The translations under genes and the position numbers were made by a program. The notes beneath the pieces were generated by a model. It searched no databases and had not been told where the DNA came from. It saw only the letters and a program-made list of their open reading frames with translations. Positions 1-64,000 of a stretch of DNA of 64,000 nucleotides are shown here, piece by piece. Every line of letters begins with the position of its first letter. Position 1 is the stretch's first letter. The stretch lies in NCBI RefSeq assembly GCF_014192115.1, contig NZ_JACHXL010000006.1, positions 1 to 64,000 of the forward strand, given 5' to 3'. The DNA comes from Psychrobacter luti (GTDB lineage: Bacteria > Pseudomonadota > Gammaproteobacteria > Pseudomonadales > Moraxellaceae).

Positions 1-10
1 TATTCAACTT

Positions 11-54
11 AAATTAAAAGGACTGAGTCCTGTGCAATACAGAACTCAGTCCTT
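11..54 (-). terminator. Intrinsic terminator of proS
   Basis: An 11-bp perfect stem (18-28 with 44-54) lies downstream of proS. Read on the minus strand the hairpin is followed by a T-rich stretch (complement of 11-19), as expected for rho-independent termination of proS. Confidence 0.7.
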
Positions 55-145
55 GTTATAAACTAAACCGTCCAACATTTGGGGGTCAGTTCAATCTCAT
101 TTAATAAGATAGGCGCTTTTTATGGCATAAGTTTTATTAATAAAA

Positions 146-1864
146 CTATTTGCTGCTTACTTTCGCTATGACTTCTTCACGGCTTAGCATTTGCTTTTCT
201 GTCTCACGGCGATTGACGTATTCGTACTTACCTTCAGCCAAGTTACGGTCTGAAACTACAATACGATGCGGAATACCAATCAGTTCAAGATCGGCAAACT
301 TAACGCCTGGACGTTCATTACGGTCATCGAGTATGACATTGACGCCTTGAGCCTTTAGCTCTTCATACAAAGCGGTCGCCGTTTGCATGACGGTTTCTTC
401 TTTTGACTTCATCGGAATGATAGCCACTTCAAAAGGCGCAATCGAGTCATCAACGGTTGGCGTTTTTGGCCACATGATGCCGTTTTCGTCGTTGTTCTGC
501 TCGATAGCAGCAGCGATGATACGGCTAACGCCAATACCATAACAACCCATCATTAGGGTAACAGGCTTACCATCTTCACCAGATACGGTACAGTTCATCG
601 CTTGCGAATACTTATCACCCAACTGGAAGATATGACCGACTTCGATGCCGCGTTTGATTTTTAGTGTACCTTTACCATCTGGAGAAGGGTCGCCTTCTTG
701 TACATTGCGCACATCAACAATACGAGTAATACTTGCGTCACGTACCCAGTTCATGCCGATAGTATGTTTGTCCACTTCATTCGCGCCCGTGACAAAATCT
801 GACAAGGTGGCGGCTGAGCGATCGACAAATACTGGCATATCCAAATCAACACCGATGAAGCCTTTATGTAGGCCAGCGGCTTTTAGCTCTTCATCAGAAG
901 CCATCGTAAGCGGCACATTGGCTTCTTCGATTTTTTCAGCTTTGATAGTATTCAGCTGATGATCACCACGTAAAACGATAGCGATCAACTGCGGCTCATC
1001 ATCTTCAGTATGACCATGAACGATTAAAGTTTTCACCGTGGTTGCTAGTGGCACATCTAAATGCTCAGCAACCATTTTACAGCTGGTCATATTTTCTGTT
1101 AAGACGTCTTCGCGTTCCAACTTTGGCGGCTGACGCTCAGCGATGCTCACCGATTCAGCCAGCTCAACGTTAGCTGCATAATCAGAAGAGTCAGAGAAGG
1201 CGATATCGTCCTCGCCGCTGTCTGCCAACACATGGAACTCATGCGAAGCAAAACCACCGATAGAACCCGTATCCGCTTGTACCGCACGGAAATCTAAACC
1301 CAAACGGGTAAAGATGCGCGTATAAGCGTCATACATATCATGATAAGTCTTGGCGAGTGACGCTTGGTCAACGTGGAACGAGTAGGCGTCTTTCATAGTG
1401 AATTCACGCGCACGCATTACGCCAAAACGCGGACGAATCTCATCACGGAACTTACCTTGGATTTGGAAAAAGGTAATCGGCAACTGCTTATAACTGCGCA
1501 GCTCGCCTTGGGCAAGATTGGTGATGACTTCTTCGTGCGTCGGGCCCAAGACAAAATCGCGGTCATGACGGTCTTTAAAGCGTAATAGCTCAGGACCATA
1601 ATCGTCAAAACGACCGGTCATCTGCCAAAGCTCAGCAGGTTGGGTCATTGGCATCAGCACTTCTTGAGCGCCTACGTTTTGCATCTCTTCGCGAACGATG
1701 CGTTCGACTTTTTGCAACACGCGCAAACCCATCGGCAACCAGATATATAGTCCAGAGGCGATTTTACGAATAAGACCTGCTCTTACCATTAATTGGCTTG
1801 AGGCGATATCAGCGTCGCTGGGAGTTTCTTTTAGCGTGGCAAACAAAAATTGACTGGCTTTCAT
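146..1864 (-). CDS. proS: Prolyl-tRNA synthetase
   Basis: Cytoplasmic class II aminoacyl-tRNA synthetase that charges tRNA-Pro with proline. The 572 residues match the usual length of the bacterial (ProS type 1) form. Visible are the motif 1 region around residues 38-72 (GLYIWLPMG...), the GPTHEE loop near 108, motif 2 around 138-165 ([17 protein letters not shown]), a long insertion of about 170 residues that fits the YbaK-like editing domain, motif 3 (GCYGIGVSR) near 443 and a C-terminal anticodon-binding domain starting near FEVAIIPM. It is transcribed alone, away from the gene at 2454. Confidence 0.97.
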
Positions 1865-2453
1865 AAATAAAGCATAACCTTATCAACGATAAAATAAATA
1901 AGAAATAGGAGGATATTGAGCGTGTGCTTTGATGGCCGACGCCAGCTTACCTTTTATCACTTGGTAATAGTCTAGGGCATGCCTAGCTAAAAAGTACTGC
2001 AACAAACAGTACATCAGTAGAAAGTACGTTCATAAAACGCCTTGCAAAAAGGCTGGAACTTTTCATTTCGTATTAAACGTCTATATTGGCAACGTCATAT
2101 TTTAGACAGATAAGCCAGAAAAGTAGGTGTACGCCAACATTTTGCTTATACAATCTGACTATGTTAGGTAAAGTTCGCCTAAGACGCAATGACTTTTTGT
2201 TTTTTCAGTCAGAACATTACTTAAAGAGCCAAATATGTTGGTTTTAATTCGATTGTTTACCAATTTTAAGCATATTTATAGCAAATAATTAGCTGACTTC
2301 TTCGCCATAGCACTATTGAGAATTATGTAGAGTATTGGTAGTTATTACTTGAAGTTAACGTGAGCAACTAGCATTTATATCTTAGATTTCGATACTAAAT
2401 ATTTAGATTTTTAACTCTCTTATAAAAACAAAAAAAACTTTGAGGTAGTTTAC
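1865..2453. other. Divergent intergenic region, no gene seen
   Basis: This 589-bp stretch separates proS from the divergent gene at 2454. I see no convincing coding frame. A short imperfect repeat of AGTACT-type words lies near 2000-2030. It presumably carries the promoters of both flanking genes, but I cannot place a clear -35/-10 pair. Confidence 0.4.
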
Positions 2454-3206
2454 ATGACCAATCCTGAGAACCATTCTTCTACCAGTAATAATAATGCCAA
2501 TCAGCCGCCCACGAAAAAACCCATCGCTATGATGTCGTGGCTGGTATTAATTATCGGTCTTGCCGCGCTCGTTTTTGCGATTTATAGTCTGCAAAAAAGT
2601 AGTAAAGAAGAGCCGATAGAAACCATAACCCGTGAAGGGGTGGTAATGCAGATTCAGAAATTGAATCGCTTGGAGACGGTGGCGTTTAGTGTCGATACGG
2701 TGATTACCAGTCAAAAACCAGGCAGTTGGATGAAGTTATGGCAAGATGAGCAAAAAGGCTTGTTTATCGCCCGTGGGCGCGTAGAAGCAGGGATTGATTT
2801 GAGTGCTTTAACGCCTGAGATGGTACAAGTAATAGCGCCTGCTGAATCTGCTATAAAAAATGCTGAAAGCGTTGATGCCAATAATCCCGTCTCTATCATG
2901 CCGCAGATTCATATTACTTTGCCGCCATCAGAGATATTTTCGGTCTATTTAGACGATATTGAAATTTATGATTGGCAGACGGGCGCTTTTGGCATGATGC
3001 AGGTTGATCCAAAGATTTTGCAACAAGCGCAAAGTATGGCAAAGAAAGAAGTGCTTGAACGTGCTTGCCACGGTGATGTGATGAATATGGCATTAGAAAA
3101 TGCGCAAACCCAGTTGCAGCAGTTGTTTTCATTAACTGGCGCAGTAGTCACGGTAACCACGCAGGGCGCAGGGGCGTGTCAGATGCCAGTGGTGACTAAA
3201 GCTTAA
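2454..3206 (+). CDS. Membrane-anchored protein of unknown function
   Basis: A 250-residue protein I do not recognise. It has a polar, Asn/Ser-rich N-terminus of about 25 residues, then one hydrophobic segment around 26-46 (MMSWLVLIIGLAALVFAIY), then a soluble part that would lie in the periplasm if the protein is a type II single-pass protein. Two cysteines occur late in the soluble part. The start is an ATG preceded by TTTGAGGTAG (GAGG with good spacing). The short gene at 3412 has the same plan (polar N-terminus, one membrane segment, short tail), so the two may be functionally linked; that is inference from layout only. Confidence 0.75.
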   Translation: MTNPENHSSTSNNNANQPPTKKPIAMMSWLVLIIGLAALVFAIYSLQKSSKEEPIETITREGVVMQIQKLNRLETVAFSVDTVITSQKPGSWMKLWQDEQKGLFIARGRVEAGIDLSALTPEMVQVIAPAESAIKNAESVDANNPVSIMPQIHITLPPSEIFSVYLDDIEIYDWQTGAFGMMQVDPKILQQAQSMAKKEVLERACHGDVMNMALENAQTQLQQLFSLTGAVVTVTTQGAGACQMPVVTKA

Positions 3207-3337
3207 ATGACTTAGACTTCGGCATTATAAGGGGTTAGGACTAGGAGACAGACTTAGACAGTTTAATAGAGATCCTTGCCAGTTAACAAATGTTGCTTGA
3301 AGTTATGAGTAATAAGCTTACTATATTATATAGCAGT

Positions 3338-3386
3338 ACTTATTTATCATTATCGATATCCTTATAGATGTTATCGATAAATAAGT
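3338..3386. repeat. 49-bp imperfect palindrome before a small membrane gene
   Basis: The arms ACTTATTTATC (3338-3348) and GATAAATAAGT (3376-3386) are perfectly complementary, and the interior contains further TATCGATA-like complementarity. No T-run follows, so it does not look like a terminator. It lies just upstream of the ribosome binding site of the gene at 3412 and could be an operator or a 5' UTR hairpin. Confidence 0.5.
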
Positions 3387-3411
3387 CCATATAATATAAT
3401 AGGTGGCCTAT

Positions 3412-3633
3412 ATGAAAACTCCTAATAATCAGCTGTCTGCTAACGATAAACAACGTAAACTAACCAAACAACCTAAGGCGAAAGAGTCGCTCTCGTTTGC
3501 TACTTGGGTTTTATTAATAATAAGTTTTACCTTATTAGCTTATGCCATTTATACCATCAAGACGCGGATATTAGAGTCAGATACTGATAAAGAGAGTGCG
3601 CCACAAAGTAGTTTGGTGCAAATAGAAAGCTAA
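3412..3633 (+). CDS. Small single-pass membrane protein, unknown
   Basis: A 73-residue protein with a basic, Lys/Gln-rich N-terminus, one membrane segment (FATWVLLIISFTLLAYAIY, about residues 29-47) and a short acidic tail. I chose the ATG at 3412 because AGGTGG at 3401-3406 gives a well-spaced ribosome binding site; a GTG nine bases earlier would overlap that site. I cannot assign a function. It resembles its upstream neighbour in overall plan. Confidence 0.6.
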   Translation: MKTPNNQLSANDKQRKLTKQPKAKESLSFATWVLLIISFTLLAYAIYTIKTRILESDTDKESAPQSSLVQIES

Positions 3634-3719
3634 GATTGTTTAAATCATAACTGTGTTTTAGTTCATGACTTTTTTCAACTCATGACTCTTTTTAAATGTA
3701 GAGCTGTTTGAACTTAATC

Positions 3720-5336
3720 TTATTTTTTAAATTCAGCAATGGCTAATTGGCGAGCTGCTTTATGTTCAACCATCGGTAGTGGGTAATCGGTATCAGAAAA
3801 CTTACCACCCTTTGCCAGTTCTTTACGCATTTTATCTTCGCTATGCAAGATGCTGGCAGGAACGTCTTTTAATTCTGGTAGCCAAGTCTTGATAAATTCG
3901 CCATCGGTATCATGGGTCTTGGCTTGGCTAAAGGGATTCATGATACGGAAGTATGGCGCAGAGTCCGTACCTGTCGATGCGCTCCATTGCCAGCCGCCGT
4001 TGTTGGAAGCAAAATCTGCATCTATCAGCTGCTGCATAAAGTAGCGCTCGCCTAAGCGCCAATCAATCAATAAATCCTTGGTTAAAAACATCGCTGTGAC
4101 CATGCGCAGCCGATTATGCATAAAGCCTGTCGCATTGAGACTGCGCATCGCGGCATCGACTAAGGGCACGCCAGTCTCGCCTTTACACCACGACTTAAAA
4201 TCATCCTCACTATATGACCAATGAATCTTGCTATCTGTTTCTTCTTTATAAGCCTTGTGGCGTATCAACGTAGGTTTTTCGACCAGTACATGACGATAAA
4301 AATCTCGCCAAGCAAGCTCGCTTATCCAGCGATTAATGTCATTATTGTCAGAGTTTCTAAGAGTATTGCCATCATTACGGTGCAATTCTTCCAGTGCTTT
4401 CGTGGCTTGCAAATAGCACAGTCTGGGACTGATTGAACCAATGTTAAGGTAGGCTGATAGCTGGCTAGTCGCGTGCAAGCTTGGCACATCGCGACTGATA
4501 TCGTAGTCATCAATATCAGTCGCGATAAACTCATCTAAACGTTGGCAAGCTGCCTCTTCGCCAGCAGGGTAAGCTTCTCGAGCGTAATCAAGCTGTGCGT
4601 CTATATCAATGTGTGCTAATAGACCATTAGTTTGCAGTACATTTTGATAATTGTTGACGGTCTTTTTACTTAAATTTTCGATATCGTTGATAGTAGTGGC
4701 GCTAGATTTTGAGGTTTTCAGCTTGGCTTTGTTATTTACCGCTGGTGCTTCATGCGTTTGTATGGTGCTGACATCTAAAGTATGCCGCCATTTTTTATAA
4801 AACGGGGTGAATACTTTATACATGCTATCGCCATCGTTGGTCATAATGCTTTGCGGCGGTAAGATACATTGGTCGTGCCAGCGGATAAACTCGATATCAT
4901 TTTTTGCCAGTTGTTTGGTGAGTCGTTCATCACGCTCAATCTCATTGCCTTCATACTCATGATTGGCCATGATAAGGCTGATTTTATTCGCCTCACATAA
5001 TGTGCTTAACGCATTCACGCAATCAGCAAAATTGAGGCAGACTTGCACCGTTAAGTTGATATTCAAGTGTTTTTGCAAAGATGTTGCTAAGATTGGCAAT
5101 GTGCGGGCGATATGGTCGAGCTGTGTGAGTGACATATCATGCGCGTGCCATTGCTCAGGCGTCATAAAGAAAATAGCACTTACTAAGGCGTTATCCTCAT
5201 TCGCCCGTTCACTAAGCGCAGCCAGTGCCGTATTGTCATGCAGCCGCAAATCACGACGAAACCACATTAAGTAATGCGGCATACTGACATTCGTATTATC
5301 ATGGTTTTCGCCATTAGCTGACGCCGTCTTAGACAT
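3720..5336 (-). CDS. phrB: Deoxyribodipyrimidine photolyase
   Basis: Light-dependent repair of cyclobutane pyrimidine dimers, or a close cryptochrome/photolyase relative. The 538-residue protein has the N-terminal photolyase alpha/beta domain (MWFRRDLRLHDN near residue 24) and the C-terminal FAD-binding domain, including WISELAWRDFYRHVL, GVPLVDAAMRSLNATGFMHN and NNGGWQWSASTGTDSAPYFR, the classic class I photolyase signature. It is somewhat longer than E. coli PhrB (472 aa) because of a polar N-terminal extension and a linker between the domains. It is convergent with the gene at 3412. Confidence 0.94.
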   Translation of the reverse strand: MSKTASANGENHDNTNVSMPHYLMWFRRDLRLHDNTALAALSERANEDNALVSAIFFMTPEQWHAHDMSLTQLDHIARTLPILATSLQKHLNINLTVQVCLNFADCVNALSTLCEANKISLIMANHEYEGNEIERDERLTKQLAKNDIEFIRWHDQCILPPQSIMTNDGDSMYKVFTPFYKKWRHTLDVSTIQTHEAPAVNNKAKLKTSKSSATTINDIENLSKKTVNNYQNVLQTNGLLAHIDIDAQLDYAREAYPAGEEAACQRLDEFIATDIDDYDISRDVPSLHATSQLSAYLNIGSISPRLCYLQATKALEELHRNDGNTLRNSDNNDINRWISELAWRDFYRHVLVEKPTLIRHKAYKEETDSKIHWSYSEDDFKSWCKGETGVPLVDAAMRSLNATGFMHNRLRMVTAMFLTKDLLIDWRLGERYFMQQLIDADFASNNGGWQWSASTGTDSAPYFRIMNPFSQAKTHDTDGEFIKTWLPELKDVPASILHSEDKMRKELAKGGKFSDTDYPLPMVEHKAARQLAIAEFKK

Positions 5337-5552
5337 TCAATTATCCCTATTTTAATCAATCGCAATCATAAACAAAACTACGAATAAAAGTATGCTAGGA
5401 TAAGTTTTTGGATGCAATTGATTTACCATTCAATTAACAAATCATCATATTTACGCTTTAGCGTTGGCAAAGGACATTTTCCCTCAGTCAATTTAGCTAA
5501 CACAGTCTAACTCTAACAATGTCATATTCAGTGTTATATCTAAGGTCGCATC

Positions 5553-6236
5553 ATGCACGTTAAGTTTTGTGGTTTTACCCAGCCTAGTGATATTAAAATT
5601 GCTGCCCAGTTGGGTGTTGATGCGGTTGGCTTGGTATTTTATCCACCCAGTCCGCGCGCTGTAACTATTGAGCAAGCGCAATTACTAAGTGCTTCTTTGC
5701 CAGCTTTTATAAGCGTTGTGGCATTAGTGGTTAATATGAGTCAAGATGAATTGGTTAAGCTAGCAAACCGTGTCTCTTTTGATATCATTCAGTTTCACGG
5801 TGATGAAACACCTGAGCAGTGTCAGCAGTTGGCAAGTGCAGTCAATAAACGTTGGATAAAAGCATTGCGTATCAATACTGAACAACACACCGCTGCTAGC
5901 GTAAGCGTCGAGATTAATGAATTTGCCGCAGCGGGAGCGAACAGTATCTTGTTAGATGCTTACCATCCTTATAAGTATGGCGGTACTGGGGCACGATTTG
6001 ATTGGAATCTATTACCGCAAGACAGCTCGCTGCCTATTATTCTAGCGGGTGGGCTCGACGCCGATAATGTCGCTGCTACTTTAGAGCTGCCTATTTATGC
6101 TGTTGATGTCAGCGGTGGGATTGAGTCTGACAAAGGCAAAAAAGACGCTGCCAAAATGCGCGCCTTTATGAAAGCGGTCAAACGCGACCGATGGCAAAAC
6201 GAGACGCTTAGCGAACCTTCGAATATCAGTAATTAG
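5553..6236 (+). CDS. trpF: Phosphoribosylanthranilate isomerase
   Basis: Converts N-(5-phosphoribosyl)anthranilate to CdRP in tryptophan synthesis. The 227-residue TIM barrel begins MHVKFCGFT with the catalytic-type Cys at position 6. It carries AVGLVFYPPSPRAV, a LLDAY segment with the expected acid residue, the phosphate-binding LAGGLDADNV and VDVSGGIES, and the terminal KGKKDAAKMRAF element. It is a stand-alone TrpF, not fused to TrpC as in E. coli. It is followed by trpB after about 100 bp, as in many gammaproteobacteria outside the enterics. Confidence 0.96.
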   Translation: MHVKFCGFTQPSDIKIAAQLGVDAVGLVFYPPSPRAVTIEQAQLLSASLPAFISVVALVVNMSQDELVKLANRVSFDIIQFHGDETPEQCQQLASAVNKRWIKALRINTEQHTAASVSVEINEFAAAGANSILLDAYHPYKYGGTGARFDWNLLPQDSSLPIILAGGLDADNVAATLELPIYAVDVSGGIESDKGKKDAAKMRAFMKAVKRDRWQNETLSEPSNISN

Positions 6237-6334
6237 CTTTGTAGCCGTGAACTTCTAGCCTTTAAATAGCTAATTACGTAAAATATTTCCCCTTATTTAT
6301 TCTAAAAATACCACTTATTATAGTAGGAATTATC

Positions 6335-7609
6335 ATGAGTCATGTCGCGAGCAAAGATGTATCTGCCACTGCTAAAGCCATCAATACCTTTACCAATCCA
6401 GAAAATGTACAAGACTTTAATCAATATCCTGATGCGCGTGGACATTTCGGCGTTCATGGCGGTCGTTTTGTTTCTGAAACGCTGATGGCAGCATTAGAAG
6501 AGCTAGAGGCGCTATACACCAAAGTAAAAGCCGATCCGGCGTTTTGGGAAGAGTATCACAATGATTTGGTCAATTATGTTGGTCGTCCAACGCCGCTTTA
6601 TCATGCTAAGCGTCTCAGTGATGAGATTGGTGGCGCGCAAATTTATTTTAAACGTGAAGACCTCAACCATACTGGCGCGCATAAAGTTAATAACACCATT
6701 GGACAAGCGCTCCTTGCCAAAATGAGTGGTAAAAAACGTATTATTGCGGAAACTGGAGCAGGGCAACATGGCGTTGCGACGGCGACGATTGCTGCGCGCT
6801 TAGGGTTAGAATGTATCGTTTATATGGGCGCGGACGATGTCGAGCGCCAAAAGATGAACGTCTATCGTATGCGTTTGCTTGGTGCGACAGTGGTGCCAGT
6901 GACTTCAGGTTCACGGACGCTGAAAGACGCCATGAACGAAGCCATGCGTGATTGGGTCACTAATGTAGATAGCACTTATTATATTATCGGCACAGTTGCA
7001 GGCCCGCATCCTTATCCATTAGTGGTACGTGACTTCCAAGCGATTATCGGCAAAGAAGCGCGCATTCAGCATTTACAAAAAACCGGCAAATTACCAGATG
7101 CCTTAGTCGCTTGTGTCGGTGGTGGCTCGAATGCCATTGGTTTATTCTTTGACTTTCTCAATGACACTGAAGTCAAAATGTATGGCGTTGAAGCGACAGG
7201 TGACGGCATTGAAACCGGTCGTCATTCAGCGCCATTAGCTGCTGGTCGTATCGGCGTGTTACATGGCAACCGTACCTACCTGATGGCAGACGATGAAGGT
7301 CAAATTCAAGAGACGCATTCTATCTCAGCTGGTCTTGATTATCCTGGTGTCGGTCCTGAGCATAGCTTCTTAAAAGATATGAAACGTGTTGAATATGTTG
7401 GCTGTACCGATAAAGAGTCGTTAGAAGCTTTCCATGAAGCGACACGTAAGGAAGGGATTATCCCTGCGCTTGAATCTGCCCATGCGGTTGCTTATGCGCT
7501 TAAGCTGGCTAAAACTATGACCCCTAATCAAACCATTATCGTCAATATGTCAGGTCGTGGTGATAAAGATTTGCATTCGGTAATGAAGGCGGAAGGGATT
7601 GAGTTGTAG
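6335..7609 (+). CDS. trpB: Tryptophan synthase beta chain
   Basis: PLP-dependent subunit that condenses indole with serine. The 424-residue protein has the PLP lysine segment [14 protein letters not shown], the phosphate-cradling GGGSNAIG loop, [14 protein letters not shown] and the C-terminal SGRGDKD motif. It has an N-terminal extension of about 25 residues before the conserved [15 protein letters not shown] start of the family. The ATG at 6335 is preceded by TAGGAATT. It pairs with TrpA at 8581, but the two genes are separated by a membrane-protein gene. Confidence 0.97.
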
Positions 7610-7766
7610 TAAAAACAGAAGAGTTTAGATTATTGTACAAGAAGGTTTAGCAGCGTATTAAGTTGAATAAATTTTCTATATCTCAATACGGTAATTACTT
7701 TGCTCTATAGAGTAAAGTAATTACAAATGTTGCTGGCTATGTTTTTATTATCGATAGTATACCTTC

Positions 7767-8527
7767 ATGAATTTGAACCGCTTAATACCTAGTAAGCCTA
7801 GCCAGTTGAGCAAGTATCCAGATCAAGCGGTGCTAACAGCGCCAGTCACAATAAGTGTGGGCGTGCCTACTGAAAGAGTCAGTTTTTGGCAGAGTTATGG
7901 TTTCTTTGTAGTTGTCACTGTATGGGCAGTGATGTATGTCTTGATTGTCGTTTGGGAGTTTTCGACAAGTTATACGGTTACGACAATTGATGAAATTGTA
8001 AGAAATATCCTTGGGCTTTGTTCTCTTTTAACTATACCCATGTTGTTTTTCGTTATGATGACGTATTGGGTGCATCGTGCCTATAACAGTTTTGTCGTTC
8101 CAAATCCATGGGTCGCAAAGCGGTTGACTTGGAAGCATGTGCCAATTATGGTTATCAAAGAAGATAGTATTAGCTTTCTATCTAATTTCTTTATATTTAT
8201 TGATAATCTACATCATGATCAAATAGTAAGCTTTGATGATGTTGAAAAATTTCTCTAAATCAAAGCAGGTATTCTGGTATTGGTTTTTCGATAATATATA
8301 AAAAACAACATGTTGAAGCTATGAAAAATGAAGGTAAAAGGATTCACGGCTTGTTGGCTCACAAAAAATTTACATTATATGAGCATTACAATATTTTGAA
8401 TGGTCAACATTATATTGATCTACGTGAAATATTAAATATTATGAATACCTTTCATAAGCAAAAAGCTAATAGTATCGAATATTTGTCGCAGGATAATCCT
8501 GATAATTTAATGGATGTTGGCTGGTAA
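7767..8527 (+). pseudogene. Membrane-protein gene broken by a frameshift
   Basis: Two open frames, 7767-8258 and 8321-8527, look like one gene. The first encodes 163 residues with two membrane segments (about 41-62 and 84-105) and ends in DDVEKFL followed by TAA. In the -1 frame the A-run near 8244-8248 leads into AAA ATT TCT CTA, which then reads open without a stop to 8524 and passes through the ATG at 8321. Restoring one A would give a protein of about 253 residues with a cytosolic tail (KISLNQSRYSGIGFSIIY...). I do not recognise the family. It interrupts the trpB-trpA pair. It could also be a sequencing error in the homopolymer. Confidence 0.6.
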
Positions 8528-8580
8528 AAACACGTTCAGATAAGCTGAAAATTTATTTAACAAAATTATAAGAGAATACT

Positions 8581-9405
8581 ATGACTCGAATTGAAAGCAC
8601 TTTTGAAACCTTAAAGTCACAAAATAAAAAAGCCTTGATTCCCTATGTAATGGCAGGCGACCCAACACCTGATAGCTTTGTTGGCTTACTACATGACTTG
8701 GTCAAGCACGGCGCAGATATGATTGAAGTAGGCTTACCATTCTCTGACCCAATGGCAGATGGCCCAACTGTTGCATTGGCTGGCGAGCGCGCCTTAGCAG
8801 CGGGTACCAGTACTCGCGATGCGCTAAAGATGGTCGCAGAGTTCCGTCAGCAAGACAGCCAAACGCCAATTATCTTGATGGGTTATCTGAATCCAGTGGA
8901 GATTATTGGTTATGATAACTTCGTTGCGCTATGTGAGCAGTCAGGCGTTGATGGTATTTTGATGGTTGATTTGCCACCGGCAGAGGCGGGTAGTTTTACT
9001 CAGCATTTAACTGAGCATTCGATGAATGAGATTTTCTTGTTATCGCCGACGACCTTACCTGAGCGCCGTGAACAAGTCCTAACCCATTGTGGTGGGTATA
9101 TTTATTATGTGTCGCTGAAAGGGGTGACGGGCTCGGCAACGCTAGATACCGATGATGTTGCGACCCAAGTGCAAGCGATTAAAGCGGAGACAAATTTGCC
9201 AGTATGCGTGGGCTTTGGTATTCGTGATGCAGCATCAGCTAAAGCAATTGGCGCTCATGCGGACGGTATTATCGTTGGTAGTGCATTGGTGCAGAATTTT
9301 GCGGATATTGATGCCAATGATGCATCGGCTGTTGCTAATGCGCAGCAAAAAATCATGGCGAAAATGGACGAGCTACGCGGCGCACTTGATAGTTTAACAG
9401 CCTAA
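8581..9405 (+). CDS. trpA: Tryptophan synthase alpha chain
   Basis: Cleaves indole-3-glycerol phosphate to indole, which is channelled to TrpB. The 274-residue TIM barrel shows PYVMAGDPTPD, IEVGLPFSDPMADGPTV with the catalytic Glu, ILMVDLPPAEA with the catalytic Asp, the GVTGSA phosphate loop, and GFGIRDAASAKAI plus IIVGSALV at the C-terminal phosphate site. The length is normal (E. coli 268). The ATG is preceded by AAGAGAATACT. The downstream accD order is common in gammaproteobacteria. Confidence 0.97.
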   Translation: MTRIESTFETLKSQNKKALIPYVMAGDPTPDSFVGLLHDLVKHGADMIEVGLPFSDPMADGPTVALAGERALAAGTSTRDALKMVAEFRQQDSQTPIILMGYLNPVEIIGYDNFVALCEQSGVDGILMVDLPPAEAGSFTQHLTEHSMNEIFLLSPTTLPERREQVLTHCGGYIYYVSLKGVTGSATLDTDDVATQVQAIKAETNLPVCVGFGIRDAASAKAIGAHADGIIVGSALVQNFADIDANDASAVANAQQKIMAKMDELRGALDSLTA

Positions 9406-9537
9406 TATTATATCGAGTTTATTAGTATCTAAATTTGAAAGACGTAGTAAAGTCGGCGCTTCTTTATTTATCATAGAAACGATAACGGTATTTTTATAAC
9501 AATGTTTATAAAGACACAGGCAAATGACTTTGCTAAA

Positions 9538-9561
9538 GTTAGTTTACGTGTGTAAACTAAC
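9538..9561. promoter_or_regulatory. Perfect 10-bp inverted repeat upstream of accD
   Basis: GTTAGTTTAC (9538-9547) and GTAAACTAAC (9552-9561) flank GTGT. There is no T-run, so it is not a terminator. The size and symmetry fit a dimeric repressor operator such as those bound by TetR-family lipid regulators; the regulator is unknown and the function is inferred. Confidence 0.45.
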
Positions 9562-9704
9562 ATCATATATAAATTGTTACAGTTGCGCATAAGCGTGCTT
9601 TATAACTGCTGATGTTATAAAGATATGTGACTTTTAAATTGATTCTTATAAACGGACTTCTTAGGGGCAAGTAACTAAGCCAACTTGTCGATAAGCCTTT
9701 GATA

Positions 9705-10661
9705 ATGGCGAATACTATGACTGATACTATAACACTAGATACTATAAATAATGCTGCTGCGAATAACGGCGTTGCGCCAAACGGTAATACCGCAGGACAA
9801 TCGTGGTTTAACCGCCCGATACCGGGTATTAAGCAGCAATTGACCGCACCTTTGACGGCGGTAGAAACCGAACCGTCAACGAAATGTAGCAGCTGTCATT
9901 CAATGATTACCAATACCGCGCTGATTTTTAATTGTTATGTCTGCCCGCATTGTGATCATCATTTACCGATGAGTGCACGTGAGCGCTTAAACTGGTTGCT
10001 CGATCAAGTAGAAGGCGAGCTAGGACAACAGTTTACTGCCAAAGATCCATTGAGCTTTGTGGATAGTAAACCTTATCCGCAGCGCATGACCGAAGCACAG
10101 GACAAGACCGGTGAGTCTGAAGCGCTAATTGTGATGTATGGTAAATTACGCAATCTTGATATCGTTACGTGTGCCTTTGATTTCCGCTTTATGGGCGGCT
10201 CTATGGGCTCGGTGGTCGGCGACCGTTTTGTAGAGGCGGCTGAAAAAGCCCTCAACGATAAATCTCCTTTGGTCTGCTTTGCTGCTTCTGGCGGTGCGCG
10301 CATGCAAGAAGGTTTGCTATCATTAATGCAAATGGCTCGTACTGCGGCGGCGATTGAACGCTTACGAATTGCTGGCGTGCCATATATTGTGGTATTGACC
10401 AATCCTGTTTATGGCGGGGTGACTGCATCGCTTGCTATGCTTGGTGATATCCATTTAGCAGAGCCAAAAGCTATGATTGGCTTTGCAGGTAAACGCGTTA
10501 TTGAACAAACCGTGCGTGAGACGTTAGAAGAGCCGTTCCAGCGTGCCGAGTTCTTATTAGAGCATGGCGTGGTTGATGAAGTGGTGCATCGCCATCAGCT
10601 AATTGATACGATTTATCGTCTGCTCGCCAAGCTATGCCGTGTTCCGAATGTCGATGCTTAA
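9705..10661 (+). CDS. accD: Acetyl-CoA carboxylase carboxyltransferase beta subunit
   Basis: Part of the AccA2D2 complex that transfers CO2 from biotin to acetyl-CoA, the first committed step of fatty-acid synthesis. The C4 zinc ribbon is visible as CSSCHSM...CYVCPHC near residues 64-87, followed by the crotonase-like carboxyltransferase fold with GGSMGSVVGDRF and ASGGARMQEG. The N-terminus is about 40 residues longer than in E. coli and Asn/Thr-rich. The start is uncertain between the ATGs at 9705 and 9717, because neither has a strong ribosome binding site. The gene sits between trpA and folC. Confidence 0.94.
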   Translation: MANTMTDTITLDTINNAAANNGVAPNGNTAGQSWFNRPIPGIKQQLTAPLTAVETEPSTKCSSCHSMITNTALIFNCYVCPHCDHHLPMSARERLNWLLDQVEGELGQQFTAKDPLSFVDSKPYPQRMTEAQDKTGESEALIVMYGKLRNLDIVTCAFDFRFMGGSMGSVVGDRFVEAAEKALNDKSPLVCFAASGGARMQEGLLSLMQMARTAAAIERLRIAGVPYIVVLTNPVYGGVTASLAMLGDIHLAEPKAMIGFAGKRVIEQTVRETLEEPFQRAEFLLEHGVVDEVVHRHQLIDTIYRLLAKLCRVPNVDA

Positions 10662-10818
10662 TACGCTTAACTTGTTAGCAAATAAGAACATTAGAAATAG
10701 CGTTTTTCTGGTATAAATTTTCCTTGCTTACTGTGTGCTTCGCATTCCAGAGACTTTGCAAATTTATCCCAGTAGCACTGTATTCTTTTTAAATTAAATC
10801 GACTAAGTCACACTCACT

Positions 10819-10856
10819 AATAGCATTTATCGTCAATAACGGTAAATGCTATTTTT
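10819..10856 (+). terminator. Intrinsic terminator after accD
   Basis: An 11-bp stem (AATAGCATTTA, 10819-10829, with TAAATGCTATT, 10843-10853) is followed by TTT and a T-rich stretch. It separates accD from folC. Confidence 0.7.
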
Positions 10857-10954
10857 GCTTTTTGGTCAGGTAGTTATATACTGTCTCTATTTTCTTAATG
10901 AATGCTTTCTAATCCTCTATTTTTTATTCGAAAAATTCTATATAGGTTCCGTCC

Positions 10955-12322
10955 ATGTCTGACTCTTCACTTTCTACCTCTAACACTCCTACTGAGCAGT
11001 CGAGCTTAACTGAATGGCTTGATTATATGCAGCAGATTCATGTCTCGGCGATAGATATGGGGTTGTCGCGAGTATTGCCGGTTGCTGAGGCGTTAGGCGT
11101 GGTACAGTCAGCCAAAGACGATGCTTATGTATTTACCGTAGCGGGCACCAACGGTAAAGGCTCAACGACTGCGGTCATTGCGCAAATGTGCCAAGCGGCA
11201 GGTTATAAAATTGCGCTGTATCAATCACCGCATCTGAGTATATTTAACGAGCGCGTGCGCATCAATGGTGAGATGGTCAGTGATGAGACCTTAATTGATG
11301 CCTTTAGCAAGGTAGAGGATGCGCGGTTACAGTGCGCTTTGACCTTGTCATTCTTTGAGATGACAACGCTTGCAGCATTATTAATATTTGCCGAAGCAGA
11401 TTGCGATGTTTGGGTGTTAGAAGTTGGGTTGGGCGGTCGCTTAGATGTGGTCAATATTATCGATCCTGATATGGCAGTGATTACCAATATCGCTATCGAT
11501 CATGTCGATTGGCTAGGGGATAATGTCGAAGATATCGGCCGTGAAAAAGCGGGTATTTTACGTGATGGCATTACTCTGGTTTATGGCGCTACTGCGATGC
11601 CAGCTAGCGTGCAGCAAGCGATTGATACGCATCAGGCAACCTGTTATCAAGCTGGGCAAGACTTTGATTATCGTGAAGTGGATCCCGACGTTTGGCAATA
11701 CAGTAATGCCGCTGTCACCATGCAGCTACCACGTCCAGCACTGTCATTGACCAATACGGCCAATGCCTTATCAGCGGTGCTGGCAAGTCCATTAAATATT
11801 GATAAAAAGGCTATCGAACAAGCGTTACAGACGGTCAAGCTCGCTGGTCGTTTTGATTGTCGTGAGACGCATAACCGCCATTGGCTGTTTGATGTGGCGC
11901 ATAATGAGCAAGGCGTTGAGTTTTTATTGGCGCAATTATTACCGCTTTGGCAACAGCATCTAGCGAAGAAAAATAGTTCCGAACAAGTAACTAGTAAATC
12001 TGCTAGCATTAAAATGCTGTTTTCTATGTTGGGCGATAAGGATGTTAATAAGGTCGTTCAGCGTTTGACCGAAGCCGGCTTGCCTATTAGCGATTGGTTT
12101 ATTGCTGAGATTGATTATCCACGGGCGGCGAGCACTGAGCAGCTGCAAAGTATCTTAGCAAGCTATGTCGATAGTGCGCAAATACATGAGTTTAAACGTT
12201 TGTCAGAAGCCACCGATGCCATTATAAATGATAGTCAAGCGCAAGACTTAATCGTGGTATGTGGCTCGTTCCATACGATTGGCGAAGCGCTAGCGGCACT
12301 TGCCGATGATGATTTAAGTTAA
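10955..12322 (+). CDS. folC: Folylpolyglutamate/dihydrofolate synthase
   Basis: Adds glutamate to dihydropteroate and to folates. The 455-residue protein has the Mur-ligase-type P-loop GTNGKGSTTAV, the folate-binding YQSPHLSIFNERVRING, LEVGLGGRLDVVN, TNIAIDHVDWLG and the C-terminal DVAHNEQG. It is slightly longer than E. coli FolC (422) because of a Ser/Thr-rich N-terminus and a loop near NSSEQVTSKS. It is preceded by the accD terminator, so it probably has its own promoter in the AT-rich stretch before 10955. Confidence 0.95.
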   Translation: MSDSSLSTSNTPTEQSSLTEWLDYMQQIHVSAIDMGLSRVLPVAEALGVVQSAKDDAYVFTVAGTNGKGSTTAVIAQMCQAAGYKIALYQSPHLSIFNERVRINGEMVSDETLIDAFSKVEDARLQCALTLSFFEMTTLAALLIFAEADCDVWVLEVGLGGRLDVVNIIDPDMAVITNIAIDHVDWLGDNVEDIGREKAGILRDGITLVYGATAMPASVQQAIDTHQATCYQAGQDFDYREVDPDVWQYSNAAVTMQLPRPALSLTNTANALSAVLASPLNIDKKAIEQALQTVKLAGRFDCRETHNRHWLFDVAHNEQGVEFLLAQLLPLWQQHLAKKNSSEQVTSKSASIKMLFSMLGDKDVNKVVQRLTEAGLPISDWFIAEIDYPRAASTEQLQSILASYVDSAQIHEFKRLSEATDAIINDSQAQDLIVVCGSFHTIGEALAALADDDLS

Positions 12323-12629
12323 AATCGTATTTATATAATGTTAATCTTAGCAGTAGCATGATGGCAGACAGTATTAAATATATGCTTTATAATCAAATTG
12401 ATTTAGCATCCTGCTATACAATGCTATGAGATAGATGCTCGGCATAAGCTTTATAAATGGATGGACGTAACCGGCGGCAATGGCAACTATTTAACTATCA
12501 AAGCTATTTATCAAAGCGATTTAAACTATTTAAGCATAGTTTTAAGACGACCGTTTTTGAAATAATAGTTTTTGAGACGACAGTTGCGCCGCTCAATCAA
12601 CCTTATTACCAACTAAGAGACGTAAACGG
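12323..12629. other. Intergenic region folC to SPOR gene
   Basis: This 307-bp AT-rich stretch has no coding frame that I can support. I see no terminator with a clear stem and T-run, so folC transcription may continue into the next gene. Confidence 0.3.
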
Positions 12630-13844
12630 ATGAACTTTTCGAGACAAGCCTTATTGGGCATTGGGATGATTATAGGCGGTAGCGTGATGCTATACGCCAT
12701 GGTGCAACAAATTGGTGATAGCAATAAGCCCCAACCAGCGTCAGCAATGATAGATAAGCCAAGCCCCGCGCAAGAGCCTCCGCAGCCATTGACGACTGAT
12801 ATCGAGACTGAAAAGCGCATCTTGGCACAAAAACAAAAAGAGCGCGCTGCTCGTGTTGCAGAACAAGAAAAGCGTGCTCAGCAGTTCTTAACCGAACAAG
12901 AAGCGGCTGAAGCACAAGCATTGGCAAAAGCCCGTGCGGAAAGTCAGCAATATATGGCCAGTAGCGCACCAGCTGCTGAAGAAAGTAAAGAGTCAGAGGC
13001 TGCAAAAAACAACCTTGCAACGCCAACGGTAAAGCCTCGTACTGATAGCAGTGATAGCGCTACTGCTTCAGCTGAAAATGATGTAAAAGCTCGAGAGCAG
13101 CAAGAGCAAAAAGCTGCCCAGGCGCAACAAGAAGCTCAGCGCCAAGCTGCTCTTAAAGAACAAGCGGCTGCTAAGAAATTAGCAGATAGTAAAAAGGAAG
13201 CTGAGGCAAAAAAGCAGGCTGATGCTCAGAGACAATCGCAAGCTGCCGCTGAGAAAAAGCGAGAAGCAGCAGAAGTAGCTAAAAATGAGCCACCAAAGTC
13301 GCCTTCTGACTATCAAGTGAAAAAAGGTGACGGGCTGATTAAACTGGCGCGGCAATATAACATGCCCGTGGAGGTCTTGGCACAAGCGAATAATCTATCA
13401 CCTTCGACATCTCTACAACTGGGTCAAAGTCTTGCCATTCCATCGCGTAAGCAGGTAGAGCGGTTAGCGCGTGAAGCAGCGGCAGCTGAAAAGGCACGTG
13501 AAGATAAGCTTCAAAAAGAGGAAGCGTTAGCCAAGAAATCGGCCGATGCCAAGCGTGAAGCGCAGCAGAAACTTAGCGAAGCGCGTAAAGAGGTCAAAGA
13601 AACCGATGCTAAAGGTAGCTTTGGCGTACAAGTAGCATTGGCAAATGATCAAGCCAAAGCGGATGAGCTGGCAAAGAAATTCCAATCTGCCGGCTATCAA
13701 GTTAAGACCAGCTCTACCAGTCGCGGTGTGCGCGTTATCGTTGGTCCTGAGCGTGGTAAAGTCGCGGCATTGGCGTTAAAAGATAAGATTAATAGCGACC
13801 CTAAAGTTAATACAACAAGCGCTTGGGTCTTATACTGGCGTTAA
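12630..13844 (+). CDS. Membrane-anchored LysM and SPOR domain protein
   Basis: The 404-residue protein has an N-terminal membrane segment (about residues 6-25) and then a long Ala/Glu/Gln/Lys-rich region (about 60-225) predicted to be helical or coiled coil, like TolA stalks. A LysM domain follows (YQVKKGDGLIKLARQYNM..., about 229-272), then a second charged helix and a C-terminal SPOR domain (SFGVQVALANDQAKADEL..., about 330-400). SPOR domains bind denuded septal glycan and LysM binds peptidoglycan, so a role at the division septum is likely. In gammaproteobacteria a SPOR gene (dedD-like) often follows folC, but DedD itself lacks LysM. Confidence 0.85.
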   Translation: MNFSRQALLGIGMIIGGSVMLYAMVQQIGDSNKPQPASAMIDKPSPAQEPPQPLTTDIETEKRILAQKQKERAARVAEQEKRAQQFLTEQEAAEAQALAKARAESQQYMASSAPAAEESKESEAAKNNLATPTVKPRTDSSDSATASAENDVKAREQQEQKAAQAQQEAQRQAALKEQAAAKKLADSKKEAEAKKQADAQRQSQAAAEKKREAAEVAKNEPPKSPSDYQVKKGDGLIKLARQYNMPVEVLAQANNLSPSTSLQLGQSLAIPSRKQVERLAREAAAAEKAREDKLQKEEALAKKSADAKREAQQKLSEARKEVKETDAKGSFGVQVALANDQAKADELAKKFQSAGYQVKTSSTSRGVRVIVGPERGKVAALALKDKINSDPKVNTTSAWVLYWR

Positions 13845-13949
13845 AATGGCATTTATAGCGCTGTAACCTAATGACCATTATTGCTAAACAACTAGCTATA
13901 TTTTAATTAGGCTCGTTTATATTTCTATCGCTGTAGCTAGTTTTATTCA

Positions 13950-13976
13950 AACACGACATCTATTGTCGTGTTTTTT
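13950..13976 (+). terminator. Intrinsic terminator after the SPOR gene
   Basis: AACACGACA (13950-13958) pairs with TGTCGTGTT (13964-13972) and is followed by TTTT. This is a compact hairpin with a T-run about 100 bp after the stop codon. The rest of the interval 13845-14153 shows no gene. Confidence 0.85.
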
Positions 13977-14153
13977 GTTTTATCGTTTGCTGATTGGCGT
14001 AAGCTTGGTTACGATGAGCGCCGCTCCTTTTTGTTCCTCTCTGTATAACCTGTCAGCCTACAAAGGCTGCCCTGTCGCGGTTAGGTATGTGTCGTCACTT
14101 TACTGACATCATTACACATAGCTGACGGCTTTCATTATGTATAAGGTAAAACC

Positions 14154-14684
14154 ATGTCATTTGGCGTTATATTTTTAATATTGGCAGTTGGATTTGTAGG
14201 GCTGATCACCTTGCCAAAACTGTTTTCTTCTAAACAAGTTACTGAGCCTGAGCCGCCCCCTGTGCGTGGTGATGAGCTGGCTATTTGGCCATTTGCGATG
14301 ATGCCCATCATGACGGACACGGAAGTGATATTCTTTAATAAGTTAAAAAACGCTTTACCTGAATATCATATTTTTGTCCAAGTTCAGCTGTCACGTATCA
14401 TCGAAGCCAATAGCAGTGAAACCTCAGAACGCAGTTTTTGGTTTAATCGTATTTGTCGTCAAAGTGTCGACTATGTGATTGTTGATGTCGATGCCCAGAC
14501 TACTTTGCTCGCTATCGAGCTTGATGATTGGACGCACAGCAGTAAAGCACGTCAAAAGGCCGATGATAAAAAAGATAAAGCGCTTGCCAGTGCGGGTATT
14601 GCTATCGTGCGTTTTCATGCCGAGCGTATGCCAAGTGCCGATATGCTGAGATATGAGCTGATGCAGGTGATTGAGAGTTATTAA
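14154..14684 (+). CDS. DUF2726 family protein with membrane anchor
   Basis: The 176-residue protein has one N-terminal membrane segment (FGVIFLILAVGFVGLITL) and a soluble domain matching DUF2726: EVIFFNKLKNALPEYHIFVQVQLSRII, then DYVIVDVDAQTTLLAIELDD and KDKALASAGIAIVRFHA. The Asp, the ELDD acids and the spacing resemble a restriction-endonuclease-like fold (D...ExD). This is a family-level observation, and nuclease activity is not shown. The family is widespread and uncharacterised in gammaproteobacteria. Confidence 0.8.
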   Translation: MSFGVIFLILAVGFVGLITLPKLFSSKQVTEPEPPPVRGDELAIWPFAMMPIMTDTEVIFFNKLKNALPEYHIFVQVQLSRIIEANSSETSERSFWFNRICRQSVDYVIVDVDAQTTLLAIELDDWTHSSKARQKADDKKDKALASAGIAIVRFHAERMPSADMLRYELMQVIESY

Positions 14685-14715
14685 AAATTATTAAGATTAT
14701 AATAAAAGCTTAAAG

Positions 14716-15663
14716 TTAATCTTCTGCTTGGTCGGATTTTTTAGGATAAATGACAATCGGTCTATCTCCTTCAAAGTATAGCCCTGTTTTTAAGATACCG
14801 TTTTCAGAAATAATAAGTGGCGATCGACGGTCATCGTAAAAGTCGCGCTTGCTAAACCATTCTATATAGTGAGCTGCGCGCAATGCGCTGATGTCAATCT
14901 TCGCAAGGGTTTCGTTATCCGTCTTATCGCACCATTTATGCATGGGGAAGCTAGGTGTTAGCCAATGAGGATAGACGAAATTAGCGATGTTCATTGGCAA
15001 AAAGAATCGCCCTTTTATGACGCCATAACGTTTATCAACCTTAACTTGCCCATGCTTTTCAGTATTCACCCAAATGCTACAAAACTGCTTGGTTTGCATA
15101 TGAATCATTTTGCGTTGTAGATTGTCGTTGGAGTTTATGCCAACCCAGTTTATCGGCGCAAAAGGGGCGGCGCCCATAAAAAACTTAATCGCCAATTCCC
15201 AATGTTCAGTGAGCTTTTCCTCATGATTATACAAAATCAAATCCAGCTCACCAGTCGTCTGTTTGCCATTGTATAACTGCACATTATTAGCAAGGGTCTC
15301 GTACGGATGCAACTTGCGCGCAAAGCCATCCTCTAGCCAAAATGACAATAAGCCTTCAAAGTGAAAACCCAAACGATTAGGGCTGGGACGTTTTAATAAG
15401 TAGCGGGTCAGCGCCTGATAAGCACTGGTAGTATCCAACTCTTTCAAACGCTGCTTATATGCCTCAAACTGCATTTGCCAAAATGCTGCGTTATGTACTG
15501 AGATAGGATGAGTATTTTGATGAGGTGCAAAGTCTAGCCACTCGGTCAATACATTAGGGCACGCAAGCACATACGCCAAGTCACGCACATAAGGTCGCTG
15601 GTAAGCTTCCCAGGGCGCATAAGTTTTAGGAGTGGTATGGTATAGAGTGCGAAGCTCAGACAT
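14716..15663 (-). CDS. DUF1853 family protein
   Basis: A 315-residue soluble protein of the DUF1853 family. Recognisable blocks are VRDLAYVLACPNVL, the LGFHFEGLLSFWLE block, a GELDLILYN motif and HWELAIKFFMG (the GxxD...ExxxKF arrangement of this family resembles PD-(D/E)XK nucleases), then QRKMIHMQTKQF. The function is not established. It converges with the DUF2726 gene, leaving only about 30 bp between their ends. Confidence 0.8.
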   Translation of the reverse strand: MSELRTLYHTTPKTYAPWEAYQRPYVRDLAYVLACPNVLTEWLDFAPHQNTHPISVHNAAFWQMQFEAYKQRLKELDTTSAYQALTRYLLKRPSPNRLGFHFEGLLSFWLEDGFARKLHPYETLANNVQLYNGKQTTGELDLILYNHEEKLTEHWELAIKFFMGAAPFAPINWVGINSNDNLQRKMIHMQTKQFCSIWVNTEKHGQVKVDKRYGVIKGRFFLPMNIANFVYPHWLTPSFPMHKWCDKTDNETLAKIDISALRAAHYIEWFSKRDFYDDRRSPLIISENGILKTGLYFEGDRPIVIYPKKSDQAED

Positions 15664-15806
15664 AGGTCAAATCAGAATAGATATAAAGTATTTACCCTAG
15701 CGTCTCAATTGCTAAAAGTCTATAGGCAATCGTAATATGTTAAGATTGTAGTCATCTGGCAGCATAATATTTTGCCGACCTATTTGATAATAATGAGGAT
15801 TAATAG

Positions 15807-16109
15807 ATGAAATATCTTTTACAAATCGACTTTCCCTATAGCGGACCTTTTGGCAGTGCGTTTTTTGATGCCATGAAAGAGCTGGCCGAAAACATCGCCA
15901 CTGAAAACGGTCTGGTCTATAAACTATGGACAGAAAACGAAGAGACGCAAGAAGCAGGTGGTATTTATGTATTTGATAATCTGGACGATGCCAACCGATA
16001 TTTAGAGAAGCATACCCAAAGACTGACCTCATTTGGTTTTAAAGACATTAAATCTAAAGTATTTGTCATCAATGAAGCGTTAAGTGCGATTACTAAAACT
16101 TCTTTGTAA
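15807..16109 (+). CDS. YdhR-like putative monooxygenase
   Basis: The 100-residue protein resembles E. coli YdhR, a dimeric alpha/beta-barrel protein related to small monooxygenases: KYLLQIDFPYSGPFGSAFFDAM, ENGLVYKLWTENEETQEAGGIYVFD and DDANRYLEKHTQRLTSFG. The substrate is unknown. The ATG at 15807 has TGAGGAT 10-15 bases upstream. It is the last core gene before the tRNA-Pro element. Confidence 0.85.
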   Translation: MKYLLQIDFPYSGPFGSAFFDAMKELAENIATENGLVYKLWTENEETQEAGGIYVFDNLDDANRYLEKHTQRLTSFGFKDIKSKVFVINEALSAITKTSL

Positions 16110-16133
16110 TATTAAATGAAAAGTAATGAACAT

Positions 16134-16168
16134 AAAAAAAGCCAACCATTAAAAAATGATTGGCTTTC
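16134..16168 (-). terminator. Displaced tRNA-Pro terminator
   Basis: AAAGCCAACCATT (16138-16150) pairs with AATGATTGGCTTT (16155-16167) with a single C-A mismatch. On the minus strand a run of seven T (complement of 16134-16140) follows, so it terminates leftward transcription. Without the element it would lie just downstream of tRNA-Pro and is probably its native terminator. Now it caps leftward transcripts leaving the element. On the plus strand it may also serve the YdhR-like gene. Confidence 0.65.
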
Positions 16169-16179
16169 CTGTATTACTG

Positions 16180-16203
16180 CTATGTTTGGTCGGAACGGCA
16201 GGA
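16180..16203. repeat. Left attachment repeat (attL)
   Basis: A 24-bp sequence identical to 27564-27587. It contains the CCA end and acceptor stem of tRNA-Pro, but no tRNA body follows it here. That pattern marks the far end of an element integrated into the 3' end of the tRNA gene. The gap 16110-16494 holds this site, the displaced terminator and the 23-bp repeat at 16261; I see no gene in it. Confidence 0.9.
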
Positions 16204-16260
16204 AGTAAATTGTAAGCTGTATGCCTTGTTTTATAAAGGTCCGATATTATTTTATATTGA

Positions 16261-16283
16261 CGATACCAACAATAATACCAACA
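16261..16283. repeat. Left copy of 23-bp internal repeat (arm site)
   Basis: Starts CGATACCAACAATAATACC and is identical to 27448-27470, in the same orientation. It lies 58 bp inside the left attachment repeat. Within each copy the word ATACCAACA occurs twice. Paired repeats just inside both ends fit integrase arm-type binding sites. Confidence 0.65.
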
Positions 16284-16494
16284 ATCGTTTTTAATATTCG
16301 ATATTCATCCCTATTTTTGACTATCTAATATAATGCACTCTTAAACATCGGTGTTAGTAACTTATTGCCGTATTCATTCCTATGGTCTGCGTAAAGGGTT
16401 CCTTACGTAGACCGAAACTTCAATGAGTGGGAGTTTCAATCGATTATTTGGAAATTAGATCCTGTAGTAACCTAATATGCTACTTGCCTTATCT

Positions 16495-18402
16495 CTAATT
16501 CTTATTTCCAATGTAATTAATTAAATTAGCGTCGTATCTATTATCTTTAAAAAACTTGTACGCGTACAAAGAGCCTTCTTGTGATATGTGACCTCCGTCA
16601 AGACTATAAGGAAATTCTAAATCACTCTTTAAATAGAAATCTTTTTCATCAAAAATGGTATCTCTTTTAACAAAGAAAACTCCTTTTTCATCCGCTATGT
16701 TATGAACGTAGTCATTAGCCTCTTGATTAAAAGTATCATTACTTTTTTGATGCTTGTAAGCTTTCTCTGACCATAACGAAGATTCCATTCGAGCAATTGG
16801 GTTTGATGCATAAGCTACAGGACTAGCCATTAAGATAACTTTAACTCCTTTAGATAATGCTAAGTCAATTGTTGGTTTAATATAGTGTAGTGATCCAGAT
16901 TGATATCTAACCGACCATAAACCTGCAAGGACTATAGCATCAAAATCTTCTATATTTTCAGAGACATACCTTCTGTTATATAGACACTGTGTATGTTGCT
17001 CTGTATTTAGCTGTGTTTTTGGAAAGTCATCATTAAGATAAGGTGCGCACCATGACGTAGTTATGGACTGCAGAAGGTAGTTATTATCTTTTGCAAACTC
17101 TTTCCAAAAAGGTTCGTACATTCCAGCATACGAAGAGCCGAAAAGTAAAATCTTTTTATCTCCAGTGTTAGTCAATAAACAAGAAGTTCCAAGATCTTTG
17201 TCGGGATAACCTAGGTCTGTGTCATTAAAGAAACAGTATCCTGTTGCTCTTGAAGGAAAAATGATATTTTTCATTTGCTCTTTGACGTATGGCTCTCTAT
17301 CAACAAACCTTGTTTTGGCTCCATCAGTTGCAATTATTATGATTGAAATTAAAAAAATTGAGGCAGCAATATAAATAGGCTTACATTTTAAATAACTTAA
17401 AAGAGTTGGAAAACTTCTTGGGAAATTAATTTTTTCAACATACTTATAACTTAGGAAGCCAAGAAGTATTGATAACGCCAAGCCTAAATAAATATAGTAT
17501 TCAGGCAATGCGAATGTATAAATAATGACTACCAAAGGCCAGTGCCACAAATAAATAGAGTAAGACCAAGTACCTATTTTTTGGAATATGATGTTGTTTG
17601 TGATGATACTGTCATTGCGTTGTGCCTGAATAATAAGAAACGAACCCACAACAGGAAATAGTGCTAAGTAACCTGGCCAAGCGTTTTCTGCTGAGATGAG
17701 GAAGTAAGACCCCACCACTAAAACTAACCCTATTCTCTCTAAAAGCTTTTTTCTATTCTCTTGTAATGCAAAAGGATAGAGATAGGCGACCCCACCAATC
17801 ATCATCTCCCATGCCCTCATAGGGAGAAGGTAATATGATGCGTTAGGTAATTTGTAGGTTGCTATAACAGAGAATATAAAACCAAGTACTGTCCCCACTA
17901 TTAGTATAGATTTCATCGTCTTGATAGACAGAAACTTGCGCATAGCGACTAGTATTAGCGGATAGATGATATAAAACTGCCACTCTACTGATAGTGTCCA
18001 AGTGTGTAACAGCCATTTCTCATGAGAAGCCGCGTCAAAATAACCTGCTTCTGACCAATAAACAAAGTTAGATAAGAAACCGACACTACTGGCAGCATGC
18101 TTCCCTAATGCTCTGTACTCTATAGGTGTCAGATAGAACCAGCCAAAGACTAACAATACCAAGCACAGTAACGCCAAGGCAGGGATAATCCTATTAGCAC
18201 GAGCCACATAGAAATTTAGAATAGAAAATTTTTCTTGCTCAATACCTCTAAATATAATTCCAGTCATTAAAAACCCTGAAATTACAAAGAAGACATCAAC
18301 ACCAGCAAAACCACCAGGCATCCAAGAGGCGTTAAAGTGAAATAGCAAAACACCGATGACTGCAAATGCCCTAAGGCCATTGATATCTTTTCTAAATTTC
18401 AT
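16495..18402 (-). CDS. OafA-type acyltransferase, AT3 plus SGNH
   Basis: The 635-residue inner-membrane protein has an N-terminal acyltransferase-3 domain (about 1-345) that opens with DINGLRAFAVIGVLLFHF and GFAGVDVFFVISGFLMTG and has around ten membrane segments. The C-terminal periplasmic SGNH-like domain has FGSSYAGMY as the serine block and DGGHIS as the Asp-His block. Such proteins O-acetylate lipopolysaccharide or other surface glycans. Codon use looks more AT-rich than the core genes. It lies at the left edge of the element, so it is likely cargo that changes the cell surface (antigenicity or phage receptor). The acceptor glycan cannot be told from sequence. Confidence 0.92.
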   Translation of the reverse strand: MKFRKDINGLRAFAVIGVLLFHFNASWMPGGFAGVDVFFVISGFLMTGIIFRGIEQEKFSILNFYVARANRIIPALALLCLVLLVFGWFYLTPIEYRALGKHAASSVGFLSNFVYWSEAGYFDAASHEKWLLHTWTLSVEWQFYIIYPLILVAMRKFLSIKTMKSILIVGTVLGFIFSVIATYKLPNASYYLLPMRAWEMMIGGVAYLYPFALQENRKKLLERIGLVLVVGSYFLISAENAWPGYLALFPVVGSFLIIQAQRNDSIITNNIIFQKIGTWSYSIYLWHWPLVVIIYTFALPEYYIYLGLALSILLGFLSYKYVEKINFPRSFPTLLSYLKCKPIYIAASIFLISIIIIATDGAKTRFVDREPYVKEQMKNIIFPSRATGYCFFNDTDLGYPDKDLGTSCLLTNTGDKKILLFGSSYAGMYEPFWKEFAKDNNYLLQSITTSWCAPYLNDDFPKTQLNTEQHTQCLYNRRYVSENIEDFDAIVLAGLWSVRYQSGSLHYIKPTIDLALSKGVKVILMASPVAYASNPIARMESSLWSEKAYKHQKSNDTFNQEANDYVHNIADEKGVFFVKRDTIFDEKDFYLKSDLEFPYSLDGGHISQEGSLYAYKFFKDNRYDANLINYIGNKN

Positions 18403-18523
18403 AGAGTTATTTACCGAACATGATTATTAAAAATGTCGGTAGTATATAGCTTGTGTAAGTATATGTATATCGAACTAATGTTTTGGCATTTATTATATCT
18501 GCATAGCAGGGCATTGTAATTGT

Positions 18524-19009
18524 TCAAGATGTTTTCACTAATTCATCAATAATCCTTATCCTATCTAAGTAACTATCCTCTATATCCATATATTCTAAAA
18601 ATAGCCGTTTATGTGTAGCGCGGTGCATACCTTTGGGCTTACGTTGATATGCGCCATACTGCCAGCCTAAACGCTTTCTAATTGCTTGCATACGTGCATC
18701 AGGTCGCTGCCACGGCTGCATAAGTTGTGTTTGATAGTTCGCTCCTATGCAATGCCTACAAACGTAAATCCCAGCACAATAAAGCACGCCCACACGTTTA
18801 CAGCATTTAGGGCATGACCACCAATAGCGATAATGCCCATAGTTGCACGGTGTCGTTAATAGATCAATGTTATAGCGGTATGCTTTGCCGTTGTAGTTAT
18901 AGCCCACTGGTAGGCTGTCAGGCTTTGTTATGCGTAAATACTCACGATAGCTCGCTATGCTTAGCTGTGGGTAGTCATCAAGGCTGTAAGTATTTGCAGT
19001 GGTAGGCAT
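18524..19009 (-). CDS. Zinc-ribbon protein, paralogue A
   Basis: The 161-residue protein has a YPQLSIASYREYLR block, then C-x(8)-W-W-x-C-P-K-C and, further on, VLYCAGIYVCRHCIGANY, giving two Cys pairs of a treble-clef or zinc-ribbon type. A basic C-terminal region follows (QAIRKRLGWQYGAYQ). It is clearly related to the protein at 19284-19793. I chose the ATG at 19009 because it aligns with the paralogue start. An in-frame extension to a TTG at 19087 is open, but it would include the repeated 18-bp block at 19025. The function is unknown; similar zinc-ribbon proteins occur in phage-like elements. Confidence 0.7.
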   Translation of the reverse strand: MPTTANTYSLDDYPQLSIASYREYLRITKPDSLPVGYNYNGKAYRYNIDLLTTPCNYGHYRYWWSCPKCCKRVGVLYCAGIYVCRHCIGANYQTQLMQPWQRPDARMQAIRKRLGWQYGAYQRKPKGMHRATHKRLFLEYMDIEDSYLDRIRIIDELVKTS

Positions 19010-19024
19010 GGTTATATTTCGTAG

Positions 19025-19042
19025 GTTATCTAAATCATTAAG
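19025..19042. repeat. 18-bp repeat upstream of zinc-ribbon paralogue A
   Basis: The sequence GTTATCTAAATCATTAAG is found here and again at 19808-19825, in each case shortly upstream of a zinc-ribbon gene start. It shows that the duplication included upstream sequence or preserved a control site. Confidence 0.7.
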
Positions 19043-19087
19043 CAAGTTTGCCTTTTCTATCATATCTTGTCTGTTTGCTGCTCTCAA

Positions 19088-19294
19088 TCACATGGCTAGC
19101 ATCTTGGTTAATGGGTCGTTTCTGTCTTTTTCTCTATACTCTAAGCGTATGCCACCGCCTAGCAGTTTTGATTTGCTCATGGTGCATGACAACGCTGTTT
19201 TATAATCGTCATCAGTGAGTGCCATTTGCCTAACTTGTTCTATTTCATCGAGTAGGCTATCTAATGTAATTATATCCCTTGTTCTATCGCTCAT
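19088..19294 (-). CDS. Small protein between the zinc-ribbon paralogues
   Basis: The 68-residue protein begins MSDRTRDIITLDSLLDEIEQ and has the block DDDYKTALSCTMSKSKLLGG. This block reminds me of small phage proteins encoded near terminase genes, but I cannot name a family with confidence. The ATG at 19294 has AGGCAGGG upstream and overlaps the end of the upstream zinc-ribbon gene by 11 bp, which suggests translational coupling. Confidence 0.6.
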   Translation of the reverse strand: MSDRTRDIITLDSLLDEIEQVRQMALTDDDYKTALSCTMSKSKLLGGGIRLEYREKDRNDPLTKMLAM

Positions 19295-19793
19295 AGCTTG
19301 CCCTGCCTTTGTTTTTATTAATTGCCACCATAGTTGCACCGCATATCTTTTGTACTAGCTTGTTATGCTCATTTATTAGCCTGTAGTAGGTAGAGAAGTG
19401 CATGTGTTTTGGTCTGCCTTGATTACCATGCGCTATCCCTGCTTGCCAGCCTAAACGCCTCCTGATTGCTTCAGCACGGCTAAATAAACGGTCTATAGGT
19501 TGTTTTAGCTGTGAACCATAATTAGCACCTATGCAGTGTCTGCAAACGTATAAGCCAGCACAATATAATACTGATACTCTTTTGCTGCACTTTGGACATA
19601 ACCACCAATGACGGTAATTGCCATAGTGACAAGCGGTGTTATCTAATTTTATGCTGTAGCTGTAAGACTTGCCACCATAGCTATAACCTAACTCGATACT
19701 GTAAGCTTTGCCTTGCCTCAACTGCTCACGATAGCTGCTAATGCTCAATCTAGGGTAGTTATTCAAGCTTGAAGTAGTGGCAATGGCTGGCAT
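19284..19793 (-). CDS. Zinc-ribbon protein, paralogue B
   Basis: The 169-residue relative of the protein at 18524-19009 shares YPRLSISSYREQLR, the SYSIKL strand, C-x(8)-W-W-x-C-P-K-C, VLYCAGLYVCRHCIGANY and AEAIRRRLGWQAG. The two Cys pairs and the WW are identical in both copies. The C-terminal tails diverge. It heads a three-gene unit with the 68-residue gene and paralogue A. It has no good ribosome binding site. Confidence 0.7.
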   Translation of the reverse strand: MPAIATTSSLNNYPRLSISSYREQLRQGKAYSIELGYSYGGKSYSYSIKLDNTACHYGNYRHWWLCPKCSKRVSVLYCAGLYVCRHCIGANYGSQLKQPIDRLFSRAEAIRRRLGWQAGIAHGNQGRPKHMHFSTYYRLINEHNKLVQKICGATMVAINKNKGRASYER

Positions 19794-19807
19794 GATGATT
19801 TCTAATT

Positions 19808-19825
19808 GTTATCTAAATCATTAAG
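19808..19825. repeat. 18-bp repeat upstream of zinc-ribbon paralogue B
   Basis: Second copy of the 18-bp block at 19025-19042, 15 bp upstream of the ATG at 19793. The two copies are in the same orientation and at nearly the same distance from the respective gene starts. Confidence 0.7.
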
Positions 19826-19900
19826 TAGTTTTATAACCCTTATTCTAACATGGATTAATTTATATCTATTTCAAAGTAAATTTTTATAAACATCAGGCAC

Positions 19901-19931
19901 AAAAAAAGGCAGACGCTAAACGCCTACCTTT
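19901..19931 (-). terminator. Intrinsic terminator after the DUF927 gene
   Basis: On the minus strand an 11-bp stem (complement of 19921-19931 with 19905-19915, two G-U pairs) has a five-base loop and is followed by seven T. It ends the long overlapping operon that starts near 25000 and separates it from the zinc-ribbon genes. Confidence 0.8.
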
Positions 19932-19962
19932 GATTATTATGCTGTACCTTAGTTTTTTGCTT

Positions 19963-20159
19963 GGGACACTTGGGACAACGGGACAACGCCCGTCCTTAAT
20001 GGCTTGTAGCTGTCCCAGTCTATTTTTAGCCTTTGGGACACTTGGGACAAACTAGCATATTGATGTATTCTGTCCCAGCTGTCCCAGTGGTTTTTTAGTG
20101 CTTGGGACAGTGCTTATCCCTTGCGGTGTATGGGTTGTCCCAGTTGTCCCGCCTGTCCC
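19963..20159. repeat. Iteron-like cluster of twelve GGGACA motifs
   Basis: GGGACA occurs on the plus strand at 19963, 19972, 19980, 20035, 20044 and 20104. Its complement TGTCCC occurs at 20011, 20071, 20080, 20136, 20145 and 20154. Neighbouring copies are mostly 9 bp apart (CTTGGGACA or CTGTCCCAG units). The cluster covers the 3' end of the DUF927 gene and the following 90 bp. Phased repeats beside a replication-type gene suggest a replication origin; that is inference. Confidence 0.75.
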
Positions 20160-22595
20160 AATGCTTTTATCAGTTTCATAACTTAATATGTCGTTTTTGA
20201 TAGCATAGACACGCTTACGGTTTTTTTCAAACGGTAAAGCAATCCTGCATGTTTTGCGGTCATTCTCAGTCACATTCAGTAATTTAGCATCGTCTAATAC
20301 CTGTAGTACTTTGCTTTTACTAAATGGTGAACATACTTCATCAAACATGCTAGTAGAGAAATAATATTCGCCTGTATCGTAGTTATGATAGCCTGCGCGG
20401 TTAATGATTTTATGCTCAAAATCTTGATAGGCGGTGCTGTGACAAGGCTGAAAGCGACTTGATCCGTGCTGTTCAATAAATGCTTTGATATGTTCTATAA
20501 TTTGGCGTTGCTCATGCTCACCATCACGGCCATAGTTATCAAGCCAATTATCTAAACATACCCTAACGGCTGTGGTTGCTTGTCCTACTTGCCAGCCTGT
20601 AATGCCTGCGCTTGTTGCTATCTCTCCAGCTGTTGCCACAATAGCGAACCGTTTAGCCACTCTATGCGCTTGCGGTGCTAGCTTTGGGTAATGGCTCATA
20701 AAGTCGTTTACAAGCTGCCTAGCGGTTGCTGTGGTCGCTGCTTTGTCATTGGTGATATGTTCTAGCCACGCCATACCAGCTACACCATAGAAAGTATTTG
20801 ATAACTCTTTTATTTTATCGGCTTGTGCTGCGCCCGTTTTTGCCATTACCAAACTATCAAACGTCTTTAAGCCTTTGCCAGCATCAGCATCTATATGAGC
20901 TATGCGAACCTCAATACCTGCATTAGTCTTTTGACCTGCTTGCGCCATAAGGTTCTGTAGTGACTCCTCACCATTAGATAAAAAAATAATGCGCCATGTT
21001 TTGGCTATACGGTTATGCCCTGTAGTGGTGCTGCGCCCTTTACCTTGACCATTAGCTAGCATATAGCTACTTTTGCCAATAATTTTGGGATCACATTCGC
21101 TTATTTCATCGAGGGGTAAAAAACTATCGTTATACTCGCTTGCTGTGCCCTCTAAGGCGTTATCTGTGCTGCGCCATGTCTTAGTGTAGCTGTCAGGCTT
21201 GCCCTATACACTAGCAGCCGTTTTTAGCGATAATGACTTACCCATACTTGATGAACCTAGTATGTGAAAACCGCCTCCGTCATCATCTAGTAGCGCGAGT
21301 AATTGCCCTGCAAACGCGCAAGCAATAGAGAAAACAAAACGGCTTTGTTCGGCTAGTGGTTTGCATAATTCATCACGCCATTGTTCTAATGTCCCTTGCT
21401 GGGTTATCGTGCTGTTGATTGCATGGGCAGACTGGTAAACAATCAACTCCTTACCATCACTACCTATTGCACCATTAGGCAATATATATTGCTCATCGTG
21501 CCAGCCTAGCTTATCCACGCATAACGCCCGCTTGTGAATAGGGTAGTCCTGAATATAAGTATCTAAATAGCTACGCTGTTTGGGGTTGGTGGTAATGTTC
21601 AAGCCTTGACTAGCCAATTCTCTACGATATTCACGGGCATCACCTTGTAGCAGTGATAACGGCATTGACCACGTATGTAGCACGCTATCATCATCACGCC
21701 ATTGTAATAACCGCCCCCATGTACCGCTGCTTGTGTCCCTTACTTTTGCGATAACCTCAATCGGTGAACAAACAAACGCCTTAAACTTAAAGGTTATATT
21801 TGCTGGGTTATCATCGTTATACTTCACAAAAAACAATCCATCGTGATATAGCTCAAAACGTCCATCAGCATAAATCATCGGCTCATTCAGCTGTGGATCA
21901 TCGCGCCATTCAGGATAGTAGGCAGACTCTTTTAAATTAATGATTTGGCTGTCATCAGCTGCCAGTATCGCCTCATAGCTATGGTTAGCATGTAGCAAGG
22001 TGACAATATCAGCCATAGTAACCAATGCCCTAGCATTCACACCTGCTAGTAGATTTATCATGCGTTTGTTATCTATGGTCATTGGTACGGTTAGCAGTGA
22101 TCCGCTACTCCAATGCTGCACCATCTTTTTGAGGTGCTGACTTGTCTTTTGAGGACTAACAATAATAGTTATATCATCAGCTGCCATACATTGATAAGCA
22201 TCAATAGCATGGGTTATATCATCAAACGCTATCACCTCATTGGCTTTGTTTAGCTCACCCATGACGATAGCGCCATACCCCGTAGGGTCAATAACAATGG
22301 GCTTTGCTTTGCTGTTTGGTGTGTAGAATACCGCGCCTACAATATCGCCTTGTTTATCGGTCAATCTTAGGGCTATCGTGCCAGCTGTCGGTACTACTTT
22401 GTCGTCATCTGTAGTAAGATTGTCGGTGACGTTAAGCAAGCTATTAGGCGGTAGTAGGTCAAATAGTTTAAGCAATAGCTTATCGTTTGCCAGTCCTTGC
22501 CGTGTGACTGCATCAAAGCTATTTATTACCACTGTAAAGCCTGTGCTAAATGCACGGGCTTTTTCATGGACGGCTGTTTGTGGTGTAGTGGTCAT
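20052..22595 (-). pseudogene. DUF927 primase/helicase-type gene with internal TAG
   Basis: Two open stretches (22595-21204 and 21203-20052) are in the same frame and separated only by a TAG at 21204-21206. The first gives 463 residues: a divergent primase-like region, then the DUF927 domain up to the Walker A motif GSSSMGKS (447-454) and KTAASV. After the stop the frame continues GKPDSYTKTWRSTDNALEG and reaches the Walker B-like FLPLDEIS (about 492-499). The C-terminal part (from 21062, 336 aa) holds the rest of the ATPase and a DNA-binding-like tail. From memory of the family, the stop replaces a Trp in a V-W-G motif (TGG to TAG). DUF927 proteins are typical replication proteins of P4-like satellites and plasmids. 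As written, the ATPase is cut between Walker A and B. Confidence 0.85.
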
Positions 22596-22714
22596 CTAGT
22601 CCCCCTTGCTTGCGACTGGTTCGGCTGGCGTGTGGCTCTATATTTTTTATAGTAGCTTTTGCGCTTGGCGTGCTTGCGGCTTTGCTTTGGTGGGTAGCTC
22701 TTATTAGTAGGCAC
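22592..22714 (-). CDS. Candidate 40-residue very basic protein
   Basis: A GTG-started frame (PTNKSYPPKQSRKHAKRKSY...) rich in Lys, Arg, Gln and Tyr. Its start overlaps the end of the upstream gene by 11 bp, and its TGA overlaps the ATG of the DUF927 gene as ATGA. This matches the overlap style of the whole operon and is the main argument that it is real; otherwise about 100 bp between two genes would be idle. No family is recognised. A nucleic-acid-binding role is possible from the charge alone. Confidence 0.45.
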   Translation of the reverse strand: MPTNKSYPPKQSRKHAKRKSYYKKYRATRQPNQSQARGTR

Positions 22715-23108
22715 AAGCATCTACCTTACCAAAACCAGTTTGGGCTAAGGGTTCGTTGATAGTGTCCAGTTGGCTATAAAGCAGATTAATCCAAGTATCG
22801 GCGGCATCTTGTGACAGACGCGCCATTGCTATAACTGTACTTGGCTCTACTTTTTGCTGATAGACAAGGTTTAATAACTGCCCTAAATCATGTAAGACAG
22901 TAGCAGCCCCGTTAATGTCACAAGCAATATCCGATAGCATGATAGACGGCATTAAAATAACTTCGTCATCATCAGCACTGGTTAAGTCGATAACCTTACG
23001 CTGTTTGTTTTGCACAATAGACACGCCGTTATCATACGAACCATTAAGGGTTTGATTAGATAGTGTAGGGGTGTTTGTGTTTGAGGTCGTGCGGATTGAA
23101 TTAGGCAT
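22704..23108 (-). CDS. Unknown 134-residue protein of the element
   Basis: A Ser/Thr/Asn-rich N-terminus of about 35 residues is followed by a mostly helical, acidic domain (VILMPSIMLSDIACDIN..., LLNLVYQQKVEPSTVIAMAR). I recognise no family. It overlaps the upstream gene by 8 bp and lies directly ahead of the DUF927 gene, so it may assist replication; that is inference from position. Confidence 0.6.
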   Translation of the reverse strand: MPNSIRTTSNTNTPTLSNQTLNGSYDNGVSIVQNKQRKVIDLTSADDDEVILMPSIMLSDIACDINGAATVLHDLGQLLNLVYQQKVEPSTVIAMARLSQDAADTWINLLYSQLDTINEPLAQTGFGKVDACAY

Positions 23109-23634
23109 GATAATGCCCTCCTTGCGTTGTTTTTTGAGTGAATGCCACGCTATACGGTAAAAGTATAGGGTGACGGGTCTTACTCTCGGTCACGCAAGCA
23201 ACCGCCCTGCATATTCGCCTTTCGGCTATTGTATTTTGCAGCGTCAACCCGTCATAGTCGGTTAGCAAGTGATTTGCTATAGATATGATGGTTTGCCCCC
23301 TTGTTGCACTCGAGTGTGCTTGTGGGGTTATGCTTGAATAGATAGGGACAGCTTGAGAGGCTGCGCTATTATCAGGCATAAAAAAAGCCAATAAGTAACG
23401 GTATGGCTTACCGCTTGCGTGTTTTGAGAGGTCTATATAGTAACCGCTGCTATCATCAGTTGCAATCTGTTTTGCTTGTGCTGGCTGGCAAGCTACCAGT
23501 GAGAGTAGCAAGCCAATACCTATCACCCATGCCATAAAGATGATAAAGCTAAGTAGTAAGCCACGCTTATGTGGCTCATTGCGATTGTGTGCCCCGTGGC
23601 TGGCTTTTAGACTGGTTCTGTTATCGTTGGTCAT
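23101..23634 (-). CDS. Candidate lipoprotein or membrane protein, unknown
   Basis: The 177-residue protein has a hydrophilic 24-residue N-terminus, one hydrophobic segment (LLLSFIIFMAWVIGIGLLLS) and directly after it LVACQ, which fits a lipobox with Cys at 49. The rest is soluble (YYIDLSKHASGKPYRYLLAF...). The long N-region is unusual for a lipoprotein signal, so it could instead be a single-pass membrane protein. It overlaps both neighbours (14 bp upstream, 8 bp downstream). The function is unknown. Confidence 0.6.
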   Translation of the reverse strand: MTNDNRTSLKASHGAHNRNEPHKRGLLLSFIIFMAWVIGIGLLLSLVACQPAQAKQIATDDSSGYYIDLSKHASGKPYRYLLAFFMPDNSAASQAVPIYSSITPQAHSSATRGQTIISIANHLLTDYDGLTLQNTIAERRICRAVACVTESKTRHPILLPYSVAFTQKTTQGGHYHA

Positions 23635-23896
23635 TTCTTACGTCCTCCACGTTGAAAGCTATTTCTGCTATTTTTATAGATAGGTTTTTTAGCGACTCCA
23701 CTTGTCGGCTGCCTGTAGGTAACAAGCTGCCTAACATCTTGGTTTCAAGTTCTGCAAGTTCTGTCATGGTTTTAATGATGGTCACATTGGCGTGTAAGGT
23801 AATGATTAGCTGGTCAATAAAGTCATCAGGTATCATTAACATACCCTCTCTTTTCAGCCCGTCCATGACTTCGTTTATTAAATCGTCACTACTCAT
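23621..23896 (-). CDS. Small helical protein of the element
   Basis: A 91-residue, probably all-helical protein (DDLINEVMDGLKREGMLMIP, DDFIDQLIITLHANVTIIKTM, SLKNLSIKIAEIAFNVED). No family is recognised. It is the third in a run of three short acidic proteins of similar size and helical character, joined by 8-bp overlaps. Confidence 0.6.
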   Translation of the reverse strand: MSSDDLINEVMDGLKREGMLMIPDDFIDQLIITLHANVTIIKTMTELAELETKMLGSLLPTGSRQVESLKNLSIKIAEIAFNVEDVRNDQR

Positions 23897-24140
23897 GATC
23901 TGCTACCTCCTCTTGTGGCGCTGACAACATGCCGTGTAACTGGTCGGCTATGTCCTCAGTAGTAGCGGCATTGCCTGATAGCGCCATGATGACCGCATTG
24001 ATAACGCCACCTGATACCGCGCAATCTACTTGCACGGCTTGTAATGCCATTGCTAGATGACCGTTATCAATATTCAATAAGACTATCTGCTCACTGATAC
24101 TTTCCAAGTGGTCGGCTGATACTAATATTTGATTACTCAT
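23889..24140 (-). CDS. Small acidic protein, likely paralogue of the 24133 gene
   Basis: The 83-residue protein shares a loose pattern with the upstream product: hydrophobic helix, then LAMALQAVQ against LAYALNTIE, GVINAVIMALSG against GVIVAIRSALLA, and a DIADQL against DIMSDL ending. This suggests an old duplication. No function is known. Its start overlaps the upstream stop by 8 bp. Confidence 0.6.
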   Translation of the reverse strand: MSNQILVSADHLESISEQIVLLNIDNGHLAMALQAVQVDCAVSGGVINAVIMALSGNAATTEDIADQLHGMLSAPQEEVADHE

Positions 24141-24411
24141 TAACTTTCACCTCGTCTTGTGCGATTAGGTCGCTCATGATGTCAGCACTCATTTTGCTGG
24201 CATGTTCGCTGTGTGCCAGTAGCGCGGAACGTATCGCCACAATCACGCCCTGACTTGCTGGGTCGGTTGTTTCGATGGTGTTCAGCGCATAAGCAAGGCT
24301 TTCACAATCGTTCGATACGTCTTGTATGTAGTCGTCCACATGGCACAGCGTATAAGTGTCCACTGCTACCAGTCGCGGCTCTAATACTTCCAATGGTTCG
24401 GTTATGCTCAT
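24133..24411 (-). CDS. Small acidic protein of the element
   Basis: A 92-residue acidic protein related to the next gene (see its entry). The block DDYIQDVSNDCESLAYALN is likely a helix. Its ATG overlaps the TGA of the upstream HTH gene as ATGA, which indicates coupled translation. Function unknown. Confidence 0.6.
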   Translation of the reverse strand: MSITEPLEVLEPRLVAVDTYTLCHVDDYIQDVSNDCESLAYALNTIETTDPASQGVIVAIRSALLAHSEHASKMSADIMSDLIAQDEVKVNE

Positions 24412-24698
24412 GGTGTCACCTCGCTGTTAGATAGTTCGCTTTCAAGTAAAGTCTGCTCATCAAGCCAATAGACTGAAAAACGCTTGTCATTGTGCGTGAC
24501 CATCTCACTTTGAATGGTTAGCCCTGCGGTTCTTAGGTCGTGTATGCGCTGCGCTAGGCATGTGATTTGATAAAGGCGGTATGCGTCCCATGTGGTGATC
24601 GTTGCCCCTGTCATCAGGTGTGCTCTAACAATATCAATCTGTGTCTTAGGCGCTGGCTGGTTGGTCACTGGGGCGGTGGTGCTGGCTGTAGTCATCAT
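24408..24698 (-). CDS. Small winged-helix/HTH protein
   Basis: The 96-residue protein has a Thr/Pro-rich N-terminus and a helix-turn-helix block: QIDIVRAHLMTGATITTWDA, YRLYQITCLAQRIHDLRTAG, LTIQSEMV and a wing ending in FSVYWL. It matches the helix-turn-helix family often found in phages and satellites near replication genes (HTH_39 type, from memory). It probably binds DNA within the element. The ribosome binding site AGGTG serves either of two adjacent ATGs (24698, 24695). Confidence 0.7.
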   Translation of the reverse strand: MMTTASTTAPVTNQPAPKTQIDIVRAHLMTGATITTWDAYRLYQITCLAQRIHDLRTAGLTIQSEMVTHNDKRFSVYWLDEQTLLESELSNSEVTP

Positions 24699-24701
24699 GG
24701 G

Positions 24702-24998
24702 TTACACCTCGCTAGTGGTTGAGGTGTGAGAATTAAGCCATTCGTGAATGTCTGCATAGCTCCATGCGGTCATAGTAGGGCTTAACTTCTTGCCAGCTGG
24801 GAAACGTCCATCTTTTGACCATTCAAAAAGGGTGGTTTTGCTAAAGGGTAGGAACGGCAAAATGTCCTTTGCTCTGCCCATACCAGTAGTAGGCATTTGC
24901 ATAGCTGGACTGTTTGCGTTGGTTGGTTCGGTATCGTGCGAGGTGTCACCAGTAAAAGGAATTACTGGCGCGTTTTGGGTGGCTTGTTGCTGTGTCAT
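24702..24998 (-). CDS. AlpA-like DNA-binding regulator
   Basis: The 98-residue protein has a disordered N-terminus and a C-terminal AlpA/excisionase-type winged helix: LPFLPFSKTTLFEWSKDGRF, PAGKKLSPTMTAWSYADIHE and a WLNSH end. AlpA proteins activate integrase or excision genes in P4-like elements. The ATG at 24998 is preferred over 25004 because GGAG at 25007-25010 is only 2 bases from the latter and 8 from the former. It heads the operon running to the DUF927 gene. Confidence 0.8.
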   Translation of the reverse strand: MTQQQATQNAPVIPFTGDTSHDTEPTNANSPAMQMPTTGMGRAKDILPFLPFSKTTLFEWSKDGRFPAGKKLSPTMTAWSYADIHEWLNSHTSTTSEV

Positions 24999-25080
24999 TT
25001 TCATATCTCCATGTTAGCCGTAAAGGTGTTCTACGGCTTTCAACATGGCTCTATGGTATGTGGTGGGGTTGTTCGATAGT

Positions 25081-25111
25081 TCTAGTTAGATAGTTAAGAG
25101 TTCTAACTAGA
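25081..25111. promoter_or_regulatory. Inverted repeat upstream of the AlpA-like operon
   Basis: TCTAGTTAGA (25081-25090) and TCTAACTAGA (25102-25111) form a perfect 10-bp inverted repeat with 11 bp between. Related half-words (TAGTTA, CTAATTAGA) surround it. It lies in the 125-bp gap before the AlpA-like gene and has no T-run, so an operator is more likely than a terminator. Confidence 0.5.
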
Positions 25112-25123
25112 AGCTAATTAGAA

Positions 25124-26047
25124 TTAAATACTATTTTCATGGGCAAGTTTTAACCAGTAAGCAATAACGTCTTTACTCATGGTATTACCTTGTTTCTCAA
25201 TAGCTTTCTGTATTCTCCCATTACTATCAATCGCATAAGGTTGTGTTAAGTCTATGTTTAACAGCTCACTAGTAAGTGCTGATATTATTTTACTAGCATT
25301 ATTAGCTGTTCTAGGGTGCATTGGCTCATCTTCACTTGATAAAGACTTACTTTCTAAATTTCTTATTTTTTCTAGTAAACCTTTTACTTCAGCTTCCTTT
25401 TTCTTCAACTCTTCAATAGCACTATCATATATATCAAGGTCAATATTCTGACTTCTAGCTGTCTTTTGCTGTTCTATTTTTAGTTTCTCTTTGAATTGCT
25501 GTCTTTCTTTTATATAACTAAGAGTTGTGCGAGCGTCTATCGTTAATGCTTTCTCACATTCTCTATATGAATGCCTATCTAAGCCTATGTGCTGCATACA
25601 ATCTAATTCTAGTATGTCCTCTATCTTCCAGCACTTATCGTTAAAAGAATCATCTATGTCATCTTCTAGCAATCGCTCTAAGAATTCTTCAGTTGGGTAA
25701 AAGCTCGGGTCATCGTTGCTATAGGCATCATAACTATGACGGACATAGGTAGGAACATGGTCTAAAGACTCTATAAATTCTCTACTAGTCCCTTCGTTAA
25801 TACTACACAATATATCTACTTCTGCTCCATTTTCATCTACTGCCATATAGTCATAACGGTAAAAATCTAGCTTTAAAAATTCATCGTCATTGATTAAATA
25901 TTGGATTATCAGTTGCTTTCTATCATCAGCATAAAGTTCTAGCAACTCTATAAACAAGTGGAAGCTAATAAACTTGTCATCGTCCTCTGTTTCCCAAGAC
26001 AGTTCTTCATCTTCTGCTTTTCTTATCGCTTCGTAAATAATTCCCAC
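25124..26047 (-). CDS. Unknown 307-residue protein with coiled coil
   Basis: The protein has an acidic, aromatic-rich N-terminal half (about 1-150), a coiled-coil stretch (about 160-235: LSYIKERQQFKEKLKIEQQK and LKKKEAEVKGLLEKIRNLES) and a C-terminal block HPRTANNASKIISALTSELL ending ISKDVIAYWLKLA-like (observed MSKDVIAYWLKLA). This C-terminal block recalls proteins found beside integrases in genomic islands, from memory. The start is GTG at 26047. No enzymatic motif is visible. It lies between the integrase and the AlpA-like operon, where defence or control cargo is often found, but nothing in the sequence shows such a function. Confidence 0.6.
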   Translation of the reverse strand: MGIIYEAIRKAEDEELSWETEDDDKFISFHLFIELLELYADDRKQLIIQYLINDDEFLKLDFYRYDYMAVDENGAEVDILCSINEGTSREFIESLDHVPTYVRHSYDAYSNDDPSFYPTEEFLERLLEDDIDDSFNDKCWKIEDILELDCMQHIGLDRHSYRECEKALTIDARTTLSYIKERQQFKEKLKIEQQKTARSQNIDLDIYDSAIEELKKKEAEVKGLLEKIRNLESKSLSSEDEPMHPRTANNASKIISALTSELLNIDLTQPYAIDSNGRIQKAIEKQGNTMSKDVIAYWLKLAHENSI

Positions 26048-26050
26048 AAA

Positions 26051-26110
26051 TCACACCCCTACACCCTTAAATCAAAGTAGGTGCAAGGCACTGACAGCTT
26101 AAGGGTGTGA
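26051..26110. repeat. Inverted repeat between integrase and 307-aa gene
   Basis: ACACCCTTAA (26061-26070) pairs with TTAAGGGTGT (26099-26108), and TCACACCC (26051-26058) can alternatively pair with GGGTGTGA (26103-26110). There is no T-run on either strand. It sits just upstream of the GTG at 26047 and may be an operator or a regulatory hairpin. Confidence 0.45.
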
Positions 26111-26165
26111 ATAGCCGCCGTTCGGGTAATTAGTCCTAGCCTTGCATGGTCGTTATAGCATGACG

Positions 26166-27407
26166 TTAGCCATGCTTTTGTGCTTGTTGTTTGAAGTCTG
26201 CACGTATCAAGTTATCAATCTTGCCAGCATAGGCATCATCAATAAATTTTGCCCATTCATTCATCATCTTAGTTCTGTAAGGTAAATGCTGCGCCCCGTT
26301 GTATGCTTTGCTTATCTTGTTTTCTTTTTCATGTGCCAGCTGTAGCTCTATAGCTTCGTGCATAAATTCCTGTTCATGTAGGGTAGTGCTGGCAAGCCCT
26401 CTAAAGCCGTGCCCCGTCATTCTACCCTTATAACCCATGCGCCATAGGGCAGTGATAAAAGCGTTCATACTGTACGGCTTACGGGTTGAGGTATTAAAGA
26501 AAACGTATTGATCCGAAAAACCTAACGCCTTGATTTGCTCTAAGATTGCCATTGTTTGCGGTGCTAATGGTACTAAATGCGGTCTATCCATTTTCATCTT
26601 GTCGGCTGGTATGCGCCATATTTTGGCTTTGTAGTCTATCTCGCTCCATTCCATAAAGCGTAGTTCTTGCGTTCTTACAAACGTATAGCATAGAAACCAT
26701 AAGCCAAGCTTCACCAGTAGATCACCATCATAGGCATTAATATCTTGAAGTAGTTTAGGTAGTTGCTGGCTAGTGATACGGCTATGGTGCTTCACCTTAT
26801 GCGGTTTTAATGCTTCGGTTAGGTCGTTGGCTGGGTTGAGATTAGTTAAGCCCTCACGTATTGCTTGTTTAAAGATTTGCCCTGTTTGACGTATTGCACG
26901 CCTTGCCATATCAGCTGCGCCCCTTGCTTCGATAGATTTGCCAATAGCCAAAATATCAGGCGCGGTTATGTCCTCTATGTTCATGTGACCAATAAAGGGC
27001 TTAATATCGCGTTGGTACTGTGAATAATCACGGCTATAGGTAGTAGGGGCTATATGCGCTTTGCGGTCATCATGCCAACGCTGGGCTATCGTATCAAATG
27101 CCCTTGATCCGTCATTGTCGGCTTGTGTCTTTTTCTTATCGTCTTTAGGGTTCACACCATCAGCTATTAATCTTTTAATCTCAATATTGCGCTGGCGTGC
27201 ATTTTGTAGGCTCATTATTGGATAAGTGCCAATAGTAAGGGTTTGCTGTTTGCCTTGCCAACGGTATGCGCTGATCCATGACTTAACGCCCGTATAACGA
27301 ACCCATAGTTGCAGCCCGTTACCATCGCTATGTTTATCAGGTCGTTTTGTAGCAATAGAGGTGTTACTAGGCTGTAGCTTGTTGATACCTGTATGGGTTA
27401 GGGGCAT
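26166..27407 (-). CDS. P4-type tyrosine recombinase (integrase)
   Basis: Site-specific recombinase that inserts and excises the element at tRNA-Pro. The 413-residue protein has the N-terminal DUF4102 arm-binding domain (GLQLWVRYTGVKSWISAY, LTIGTYPIMSLQNAR), a SAM-like core domain (WHDDRKAHIAPTTYSRD) and the catalytic domain with Arg in FVRTQELRFMEW, GHGFRGLAST (H-x-x-R), LAHEKEN and the Tyr nucleophile in ISKAYNG. I chose the ATG at 27407 because AAAGGAT stands about 8 bases upstream; the frame is open further, to 27545, but that part overlaps the 23-bp repeat and looks non-coding. The integrase points away from the tRNA. Confidence 0.95.
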   Translation of the reverse strand: MPLTHTGINKLQPSNTSIATKRPDKHSDGNGLQLWVRYTGVKSWISAYRWQGKQQTLTIGTYPIMSLQNARQRNIEIKRLIADGVNPKDDKKKTQADNDGSRAFDTIAQRWHDDRKAHIAPTTYSRDYSQYQRDIKPFIGHMNIEDITAPDILAIGKSIEARGAADMARRAIRQTGQIFKQAIREGLTNLNPANDLTEALKPHKVKHHSRITSQQLPKLLQDINAYDGDLLVKLGLWFLCYTFVRTQELRFMEWSEIDYKAKIWRIPADKMKMDRPHLVPLAPQTMAILEQIKALGFSDQYVFFNTSTRKPYSMNAFITALWRMGYKGRMTGHGFRGLASTTLHEQEFMHEAIELQLAHEKENKISKAYNGAQHLPYRTKMMNEWAKFIDDAYAGKIDNLIRADFKQQAQKHG

Positions 27408-27447
27408 GGGTCTATCCTTTGTTGGTATTGTCGAGGTAAAAATACTT

Positions 27448-27470
27448 CGATACCAACAATAATACCAACA
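27448..27470. repeat. Right copy of 23-bp internal repeat (arm site)
   Basis: Identical to 16261-16283. It lies 41 bp upstream of the integrase ATG and 93 bp inside the right attachment repeat. An inverted partial copy (GTTGGTATTG) is at 27421-27430. The position over the integrase promoter would let bound integrase repress its own gene. Confidence 0.65.
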
Positions 27471-27563
27471 TTCTATATGGAACGCCATACACCTATAAGG
27501 TAGTGAAAACCTGAAAAACGCCCAAAATAAAGGGCAGACGGTCAATGACGGTCTGCCCTAAAT

Positions 27564-27587
27564 CTATGTTTGGTCGGAACGGCAGGA
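27564..27587. repeat. Right attachment repeat (attR)
   Basis: A 24-bp sequence shared with 16180-16203. Bases 27571-27587 are the 3' end of tRNA-Pro, including the encoded CCA; 27564-27570 lie beyond it. The element therefore restores the tRNA 3' end on insertion. Confidence 0.9.
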
Positions 27588-27647
27588 TTTGAACCTGCGA
27601 CCACTACACCCCCAGTGTAGTGCGCTACCAGACTGCGCTACGCCCCG
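27571..27647 (-). tRNA. tRNA-Pro (anticodon GGG)
   Basis: The 77-nt gene, including the encoded CCA, folds as a cloverleaf: acceptor CGGGGCG pairs with CGTTCCG, the D-loop is of CAGTCTGGTAG type, the anticodon stem CTACA/TGTAG encloses CTGGGGG (anticodon GGG), and the T-arm has GGTTCAAATCC. It reads the CCC and CCU proline codons. Its 3' end is the insertion site of the element. Confidence 0.96.
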
Positions 27648-27761
27648 AATGACTGACTATTTTACGCAAAATTATGCATATTGCAAGGGCTATTTATTTT
27701 AGCCAAAATCTACAATGGTATTTTATTTATCATAGTCAGCATAACCAATGAGCAGTTAACC

Positions 27762-29288
27762 TTAACCCAGTAACTCTTTTAGGATCTGGTTTACTTGCTG
27801 GGGATTAGCACTACCGCGGCTGGCTTTCATTACTTGACCGACCAGACCGTTAAAGGCTTTTTCTTTACCGCCGCGATACTCTTCGACCATCGCTTGGTTT
27901 TTTGCGATGACGTCTTCGACGATGGCTTTGATAGCGCCGGTATCGGTCTCTTGCTTAAGTCCTTTTTCCTCGATGATTTTATCTGCTGCGTCATCAGCAT
28001 CGCCACCTTCGCGCTCATATAAGGAGCTAAAGACTTTCTTCGCCAATTTGCCAGATAAGGTATCGTCTTTAATACGGGCTAGCATGCTAGCCAATTGCTT
28101 GGCGCTGATAGGAGAGTCAGTAATTTCTTTGTCATCTTTATTCAGCGCACCGAGTAGATCGCCCATCACCCAGTTAGCTGCCATTTTGGCATCTGCCTGC
28201 CCAACTTCTGCGACTACAGCCTCAAAGTAATTCGCAATTTGACGGCTACCAGTCAAGATACGAGCATCATATTCTGAAAGACCAAGCGCCTCTTCAAAAC
28301 GCGCACGACGGGCAACCGGTAGCTCAGGCATAGCTGCACGAATGCTATCAACCGTATGCTGTTCGATACGCACAGGTAGCAAGTCAGGATCAGGGAAGTA
28401 GCGATAGTCGTTGGCGTCTTCTTTGGTACGCATAACACGAGTTTCATCGCGCTCTGGATCATAAAGCATCGTTGCTTGCACGACCTTGCCACCGTCTTCT
28501 AAGATATCAATTTGACGCTCGATTTCGCGATTGATGGCACGCTCGATAAAGCGGAATGAGTTTAAGTTCTTCAGCTCAGTACGCGTACCCAGCTCTGCAC
28601 CAGGCTTACGGATAGAGACGTTACAATCACAGCGGAATGAGCCTTCTGCCATGATGGCATCTGAAATACCAAGCCAAGTGACCAACTGATGAATGGCTTT
28701 GATATAAGCAAGAGCTTCATGAGCTGAGCGCATATCAGGCTCAGAGACGATTTCGATTAATGGTGTACCAGCACGGTTCAAATCAACGCCCGTCATGCCA
28801 TCGACGGCATCGTGCACTGATTTACCAGCATCTTCTTCTAAATGTGCGCGGGTGATGCCCATACGTTTTGGATATTCGTTTTTCTCGCCCTCATTGACCA
28901 CGACATCAATATAACCCTTGCCAACGATAGGATTGGCCATTTGGGTAATTTGATAGCCTTTTGGTAAATCAGGGTAGAAGTAGTTTTTACGATCAAAAGT
29001 GTTGAATAATCCTAGCTCAGCATGGACGCCGATACCGAATTTTAAGGCACGATCGACCACACCAGCATTTAGCACTGGTAAGACACCAGGCAGACCTAAG
29101 TCTACAATACTGGCTTGGCTGTTTGGCTCATGACCAAAGTCAGTGGGCGCGCTAGAGAATATTTTACTTTCCGTATTCAGCTGGCAGTGAATCTCAATAC
29201 CGATGACGACTTCATAGCCATCTACGAACAGCTCTTTGCGGACTATTTCTTGATGCGCGGCATTATCAGTAGTAGTTGCTGTGTTCAT
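27762..29288 (-). CDS. gatB: Asp-tRNA(Asn)/Glu-tRNA(Gln) amidotransferase subunit B
   Basis: GatB binds and activates misacylated tRNA in the GatCAB complex that makes Gln-tRNA and/or Asn-tRNA. The 508-residue protein has [53 protein letters not shown] and [15 protein letters not shown], then the C-terminal YqeY-like domain ending in [19 protein letters not shown]. The ATG at 29288 overlaps the gatA stop (TAATG) and has GGAGACGG upstream. An upstream in-frame extension exists but lies inside gatA. Confidence 0.97.
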
Positions 29289-30790
29289 TATACCGTCTCC
29301 TTCGCGATGGTAGAGTGTTGCAAATGGTGGTCTGTATGCTGCTGGAATAGATGCGCGGTAGAGAGCAGCTTGCTCTCTTGCCAATATTGACCAATCAATT
29401 GTAAACCAATTGGTAAACCGTTTGAGGTTAAACCAACAGGCTGACTAAGCGCAGGTAGACCAGCTAAGTTGACACCGATGGTATATACGTCACCCAAGTA
29501 CATTGTCGCAGGGTCAAGATCTTCACCAAGTTTATAAGCAGCGGTTGGCGCGGTTGGACTGGCGATGACATCACAGTTAGCAAAGGCGTCTTCAAAGTCT
29601 TTCACGATTAGACGACGCACTTTTTGTGCCTTGGTGTAATAAGCATCAAAGTAACCAGCAGATAGCGCATAAGTACCGGTCAAAATACGACGTTGTACTT
29701 CAGGGCCAAAGCCTTCTGAGCGTGAGCGCGTATATAAGTCGAGAAGGTCGGTTGGGTTTTCACAGCGATAACCAAAACGCACGCCGTCAAAGCGTGATAG
29801 GTTCGATGATGCTTCCGCTGGTGCGAGCATATAATAAGTGGCAAGGGTAATCTCAGGGTCAGTAATATTGACCTCTACAATCGTTGCACCAAGCGCTTCA
29901 TATTGTTTGAGCGCTGCACGTACCGTTTGCTCAACTTCCGTATTAAGTCCGCTGGTAAAGTACTCTTTTGCCACGCCAATACGTAAGCCTTCTAATGGTT
30001 TCGCATTATCACCAGCAGCCGTTACCGCAGCATTCAAATCTTGGACATAATCTGGCATATCGTATTTGATAGAAGTGGCATCGCGTGGATCATGACCAAT
30101 CATTGGTTGCAATAGATAGGCACAGTCCATCGCGCTGCGACCCATGCTACCTGCTTGGTCAAGACTTGACGCATAAGCAATCATACCGAAGCGCGAGATA
30201 CGACCATAAGTTGGTTTGATACCTGTTAAACCACAAAATGACGCAGGCTGACGAATAGAGCCACCCGTATCACTAGCAGTAGCAACAGGAACAAAGCCTG
30301 CAGCGACGGCAGCAGCACTACCACCCGATGAGCCACCGGGGACGTGCGCTAGATTCCAAGGATTGTGTACCGCGCCATAATGCGAGCTCTCATTATCCGA
30401 GCCCATCGCAAACTCATCCATGTTGAGCTTACCAAGGCTAATCATGCCCGCTTTATCGATATTGGTGACGATAGTTGCGTCATAAGGTGAAATAAAGTTA
30501 TGCAGCATTTTTGAGCCACAAGTCGTCAATACGCCTTGGGTACAAAAAATATCTTTGTGCGCCATCGGTACGCCAAGCAAAGGACGCTTATCACCTTGGG
30601 CACGCATCTCATCCGCCGCTTGTGCTTGCGCGCGCGCCGTTTCAGAGGTATGGGTTATAAAACTGTTAATCTTACTGTCGAGCGCATCGATGCGCTTAAT
30701 ATAGTGTTCAGTCAGCTCAAGGCTGCTAAATTGTTTGTCTTGCAAGCCCGTAATAAGCTGCTGGGTACTTAAGAGGTGAAGTTCAGACAT
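29288..30790 (-). CDS. gatA: Asp-tRNA(Asn)/Glu-tRNA(Gln) amidotransferase subunit A
   Basis: Glutaminase/amidase subunit that supplies ammonia to GatB. The 500-residue amidase-signature protein shows the catalytic Lys in [10 protein letters not shown] and the Ser-cisSer part in [14 protein letters not shown] followed by [15 protein letters not shown]. It is slightly longer than average (about 485). It is the middle gene of gatC-gatA-gatB; the stop overlaps gatB by one base and 69 bp separate it from gatC. Confidence 0.97.
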
Positions 30791-30859
30791 AAGGTGTCGT
30801 CCGTCAAAATGTGAATAGCAGTAAATAGGATAAAGTAAAGGTAAAAAATTTTAGAGTTA

Positions 30860-31174
30860 TTATTCAATCACTTGTGGCACAAGGTATAGACCCGCTTCAA
30901 CAGCAGGCGCCATAGATTGATTGCGCTCGCGATTGATATCGTGTTTGGCGACGTCCGCGCGTAAATCTTGGCAAACTTCATGAATGTTTGACAAAGGTTT
31001 GATATCGGTGGTGTCTACATTGCCAAGCGTTTGCATTAGCTTTAGTACTTTGGTGATATCATCGGCGTAGCTGCTGGCGGTGTCTTCGTCGACACCTAAG
31101 CGCGCAAGGCGGGCAACTTCTAAGATTTCTTGACGGCTGACAGTATTTTCAGTCGCTGGGGTTGGCTGTGACAT
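30860..31174 (-). CDS. gatC: Asp-tRNA(Asn)/Glu-tRNA(Gln) amidotransferase subunit C
   Basis: The 104-residue linker subunit wraps around GatA and GatB. Typical blocks are VSRQEILEVARLARLGVDED and VDTTDIKPLSNIHEVCQDLR with a C-terminal segment APAVEAGLYLVPQVIE. It is the first gene of the leftward gatCAB operon, with GGAG upstream of the ATG. Confidence 0.94.
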   Translation of the reverse strand: MSQPTPATENTVSRQEILEVARLARLGVDEDTASSYADDITKVLKLMQTLGNVDTTDIKPLSNIHEVCQDLRADVAKHDINRERNQSMAPAVEAGLYLVPQVIE

Positions 31175-33025
<1,851 letters not shown>

Positions 33026-33416
33026 ATAGCTAATGTTAACCATAGTTAGTACTGTTTATATAGTTGGTAATTGAGCATGGCTGTATTTGCTCTGCTTAAT
33101 GAATGCTAGCATGACATTGCGTGAGCACTTTATCATAACAACCGTTTTTTCTTATTCGTTTTATTCTATTAAAGGTAGCCAATCAGGTTGCCTTTAATAA
33201 CATTAACCTATGCCAAAACCCATGCTAAAAATTAAGTAGCAGCGAGATATCACTTTCTTGGTCATTTTGGTCACTGGTTTATAGCATTTATCATTGCTAT
33301 CGATGAGATGCTAGGTACAAAATTTTGATAGGGTCATATTTTATATCTTGATATTTGTTACTGTTATGTCGAGTAGCAATTATTGCTCACATTAAAACCT
33401 CTAGATTAGACCAACT
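33026..33416. other. Intergenic region mreB-mreC with a hairpin
   Basis: These 391 bp have no gene. A 13-bp stem (ATTAAAGGTAGCC, 33168-33180, with GGTTGCCTTTAAT, 33186-33198, two G-U pairs) has no T-run after it. It may lower expression of mreC relative to mreB or mark an mRNA processing point; this is inference. Confidence 0.45.
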
Positions 33417-34277
33417 ATGATTCCAAGTATTTTTGCTCGCCAACCGCTAGCGCTTCGTAAGACTGCTATTGTATTGATAGTGGCGCTGATATTGATGTGG
33501 TTTGATAGCAAAAATCCAGAATGGTTCAATCCCATACGTACGACCACCCATGCCGCCATGCAGCCCATTTATGAGCTGTCGTTATTACCAAGCTATGCAA
33601 AACATTGGTCAAGCGGTAGTCTACAATCTAAAGAAGCGCTACGCCGCGAAAACATGCAGCTAAAATCGCAACTAATCCATGCCCAAGCTAAGCTGCAGCA
33701 GCAAGATTATATCTTGGCACAAAATGCCCGCCTGCAAGGTATCCTATCGACCACGCGCCCTGAACAGTTTGATTTGAACTTAGCTCAAGTGATTGGCACT
33801 GATACCAATCTGCTCAGGCAAATCGTGGTGCTCAATAAAGGCGAGCAAGATGGCGTGCAAGTGGGTCAAACGGTCATTGATGAAGACGGTGTTTTAGGTC
33901 AGATTATCAATGTCTATCCTAATACCAGCCGCTTATTACTGATTACCGATGAGCAGCAGTCAGTTGCCGTAACGGTCAAGCGTACAGGACAGCGCGCTAT
34001 CGTCACCGGTGAAGGTATACCGACCTCTTTACGTCTCAATTACGTCTTTAAAACCTCTGATGTGCGCGTCGGCGATGAGCTGGTGTCATCAGGATTGGGC
34101 GGGCGTATACCGGCAGGTTATCGAGTGGGCCGCATTGCTCATATCGAAGACACGCAAGCGGACAACTTTAGAAGCATTGAAGTCACGCCAGCGGCAAACT
34201 TTATCGACAATGCGTATGTATTGGTATTACAGGACAAGCTGGTCAATAAACGCAATGCGGACATCAGTGAAAATTAA
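33417..34277 (+). CDS. mreC: Rod shape-determining protein MreC
   Basis: Periplasmic scaffold of the elongasome. The 286-residue protein has a short cytoplasmic start, a membrane segment (about 17-34), a coiled coil (about 70-105: SKEALRRENMQLKSQLIHAQ) and the double beta-barrel domain (NKGEQDGVQVGQTVIDEDGV, LLITDEQQSVAV, SSGLGGRIPAGYRVGRI). The length is normal for the shorter gammaproteobacterial type. Confidence 0.94.
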   Translation: MIPSIFARQPLALRKTAIVLIVALILMWFDSKNPEWFNPIRTTTHAAMQPIYELSLLPSYAKHWSSGSLQSKEALRRENMQLKSQLIHAQAKLQQQDYILAQNARLQGILSTTRPEQFDLNLAQVIGTDTNLLRQIVVLNKGEQDGVQVGQTVIDEDGVLGQIINVYPNTSRLLLITDEQQSVAVTVKRTGQRAIVTGEGIPTSLRLNYVFKTSDVRVGDELVSSGLGGRIPAGYRVGRIAHIEDTQADNFRSIEVTPAANFIDNAYVLVLQDKLVNKRNADISEN

Positions 34278-34449
34278 TAGCTTGATAGTTTATTCATCAG
34301 CAAGCATAGCTTGTCATAATACATAGCGTGCATGCATATATAGATAATATCCAAAGGTATTATTAACCATCAATTGCCACTTTATTTCTCTCAATGCTAG
34401 ATTAATCGTTAAATAGCAGCCGCTAAACACTCGCTAAAGGTAAGTATTC

Positions 34450-34935
34450 ATGGCATATCCTGATTCTGACAACGCAACTGGGCTGTTGCTTGCCGTGATT
34501 GCCCTGAGCTTTATTGTCGCCTCATCGCTCAGTGTTTATCCGTTAAGCCCGAGCATGGCAATATTGCGCCCGATGGTTATGATGATGGTGCTGATTTTTT
34601 GGTTACTGTTTCAACCGCGTTATGTTGGAGTTTTTGGCGCCTTTATCATTGGCATCATCGCTGATTTATTGATGGACACACATTTAGGTCAGCAAGCTTT
34701 TGCTGCTGTGATGGTAGCAATGGTGATAAAAATCACTAGTATCTATATCAGACAGCTAAATACCATTAGTGCGTGGCTAATCGCTAGCCTAGGATTGGTC
34801 ATCTTCCAAGTCGCTTTGTGGATATTACAGATGTATATCCAAGATACCTTTGTCGCCCAATCAGCCTTATCTCTATTGATGAGTATTATAAGCTGGCCAT
34901 TGGTCCTATTTATATTACGCAAATTTGCGCGCTGA
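34450..34935 (+). CDS. mreD: Rod shape-determining protein MreD
   Basis: A 161-residue membrane protein with about five to six hydrophobic segments and the family features RPMVMMMVLIFWLLFQPRYVG, FIIGIIADLLMDTHLGQQAF and SIISWPLVLFILRKF. It partners MreC in wall elongation. It starts 172 bp after mreC, in the usual position. Confidence 0.92.
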   Translation: MAYPDSDNATGLLLAVIALSFIVASSLSVYPLSPSMAILRPMVMMMVLIFWLLFQPRYVGVFGAFIIGIIADLLMDTHLGQQAFAAVMVAMVIKITSIYIRQLNTISAWLIASLGLVIFQVALWILQMYIQDTFVAQSALSLLMSIISWPLVLFILRKFAR

Positions 34936-34998
34936 TTTTAAATGTTTATTAGTCTACAACAATAAAAAGTCATAAATTTATAAAATAAGAGAATAGCG

Positions 34999-35688
34999 AT
35001 GAAACTCATTTTAGCGTCTGGCTCACCGCGCCGTCATGAGCTGTTAACCAGAGCGCAACTGGACTTTACGGTCATGAGCGTTGATATTGATGAGACGCCC
35101 CATATTGATGAAGCGCCCAAAGCGTATATTGAACGTATGGTCGCTACCAAGGCAGATGCCGCAGTCGAACAAATCAATAAAGCATTAAATGAAAAATTAA
35201 AAAACAATCAAGCTGATTTACCTGAATCTATTATTATTTTAACCGCTGATACCATCGGTGTCCTAGCAGATGGCACGACAGTGCTGGTTAAACCGTCTAA
35301 CCGTGAAGACGCTTATCGCATGTGGCAGCAGATGTCTGATAATGTCCATGAAGTCTGGACAGCGGTGCAAGCAACCCATGTATCATTATCCTCTGAGAAG
35401 GCTAGCAGCCCAAATCATAATCCAGTATTGCAAGTCGTTAATCAGCTACAAATCACTGAACGTACCGAAGTGACCTTTATAGCGCTCACCGCAGAGATGA
35501 TGAGTAATTACTGGGACAGCGGTGAGCCTGCTGATAAAGCGGGTGGTTACGGTATTCAAGGTTTAGGCGCAGCATGGGTTAGTCGTATCAATGGCAGCTA
35601 TACCAATGTGGTTGGTTTGCCGCTTGCACAGACATTGGCGCTTATCAATGACATGCAAGTAAATGACATACAAGTAAAAGAGGTATAA
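34999..35688 (+). CDS. maf: Maf family nucleotide pyrophosphatase
   Basis: Hydrolyses non-canonical or TTP/UTP-type nucleoside triphosphates; the YhdE branch usually sits after mreCD. The 229-residue protein has LILASGSPRRHELL, the IILTADTIG acid motif and the SGEPADKAGGYGIQGLGAAW block, with a loop of about 25 extra residues (SEKASSPNHNPVLQVVNQ region) compared with E. coli YhdE (197). It is followed by rng, as in E. coli. Confidence 0.93.
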   Translation: MKLILASGSPRRHELLTRAQLDFTVMSVDIDETPHIDEAPKAYIERMVATKADAAVEQINKALNEKLKNNQADLPESIIILTADTIGVLADGTTVLVKPSNREDAYRMWQQMSDNVHEVWTAVQATHVSLSSEKASSPNHNPVLQVVNQLQITERTEVTFIALTAEMMSNYWDSGEPADKAGGYGIQGLGAAWVSRINGSYTNVVGLPLAQTLALINDMQVNDIQVKEV

Positions 35689-35853
35689 AAAGGATAAAGC
35701 TGAGGCTGTCAATTCGCTAAAAGTAGATGGCTAACCCTTATGCACATAATGACACGGTAGGGTGATGGGCAAACGCAAGGTGCATTTGATACACTGTGAG
35801 GCTACCAAACTATGAACGCTTCACAAGAAAGCTGAGTGATAAGAGAAAATATT

Positions 35854-37446
35854 ATGTCCGAAGAGCTGCTGATTAATATTAGTCCCATGGAATCTCGGGT
35901 CGCCGTATTGGATAACGGTGTCTTAGGCGAGATTTATATTGAGCGTCATAATAAACTGGGTTTGGTCGGCAATATCTATCTAGGGACGGTGGTACGTGTG
36001 CTTCCCGGTATGCAGGCAGCCTTTGTTGATATTGGACAATCGCGCACCGCATTTTTACATGTCAACGATATGCAGCGTGAGCCGCGTCCAGTCGCCGAAA
36101 AGAAAAATAAAGCCCAAGACTCGATCAATAACGAACGCACTATTATAGATGCTGCTACTGATGAATTAGCAATCACGCCGCCCGTTGTCAGTGCGCAAAG
36201 CACTGAAGTCGTACCCGTTGCAAAAACTCTGATTCAGCATCGTCTGCACGAAAGCCAACGTATTCTAGTACAAGTCACTAAAGACCAGCTCGGTAGCAAG
36301 GGCGCGCGTCTAACCACCAATATCTCGCTGCCATCACGCTATTTGGTTTACCTGCCATCAAGTGAGCATATCGGTATCTCGCAACGTATTGATGGTGATG
36401 AAGAGCGTACACGGCTGAAAACTGAGCTGAGTAGCCTGATGCAAACCGTCAACCTAAAAGGCGGTCTCATTGCCCGTACAGCGGCTGAGCGTGTACCCGT
36501 CGATAAGCTTGAAGAAGACATTTACTATTTATTGCAGCTGTGGCGCACCATTTGCGCACGTCGCCAAGAAATGAAGCCCAATCAAAGCTCCGAGCTTATC
36601 TATCAAGAGTTATCGCTACCTTTGCGCTCCATTCGTGACTTGGTACATGCTGATACCGAAAAAGTTATTATTGATAATGCACAAATCTATGAGCAGGTTA
36701 GGTACTTTGCAAAAGAATTTGTCCCCTTTGTTTATGATCGAATTGTGCATTATAACGCTGAGCAGTCACTGTTTGACGTGCACCGTGTCGAGGACGATTT
36801 ACGTGACGCCTTAAAACGCCGTGTTGATTTAAAATCCGGCGGCTATCTAATTATTGATCAAACCGAAGCGATGACCACGATTGATGTTAATACCGGCTCT
36901 TTCGTTGGTGCGCGCTCGTTAGAAGATACTGTTTATAAAACCAATCTTGAAGCCACCCATGCGATAGCGCGGCAGCTACGTCTACGTAATCTAGGCGGTA
37001 TTATCATTCTAGATTTTATCGATATGCTTGAGCAGCAGCATAAAGACGATATTCTTGAGAGTTTGCAGGCACAGCTCACACAAGATTATGCTAAAACCAA
37101 AATCACTCAAGTCAGTGAGCTTGGCTTGGTTGAGATGACGCGTAAACGTACCCGTGAATCGCTCGGTCAGCAGCTTTGTGAGCCGTGTTCAACCTGTCAG
37201 GGTCGCGGCTTTGTTAAGACCGCTGAAACCGTCTGCTTTGAGATATTCCGTGAAATCATGCGCTGTGCTCGCACTTATAATTCGCCAAAGAAATTTACCG
37301 TCGTTGCTCATGCCGCAGTCATTGACTTATTATTGACATCAGAGTCGGACACCGTGGCAGATTTAGAGTACCTATTGGGTCGGGTTATTACTTTTGATGT
37401 CGAAAATCTTTATACCCAAGAGCAGTATGATATTGTTCTAGATTAA
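35854..37446 (+). CDS. rng: Ribonuclease G
   Basis: Endoribonuclease of the RNase E/G family, acting in 16S rRNA 5' maturation and mRNA decay. The 530-residue protein has an S1 domain (GNIYLGTVVRVLPGMQAAFVDIG), the catalytic acids in TIDVNTGSFVG and IILDFIDM, and the zinc-link CEPCSTCQGRG. A hydrophilic insertion of about 30 residues lies inside the S1 region (NERTIIDAATDELAITPPVV) and is absent from E. coli RNase G as I remember it. The ATG at 35854 (MSEELLINIS) matches the family start. Confidence 0.95.
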   Translation: MSEELLINISPMESRVAVLDNGVLGEIYIERHNKLGLVGNIYLGTVVRVLPGMQAAFVDIGQSRTAFLHVNDMQREPRPVAEKKNKAQDSINNERTIIDAATDELAITPPVVSAQSTEVVPVAKTLIQHRLHESQRILVQVTKDQLGSKGARLTTNISLPSRYLVYLPSSEHIGISQRIDGDEERTRLKTELSSLMQTVNLKGGLIARTAAERVPVDKLEEDIYYLLQLWRTICARRQEMKPNQSSELIYQELSLPLRSIRDLVHADTEKVIIDNAQIYEQVRYFAKEFVPFVYDRIVHYNAEQSLFDVHRVEDDLRDALKRRVDLKSGGYLIIDQTEAMTTIDVNTGSFVGARSLEDTVYKTNLEATHAIARQLRLRNLGGIIILDFIDMLEQQHKDDILESLQAQLTQDYAKTKITQVSELGLVEMTRKRTRESLGQQLCEPCSTCQGRGFVKTAETVCFEIFREIMRCARTYNSPKKFTVVAHAAVIDLLLTSESDTVADLEYLLGRVITFDVENLYTQEQYDIVLD

Positions 37447-37597
37447 GCGGTTATTATTAAATACCCAAATCAAGTAGTTTAGAAGTTAGCGACTGCAGTT
37501 AACCTTTAATGACCAATACTCCTATAAAGAGTAGGGATGTAGTGTACAAATAATGTTTTATATCAACCATTATCTGCCATCATTGCAAATAACCTCC

Positions 37598-37625
37598 TTG
37601 CAATGGGTCAAAAATTATGTATAAT
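37598..37625 (+). promoter_or_regulatory. Candidate S10 operon promoter
   Basis: TTGCAA (37598-37603), a 16-bp spacer and TATAAT (37620-37625) form a strong sigma-70 type promoter about 280 bp before rpsJ. Confidence 0.7.
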
Positions 37626-37908
37626 ACACACCACTGAATTATATATGCGCAGCCAATCAAACAGCTGGCGCTATGACAGCTAGAGCATCGTTTCTAGCAC
37701 TATTTCATTATGCCTTTGCTGACATCCTATAATGGAAGGGTCGGCGGGGCTTTAAACTATTTTGCTTTTGGCACGCTATAAGTTCCGTTAACGAACTCAT
37801 TCTGGTTTAGAACAGAAGGCCGCTTTAAGTGAATATTTAACCAAACGGCTTTTGCTCATTTACTTGCAAAGCAAGAATGACAAAGGCACATATTAGGAGC
37901 TTGCTGGC
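37626..37908 (+). other. Long S10 operon leader
   Basis: The leader of about 280 nt contains several inverted repeats, for example GTTCCGTTAACGAAC near 37790 and AGAAGGCCG ... CGGCTTTTG around 37820-37855, the latter followed by T-rich sequence. In E. coli, L4 controls the S10 operon through such a leader. The structure here is suggestive, but I cannot show that L4 binds it. Confidence 0.45.
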
Positions 37909-38220
37909 ATGGCTAACCAGAGAATCCGTATCCGTCTTAAGTCTTTTGATCATCGTCTGATTGATCAATCTGCACAAGAGATTGTTGATACTGCAAAGCG
38001 CACCGGTGCGCAAGTTTGTGGTCCTGTACCGTTGCCGACTCGCATTGAGCGCTTCAACGTTCTAACTTCACCACACGTAAACAAAGACGCTCGTGATCAG
38101 TACGAAATCCGTACTCATAAGCGTATGGTTGACATCGTTCAACCTACCGACAAAACTGTGGATGCGCTAATGAAGCTTGACTTGGCGGCGGGTGTTGACG
38201 TTCAAATTGCTTTGGGTTAA
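37909..38220 (+). CDS. rpsJ: 30S ribosomal protein S10
   Basis: 103 residues, the same length as E. coli S10, with [19 protein letters not shown] and the conserved [20 protein letters not shown]. It is a component of the 30S head and also partner of NusB in antitermination. It is the first gene of the S10 operon, with AGGAGCTTG before the ATG. Confidence 0.98.
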
Positions 38221-38268
38221 TGCACATAAACACCCAACCCATTAATATAAGATATAAAGAGGTCTAAA

Positions 38269-38907
38269 ATGGCGATCGGTTTAGTCGGTAAAAAATGCGG
38301 CATGACCCGTGTCTTCACTGAAGCAGGCGCATCTATCCCTGTAACAGTAGTTGAGATCAGTGCTAACCGCATTACTCAAGTAAAAAATACTGATGTAGAT
38401 GGCTATCAAGCCATCCAAGTTACCACAGGTACCCGTCGTGACAGCCGCGTAACAGCAGCTCAAAAAGGTCACTTCGCTAAAGCTGGTGTTGCAGCTGGCC
38501 GTGGTGTTTGGGAATTTCGTGCCAATGAAAGCGATCTTGAAGGTCGTGAAATTGGTGGTGAGATCCTAGCTGACTTGTTCGAACAAGGTCAGATGGTTGA
38601 TGTCACAGGACAGAGTAAAGGTAAAGGCTTTCAAGGCGGCGTGAAGCGTCACAACTTCAGCATGCAAGATGCCACTCATGGTAACTCAGTATCTCACCGT
38701 GCACTTGGTTCAACTGGTCAAAACCAGTCACCAGGTAAAGTCTTCAAAGGCAAAAAAATGCCAGGTCAGATGGGTAACAAACGTGTTACCGTTCAGGGCC
38801 TAGAAGTGATATCGGTTGATGTTGAAAATGGGTTACTTGTCATCAAGGGTGCTATCCCAGGTGCCACCGGTGGCGATGTCATCGTACGTCCGTCAGTCAA
38901 AGCCTAA
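38269..38907 (+). CDS. rplC: 50S ribosomal protein L3
   Basis: 212 residues. Primary 23S binding protein near the peptidyl transferase centre. It contains [17 protein letters not shown], the [16 protein letters not shown] loop with the conserved glutamine that is methylated by PrmB in E. coli, and [13 protein letters not shown]. It stands second in the S10 operon. Confidence 0.98.
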
Positions 38908-38921
38908 GCAAGGGGATTAAC

Positions 38922-39524
38922 GTGGATTTAAAAACAGTTACAGGGGCGGCAGTTGAGCTTTCTGATACGGCTTTCGGTCGTGAATTCAACGAAGCACTAG
39001 TGCATCAAGTCGTCACCGCATATCTTGCTGGTGCTCGCCAAGGTACACGCGCTCAAAAAACCCGTGCCGAAGTTTCTGGCGGTGGCATTAAGCCATGGCG
39101 CCAAAAAGGTACTGGTCGCGCTCGTGCAGGTTCTATTCGTAGCCCAATCTGGCGTTCTGGTGGTCGTGCATTCGCTGCAAAACCACAAGATTGGTCACAG
39201 AAAGTTAACCGTAAGATGTATCGCGGTGCGATGCAGTGCATCCTAGCCGAATTGATTCGTCAAGATCGTCTAATTCTGGTTGAAGAGCTAAGCGTTTCTG
39301 GCCCTAAGACCAAAGAGCTGATTGCGAAGTTAAATGACTTAGGCGCACCTCGTGCACTAATCGTCACCAAAGAAGTTGACGAAAACTTATACTTAGCTGC
39401 TCGCAACATTCCACACGTCAATGTACTTGGTACAAACGAAGTGGATCCAGTGAGCTTGATTGCTTTTGATAAAGTAATCATGTCAGTTGAAGCTGCGAAA
39501 CAATTTGAGGAAGCACTAGCATGA
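38922..39524 (+). CDS. rplD: 50S ribosomal protein L4
   Basis: 200 residues, starting with GTG after AAGGGGATT. It has the exit-tunnel loop [20 protein letters not shown] and [15 protein letters not shown], then [19 protein letters not shown]. In E. coli L4 also represses its own operon through the S10 leader. The stop overlaps the rplW ATG by 4 bp. Confidence 0.98.
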
Positions 39525-39871
39525 ATAACGCAAGACTTTATCAGATCCTAAGAGGACCTGTATTCTCAGAGAAATCTCAAATGCTTGGCGATTCACTTGG
39601 CGTGCAGGTATTTAAAATTGACTCTAACGCTACTAAGTTAGAAGTTAAAAAAGCAGTTGAGATGATGTTCGAAGGCGTTGAAGTTTTAAAAGTAAACACT
39701 TTGAATGTTAAAGGTAAGACAAAGCGTTTTGGTAAGAATATCGGCCGTCGTAATGACTATAAAAAAGCCTATGTTACCTTAAAAGCTGGTCAAGATGTAC
39801 AAATGGCTGATGCTGGTGAAGACGTCGCAAAAACGACTGCTTCTACTAGTGAAACAGCGAACAACGAATAA
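39521..39871 (+). CDS. rplW: 50S ribosomal protein L23
   Basis: 116 residues. Sits at the tunnel exit and docks SRP and trigger factor. The core ([54 protein letters not shown]) is normal. The C-terminus carries about 20 extra acidic, Thr/Ala-rich residues not present in E. coli L23 (100 aa). Confidence 0.97.
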
Positions 39872-39882
39872 GGATTACACTC

Positions 39883-40710
39883 ATGCCTATCGTAAAAGCA
39901 AAGCCAACATCACCAGGCCGTCGTTTTGTTGAAAAAGTGGTGCATCCACACCTTTACAAAGGTCGTCCTTTTGCAGCGCTTCTCGAATCAAAAAGTAAGT
40001 CAGGTGGTCGTAACAATAATGGTCGCATCACGACTCGTCACATCGGTGGTGGTCATAAGCAACATTATCGTATTATCGATTTCAAACGTACTAAAGACAA
40101 TATCCCAGCCACGGTAGAGCGTATCGAATACGATCCTAACCGTACTGCGCACATTGCTTTACTTAAGTACGCTGATGGTGAACGCCGCTATATCATTGCT
40201 GCTAAAAAACAAGCAGTTGGTGATACAGTAATGTCAGGAGAGAACTCTCCAATCCGTCCAGGTAACTGTTTACCGCTGAAAAACATCCCATTGGGTACTG
40301 TTATTCACAATATCGAACTTAAAATCGGTAAAGGTGCACAGATTGCTCGTTCTGCGGGTGCTAGCGTTCAACTACTAGGTCGTGACGGTATTTATGCTAT
40401 TTTACGTCTACGTTCTGGCGAAACACGCCGTGTACACGTGAACTGCCGTGCCGTTATTGGTGAAGTTTCTAACACTGAAAACAACTTGAAATCACTTGGT
40501 AAAGCCGGTGCTTCACGTTGGCGTGGTGTTCGTCCTTCTGTTCGTGGTGTTGCTATGAACCCGGTTGATCACCCACATGGTGGTGGTGAAGGTCGTAACA
40601 AAGGTCGCCATCCAACCAGCCCTTGGGGTCAGAAGTCTAAAGGACTTAAAACGCGTCATAATAAGCGTACTGACAGTATGATCATCCGCCGCCGCGCCAA
40701 GAAGAAATAA
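39883..40710 (+). CDS. rplB: 50S ribosomal protein L2
   Basis: 275 residues. Needed for subunit association and peptidyl transfer. Landmarks are [35 protein letters not shown] and the C-terminal [14 protein letters not shown] with the functionally important His. Normal length. Confidence 0.98.
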
Positions 40711-40722
40711 AGGAAGAATTTC

Positions 40723-40998
40723 ATGCCTCGTTCATTGAAAAAAGGTCCATTCATAGACGCGCACTTGTTTGCCAAAGTTGAGAATGCATTAGATACCAAC
40801 TCACGCAAACCAATTAAGACTTGGTCGCGCCGCTCGATGATTTTGCCACAAATGGTTGGCCTAACTTTATCTGTTCACAACGGCCGTACTCATGTACCGG
40901 TTATCGTGAGTGAACAGATGGTTGGTCATAAACTAGGTGAATTTGCCCCGACTCGTACGTATCGTGGTCATGGCATTGACAGAAAAGCTAAGAAATAA
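40723..40998 (+). CDS. rpsS: 30S ribosomal protein S19
   Basis: 91 residues. 30S head protein. It has the [14 protein letters not shown] start, the [20 protein letters not shown] block and [23 protein letters not shown] stands before the ATG. Confidence 0.98.
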
Positions 40999-41008
40999 GG
41001 TGCTTACC

Positions 41009-41338
41009 ATGGAAGTAACTGCAAAATTACGCGGTGCCGCCATTTCGGCACAAAAAGTTAGACTCGTTGCTGATGAAGTTCGTGGCAAATCTATCGAGCG
41101 TGCTTTGGATATCCTAACGTATAGTAATAAAAAAGGCGCTGTGTTCGTTAAGAAATGTCTTGACTCAGCCATCGCCAATGCCGAACATAACAACGGTCTA
41201 GATATTGATACTCTTAAAGTATCAACCATCTACGTTGATGAAGGCATTACGCTAAAACGTATCCTACCACGTGCTAAAGGTCGCGCTGATCGTATCAGTA
41301 AGCGTACTTGTCACATCACTATAAAGGTAGGAGAATAA
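41009..41338 (+). CDS. rplV: 50S ribosomal protein L22
   Basis: 109 residues, starting at the [23 protein letters not shown] (AAGGTG upstream); an open frame further upstream overlaps rpsS and is not used. The tunnel beta-hairpin loop is around [20 protein letters not shown], a known site of macrolide-resistance changes in other species. Confidence 0.98.
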
Positions 41339-41341
41339 GTT

Positions 41342-42070
41342 ATGGGTCAAAAAGTACATCCAATCGGAATTCGTCTTGGTGTTGTCAAAAAGCATAATGC
41401 AAACTGGTATGCTAACCCTAAACAATACTCAGAATACCTGATCAACGACATTCAAGTCCGCGAGTATCTACGCAAAAAACTAGATAATGCTATGATTAGC
41501 AATATCATGATTGAGCGTCCTACTGGTGCTGCTAAGATTACCATCGCCACTGCGCGTCCTGGTATTGTTATCGGTAAGAAAGGCGAAGATATCGAAAGAC
41601 TTCAAAAAGAATTGACCAAGATTATGGGCGTACCTGCTCAGGTCAACATTGAAGAAATCACTTCACCTGATCTTGATGCACGTTTGGTCGCTGATGGTAT
41701 CGGCAGCCAGCTTGAGCGTCGTGTTATGTTCCGTCGTGCGATGAAACGTGCTGTACAGAACAGCATGCGCTCTGGTGCTAAAGGTATTAAAGTTGAGTTG
41801 TCTGGCCGTCTTGGCGGTGCTGAGATCGCTCGTACTGAATGGTACCGTGAAGGTCGTGTGCCATTACATACGCTCCGCGCTGATATTGACTATGCGTCAG
41901 TACGTGCAGAGACAACTTACGGCACTATCGGTGTAAAAGTTTGGATTTTCCGTGGCGAAATCCTTGACGGCATGAACAGTGTATACAATCCCGTCAAAGA
42001 AGAGCAGACTCGTGCGCCAAAACGCCGTGGTCGTGGAAACGGAAACCGTCGAAACACAGACAGAGGTTAA
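41342..42070 (+). CDS. rpsC: 30S ribosomal protein S3
   Basis: 242 residues. mRNA-entry-site protein with helicase activity together with S4. It contains the KH domain ([20 protein letters not shown]) and the C-terminal [20 protein letters not shown]. The basic Asn/Arg-rich tail ([18 protein letters not shown]) is slightly longer than in E. coli (233). Confidence 0.98.
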
Positions 42071-42073
42071 ACT

Positions 42074-42487
42074 ATGTTACAGCCAAAACGTACCAAGTTT
42101 CGTAAAATGCACAAAGGTCGTAACACTGGGCTAGCTCATCGTGGAAGCACCGTTGCATTCGGACAAATTGGTCTAAAATCGTTGACTCGTGGTCGTATGA
42201 CTGCCCGTCAAATTGAAGCAGCACGTCGTACCATCACTCGTAAAATTAAGCGTGGCGGTAAGATTTGGATTCGTGTATTCCCAGACAAACCGATTACCAA
42301 TAAACCACTAGAAGTACGTATGGGTAAAGGTAAAGGTCCTGTAGAATATTGGGTATGCGAAGTCAAGCCTGGTAAAATGCTATATGAAATCGAAGGGGTT
42401 TCAGAAGACCTTGCTCGCGAAGCGTTAACGCTTGCTGCAGCAAAACTACCCTTTAAAACTACCATTGTTAAGCGGACGATAATGTAA
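42074..42487 (+). CDS. rplP: 50S ribosomal protein L16
   Basis: 137 residues. Located near the A-site tRNA elbow. It has [39 protein letters not shown] and [20 protein letters not shown]. The stop shares its last base with the rpmC ATG. Confidence 0.98.
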
Positions 42488-42684
42488 TGAAGATCAGTGA
42501 ATTACGTGATAAATCATTAGAAGAACTGACCCAGTTACTTGATGAAAAGCAACTTGATGCTTTCCGTATTCGTATGGCTAAAGCAACTGGTCAGTTGGGG
42601 AATACCCATGAAGTGCGTGTCAATCGTCGTGCGATTGCTCAGCTTCAGACTTTGATTAACGAGAAACAACGAGGCGACTCATGA
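42487..42684 (+). CDS. rpmC: 50S ribosomal protein L29
   Basis: 65 residues, two helices. [20 protein letters not shown] and [20 protein letters not shown] are typical. It lies next to L23 at the tunnel exit. It overlaps rplP by 1 bp and rpsQ by 4 bp. Confidence 0.97.
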
Positions 42685-42956
42685 GCGATAACAATCAAAC
42701 AGAGACCAATGCTAGCGTATTGACAGGACGAGTTGTCAGCGACAAGATGGACAAGTCCATCACAGTTTTGATTGAGCGTCTGGTTCGTCATCCTTTGTAT
42801 GGCAAACAGCTTCGTCGTTCTACAAAAATCAAGGCTCATGATGAGAATAACGTTTGCCAACAAGGCGACCTTGTCCGCATCAAAGAAACGCGTCCAATCT
42901 CAAAAACCAAGTCTTGGACTTTGGTTGAAGTGGTTGAAAAAGTAGAAAAAATCTAA
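42681..42956 (+). CDS. rpsQ: 30S ribosomal protein S17
   Basis: 91 residues. OB-fold 16S binding protein, with [20 protein letters not shown] and [20 protein letters not shown]. It has a short extra N-terminus ([10 protein letters not shown]). It is the last gene of the S10 unit. Confidence 0.97.
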
Positions 42957-42961
42957 GTAAA

Positions 42962-42990
42962 TTGCATTAAAAGCCAGAAGCTGTTAAAAT
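42962..42990 (+). promoter_or_regulatory. Candidate spc operon promoter
   Basis: TTGCAT (42962-42967), a 17-bp spacer and TAAAAT (42985-42990) lie in the 181-bp gap between rpsQ and rplN, the place where E. coli has its spc promoter. Confidence 0.7.
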
Positions 42991-43137
42991 AGCCGCCTTT
43001 TTAAGGATGCTGATTGCGCCGAGCGTATATCACTCACATTAAGAGTAGCAGCGGTTATTATTATTAAAATGCCGACTACTCATACTGTGCTAGCGGCAGC
43101 AACTGGTTTTTATTGCTCATACGTGTGGAGTAACGCT

Positions 43138-43506
43138 ATGATTCAGGTTGAATCGATGCTGGAAGTTGCAGATAATAGCGGTGCAAGACGAGTTCAGTGC
43201 ATTAAAGTACTGGGTGGCTCTCATCGTCGTTATGCATCAGTTGGCGACATTATTAAAGTAACGGTTAAAGAAGCCATTCCTCGTGGTCGTGTTAAAAAAG
43301 GCGACGTGATGAATGCTGTAGTTGTACGTACCAAAAAAGGCGTTCGTCGTCCTGATGGTTCTGTTCTGCGTTTTGACGACAATGCTGCGGTATTGTTGAA
43401 CCAAAACAAAGCACCGATTGCAACTCGTATTTTTGGACCGGTAACTCGTGAACTACGTGGTGATCAGTTTATGAAAATTGTATCACTAGCACCAGAAGTA
43501 TTGTGA
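43138..43506 (+). CDS. rplN: 50S ribosomal protein L14
   Basis: 122 residues from the ATG of [20 protein letters not shown], with GGAG at 43127-43130. The frame is open further upstream, but that part is not L14-like. It has [20 protein letters not shown] and the conserved C-terminal FGPVTRELR. First gene of the spc operon. Confidence 0.98.
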
Positions 43507-43514
43507 GGTAATCC

Positions 43515-43832
43515 ATGTCAAAATTACGTAAAGGCGATACAGTTATCGTGATTGCTGGGAAAGACAAAGGCAAGCAAGGTACTGTACAAGCTGTAAAAAA
43601 CGATCGTATTAAAGTTGAAGGCATTAATATTGTCACTAAACATCAGAAGCCAAATCAGGCAACTGGCGTTGAAGGTGGCATTCTTAAGCAAGAAGCTTTT
43701 CTGCATATCTCAAATGTCGCAATATTAAATGCGCAAACCCAAAAAGCTGATCGTATTACTTATCAGTTCGGCGAAGACGGCAAGAAACAACGCGTCTATC
43801 GTTCGAACGGTGAAGTAGTGGCGACTGCGTAA
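43515..43832 (+). CDS. rplX: 50S ribosomal protein L24
   Basis: 105 residues. Early assembly protein with a KOW motif (KLRKGDTVIVIAGKDKGKQG) and VEGINIVTKHQKPN. Normal length. Confidence 0.98.
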   Translation: MSKLRKGDTVIVIAGKDKGKQGTVQAVKNDRIKVEGINIVTKHQKPNQATGVEGGILKQEAFLHISNVAILNAQTQKADRITYQFGEDGKKQRVYRSNGEVVATA

Positions 43833-43853
43833 GACACTAAGGGTGTAATGGTA

Positions 43854-44390
43854 ATGGCAAGATTAAAATCTTTATATAACGAAGAATTAAAGCAGCAAAT
43901 CAAAGAAGAGCTTGGTTTGGCGAACGTGATGCAGGTGCCTAAAATCACTAAAATCACACTAAACATGGGTGTAGGCGGCGCGTCTCAAGACAAGAAATTG
44001 CTTGAAGGTGCAGTAGCTGACATGACCGCTATCGCTGGTCAAAAACCTGTTGTCACCAAAGCGCGTAAATCAGTTGCTGGCTTTAAAATTCGTGAAGAAT
44101 GGCCAATTGGCTGTAAAGTAACGCTACGCGGTGAGCAAATGTACGAATTTTTAGATCGTCTCATTGCCATTGCAATTCCTCGTATTCGTGATTTCCGCGG
44201 TTTTTCACCTAAAGCCTTTGACGGACGTGGTAACTACTCATTGGGTATCAAAGAACAAATTGTATTCCCAGAAGTAGACTTTGACAAGATTGATCGTATC
44301 CGCGGTATGGATGTGACAATCACCACGTCAGCTGGTACTGATGAAGAAGGTCGTGCGTTGCTTAAAGCATTCGGCTTCCCATTTAAATAA
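43854..44390 (+). CDS. rplE: 50S ribosomal protein L5
   Basis: 178 residues, binds 5S rRNA. It contains [40 protein letters not shown] and the [20 protein letters not shown] segment. The ATG at 43854 matches the family start; another ATG 6 bases upstream is also possible from the ribosome binding site spacing. Confidence 0.97.
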
Positions 44391-44402
44391 GGTAAAGACG
44401 TT

Positions 44403-44708
44403 ATGGCAAAGAAGAGCATGATTAACCGCGAATTAAAGCGCGAAAAAATGGTTGCTAAATACGCTGACAAGCGTATCAAGCTAAAAGAAACTATCAGTGA
44501 TATGACTGCAAGTGACGAAACTCGTATGGAAGCGATGTTAGAGCTACAAGCTCTACCACGTAACGCATCACCAGTACGTCTGCGCAATCGTTGTGCTATC
44601 ACAGGTCGTCCTCACGGTTACTTCCGCAAGTTTGGCTTATCACGCAATATGCTGCGTGAGCGTGTCATGCAAGGCGATGTGCCTGGTGTTCGTAAAGCAA
44701 GCTGGTAA
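44403..44708 (+). CDS. rpsN: 30S ribosomal protein S14
   Basis: 101 residues, the long zinc-free form: no CxxC pair, and the C-terminal [20 protein letters not shown] and [10 protein letters not shown]. 30S head protein. Confidence 0.98.
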
Positions 44709-44719
44709 GGAGTAACTAT

Positions 44720-45118
44720 ATGAGTATGCAAGATACCGTTGGGGATATGCTAACCCGTATTCGTAACGCACAAACGGCCAATAAAGTATCGGTAGCAATG
44801 CCGAGCTCTAAGCTACGTAAATCAATCGCTGACTTATTGGTTAGTGAAGGTTATGTAGCGAACGCTGTTGTTACTGAAGAAGACAACAACAAAGCAACTT
44901 TATCTATCGAATTGAAATATTTCGAAGGCAAACCTGTTATCGAAACGATTCAACGTTTTAGCCGTCCTGGTTTACGCCAGCATCGCGGTAAAGACGCTAT
45001 CCCTACTGTTAAACAAGGTATGGGTGTTGCTATCGTATCAACTAGCCAAGGTATCATGAGCGATCGTGCTGCACGCGCTGCTGGTATCGGTGGTGAAATC
45101 GTTGCATTCGTTGCCTAA
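44720..45118 (+). CDS. rpsH: 30S ribosomal protein S8
   Basis: 132 residues. [39 protein letters not shown] and the C-terminal [19 protein letters not shown] are typical. In E. coli S8 is the translational repressor of the spc operon. It is followed by an unusually large 224-bp gap with a terminator-like hairpin. Confidence 0.98.
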
Positions 45119-45270
45119 TTAGCAGTTGTTGCTATGGGTAATGAGACGATAAAGTCTACTTGAACCCCTTTGAGATACTGGTAACTCTACATAGAGTTCA
45201 CGAATTTCAAAGAAAGCTAAGCATTTGATATTGATAAAATTGAATGATGTTTATTGGGAACAATTATGCT

Positions 45271-45303
45271 AAACTAGCAGGCTTTTTAGCCTGTTAGTTT
45301 TTT
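45271..45303 (+). terminator. Terminator-like hairpin between rpsH and rplF
   Basis: A 13-bp stem (45271-45283 with 45288-45300, one G-U pair) has a TTTT loop and is followed by a run of six T (45298-45303). It has every mark of an intrinsic terminator but lies inside the spc operon. It may be an attenuator or a partial terminator. No strong promoter is evident between it and rplF. Confidence 0.75.
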
Positions 45304-45342
45304 CGCTAATATAAAGAAGTTAATTTTTTAAGGAATATTCCT

Positions 45343-45876
45343 ATGTCTCGTGTGGCTAAAGCCCCAGTGACGCTGCCAAACGGCGTAAGCGTTACTTTGA
45401 ACGATCGGCAGGTCGAAGTTAAAGGCAAGAACGGCAATTTGTCTTTACGCCTGCATGATTTGGTCGAGCTGAAACAGGAAGATGATGCAATCATTTTCTC
45501 ACCTACAGTCGATTCAAAAGAAGCCATGATGCATACTGGCACCATGCGCGCTCTGCTTAACAACTATGTTACAGGCGTTAATGAAGGCTTCGAAAGACGT
45601 CTTCAACTAATTGGTGTTGGTTATCGTGCTCAAGCTACTGGTAATAAAGTAACGCTAAACGTTGGTTACTCACATCCAGTAGAATATACGTTACCTGAAG
45701 GTGTATCGGCTGAAACACCAACGCAAACTGAAATTGTTTTGAAATCAAACAATAAGCAGCAGCTTGGTCAAGCAGCGGCTAATATCCGCGCTTTCCGCCC
45801 ACCAGAGCCTTACAAAGGTAAAGGTATTCGTTATAGTGACGAGCATGTGATTCGCAAAGAAGCCAAGAAAAAATAA
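45343..45876 (+). CDS. rplF: 50S ribosomal protein L6
   Basis: 177 residues. Two-domain protein near the factor-binding site, with [40 protein letters not shown] and [19 protein letters not shown]. Same length as E. coli L6. AAGGAAT stands before the ATG, after the hairpin. Confidence 0.98.
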
Positions 45877-45887
45877 GGTGAGTTGAA

Positions 45888-46238
45888 ATGTTTGATAAAA
45901 AAGCAGCTCGTCTACGTCGAGCTAAGAAAACCCGCGCACATATCCGTTTCTTGGGCGTTCATCGTCTAACGGTTAACCGTACGCCGAAACACATTTATGC
46001 CCAGATTATCTCTCCGAACGGTGGTGAAGTGATTGCTCAGGCATCTACCTTAGACAGCAGTTTGCGTTCAGGCGCGACTGGTAACGCTGATGCAGCGACG
46101 TCTGTGGGCCAATTGATCGCAGAACGCGCAAAAGCAGCTGGTATCACTAAAGTTGCCTTTGACCGTAGTGGTTTTAAATATCATGGTCGAGTAAAAGCTT
46201 TAGCTGAAGCTGCTCGCGAAAACGGATTGGAGTTTTAA
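45888..46238 (+). CDS. rplR: 50S ribosomal protein L18
   Basis: 116 residues. 5S rRNA binding protein with [20 protein letters not shown] and the C-terminal [20 protein letters not shown]. Normal length. Confidence 0.98.
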
Positions 46239-46240
46239 TC

Positions 46241-46756
46241 ATGGCTAGAAATGATAAAAATGATAAAAATGAACAGACTGACGGTCTAGTAGAACGCTTA
46301 GTTACCGTTGATCGCGTTGCAAAAGTTGTTAAAGGTGGTCGTATTTTCTCTTTCACCGCGCTAACTGTAGTTGGTGATGGCAATGGTCGTGTTGGTTTTG
46401 GTCGCGGTAAAGCACGTGAAGTGCCAGCTGCTATTCAAAAAGCACTAGAAGCTGCCAAACGTAATATGATTACTGTTGAGCTAAATGATGCAACTTTGTA
46501 TCATCCAATCAAAGCACGTCATGGTGCTAGTAAAGTTTATATGCAACCTGCATCTGAAGGTACTGGCGTAATCGCTGGTGGCGCAATGCGTGCTGTATTA
46601 GAAGTTGCTGGTGTCAAAGATGTTTTGACTAAATGTTATGGTTCTACCAATACCGCTAACGTTGTTCGCGCAACGTTCAATGGTTTACGTGATATGTCAA
46701 CTCCAGAAAAGATGGCAGCGAAACGTGGTAAATCTGTAGACGAAATCTTGGGTTAA
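46241..46756 (+). CDS. rpsE: 30S ribosomal protein S5
   Basis: 171 residues. Fidelity protein with the double-stranded-RNA-binding domain ([40 protein letters not shown]) and [21 protein letters not shown] short Asn/Asp/Lys-rich N-terminal stretch precedes the domain. Confidence 0.98.
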
Positions 46757-46776
46757 CTTAGACTAGGTGAGTTACG

Positions 46777-46956
46777 ATGAAAAAAATGAAAGTCACTCAA
46801 TTTAAATCGGGTGCCCATCGCCTCAAGAGCCACAAAGCGAGCTTGAAAGGATTGGGTTTACGCCGTATTAATCATACTGTTGAAGTAGAAGATACTCCTT
46901 CAACACGTGGTATGGTCAATCGCGTCAACTACATGGTAAAAGTGGAGGAAGCGTAA
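46777..46956 (+). CDS. rpmD: 50S ribosomal protein L30
   Basis: A 59-residue protein ([53 protein letters not shown]). Same length as in E. coli. AGGTGAG precedes the ATG; its TAA overlaps the rplO ATG by one base. Confidence 0.97.
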
Positions 46957-47396
46957 TGGGACTTAGATTAAATGAATTATCACCAGGTGTTGGCGCAAAG
47001 AAAACTGCCCAACGTCGTGGTCGCGGTATCGGTTCAGGTCTTGGTAAGACTGGTGGTCGTGGTGTAAAAGGTCAGAAATCTCGTTCAGGTTCTAGCATTC
47101 GCTCAGGATTTGAAGGTGGTCAAATGCCTTTATATCGCCGTCTACCAAAATTTGGTTTTACCAGTAAAATGGCAATGACAACTGCTGAAGTTCGTCTGTC
47201 TGAACTGAATAAAATCGAAGGCGATGTGGTTAGCATTGAAACATTGAAAGCTGCTAACCTTATCCGTCATGACATGAAACGCGCTCGTATTATGTTGTCA
47301 GGCGAAGTTACTAAAGCTTATACCTTTAAAGGTATCAAAGTGACTAAAGGCGCCAAGCAAGCAATCGAAGCTGCTGGTGGTAGCATCGAGGAGTAG
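46956..47396 (+). CDS. rplO: 50S ribosomal protein L15
   Basis: 146 residues. [40 protein letters not shown] and [17 protein letters not shown] are typical of the extended N-terminal arm. Overlaps rpmD by one base. Confidence 0.98.
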
Positions 47397-47400
47397 TAAC

Positions 47401-48747
47401 GTGTCAAAACAATCAATGTCATCGGCTGGTATACCGCTCAATCCATTTGCATTTATACGTAAGTATGATGAATTATGGACGCGTTTATTATTCTTAATCG
47501 GCGCATTGATTGTTTATCGTTTAGGGTCACATATTCCAGTGCCGGGCATCAATCCGGTTAACTTGGCTGATCTGTTTTCGCGCAACGAAAATACCATTTT
47601 GAGCATGTTTAACATGTTCTCAGGTGGTGCACTAGAGCGTATGTCTATTATGGCGCTTGGCATCATGCCATATATTTCAGCATCGATTATTGTACAGATG
47701 ATGTCTGCAGTATTGCCATCGCTTGAAGCCCTCAAAAAAGAAGGTGAAGCGGGACGACGTAAGCTAAACAAGTATACCCGTCAGGGCACACTTGCTTTAG
47801 CACTAGTACAGTCATTAGGAATGTGTGCTGGCTTAATCAGTCAGAATCTTACTTTATCGTCTGGACTAACCTTTTATATTCCAGCGGTTACCTCATTGGT
47901 AGCTGGCGCTATGTTCTTAATGTGGCTTGGTGAGCAGATTACAGAGCGCGGCGTAGGTAATGGTATCTCAATGCTCATTTTTGCGAGTATTGTGGCTGGT
48001 ACGCCAGGTATGATTTCGCAGTCTATTGAACAGGTCAATCAAGGGCAGATGAACTTGATTGTACTCTTTATCTTTGTATTGCTAGGCATCGCGGTGACCG
48101 CCGGTATCGTTTATATTGAACGTGCTCAGCGCCGTGTACCCGTAAACTATGCGCAGAAGCAACAACAAGGTCGCAAGATATATGCTCAGCAGCAGTCACA
48201 TTTGCCGTTGAAGCTGAACATGGCAGGGGTTATCCCAGCCATTTTTGCTAGCTCGTTATTGTTGTTTCCAGCAAGTTTAGGGCAGTGGGTTGGTCAATCG
48301 GCTGATCCTACCTTAACGCAAAAGATATTGCAGAATATGGCATTGGTGTTGTCTCCAGGACAGCCGCTATATTTGGTTCTGTTTGGTGCAATGATTATTT
48401 TCTTTTGTTACTTCTATACGGCTTTGGTATTTAGTCCACGTGAAGTTGCAGAGAACCTTAAACGTAGTGGTGCGTATATCCCAGGTATTCGCCCCGGACA
48501 ACAAACTCAGCGTTACCTCGATCATGTATTAAACCGACTGACCTTTATTGGCGCGATGTATATGACGGTTATTTGTTTAATGCCAATGGTCGTCCAGTCA
48601 TCGTTTGGTGTACCGTTTCAACTTGGTGGTACGTCGTTACTGATTATGGTGGTTGTGGTGATGGACTTCATCTCGCAAATCCAAGCGCATTTGATGACCC
48701 ATCAATATCATGATCAGACGTTAATTCAATCGCCCACTCAACCTTAA
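47401..48747 (+). CDS. secY: Protein translocase subunit SecY
   Basis: Channel of the SecYEG translocon. The 448-residue protein has ten membrane segments, the plug region after [19 protein letters not shown], the [20 protein letters not shown] block, [18 protein letters not shown] and the C-terminal cytosolic loop [21 protein letters not shown] place the start at GTG 47401 because GAGGAG lies 8 bases upstream; the frame is open further into rplO. Confidence 0.96.
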
Positions 48748-48779
48748 ATGAGCGGTACGATATCTCAAAGGAGTATGCT

Positions 48780-48896
48780 ATGAAAGTTCAAGCATCAGTT
48801 AAGAAGATTTGTGGTAGCTGTAAAGTTGTGCGCCGTAAAGGCCGTGTACATATTATTTGTACTGCAGAACCTCGCCACAAGCAACGTCAAGGTTAA
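48780..48896 (+). CDS. rpmJ: 50S ribosomal protein L36
   Basis: A 38-residue protein ([20 protein letters not shown] ... [13 protein letters not shown]). It carries the zinc-binding set Cys11, Cys14, Cys27 and His32, so it is the zinc form. AAAGGAG stands before the ATG. Last gene of the spc unit. Confidence 0.97.
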
Positions 48897-48958
48897 TACT
48901 TTAATAGGGCAACGCGCTAAGCTTGTGCTATTAATTAAATTAATACTTGAAAAATGAC

Positions 48959-48980
48959 GGCGGATGGGATATCATCCGCC
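48959..48980 (+). promoter_or_regulatory. Hairpin in the alpha operon leader region
   Basis: GGCGGATG (48959-48966) pairs with CATCCGCC (48973-48980). There is no T-run after it. It lies upstream of the likely alpha promoter and could be a weak terminator of the spc operon or an RNA-protection structure. Confidence 0.4.
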
Positions 48981-49077
48981 ACTTGCCGTAGTTTATGCAA
49001 AATCTTTTATAACATGGTCAATGAATGGGCTTGGTTACCAAGTCAAAACAGCGATAATAATTATAAAAGCTTTAGTA

Positions 49078-49106
49078 TTGACAGCAACAAATCTGAAAAA
49101 TAACGC
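49078..49106 (+). promoter_or_regulatory. Candidate alpha operon promoter
   Basis: A perfect TTGACA (49078-49083) with a 17-bp spacer to TAACGC (49101-49106) lies 46 bp before rpsM. The -10 is poor, so the assignment is tentative. Confidence 0.45.
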
Positions 49107-49151
49107 CTTATCTATAGATAAAGCTTGTTTTTCTTTAATGGAGAGAAATCA

Positions 49152-49508
49152 ATGGCTCGTATTGCCGGCGTAAACATTCCGGATAATAAGCATGCTGTTA
49201 TTTCACTAACTTACATCTTTGGTGTAGGTCGTACCACTGCTCAGAAAATCTTAGAAGCAGTTGGCATTGCCCCTACTACTAAAGTCAGTCAGTTAGATGA
49301 TACACAGTTAGACGCTATCCGTGCACAAGTTGCAAATTACATGACTGAAGGTGATCTTCGTCGTGAAGTGTCAATGAATATCAAGCGTTTGGTTGATCTT
49401 GGTTGTTACCGTGGCATCCGCCATCGCCGTAACTTACCAGTTAGAGGTCAGAATACCAAGAACAACGCTCGTACTCGTAAGGGTCCGACACGCCCTCTCA
49501 AAAGATAA
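49152..49508 (+). CDS. rpsM: 30S ribosomal protein S13
   Basis: 118 residues. [38 protein letters not shown] and the C-terminal [20 protein letters not shown] are typical. 30S head protein contacting the P-site tRNA. Starts at the ATG after GGAGAGAA. Confidence 0.98.
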
Positions 49509-49528
49509 TTAACTTAGGAAGCTAAAAG

Positions 49529-49918
49529 ATGGCAAAAGACACTCGCAGTCGCAAAAAGGTGGCTCGTCGTTCAGTATCGGAGGGCATTGCCCATATCCAT
49601 GCGTCTTTTAATAACACCATTGTTACGATTACCGATCGTCAGGGTAATGCATTGGCTTGGGCCACTTCAGGTGGACAAGGCTTCCGTGGTTCACGTAAAT
49701 CTACACCATTTGCAGCTCAGGTTGCAGCTGAAGTCGCTGGTAAAGCGGCTCAAGAATACGGTGTTAAGAATATCGACGTTTTGGTCAAAGGACCAGGACC
49801 GGGTCGTGAGTCTGCGGTAAGAGCACTAGGTGCATTGGGTTATAAAGTCAACAGCATCTCTGATGTAACCCCAATCCCACACAATGGTTGCCGTGCGCCG
49901 AAAAAGCGCCGCGTCTAA
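49529..49918 (+). CDS. rpsK: 30S ribosomal protein S11
   Basis: 129 residues. Platform protein, with [40 protein letters not shown] and the C-terminal [15 protein letters not shown]. Normal length. Confidence 0.98.
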
Positions 49919-49966
49919 TATTAAAGACGAAGCTTTTTATCATAAGAGCTTATAGGAGACATAACA

Positions 49967-50608
49967 ATGGCCCGTTATATTGGACCAAAACTCAAATTAT
50001 CACGTCGTGAAGGTACAGACTTAGGCCTTAAGTCTGGTGTTAAACCATACGATGTAAAAACGAAAAAATCGGCTCGTCCACCTGGTCAACATGGTGTTAG
50101 CCGTAATAAAAGTTCAGAATACTCTCTACAGTTACGTGAAAAACAAAAAGTTAAGCGTATCTATGGTGTATTAGAGCGTCAGTTTGCAAACTACTACAAA
50201 GAAGCTGCTCGTAAGCGTGGCGCTACTGGTGAAAACTTGTTAGCAATGCTTGAGAGTCGCCTTGATAACGTAGTATACCGCATGGGCTTCGGCTCAACTC
50301 GCGCTGAAGCACGTCAGCTAGTTAGCCATCGTACTGTGATGGTAAAAAAAGCTGGCCGTGATGAGTTTGTTCGTGTGAACATTCCATCAATTCAGTTGCA
50401 AGATGGTGATGTCATCGCTATCCAAGAGAAATCTCGCGAACAACTACGTATTAAAAACGCTATCGAACTAGCGACACAACGTGGTATTCCAGAATGGCTA
50501 GATGTTGACCACAGCAAACTACAAGGCACGTTTAAGAAAGCGCCTGATCGTATTGATCTACCTGCTGAAATCAACGAAAGCTTGATCGTTGAGCTATACT
50601 CTAAGTAA
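49967..50608 (+). CDS. rpsD: 30S ribosomal protein S4
   Basis: 213 residues (E. coli 206), without the zinc-type Cys cluster. It has the S4 RNA-binding domain ([32 protein letters not shown]) and the C-terminal [20 protein letters not shown]. In E. coli S4 represses the alpha operon. Confidence 0.98.
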
Positions 50609-50689
50609 GTAACGTGATGCTCGATGTTATGAAAATAGCATTGAGCAATTGACGTTAATTAAACCAGTTTAATAAATCGAGGTGACATC

Positions 50690-51697
50690 ATGATGCTAAG
50701 TGCAACTGAGTTTCTAACGCCGAATGCCATTAACGTGGATACGGTTAATGAAACGATTGCGAAAGTCACGCTCGAACCGTTAGAACGCGGCTTTGGGCAT
50801 ACCTTAGGTAATGCCTTACGTCGCATCTTGTTATCTTCATTACCTGGTGCTGCAGTCATTGAAGCTGAGATTGATGGTGTTGACCATGAATACTCAACGC
50901 TTGAAGGGCTACAAGAAGACGTGCTTGACTTGCTTTTGAACTTAAAAGGCTTGGCAATCACCCTTCATGACCAAAATGAAGTATTTTTGACCTTGGATAA
51001 ACAAGGTCCAGGCACTATTACTGCTGCAGACATCACCTTGCCGCATAATGTTGACATTATCAATCCAGAATTGGTATTAGGCACATTAAGCGACCGTGGT
51101 CATCTTAAGATGCGTCTGCGTGTAGTAATGGGTCGTGGATATGAGCCAGCAAACCAGCGCCGTGAAGATGGTGACACTAAAGCAATTGGACGCTTAAAGC
51201 TTGATGCAAGTTTTAGTCCAGTACTTCGTGTTGCTTATCAGGTTGAGAACGCACGTGTAGAACAACGTACCGATCTTGATCGTCTTATCATTGAGCTTGA
51301 AACTAATGGCACTATAGATCCAGAAGAAGCAATTCGTAAAGCAGCCACTATTTTACAACAACAGATTTCTATCTTTGTTGACCTAGAAGCTGAAGAAGCG
51401 CCTGAGCCTGTGAAAGAAAAAGAAGAGGTTGATCCGGTGCTATTACGCCCTGTGGACGATCTCGAACTAACGGTTCGCTCAGCCAACTGCTTGAAAGCTG
51501 AAAACATTTACTATATCGGTGATTTGGTACAGCGTTCAGAGACTGAACTACTAAAAACCCCAAATCTTGGTAAGAAATCATTAACGGAAATCAAGGACGT
51601 ATTAGCGTCTAAAGATTTGGAGCTTGGTATGCGCCTAGATAACTGGCCGCCAGCTGACCTTCGTGTTGATGATCGATTTTCTTATCGTAGCCGTTAA
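50690..51697 (+). CDS. rpoA: RNA polymerase alpha subunit
   Basis: 335 residues. The N-terminal dimerisation domain has [20 protein letters not shown] and [16 protein letters not shown]. An acidic linker (about 235-255, [17 protein letters not shown]) leads to the C-terminal domain [20 protein letters not shown] and [20 protein letters not shown], which binds UP elements and activators. GAGGTGAC precedes the ATG. Confidence 0.98.
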
Positions 51698-51716
51698 ACT
51701 TTAAGGATTTTTGACT

Positions 51717-52076
51717 ATGCGCCATCGTAAGAGTGGAGTCAAGCTGGGTCGTACCGGCAGTCATCGTAAGGCAATGTTTCAGAACATGACTAACTCATTA
51801 TTTGAGCATGAACTGATCAAAACAACTTTACCAAAAGCAAAAGAGTTACGTCGCGTTGCTGAGCCATTAATCACTATGGCTAAAGAAGACAACGTTGCTA
51901 ACCGTCGTTTGGCATTCAGCCGTATGCGTAGCAAAGCTATGGTAGGCAAACTATTTGGTACTCTTGGTCCTCGTTACCAAGCACGTCCAGGTGGCTATTT
52001 GCGTATCGTAAAATGCGGTTACCGTGATGGTGACAATGCGCCAATGGCTTATGTAGAACTGGTTGATCGTGACTAA
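51717..52076 (+). CDS. rplQ: 50S ribosomal protein L17
   Basis: 119 residues. [40 protein letters not shown] and the C-terminal [19 protein letters not shown] are typical. AAGGAT precedes the ATG. Last gene of the alpha operon. Confidence 0.97.
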
Positions 52077-52100
52077 TTTTACACGCTAATTGTAAGATAA

Positions 52101-52131
52101 AAAAAGCTCCAATTAATTGGAGCTTTTTTTT
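52101..52131 (+). terminator. Strong terminator of the alpha operon
   Basis: A perfect 20-bp palindrome AGCTCCAATTAATTGGAGCT (52105-52124) is followed by a long T-run and preceded by an A-run, so it can work on both strands and also serves the convergent yciO gene. Confidence 0.9.
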
Positions 52132-52157
52132 ATGCGTTTTTTTATAAAAGCTTTTAT

Positions 52158-52778
52158 TTATAACAATAGCGAGCTGACGTCAGCAGCACCTTGTCTGATA
52201 ATTTCAGGTTGGCTGCTAGTCATATCAACGATGGTAGTGAGCTTAGTGGTTTTGATGCCAGCATTGATTAGCCCATCTATTTGATTACTCAATAACTCTT
52301 CGATCTCAAAGGGATCGTCCAATATATCATCGCGATTTGGTAATACTAATGAGCTGGTTAAAATAGGCTCATCCATCGCTTCTAAAAGCGCTTGTGCAAT
52401 CGGGTTGCTTGGTACTCGAATACCAATGGTCTTTTTTTTAGGATGCGCCAATTTCTTCGGTACGTCTTTGGTAGCGTTTAAAATAAAGGTAATCGGTGCT
52501 GGTGTATGCGCTTTTAGCTGTTTAAATTGCACATTATCTACGCTTGCATAATTGGCAATCTCACTTAAGTCGCGACATAGCAGCGTAAATTGATGCTTAT
52601 CATCAAGTTCACGAATATGTTTAAGCTTCTCTAATGCGTCTTTTGCGCCTAAGCGACAGCCAAAAGCATAACTGGTGTCAGTGGGATAAATGATTAGTTG
52701 ATCCTTACGCAATAATTCTGCCGCTTGTTCAATGAGTCGCGGTTGTGGATTCTCTGGATGAATGTAGAATACTTGCAT
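52158..52778 (-). CDS. yciO: YciO family protein (Sua5/YrdC-like)
   Basis: The 206-residue YrdC-like protein starts QVFYIHPENPQPRLIEQAAE and has IIYPTDTSYAFGCRLGAK, KHQFTLLCRDLSEIANYA, PITFILNATKDVPK and IGIRVPSNPIAQALL. It is closer to E. coli YciO than to TsaC. The family shares the threonylcarbamoyl-AMP synthase fold, but YciO's role is less certain. I chose the ATG at 52778 because AAGGA is only one base from the alternative ATG at 52784. Confidence 0.85.
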   Translation of the reverse strand: MQVFYIHPENPQPRLIEQAAELLRKDQLIIYPTDTSYAFGCRLGAKDALEKLKHIRELDDKHQFTLLCRDLSEIANYASVDNVQFKQLKAHTPAPITFILNATKDVPKKLAHPKKKTIGIRVPSNPIAQALLEAMDEPILTSSLVLPNRDDILDDPFEIEELLSNQIDGLINAGIKTTKLTTIVDMTSSQPEIIRQGAADVSSLLL

Positions 52779-53062
52779 AATCATTCCTTATTTTATAATT
52801 ATAGATTATTTAATATGGGCTTTCTTAATATAACAATTTAATCGCTTCATGATTGAAGCGAATAATTTTAATATCAGACTTTCTTCTGACCGGCTATCCT
52901 AATAAGTTATTAGTTATAGAAAAAATTAAAACCACCTATGCAGTATAGCGCAAAGCAAATATAAGTTTATTGGCAAGGCGTTACTGTGAGTAGGAAAACG
53001 TTAACGCTATAAAGTAGGTTGTTTTAATAATTAGCGAATATGAGGTGAGCAGTATTGTGCAG

Positions 53063-53791
53063 CTAATTAGCATTACATATAGTCAAGAATGCCTGCAATA
53101 ACGTTTTGGCATCACGCGGTAGCGTATGAGGCTCAGCAACATAGGCCTTGGCTTGTTGATACACATCATGAGCAAAGGTGCTGGTGCTGGTATCAAAGTC
53201 TGCAAATAGGTTGTCCTGTGATACTTTAAAATTACGACCGCAAGCCAAGCTAAACAAACACTCAAGTGCTTGTGGTTTAATCTCTACACGCTCAAATGCC
53301 TGCTGCTGCGCTGCCGTGCGTCCATCAGGTGCATACCAGTAGCCAAAGTCGCTCAAGCTTCTACGTGCATCACCAGTGAGGCTCCAGTGGCTTAATTCAT
53401 GTAAGGCACTTTGAAAAAAGCCATGGGCAAATTCAATACGTGCTGGCTGATTGTCTTGAGCAGGAAAATACTCTGGTTCGCCCGCGCCGCGCACTAAGAT
53501 AACTTCTTGATTCGCAAACAAGGTATTGAATAATGCTATCAGCCAATCGGTCGCTGCTTTTTCATTCTCATCAAAAGGGTTTATATCTTCAGCATGGATA
53601 ATTTTCTGCCATTGCTCTGACAGTGCGTCTAACTGCGGCTTTATTCTGTCACTATCATTTGGTTTTTCACTTTCCAATATATGAAGACGCTTTAGTAAGC
53701 GTTTGGAGGCAGGAGTAGAGAGTAGGTGAGAAAAATCAGGATCAACCACGGGCGATATCATATTGAAATAGCAACCAAGTAAGAGGTTCAT
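53063..53791 (-). CDS. epmC: EF-P hydroxylase EpmC
   Basis: EpmC hydroxylates the beta-lysylated Lys of elongation factor P. Shared blocks with E. coli EpmC are EVILVRGAGEPEYFPAQD, IEFAHGFFQSALHELSHW with candidate metal-binding His, LSDFGYWYAPDGRTAAQQQ and VEIKPQALECLFSLACG. The N-terminus is about 60 residues longer than in E. coli. The start may be the ATG at 53761 instead. The likely partners EpmA and EpmB are not in this window. Confidence 0.88.
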   Translation of the reverse strand: MNLLLGCYFNMISPVVDPDFSHLLSTPASKRLLKRLHILESEKPNDSDRIKPQLDALSEQWQKIIHAEDINPFDENEKAATDWLIALFNTLFANQEVILVRGAGEPEYFPAQDNQPARIEFAHGFFQSALHELSHWSLTGDARRSLSDFGYWYAPDGRTAAQQQAFERVEIKPQALECLFSLACGRNFKVSQDNLFADFDTSTSTFAHDVYQQAKAYVAEPHTLPRDAKTLLQAFLTICNAN

Positions 53792-54001
53792 TACGCTTTA
53801 TAAAGGTACGCGGAAAATATAAAACGAGAGGCAAACCTATTGCGAAAATTAGTTTATAGCAATTAGCATCAAAACCAGTGCTATAACTATTACTAAAGTT
53901 AGTGCCAAAAAATCTTAACATACTAGCGCTAGCGCTAATCAGTGCTTTCCGTTAGTATGGCAGGCAATATTATACACCGTTTTTGATGAATGAGGCCGCG
54001 C

Positions 54002-54595
54002 ATGTCAAGCACCCCAATAAACAAGCCCTCAGCGCTTCAGGCTGATAAAGCATCAGCTACTACGTCAGCGAATCTGCCAGAACATATTTCCTTAAGTAAA
54101 TGGGAAGACAGTGGTTTTGAATGGGCAGGTCAAGTCGCATCGCGCTCGTTTGAGCGTCTTAATGCCTTATTGACGACCGAGCATCTACAGTCAGACCTTG
54201 AGATCAAAGCCAATCTCTACCGCCGTAATAATGTTTTGCATCTCTCTTTTACCTTAACCGGTGAAGTATGGTTAACTTGCCAACGTTGTTTGCAACCGAT
54301 TGCGATTGATTTGACCGATGATTATGATATTGCATTGCTCGATAATGAAAGCCAAGTGCGCTTAGTCGGTGAAGAGCAGGATTGTTTATTGCTTGATGAA
54401 ATTATTACTGAGCCTGCACCTGAGCGTTTATTGCCGCTTAAGAAGCTGGTCGAAGATGAGATTTTACTGAAAACACCTATGGCACCAAAGCATGATGACT
54501 GCGAGATGAGTGTTGAGCAGTTTGGTGAGATACCAGAAGAAGAAGAAAATGAAAACCCTTTTGCGGCGTTAGCCTCGTTAAAAGGTAAATTGTAG
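54002..54595 (+). CDS. yceD: YceD/DUF177 family protein
   Basis: The 197-residue DUF177 protein is almost always found just before rpmF. The core shows the zinc-like CQRCLQPIAIDL and the acidic C-terminal part (PEEEENENPFAALASLKG). It has been linked to 23S rRNA metabolism in other bacteria. GAGG at 53992-53995 supports the ATG at 54002 over 53990. Confidence 0.9.
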   Translation: MSSTPINKPSALQADKASATTSANLPEHISLSKWEDSGFEWAGQVASRSFERLNALLTTEHLQSDLEIKANLYRRNNVLHLSFTLTGEVWLTCQRCLQPIAIDLTDDYDIALLDNESQVRLVGEEQDCLLLDEIITEPAPERLLPLKKLVEDEILLKTPMAPKHDDCEMSVEQFGEIPEEEENENPFAALASLKGKL

Positions 54596-54678
54596 TCGTA
54601 TAATTTTGCAGTATCAGTACAATTAATGGTGGCTTCTGACCTTTTATCAACTTTCTGCAGAAGAGTGGAAGGCAGGGC

Positions 54679-54707
54679 TTTATTAATTGGCGAAACATGC
54701 GTATAAT
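54679..54707 (+). promoter_or_regulatory. Candidate rpmF promoter
   Basis: A perfect TATAAT (54702-54707) has a weak TTTATT 17 bp upstream, within the 327-bp gap between yceD and rpmF. The rest of the gap shows no gene. Confidence 0.5.
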
Positions 54708-54922
54708 GTCCCGTTTATTGCATTCTAGCAACCTGTCACTGGCAGAGAGAAGCTAACCTTGCAAACGAACTATAGATTTTAGACGTAATCAACACTTTAA
54801 TACGTGGCAATCTATTTAACTAATGATGCGTAAGACTTAGGTTGTTGTGATTATATAGCCTCTGTCAGTGTCGATTAAAGCTGAATTTCAAGCTTATCCC
54901 TTTTAAGTATAGGAGCTATATC

Positions 54923-55105
54923 ATGGCCGTTCAAAAAAGTCGTAAAAGTCGTTCACGTCGTGACATGCGCCGTTCACATCATCGTATGGAAATCGCTGAA
55001 ATAAGCGTTGATGCTACTACTGGTGAAAAACATCGTCGTCATCACATGACTAAAGATGGTTTCTATCGTGGTCGTCAGTTGTTTAAAGTAAGTCAAGACG
55101 CTTAA
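54923..55105 (+). CDS. rpmF: 50S ribosomal protein L32
   Basis: 60 residues. [20 protein letters not shown] and THRKHH-like ends ([20 protein letters not shown]) are typical; there is no zinc Cys set. AGGAGC precedes the ATG. A strong terminator follows. Confidence 0.96.
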
Positions 55106-55202
55106 TTTATTGTTATTTAATGGCTACTGAAGATGATGATGGTTTTTATGACTGTCGATGTTCTTTATAAAGCTGTTATTGAGCAATTGGTTTGAGCTAA
55201 CG

Positions 55203-55256
55203 AAAGCCAAGTTATTTCGCTATCATATATTATGTAGCTAGATAACTTGGCTTTTT
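55203..55256 (+). terminator. Terminator after rpmF
   Basis: A 13-bp perfect stem (AAAGCCAAGTTAT, 55203-55215, with ATAACTTGGCTTT, 55242-55254) has a 26-nt inner part that can itself fold and is followed by TT and T-rich sequence. The rest of the interval 55257-55500 has no gene; it holds a TATAAT at 55446-55451 that may serve fabD. Confidence 0.8.
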
Positions 55257-55500
55257 GTTATTCGTTTTTTATCAGTCATTCATCTTATCAGTAAATGTCA
55301 TAAATGAATCATTTTAAGCAATCGGCTTTTTGGCAGCTATGCTAATTGCCTGCGTCAGTGTATAGTTTAACCACCGTTAGCTGTCTTAAAGGAATAATGA
55401 TAGCCATCACTTTATATAATAAGTCTTCTAATTATTTTCTAACTCTATAATGCACCCCATTAATTTAGGGGTATTTCCAATTAAATAAGGAATATTGGTT

Positions 55501-56469
55501 ATGGCCTCTGTACCCGATATGATAAAGAAACAACCCACTCGCATCGCAGTCATGTTCCCAGGACAAGGCTCGCAAGTCGTTGGTATGCTGAGCGAGCTTA
55601 CTGAAACCTATCCTGAAATTCGTGATACCTTTGCTGAGGCGAGTACCGCTCTTGGTGAAGATTTATGGGAAATTTGTCAGGACGAAGATAGGCTTAATCA
55701 AACTCAATATACTCAGCCGGCATTATTGACCGCTAGCATCGCTGTTTGGCGCATTTTACAACAAAAAATAAAAGACAAGCCTTGTTATCTAGCGGGTCAT
55801 TCGTTAGGGGAATATAGCGCCCTGTGTGCCGCTGGTGTGATAACGCTTGCTGATGCTGTCAAGCTAGTACATAAACGTGGCCAATTGATGCAAGAGGCGG
55901 TGATTGGTATTGATACTGCGATGGCAGCAGTATTAGGTCTAGAAGACCACCGGGTCGAGAACTTGTGTGAACAAGCCACTGAGCATGTTGATGATGCTAT
56001 TGTCGGAGCAGCAAACTTTAATAGTCCAGGACAAGTGGTGGTTTCAGGTAATGCCGCAGGCGTCAACGCCGTCATTGATAAAGTACAAAATACTGGTAAA
56101 AAAGCCATTCCATTAAAGGTCAGTGTACCGTCGCATTGTGCCCTTATGGCGCCTGCAACCAGTGCCTTGGCTGAAGAGCTGGCGGCTATTCAATTTGATC
56201 AAGCGACCATTCCGGTGATTCAAAACCGTCATGCGCGGGTCGAAACCAGCGCCACAGGCATCAAGCAGGCATTGACTGAGCAGTTAAGTGAACCTGTTTT
56301 ATGGTCAAAAACCATGCAAGAGCTGGCGGATAAACAAATTAATATTTTAATCGAGTGTGGCAGTGGTAATGTCCTGAGCAATTTGGCGAAGCGTCAAGCG
56401 CATCCAATTGCCAGCTATCCTACCGACAAGCCCGCTCGTCTAGATAAGTTAATGGAGGTATTATCATGA
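55501..56469 (+). CDS. fabD: Malonyl-CoA:ACP transacylase
   Basis: Loads malonyl groups onto ACP. The 322-residue protein has MFPGQGSQVVGML, the nucleophile elbow GHSLGEYSALCAAG, the SVPSHCALM block with the catalytic His and PVLWSKTMQELAD. The stop overlaps the fabG ATG by 4 bp. Confidence 0.96.
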   Translation: MASVPDMIKKQPTRIAVMFPGQGSQVVGMLSELTETYPEIRDTFAEASTALGEDLWEICQDEDRLNQTQYTQPALLTASIAVWRILQQKIKDKPCYLAGHSLGEYSALCAAGVITLADAVKLVHKRGQLMQEAVIGIDTAMAAVLGLEDHRVENLCEQATEHVDDAIVGAANFNSPGQVVVSGNAAGVNAVIDKVQNTGKKAIPLKVSVPSHCALMAPATSALAEELAAIQFDQATIPVIQNRHARVETSATGIKQALTEQLSEPVLWSKTMQELADKQINILIECGSGNVLSNLAKRQAHPIASYPTDKPARLDKLMEVLS

Positions 56470-57194
56470 GCCGTACGATTACATTAGTGACCGGTGCTAG
56501 CCGCGGTATTGGCAAAGCCGTTGCCAAACGTTTTGCAAAAGAGGGACATTTTGTTATTGGTACAGCGACCACAGAAAAAGGCGCGGCGCTTATTGACGAA
56601 TATCTACACGATAGTGGCGGTATTGGTCGAGTATTAGACGTGCGTGATACCGCGCAGATTGATAAACTGTTTGAAGAGATTGAAAGCGTCTATGGCGCGG
56701 TACAAGTATTGGTCAATAACGCGGGTATTACCCAAGACGGCTTGTTGATGCGCATGAAAGATGAAGATTGGGACAATGTGATTGATACCAATTTAACTTC
56801 AGTTTATCGTATGAGTAAACGTGCGGTACGCGGTATGATGAAAGCACGCCGTGGTCGTATCATCAATATCACCTCTGTGGTCGCTCAAATGGGCAATGCG
56901 GGTCAATCTAACTATGCTGCGACCAAAGCCGGTGTAGAAGGTTTTAGCCGTACGCTAGCGCGCGAGATTGGCTCAAGACAGGTGACGATTAACTGTGTCG
57001 CCCCAGGTTTGATTGAAACAGATATGACCGATGAGCTCGATGAGCGTTTACTCAATTCAATGCTCGATGCCGTTCCGATTAGCCGTTTGGGTCAACCAGA
57101 AGATATCGCGGCGGCTGTCTCGTTCTTAGCAAGTGATGAAGCCAGTTACATCACCGGTGCGATTATTCCGGTTAATGGTGGTATGTATATGTAG
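56466..57194 (+). CDS. fabG: 3-oxoacyl-ACP reductase
   Basis: NADPH-dependent reductase of fatty-acid elongation. The 242-residue SDR protein has TGASRGIGKAVAKRFA, NNAGITQDGLLMRMKDEDWD, the Ser-Tyr-Lys set in NITSVVAQMGNAGQSNYAAT followed by KAG, and ITGAIIPVNGGMYM at the end. Coupled to fabD by a 4-bp overlap. Confidence 0.97.
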   Translation: MSRTITLVTGASRGIGKAVAKRFAKEGHFVIGTATTEKGAALIDEYLHDSGGIGRVLDVRDTAQIDKLFEEIESVYGAVQVLVNNAGITQDGLLMRMKDEDWDNVIDTNLTSVYRMSKRAVRGMMKARRGRIINITSVVAQMGNAGQSNYAATKAGVEGFSRTLAREIGSRQVTINCVAPGLIETDMTDELDERLLNSMLDAVPISRLGQPEDIAAAVSFLASDEASYITGAIIPVNGGMYM

Positions 57195-57325
57195 CATTAG
57201 AATTTATTATTCTAATGAAGCGTTACATACTTATAATAAAAAACTCTGTGAACGAGTGTAAACTATAATAAAGGGTGCTATAATGACGGATACTTTTTTG
57301 TCAAAGCCCTGTATGATAGCAAGGC

Positions 57326-57354
57326 TTTACCAGACATTAGTCAAAACGTATAAT
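57326..57354 (+). promoter_or_regulatory. Candidate acpP promoter
   Basis: TTTACC (57326-57331), a 17-bp spacer and TATAAT (57349-57354) lie 124 bp before acpP. A separate strong promoter for acpP is expected because ACP is needed in large amounts. Confidence 0.6.
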
Positions 57355-57477
57355 TGGTTATAGTGCACTCAGAGAGCCATATTAATCTGAACATCCCATT
57401 TTATATATAATGCTATAGCGTCCAATACGGAACTATAGTAATTTGTCAAAATAATAGATCAAAAAGGAGAAATCTAC

Positions 57478-57714
57478 ATGAGTAATGATACCGAGCTAAG
57501 AGTTAAAGCTGCAGTAGCGGAACAATTGGGTATGAATGTTGAAGACATCAACAATGATGCATCATTTATGGAAGACTTAGGCGCTGATTCATTAGACCTA
57601 GTTGAATTGGTTATGTCATTTGAAAGCGATTTTGGCATCACTATTCCTGATGAAGATTCAGCAGAACTAACCACTGTTCAAAAAGCTATTGATTACGTGC
57701 AAGCTCAGCTATAA
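57478..57714 (+). CDS. acpP: Acyl carrier protein
   Basis: A 78-residue acidic four-helix protein with [20 protein letters not shown]; Ser38 in the DSL motif is the phosphopantetheine site. AAGGAGAAA precedes the ATG. fabF does not follow directly, unlike in E. coli. Confidence 0.97.
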
Positions 57715-57743
57715 TTAGCTATTGGCTTAAACCGTTTGATATG

Positions 57744-57776
57744 ACCGTTTATCTTAAGTAGATAAGCGGTTTTTTT
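57744..57776 (+). terminator. Terminator after acpP
   Basis: An 11-bp stem (57744-57754 with 57760-57770, one G-U pair) is followed by seven T. Confidence 0.85.
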
Positions 57777-57851
57777 GCGTTTTTTAAAGATGTCAGCTTA
57801 ATAGTTGTTGCGCTGTTTCTTCATTCCATGCAACAGTTCTCGTATATTTAA

Positions 57852-57883
57852 AGCTTATGTTAACGATTACGTTAACATAAGCT
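57852..57883. repeat. Perfect 14-bp inverted repeat
   Basis: AGCTTATGTTAACG (57852-57865) and CGTTAACATAAGCT (57870-57883) flank ATTA. No T-run follows. It lies in the 325-bp gap between acpP and the LysM gene, about 155 bp before the latter. Operator, cruciform or remnant of a small repeat family are all possible. Confidence 0.6.
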
Positions 57884-58039
57884 ACGCCAAATCAACATTA
57901 CTCAACATACTATTACTATTCATCGCTCATACCTTTGCTTATACTCATAATGGTAAGCAAGAAAGGTGGGTAACGGATATGCGTTACCATCGTAAAATAA
58001 CCATGCATAATAATTAATAATATTTTAAGGAGCAGTTAT

Positions 58040-58549
58040 ATGGGTATGTTCAGTTTTGCAAAAGATATCGGTGATAAAATCTTTAACCGTGATGATGCTA
58101 AGCATGACGCTAAAGCAGAAACCAAAGCGGATGCCAACACCCCAGTACAAAGCAGTGAGCCTTCAGCTCAGTCTGTTGCCAATATTTTACTTCGTCGTAT
58201 TCAACAACAAAACCTGAATATCAGCGATCTAAAAATCAAATACAATGGTTCAACCGATACTGCTGAAATCAGTGGTAAAGCGAAAACGCAAGCAGACCGT
58301 GAAAAAGCCATTATTGCTATCGGTAACGTGCAAAACGTTGCTAAAGTTATCGACAATATCGATATCGAAGAAGATGCGCCTGAATCTACTATGTATACAG
58401 TAAAATCTGGTGATAGCTTATCTAAAATTGCAAAAGAAGTTTATGGTTCAGCCAATGATTATATGAAAATTTTCGAAGCCAATAAGCCAATGCTTTCTGA
58501 GCCAGATAAGATTTATCCTGGTCAAGTACTACGTATTCCTAAGCCATAA
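58040..58549 (+). CDS. BON and LysM domain protein, Kbp/YgaU-like
   Basis: The 169-residue protein has a charged N-terminus (DDAKHDAKAETKADANT), a BON domain (LKIKYNGSTDTAEISGKAKT, AIGNVQNVAKVIDNIDIE) and a C-terminal LysM (YTVKSGDSLSKIAKEVYGSA, IYPGQVLRIPKP). The order matches E. coli Kbp (YgaU), a cytoplasmic potassium-binding protein. No signal peptide is visible. AAGGAGC precedes the ATG. Confidence 0.9.
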   Translation: MGMFSFAKDIGDKIFNRDDAKHDAKAETKADANTPVQSSEPSAQSVANILLRRIQQQNLNISDLKIKYNGSTDTAEISGKAKTQADREKAIIAIGNVQNVAKVIDNIDIEEDAPESTMYTVKSGDSLSKIAKEVYGSANDYMKIFEANKPMLSEPDKIYPGQVLRIPKP

Positions 58550-58618
58550 TAAGCTTTTCAATATAATAGGTTTTTAAGTATTGAAGGTTAAATATTTAAA
58601 GTCAAAGATTATATGCTA

Positions 58619-58653
58619 AAAATGCCTCTTACTAGAATAAGAGGCATTTTTTT
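58619..58653. terminator. Bidirectional terminator between LysM gene and queG
   Basis: An 11-bp stem (AATGCCTCTTA, 58621-58631, with TAAGAGGCATT, 58638-58648) is followed by a T-run and preceded by A residues. It lies between two convergent genes. Confidence 0.85.
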
Positions 58654-58676
58654 GTTTGATCTATTTGATATAGAAG

Positions 58677-59918
58677 TTATCGCTCAAAACTTTCTAATTT
58701 TTCCTGTTGCTCTTTGATAGCCCAAGTAATATGTTCATCAAGCATAGCATTATGGACGCCCAATTTTGTGCGGAGCTCAGTTATTATTTGTGCGCTACCA
58801 TTCGCATTGCCAAGAGCGATAGCAATATTACGTAAAAAGTTCACGTAGCCCGTGCGCCTAAGTGGGCTACCTTCAGTTTTTTTCATAAACTCTGTTTCTT
58901 GCCATTGCCATAGTTCAAGCAAACTGCTGCTATCAAGATTGTGCCTTGGCGCAAAATCTTCTACCGATGTCAGATTGGCGTAGCGATTCCATGGGCAAAT
59001 AAGCTGACAGTCATCACAGCCAAAGATGCGATTACCAATGGCGCGGCGATATTTGCTATCAATGATGCCATCGTGCTCAATGGTGAGGTAAGAGATACAG
59101 GCGGAGGCATTAAGCTCATAGGGCGCGATAATAGCTTGGGTAGGGCAAATGTCGATACAAGCGCTGCAGCTACCACAATGCTCTTTGACTGGCTCATCAT
59201 CGGGTAGCTCGAGGCTCATAAACAGCTCGCCCAGTACAAAAAATGAGCCGGCTTGCTTGTTTATGAGCAGTGTATGTTTGCCTGTCCAGCCAAGCCCCGC
59301 TGCATCGGCAATAGGTCGCTCAAAAATAGGGGCAGAATCACTAAAAGGTCTAAAAATAAAATCTTGCTCTGAGCTAATATTAAGATGCTGCCATTCAGGA
59401 AGCATGGCTTCGATTTTTAATGCCAATTGCTTAAGGCGACTACGCATCGTTTTATGATAATCACGGCCTCTAGCATAACGGGCAATAATACCTTGATTGG
59501 GGTAAGCATTATCAGTGACTGTTCGTGGCGTAGGAGTTTGGGTTAAATAATCCATGCGCACACTGATGATGGTTTTCGCGCCTTCGACCAGCTGTTCGGG
59601 ATAGGCGCGTAGCTGGTGGTTATTATGCATAAACTGCAATTGCCCTTCATAACCCTTAGCCAACCATTGCTGCAGTCGCTCCGTCTGCTGAATAAATAAA
59701 GGATGATGTACCGATAAAAAACCACAGTCAGCAAAGCCTAATGCTTGGGCTTGGGCTTTAATCCATTGCTTAACATCAGATGGCGTTGTAAATGTTAGTG
59801 CATTACTAACGTTAATTTTTGTTTGTCGTGGATGATTGGGAGCAGACGTCTGCGCTTCTAATGTCTGTGTGTTTGGCTGTGTTAATTGAGACTGAGTAGG
59901 TTTGGATTTGCTATTCAT
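58677..59918 (-). CDS. queG: Epoxyqueuosine reductase
   Basis: Cobalamin-dependent iron-sulfur enzyme that carries out the last step of queuosine synthesis on tRNA. The 413-residue protein shows two 4Fe-4S sets, CGSCSACIDICPTQAI and CDDCQLICPWNR, with CISYLTIEH between, and the N-terminal KQWIKAQAQALGFADCGFLS. The first 45 residues are a Gln/Thr-rich extension of unclear use. It is divergent from nnr; in E. coli the two (yjeS, yjeF) are also divergent neighbours. Confidence 0.95.
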   Translation of the reverse strand: MNSKSKPTQSQLTQPNTQTLEAQTSAPNHPRQTKINVSNALTFTTPSDVKQWIKAQAQALGFADCGFLSVHHPLFIQQTERLQQWLAKGYEGQLQFMHNNHQLRAYPEQLVEGAKTIISVRMDYLTQTPTPRTVTDNAYPNQGIIARYARGRDYHKTMRSRLKQLALKIEAMLPEWQHLNISSEQDFIFRPFSDSAPIFERPIADAAGLGWTGKHTLLINKQAGSFFVLGELFMSLELPDDEPVKEHCGSCSACIDICPTQAIIAPYELNASACISYLTIEHDGIIDSKYRRAIGNRIFGCDDCQLICPWNRYANLTSVEDFAPRHNLDSSSLLELWQWQETEFMKKTEGSPLRRTGYVNFLRNIAIALGNANGSAQIITELRTKLGVHNAMLDEHITWAIKEQQEKLESFER

Positions 59919-60111
59919 AGTGAGCTATAAATGATAATGTGAATAGCTGTATGATAAGCCAGTGAGCTAAGAGCGCAAGTAGTAAAATAGAAAAATCTGT
60001 ATTCAGACTATATCTAATCGAATATAGCATTTGAATAAGCTCATATGGATTACACCTTATCCTATTATTAAAATAACAAAGCTCTCAGACAAAAATAAGC
60101 GAGAAGCAGTC

Positions 60112-61896
60112 ATGCCAGTACCAGTCAATTTATTAGCAAACACGACCATGCCTATCGCTCTCCATAGCAGCGAGCAACTCTATGCTATGGAGAAGGCATG
60201 GTTTGCCGACGGTTATGATAGTTTTGGGTTGATGAAGCAAGCGGCATGGCAAATGGCACAGTATATTGCGGTGCTTTATGAGCAAAAATCCCTAAAAAAA
60301 TGTGCTTCAGATAAGATTGAATTTTGCCATCGTCCTACTTATCAGCATCGAGTCAGTATTTGGGTCGGCAAGGGGAATAACGGTGGCGACGGTTGGCTGA
60401 TTGCTTATTATTTGCAGCAAATGGGCTGGCAAGTAGAGGTCATAGCCGTTGGTTTTGATAGTCATGAGTTTGAGATAGCTAATACAACGCAATGTCTTAA
60501 TAAGGAAAGTGCGCTATCGGATGCAGAAAAGGCGCTACAGATAGCACTGTCTGCCAATTGTTCTTATCAGTGTTTTGAAAACAGTAATTATAATGATAAT
60601 AACAATAATAGTGAGAAATTACATAAACATCAGCAAGCAGATGTCTATGTCGATGCGCTATTTGGTATTGGTTTAGATCGCGCGCCTGCAGGTATTCATA
60701 AGCAGGCAATTTGCGCCTTTAATGCTGCTACTCAGTATGATAGTGCTTTGACAATTGCAGTTGATATTCCTAGCGGATTGGTTGCTTCAACTGGCCAAGT
60801 ATTCGACCATATAGCGGTACAAGCTGATATAACACTATGTTTAATTGCGCGTAAATTTGGTTTACATACCAAGGATGGTATGGATTATAGCGGAGAGGTG
60901 ATTGATATACCGCTGATACCTTATCAAGTGGGTAATACGGCCTTTAAACCAGCTGCCAAATTACTGAGGACTGCGCATCATTTAAGTCCCCGTCGACAAA
61001 ATAGCTATAAGGGCAGTTATGGACACGTATTAATTATTGGGGGTAATCGCATTGATGGCTCCCAAGGTATGGGCGGTGCCGCCATCCTTTCGGCCTCGAG
61101 TGCGATGGCAACAGGCACAGGTAAAATCACTGTTGCCTGTCATGAAGCATTTCATGGGGCTCTCTTAACGTCGTTACCAGATGCAATGACAATGAATTTA
61201 CATGATACCGATGGGGTAAAAAACCTCATCAAGGAAGCCAGTGTGGTGGCTATCGGTATGGGACTGGGCCGTGATGAGAAAGAAAAAGCAGTGTTTATCA
61301 CTTATATTGAAGCTGCGATAGCAGCAGGTAAGCCGATAATTATTGATGCTGACGGTCTGTATCATTTGGCAGCATTGCAGCTCGATGAGCATCAATTAAT
61401 CACACAGCTAAAAGAGCATAGCGCACAACATCAGGTTTGTTTCACCCCGCATAGTGGTGAAGCCGCTAAGTTATTAAATAAAAAAATTAGTGAGGTAGAA
61501 GCTGATAGGTTAGCAGCGATAAATCAGTGTACCGAAAACTATGGAGGAGATTGGGTATTAAAAGGCGCAGGGTCTTTAATTTTGGAACAGGATGAAGCGG
61601 AGCATCATGTTTATGTTTGCGGCGTGGGTAACGCTGGCATGGCAAGTGCTGGCATGGGCGATGTGTTATCGGGTGTAATTGTAGGATTGCTCGCGCAGCA
61701 GGATTTAAACGAAGACGCGCGTAGTTTACACCAAGCGGTTCTTCTTCATGGATTGGCAGGAGACTTTTTAGTCAAACAGACGGAGAGATTAAATATGACC
61801 AATCACAATAGGTCATTATTGGTCGGTCAACGAGGCTTACAAGCGCAAGATATGCCCGCTGCTATTCGTCATGTTATGCAATTGCTTAATGAATAA
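60112..61896 (+). CDS. nnr: Bifunctional NAD(P)HX epimerase/dehydratase
   Basis: Repairs hydrated NADH and NADPH. The 594-residue protein has the N-terminal epimerase domain (SEQLYAMEKAWFADGYDSFG, WVGKGNNGGDGWLIAYYLQQ, VDIPSGLVASTGQ) and a C-terminal ADP-dependent dehydratase of ribokinase fold (GHVLIIGGNRIDGSQGMGGA, CFTPHSGEAAKLLNK, GNAGMASAGMGDVLSGVIVG). An Asn-rich loop (NYNDNNNNSEKLHKHQ) is an unusual insertion. The ATG at 60112 is preceded by GAGAAG. Confidence 0.94.
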   Translation: MPVPVNLLANTTMPIALHSSEQLYAMEKAWFADGYDSFGLMKQAAWQMAQYIAVLYEQKSLKKCASDKIEFCHRPTYQHRVSIWVGKGNNGGDGWLIAYYLQQMGWQVEVIAVGFDSHEFEIANTTQCLNKESALSDAEKALQIALSANCSYQCFENSNYNDNNNNSEKLHKHQQADVYVDALFGIGLDRAPAGIHKQAICAFNAATQYDSALTIAVDIPSGLVASTGQVFDHIAVQADITLCLIARKFGLHTKDGMDYSGEVIDIPLIPYQVGNTAFKPAAKLLRTAHHLSPRRQNSYKGSYGHVLIIGGNRIDGSQGMGGAAILSASSAMATGTGKITVACHEAFHGALLTSLPDAMTMNLHDTDGVKNLIKEASVVAIGMGLGRDEKEKAVFITYIEAAIAAGKPIIIDADGLYHLAALQLDEHQLITQLKEHSAQHQVCFTPHSGEAAKLLNKKISEVEADRLAAINQCTENYGGDWVLKGAGSLILEQDEAEHHVYVCGVGNAGMASAGMGDVLSGVIVGLLAQQDLNEDARSLHQAVLLHGLAGDFLVKQTERLNMTNHNRSLLVGQRGLQAQDMPAAIRHVMQLLNE

Positions 61897-61999
61897 TGAA
61901 TAACTCAGTAAGTAATGAGTATGACATTAATAATTATATAATTAATCACGGATAAGCATTAAATAGAGCGGTGCTAACATTATTAAAAAATGATTAAAA

Positions 62000-62500
62000 C
62001 TAGGTTTTGGTACCATTACAATATTGGTTGATGGCTTGCTGGACGCGCTCACGCTTTAGCTCAATTTCACGTCCATCTAAATATTGACGTTTACCATTGG
62101 CATCCATCTCATAAATGCGTCCGCCAACATTTAGATTGGTCAAATTGTTACGTAATGACTGGCAACGTTGGGCGTTGGCTTGCGCTTCTTGTTCTTTTAT
62201 ACGCGCTTCTAACTGGGCCACACGCTGTTCTTCTGCGCTTTGCGGTGCCGCTTGGTTGGCTTCGGTCTTACCGGCCAATTGTCCAGCATTACTTTGTCTG
62301 CCATCACTGCGAAATTCAATCACTTCGATATTTCTACCATTTTGTGGGGCATGTTGGCTGTATTTCACCTCACCATGCGCGCCGATAGATTTATAGACCT
62401 GAATGGCATGACTGGCATTGATTGGTAGCATGAGCATACACGCCGTGCTAATACTCATAAGCAGTTTGGCAGCGGTATTTATCGTAGACGCATATGCCAT
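62000..62500 (-). CDS. DUF4124 domain protein, exported
   Basis: The 166-residue protein has a signal peptide (TAAKLLMSISTACMLMLPINASHA), then the DUF4124 domain (IQVYKSIGAHGEVKYSQHAP) and a Gln/Ala/Glu-rich helical part (AEEQRVAQLEARIKEQEAQA) with a C-terminal NLNVGGRIYEMDANGKRQYL block common in this family. Probably periplasmic; function unknown. The two late cysteines (QRCQSL and YCNG) could form a disulfide. Confidence 0.85.
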   Translation of the reverse strand: MAYASTINTAAKLLMSISTACMLMLPINASHAIQVYKSIGAHGEVKYSQHAPQNGRNIEVIEFRSDGRQSNAGQLAGKTEANQAAPQSAEEQRVAQLEARIKEQEAQANAQRCQSLRNNLTNLNVGGRIYEMDANGKRQYLDGREIELKRERVQQAINQYCNGTKT

Positions 62501-62670
62501 GGTAACAATCCTCTTAATAGGTAAAAAACGGATATATTTATCAGTTAAGGATAATATTTAAACGTCTTAATAACAATATAAATACATTAGCGTTTGATTC
62601 TAGCAAATAATACTTATAAATGTACATTATTTAATAACTAATAGTTAGGGATAGGGTTTAGAAGTTTTTC

Positions 62671-62702
62671 TTGACAATGGTGCTGAAACCATCGAATATA
62701 AT
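62671..62702 (+). promoter_or_regulatory. Candidate ilv leader promoter
   Basis: TTGACA (62671-62676) and TATAAT (62697-62702) are both perfect, but the spacer is 20 bp, longer than usual. The spacer contains ATGGT ... ACCAT symmetry, which could be an operator or could require an activator that shortens the effective spacing. Confidence 0.45.
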
Positions 62703-62888
62703 AGCAGTTGATTGGTCAGTGAGCGGCTTTTATGATATTGCCGTGGCACTTGAAAATGAGGACTAGCGGTTGCTTATCAGTAGCTCGCTTAGCTTTATTC
62801 TCTTTGTGACAAGAGTATAAAATAGATGGTCATTATCGAAATGGTTATCAGATTCTATATTTATTGTCTCCGGACTTATCCGTCTACA

Positions 62889-62954
62889 ATGACTAAGATA
62901 AACTTATTATTAGTGTGTTTGCTAAGATTTGGCTGTAGTAAAAATAGGGCATAA
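62889..62954 (+). CDS. Candidate ilv leader peptide
   Basis: A 21-codon frame reads MTKINLLLVCLLRFGCSKNR plus Ala. Codons 4-12 include Ile, three Leu, Val and two more Leu, seven branched-chain residues in nine. That is the composition expected of an attenuation leader for acetolactate synthase. It starts 458 bp before the structural gene. The ribosome binding site is poor, which is the main doubt. Confidence 0.5.
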   Translation: MTKINLLLVCLLRFGCSKNRA

Positions 62955-62958
62955 TGTG

Positions 62959-63040
62959 TGGTTATAACATTTACTCATCAAACAGGTTATAAGATTTAGA
63001 AATCCTATAATGTGGTAACCATTTTGAGATTTGTTTTTTC
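62959..63040 (+). promoter_or_regulatory. Candidate attenuator after the leader peptide
   Basis: TGGTTATAACATT (62959-62971) pairs with AATGTGGTAACCA (63009-63021) except for two central mismatches, starting five bases after the leader-peptide stop. The 3' arm is followed by TTTT and then GTTTTTTC (to 63040). A second GGTTATAA word at 62985 could compete for pairing. The layout suits transcription attenuation. Confidence 0.45.
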
Positions 63041-63346
63041 ATGCGGTATCGATTTATTTATTACTAGCGTAAGCTCGTATTCATCACAAATAATAAGCTT
63101 CTTTTATAGATGCATTCGCATCTTGTCACTTGTCTATCGATAAACTCCTGTCACAATACTGATCTTACATATATTGCTGTGTTTGAGTGGCTTGCTGTCT
63201 TATAAAACAGCGTTACTTAGATATGGTAGGCACACATTCTTGATATGGACAAGGATTCGTATTTATTTTAATAGCCAGACCACTCTATGTAAATATCGTG
63301 GTTTTCTCTTATACATGAATGCAAATACTTGCCACAAAAAAAGGTG

Positions 63347-64000
63347 ATGACAGTGACGCAAACCACGCAAAGTCCAAATATGACTGGACATACCCAAACG
63401 GGTAATGCCGCCAAAAATTTTGAAGATAAGCAACAACGCCTTGCTGAAGGTAGCGCCGAGCCTGTGATGCTATCTGGTGCTGAGATGTTGGTACAATCAC
63501 TAACCGATGAAGGGGTCAAATATATTTTTGGCTACCCAGGCGGTGCTGTTCTGCATATTTATGATGCCTTGTTTCAACAAGAGAATATCGAGCATATTTT
63601 AGTACGTCATGAGCAAGCAGCCGGTCATATGGCAGATGCTTATTCGCGAGTAACAGGTCAGACAGGGGTGGTCTTAGCGACTTCAGGTCCAGGCGCTACC
63701 AACACAGTGACGGCTATTGCTACAGCGTTTATGGATTCTGTGCCGATGGTGGTCATCGCAGGTCAGGTTCCTAGTAGCCTAATCGGTGAAGATGCCTTCC
63801 AAGAAACGGATATGGTCGGTGTATCGCGTCCTATCGTGAAGCATAGCTTTCAAGTACGCCATGCTAGCGAAATTCCTATGATTGTCAAAAAAGCTTTTTA
63901 TATTGCCCAGTCTGGACGCCCAGGTCCTGTGGTCATCGATGTGCCAAAAGACATGACGGCGCCTAGCGAAAAATTTGCTTATGAATATCCAAAAGAGGTA
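63347..64000 (+). CDS. ilvB: Acetolactate synthase large subunit, 5' part
   Basis: ThDP-dependent enzyme of valine, leucine and isoleucine synthesis; the gene runs off the window end. The visible 218 codons give a polar N-terminus of about 35 residues and then [54 protein letters not shown] with the catalytic Glu, and [16 protein letters not shown]. ilvI is an equally good name. The start is ATG 63347 or GTG 63353; AAGG at 63341-63344 is better spaced for the GTG. Confidence 0.93.

Follow-up and report, generated by a model that had tools for sequence, protein, structure and literature searches.

The window analysed here, a 64-kb stretch of DNA, carries an 11.4-kb mobile element at the 3′ end of a tRNA-Pro gene (anticodon GGG), framed by 24-bp att repeats. 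Within this element lies a gene for a DUF927 helicase that is interrupted by an in-frame TAG (Table 1). Four loci (L162, L171, L175 and L177) represent empty sites, in which the two flanks lie 24–36 bases apart beside the same tRNA-Pro; L180 looks like an empty site too, with its left and right sides taken from separate comparisons. A related element of ~10.3 kb occupies the same tRNA-Pro site in P. maritimus (L031). The gene order common to the relatives runs from the integrase through variable cargo, an excisionase-like regulator, small genes and the DUF927 helicase to a second stretch of variable cargo. The combination that marks a satellite, namely an integrase, an excisionase/AlpA-like regulator ('AlpA-like' being our own label for the excisionase-like gene) and a replication gene in one small element, is present, with the replication gene broken. 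We take the locus to be an integrative mobile element of satellite or island kind.

Table 1. Coordinates of the element and its features within the 64-kb window
Feature	Position	Strand	Remarks
Left att repeat, 24 bp	16180–16203		Identical to 27564–27587
Acyltransferase–SGNH protein, cargo	16495–18402	−	Pfam
Two similar Cys-rich ORFs	18524–19087, 19284–19793	−	Cargo side, downstream of the helicase gene; translations compared
Probable replication origin, 12 GGGACA iterons	19963–20159		Overlaps the 3′ end of the helicase gene
Helicase gene, 3′ part, 383 codons and terminal TAG	20052–21203	−	Walker B, remaining ATPase core, C-terminal domain; DUF927 profile 216–281
In-frame TAG	21204–21206	−	Codon 464 of 847; 90 of 91 distinct homologous loci have Trp here
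DUF927 helicase gene, 5′ part, 463 codons	21207–22595	−	N-terminal region and Walker A; DUF927 profile 1–214
Six small ORFs between the excisionase-like and helicase genes	22704–24698	−	22704–23108, 23101–23634, 23621–23896, 23889–24140, 24133–24411, 24408–24698
Excisionase/transcriptional regulator family	24702–25004	−	PHROG; 93% identical, full length, in L031
307-aa ORF	25124–26047	−	Variable cargo position between the integrase and excisionase-like genes
Tyrosine integrase ORF	26166–27545	−	True start probably near codon 47; L031 and L043 have ORFs of 413 aa, L046 one of 412 aa
Right att repeat	27564–27587		Takes in the 3′ end of tRNA-Pro
tRNA-Pro, anticodon GGG	27571–27647	−	Integration site, unoccupied beside the same tRNA in L162, L171, L175, L177 and L180

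Most of the other core genes align over their full length to a relative, the integrase from about codon 47 onwards. The small ORF that begins at 23101 is 85% identical to its counterpart in L031, and the one that begins at 22704 encodes 134 aa compared with 157–204 aa in five relatives; a short form that can be aligned with it occurs in L047. The cargo is more individual. The 307-aa ORF has no match in Pfam, PADLOC or NCBIfam, and none of the 23 loci compared contains a relative of it. The two Cys-rich ORFs look zinc-ribbon-like by eye and are without family matches. The acyltransferase–SGNH protein, which possibly alters surface polysaccharide, has one relative among the loci compared, in L032. 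Nothing related to drug resistance emerged from those element ORFs that were scanned against Pfam, PADLOC and NCBIfam. No virion gene was matched among the element ORFs, each of which was compared with Pfam, PHROGs or both, apart from ORF 19088–19339, which was compared with NCBIfam only. Three virion families (PF04860, PF03237 and PF05065), used as indicators of a resident helper phage, were without a match in the genome. A second DUF927 gene was not found in the genome either.

The helicase gene occupies a minus-strand frame from 22595 to 20052, in which 463 residues are followed by the TAG at 21204–21206 and then by 383 residues up to the terminal TAG at 20052–20054. These are exactly the coordinates given by an earlier sequence-only reading of the locus. 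Walker A (GSSSMGKS) spans residues 447–454 and the Asp-Glu of FLPLDE, taken as Walker B, residues 496–497, so that the stop at codon 464 falls between the two motifs, as that reading had also held. The Pfam DUF927 profile is matched at positions 1–214 before the TAG and at positions 216–281 after it, and a whole-genome scan matched profile positions 1–281 of 284 through one TAG. Because the match continues on both sides of the stop, the frame is not open by chance. The nearest relative, L002, is 87.7% identical and aligns to all 847 codons with its own 847 without a gap; an indel is therefore absent from the window's helicase gene, in agreement with the earlier claim that neither insertion nor deletion had disturbed it. 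Across the 64-kb window, no other TAG is both preceded by 150 or more open codons and followed in frame by 80 or more. The same scan returned three TAA codons, at 40708–40710, 42068–42070 and 44388–44390, each followed by 95–138 open in-frame codons.

To place the protein among known helicases, we modelled residues 200–800 read through the stop. The model, built from a 65-row alignment, comprises 601 residues with a pLDDT of 82.9; a first model from 14 rows reached a pLDDT of 36.5 and was discarded. In the leading rows of both alignments, the W at the stop is there by construction. The best fold match is Cch of SCCmec type IV (5dgk; Z 29.4 over 469 residues at 4.0 Å; Foldseek E 2.8e-23), followed by SaPIbov1 Rep (8tch; Z 26.2 over 458 residues at 6.7 Å; Foldseek E 2.7e-20). 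The next matches are MCM proteins, with Z scores of 13.4 and below. The DUF927 domain is thus present over nearly its whole length and the model has the fold of the family, for which ATP-driven unwinding and iteron binding are the predicted functions. In the model, the residue at the stop column is placed at position 265, just after the helix (251–262) that follows the P-loop.

Both staphylococcal proteins are also matched by sequence, with the relative L003 as the query: SaPIbov1 Rep over the ATPase region, and Cch with an E value of 9.1e-11. SaPIbov1 Rep shares the fold of the present protein and has Trp at the column of the stop, but sequence identity is only 17%, and the present protein has ~240 additional N-terminal residues without an assigned fold. 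Cch, by contrast, has Ala at this column and resides in a staphylococcal cassette, whereas the present gene belongs to an element at a tRNA site. PMC5862659 applies the term bona fide helicase to a DUF927 protein from a Staphylococcus aureus island.

The sequence-only reading had proposed a conserved Trp at the position of the stop, and the comparison bore this out. Codon 464 faces Trp in 110 of the 111 other loci that span it and Phe in the remaining one (L060); L029, L030, L051 and L052 of the helicase set stop short of the codon and lie outside the 111. After removal of 20 loci that repeat the same genomes, 90 Trp and one Phe remain among 91 distinct loci, a count obtained by matching repeated genomes, since duplicate removal by DNA context was imperfect (101 contexts). 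All 111 have a sense codon here, and the stop is confined to the window's copy. With Trp in SaPIbov1 Rep and Ala in Cch (both aligned through L003), the residue is highly conserved in this branch of the family, though not absolutely in the family as a whole. The 27-base pattern around the codon is identical outside the codon itself in two genomes of the genus, G026 and G032. Allowing up to three mismatches, it occurs in 19 genomes: that of the window, 17 with Trp and G062. The G062 match, with three mismatches, was treated as chance because this genome has no helicase match. Among viral contigs, the search for near-identical copies gave two stretches only, L191, which is unrelated, and L192, an 80% relative on the same contig as L111.

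We next consider what the interrupted frame can still yield. Between the TAG and Walker B, the 3′ frame contains no ATG, GTG or TTG; the first such codon lies at 21062, beyond Walker B, and re-initiation therefore cannot rescue the helicase. This also bears on a helicase made naturally of two cooperating polypeptides that meet at codon 464. Each half does keep its family match, but without a start codon before 21062 the ATPase site would be complete in neither half, and 0 of the 111 other loci are split at this codon; naturally divided homologues, which the sequence-only reading had named as the counter-case to its claim, did not appear. We regard such a natural split as extremely improbable. 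A working member of the family would be expected to hold Walker A and Walker B in one continuous polypeptide, and in the window's copy the TAG separates them. The copy is a disrupted gene of the DUF927 initiator helicase family and not a working member of it.

Suppression of the TAG could in principle restore the full-length helicase, and read-through might even serve to control replication; it would fit a 3′ half that remains open and under purifying selection. Against it, the amber-suppressor tRNA suggested by the sequence-only reading did not turn up, the anticodon CUA occurring in none of the 42 tRNAs that Rfam recovered with 150 of the 207 first-look candidates scored, and the RF1 gene prfA is present (524.1 bits, cut-off 423.25). 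Codon 464 is a stop in none of the other 111 loci. Furthermore, 5 of the 25 open stretches of at least 250 codons in the window end in TAG, comprising the two helicase halves, proS (146–1864), trpB (6335–7609) and the cargo acyltransferase; the helicase gene as a whole likewise terminates in TAG. In proS and trpB, the TAG falls no more than a few residues away from where the family profile ends, and these normal ends indicate that TAG functions as a stop in the host. Together with the presence of RF1, they led us to reject a recoding of TAG. Read-through at codon 464 is, in our assessment, very unlikely.

The state of the gene downstream of the stop is informative about its age. Purifying selection continues to act on the 3′ half, with a pairwise dN/dS against L002 of 0.133 for the part before the stop and 0.129 for the part after it. 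At otherwise invariant columns, defined without copies that have a frameshift or align only partially, the window's protein deviates at 2 of 200 in the 5′ part and 1 of 168 in the 3′ part, within the range of 20 other copies (0–8 and 0–7, respectively). Changes private to the window number 6 nonsynonymous and 25 synonymous in the 5′ half (omega 0.064) and 16 and 22 in the 3′ half (omega 0.184; Fisher p 0.068 between the halves). The 3′ halves of four relatives have 20 nonsynonymous and 54 synonymous private changes (omega 0.094; p 0.135 compared with the window). In L008, an unbroken copy, the 3′ half reaches an omega of 0.246, which shows that the value for the window is not unusual. At the 97.5% bound, at most 28% of the private branch could be unselected. 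The raised private omega of the 3′ half could mean that the loss is not brand new. Since purifying selection is kept on the 3′ half, the stop is recent or else a base-call error; judged from these substitution patterns, it would be recent relative to the divergence from the sampled relatives, and not necessarily brand new. The inference from a clean downstream half to a recent event, already drawn in the sequence-only reading, is in line with these results.

The main rival is that the TAG is a base-call or assembly error and that the gene is intact in the organism. A wrong consensus base at the codon would give the same picture, the rest of the helicase gene looks functional, and two other Psychrobacter copies carry frameshifts that resemble sequencing errors. 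These two are the only other loci among L001–L028 of the genus that are broken in the gene body: L005, disrupted near residue 351, and L009, disrupted near residues 291 and 500. Both come from genomes of low completeness (G075 at 85% and G048 at 84%, respectively), which makes sequencing error likely, and we probably see such errors there. The window's assembly, by contrast, is 99.98% complete with 0.01% contamination, the change in question is a substitution rather than an indel, and the window contains no other TAG of this pattern. On balance, we consider an error rather unlikely. Of the three options left by the sequence-only reading, recent loss fits best, suppression found no support, and an error in the base call stays as the chief competitor. 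We favour, with good confidence, an ordinary recent nonsense mutation by which the element lost its own replication helicase while keeping its probable origin, its integrase and its excisionase-like gene.

Stops inside the matches of L013, L014, L020, L022, L023, L027 and L028 were also examined as possible breaks and dismissed; they lie past about residue 807 and were read as varying gene ends. Elsewhere in the genus, G048 has a second, degenerate helicase copy with several stops (C54, 24995–25825), and G022 (C6) has a helicase fragment with one TAA.

The 3′ end of the helicase gene overlaps an array of 12 GGGACA iterons. Their strand order, +++-++--+---, is mirror-symmetric about position 20060, and all 12 sites pair within 2 nt. 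Nine further GGGACA sites occur elsewhere in the 64 kb. Such symmetry was reached in 0 of 2,000 random layouts. When positions were fixed and only the strands shuffled, full symmetry was reached in 163 of 2,000, which indicates that the layout of positions carries much of the symmetry signal. The full 12-site array is also found in L031, L033, L034 and L037; L035 has it too, plus one additional site. In L032 and L036, 10 of the 11 sites are paired. The remaining 13 loci in the symmetry count, from which L039 with its 4 GGGACA sites was omitted, have 7–10 sites and weaker symmetry, L038 with a variant motif. Other relatives carry the motif variants CGGGACA and CGGACA, with fewer sites.

This arrangement resembles that of SaPI Rep helicases, for which PMC7581432 describes a C-terminal domain that recognizes an iteron origin directly downstream of the gene; according to the same source, SaPI Rep appears to bind this origin as two hexamers. 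For a gene of this family, an iteron array would be expected where the gene ends or shortly beyond, and such an array was found here, overlapping the gene end rather than following it. By this analogy, the GGGACA array is a probable replication origin. The sequence-only reading, which spoke of autonomous replication without mentioning the array, gains some weight from it.

Taken together, the replicon would pair a DUF927 initiator helicase of the SaPIbov1 Rep/SCCmec Cch type with an iteron origin located at the 3′ end of its gene. In an active element, if SaPI Rep is a guide, two helicase hexamers would load on the mirror-image halves of the array and open the DNA between them. In the window's copy, a single recent nonsense mutation would terminate the protein immediately beyond the helix next to the P-loop. 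What is made, a product of 463 residues, would keep Walker A and would lack Walker B, the remainder of the ATPase core and also the C-terminal domain, the last of which would, as in SaPI Rep, bind the iterons. We infer that no active helicase is made and that the element no longer replicates by itself, with the integrase, the excisionase-like gene and the origin presumably still usable.

A nonsense codon in one gene of a mobile element is ordinary; the useful part is the iteron-array replicon around it. Psychrobacter elements appear to carry a SaPI-like replicon, with a DUF927 helicase and a mirror-symmetric array of 12 iterons. If so, they would make it possible to study outside Staphylococcus how an origin is opened by two self-loading hexameric helicases, and the window's copy would serve as a natural loss-of-helicase control.

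Among known satellites, the PICMI-type minimalist phage satellites of Vibrio are similar in being small and in combining an integrase, an excisionase/AlpA-like regulator and a replication protein, as described in PMC10803314. The search model given in that source uses DUF3987/DUF5906 primases and its prototype lies downstream of fis, whereas the present element has a DUF927 protein and a tRNA-Pro site; it also differs in that no helper phage is known here. In P4-like satellites, a core gene may be inactivated in an element that is otherwise kept, and PMC8628076 reports this as frequent for alpA. The lesions described there are frameshifts in alpA, in contrast to a nonsense codon in a replication helicase. 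Deletion of prim in a PICMI brought transfer below detection (PMC10803314), as did deletion of repA in PLE (PMC7145576). By analogy, loss of transfer is likewise expected for the window's element without its helicase. An alternative outcome is that the element now depends on others for its replication. It would keep a symmetric iteron origin, an integrase and an excisionase-like gene, lack its own helicase, and be copied in trans by that of a related incoming element whose iterons are likewise GGGACA, which would make it a satellite of satellites; we hold this to be unlikely.

Such elements are not confined to the window's genome. A relative of the 3′ half of the helicase was found in 30 of the 105 genomes of the genus searched, the window's genome included. 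An integrase and small-gene module also occurs on the Psychrobacter plasmid pA52P5 (L190, NZ_MN657113.1), where DNA similarity covers 4% of the query. This plasmid additionally carries a DUF3987 protein and repM, and perhaps represents such an element fused with a plasmid.
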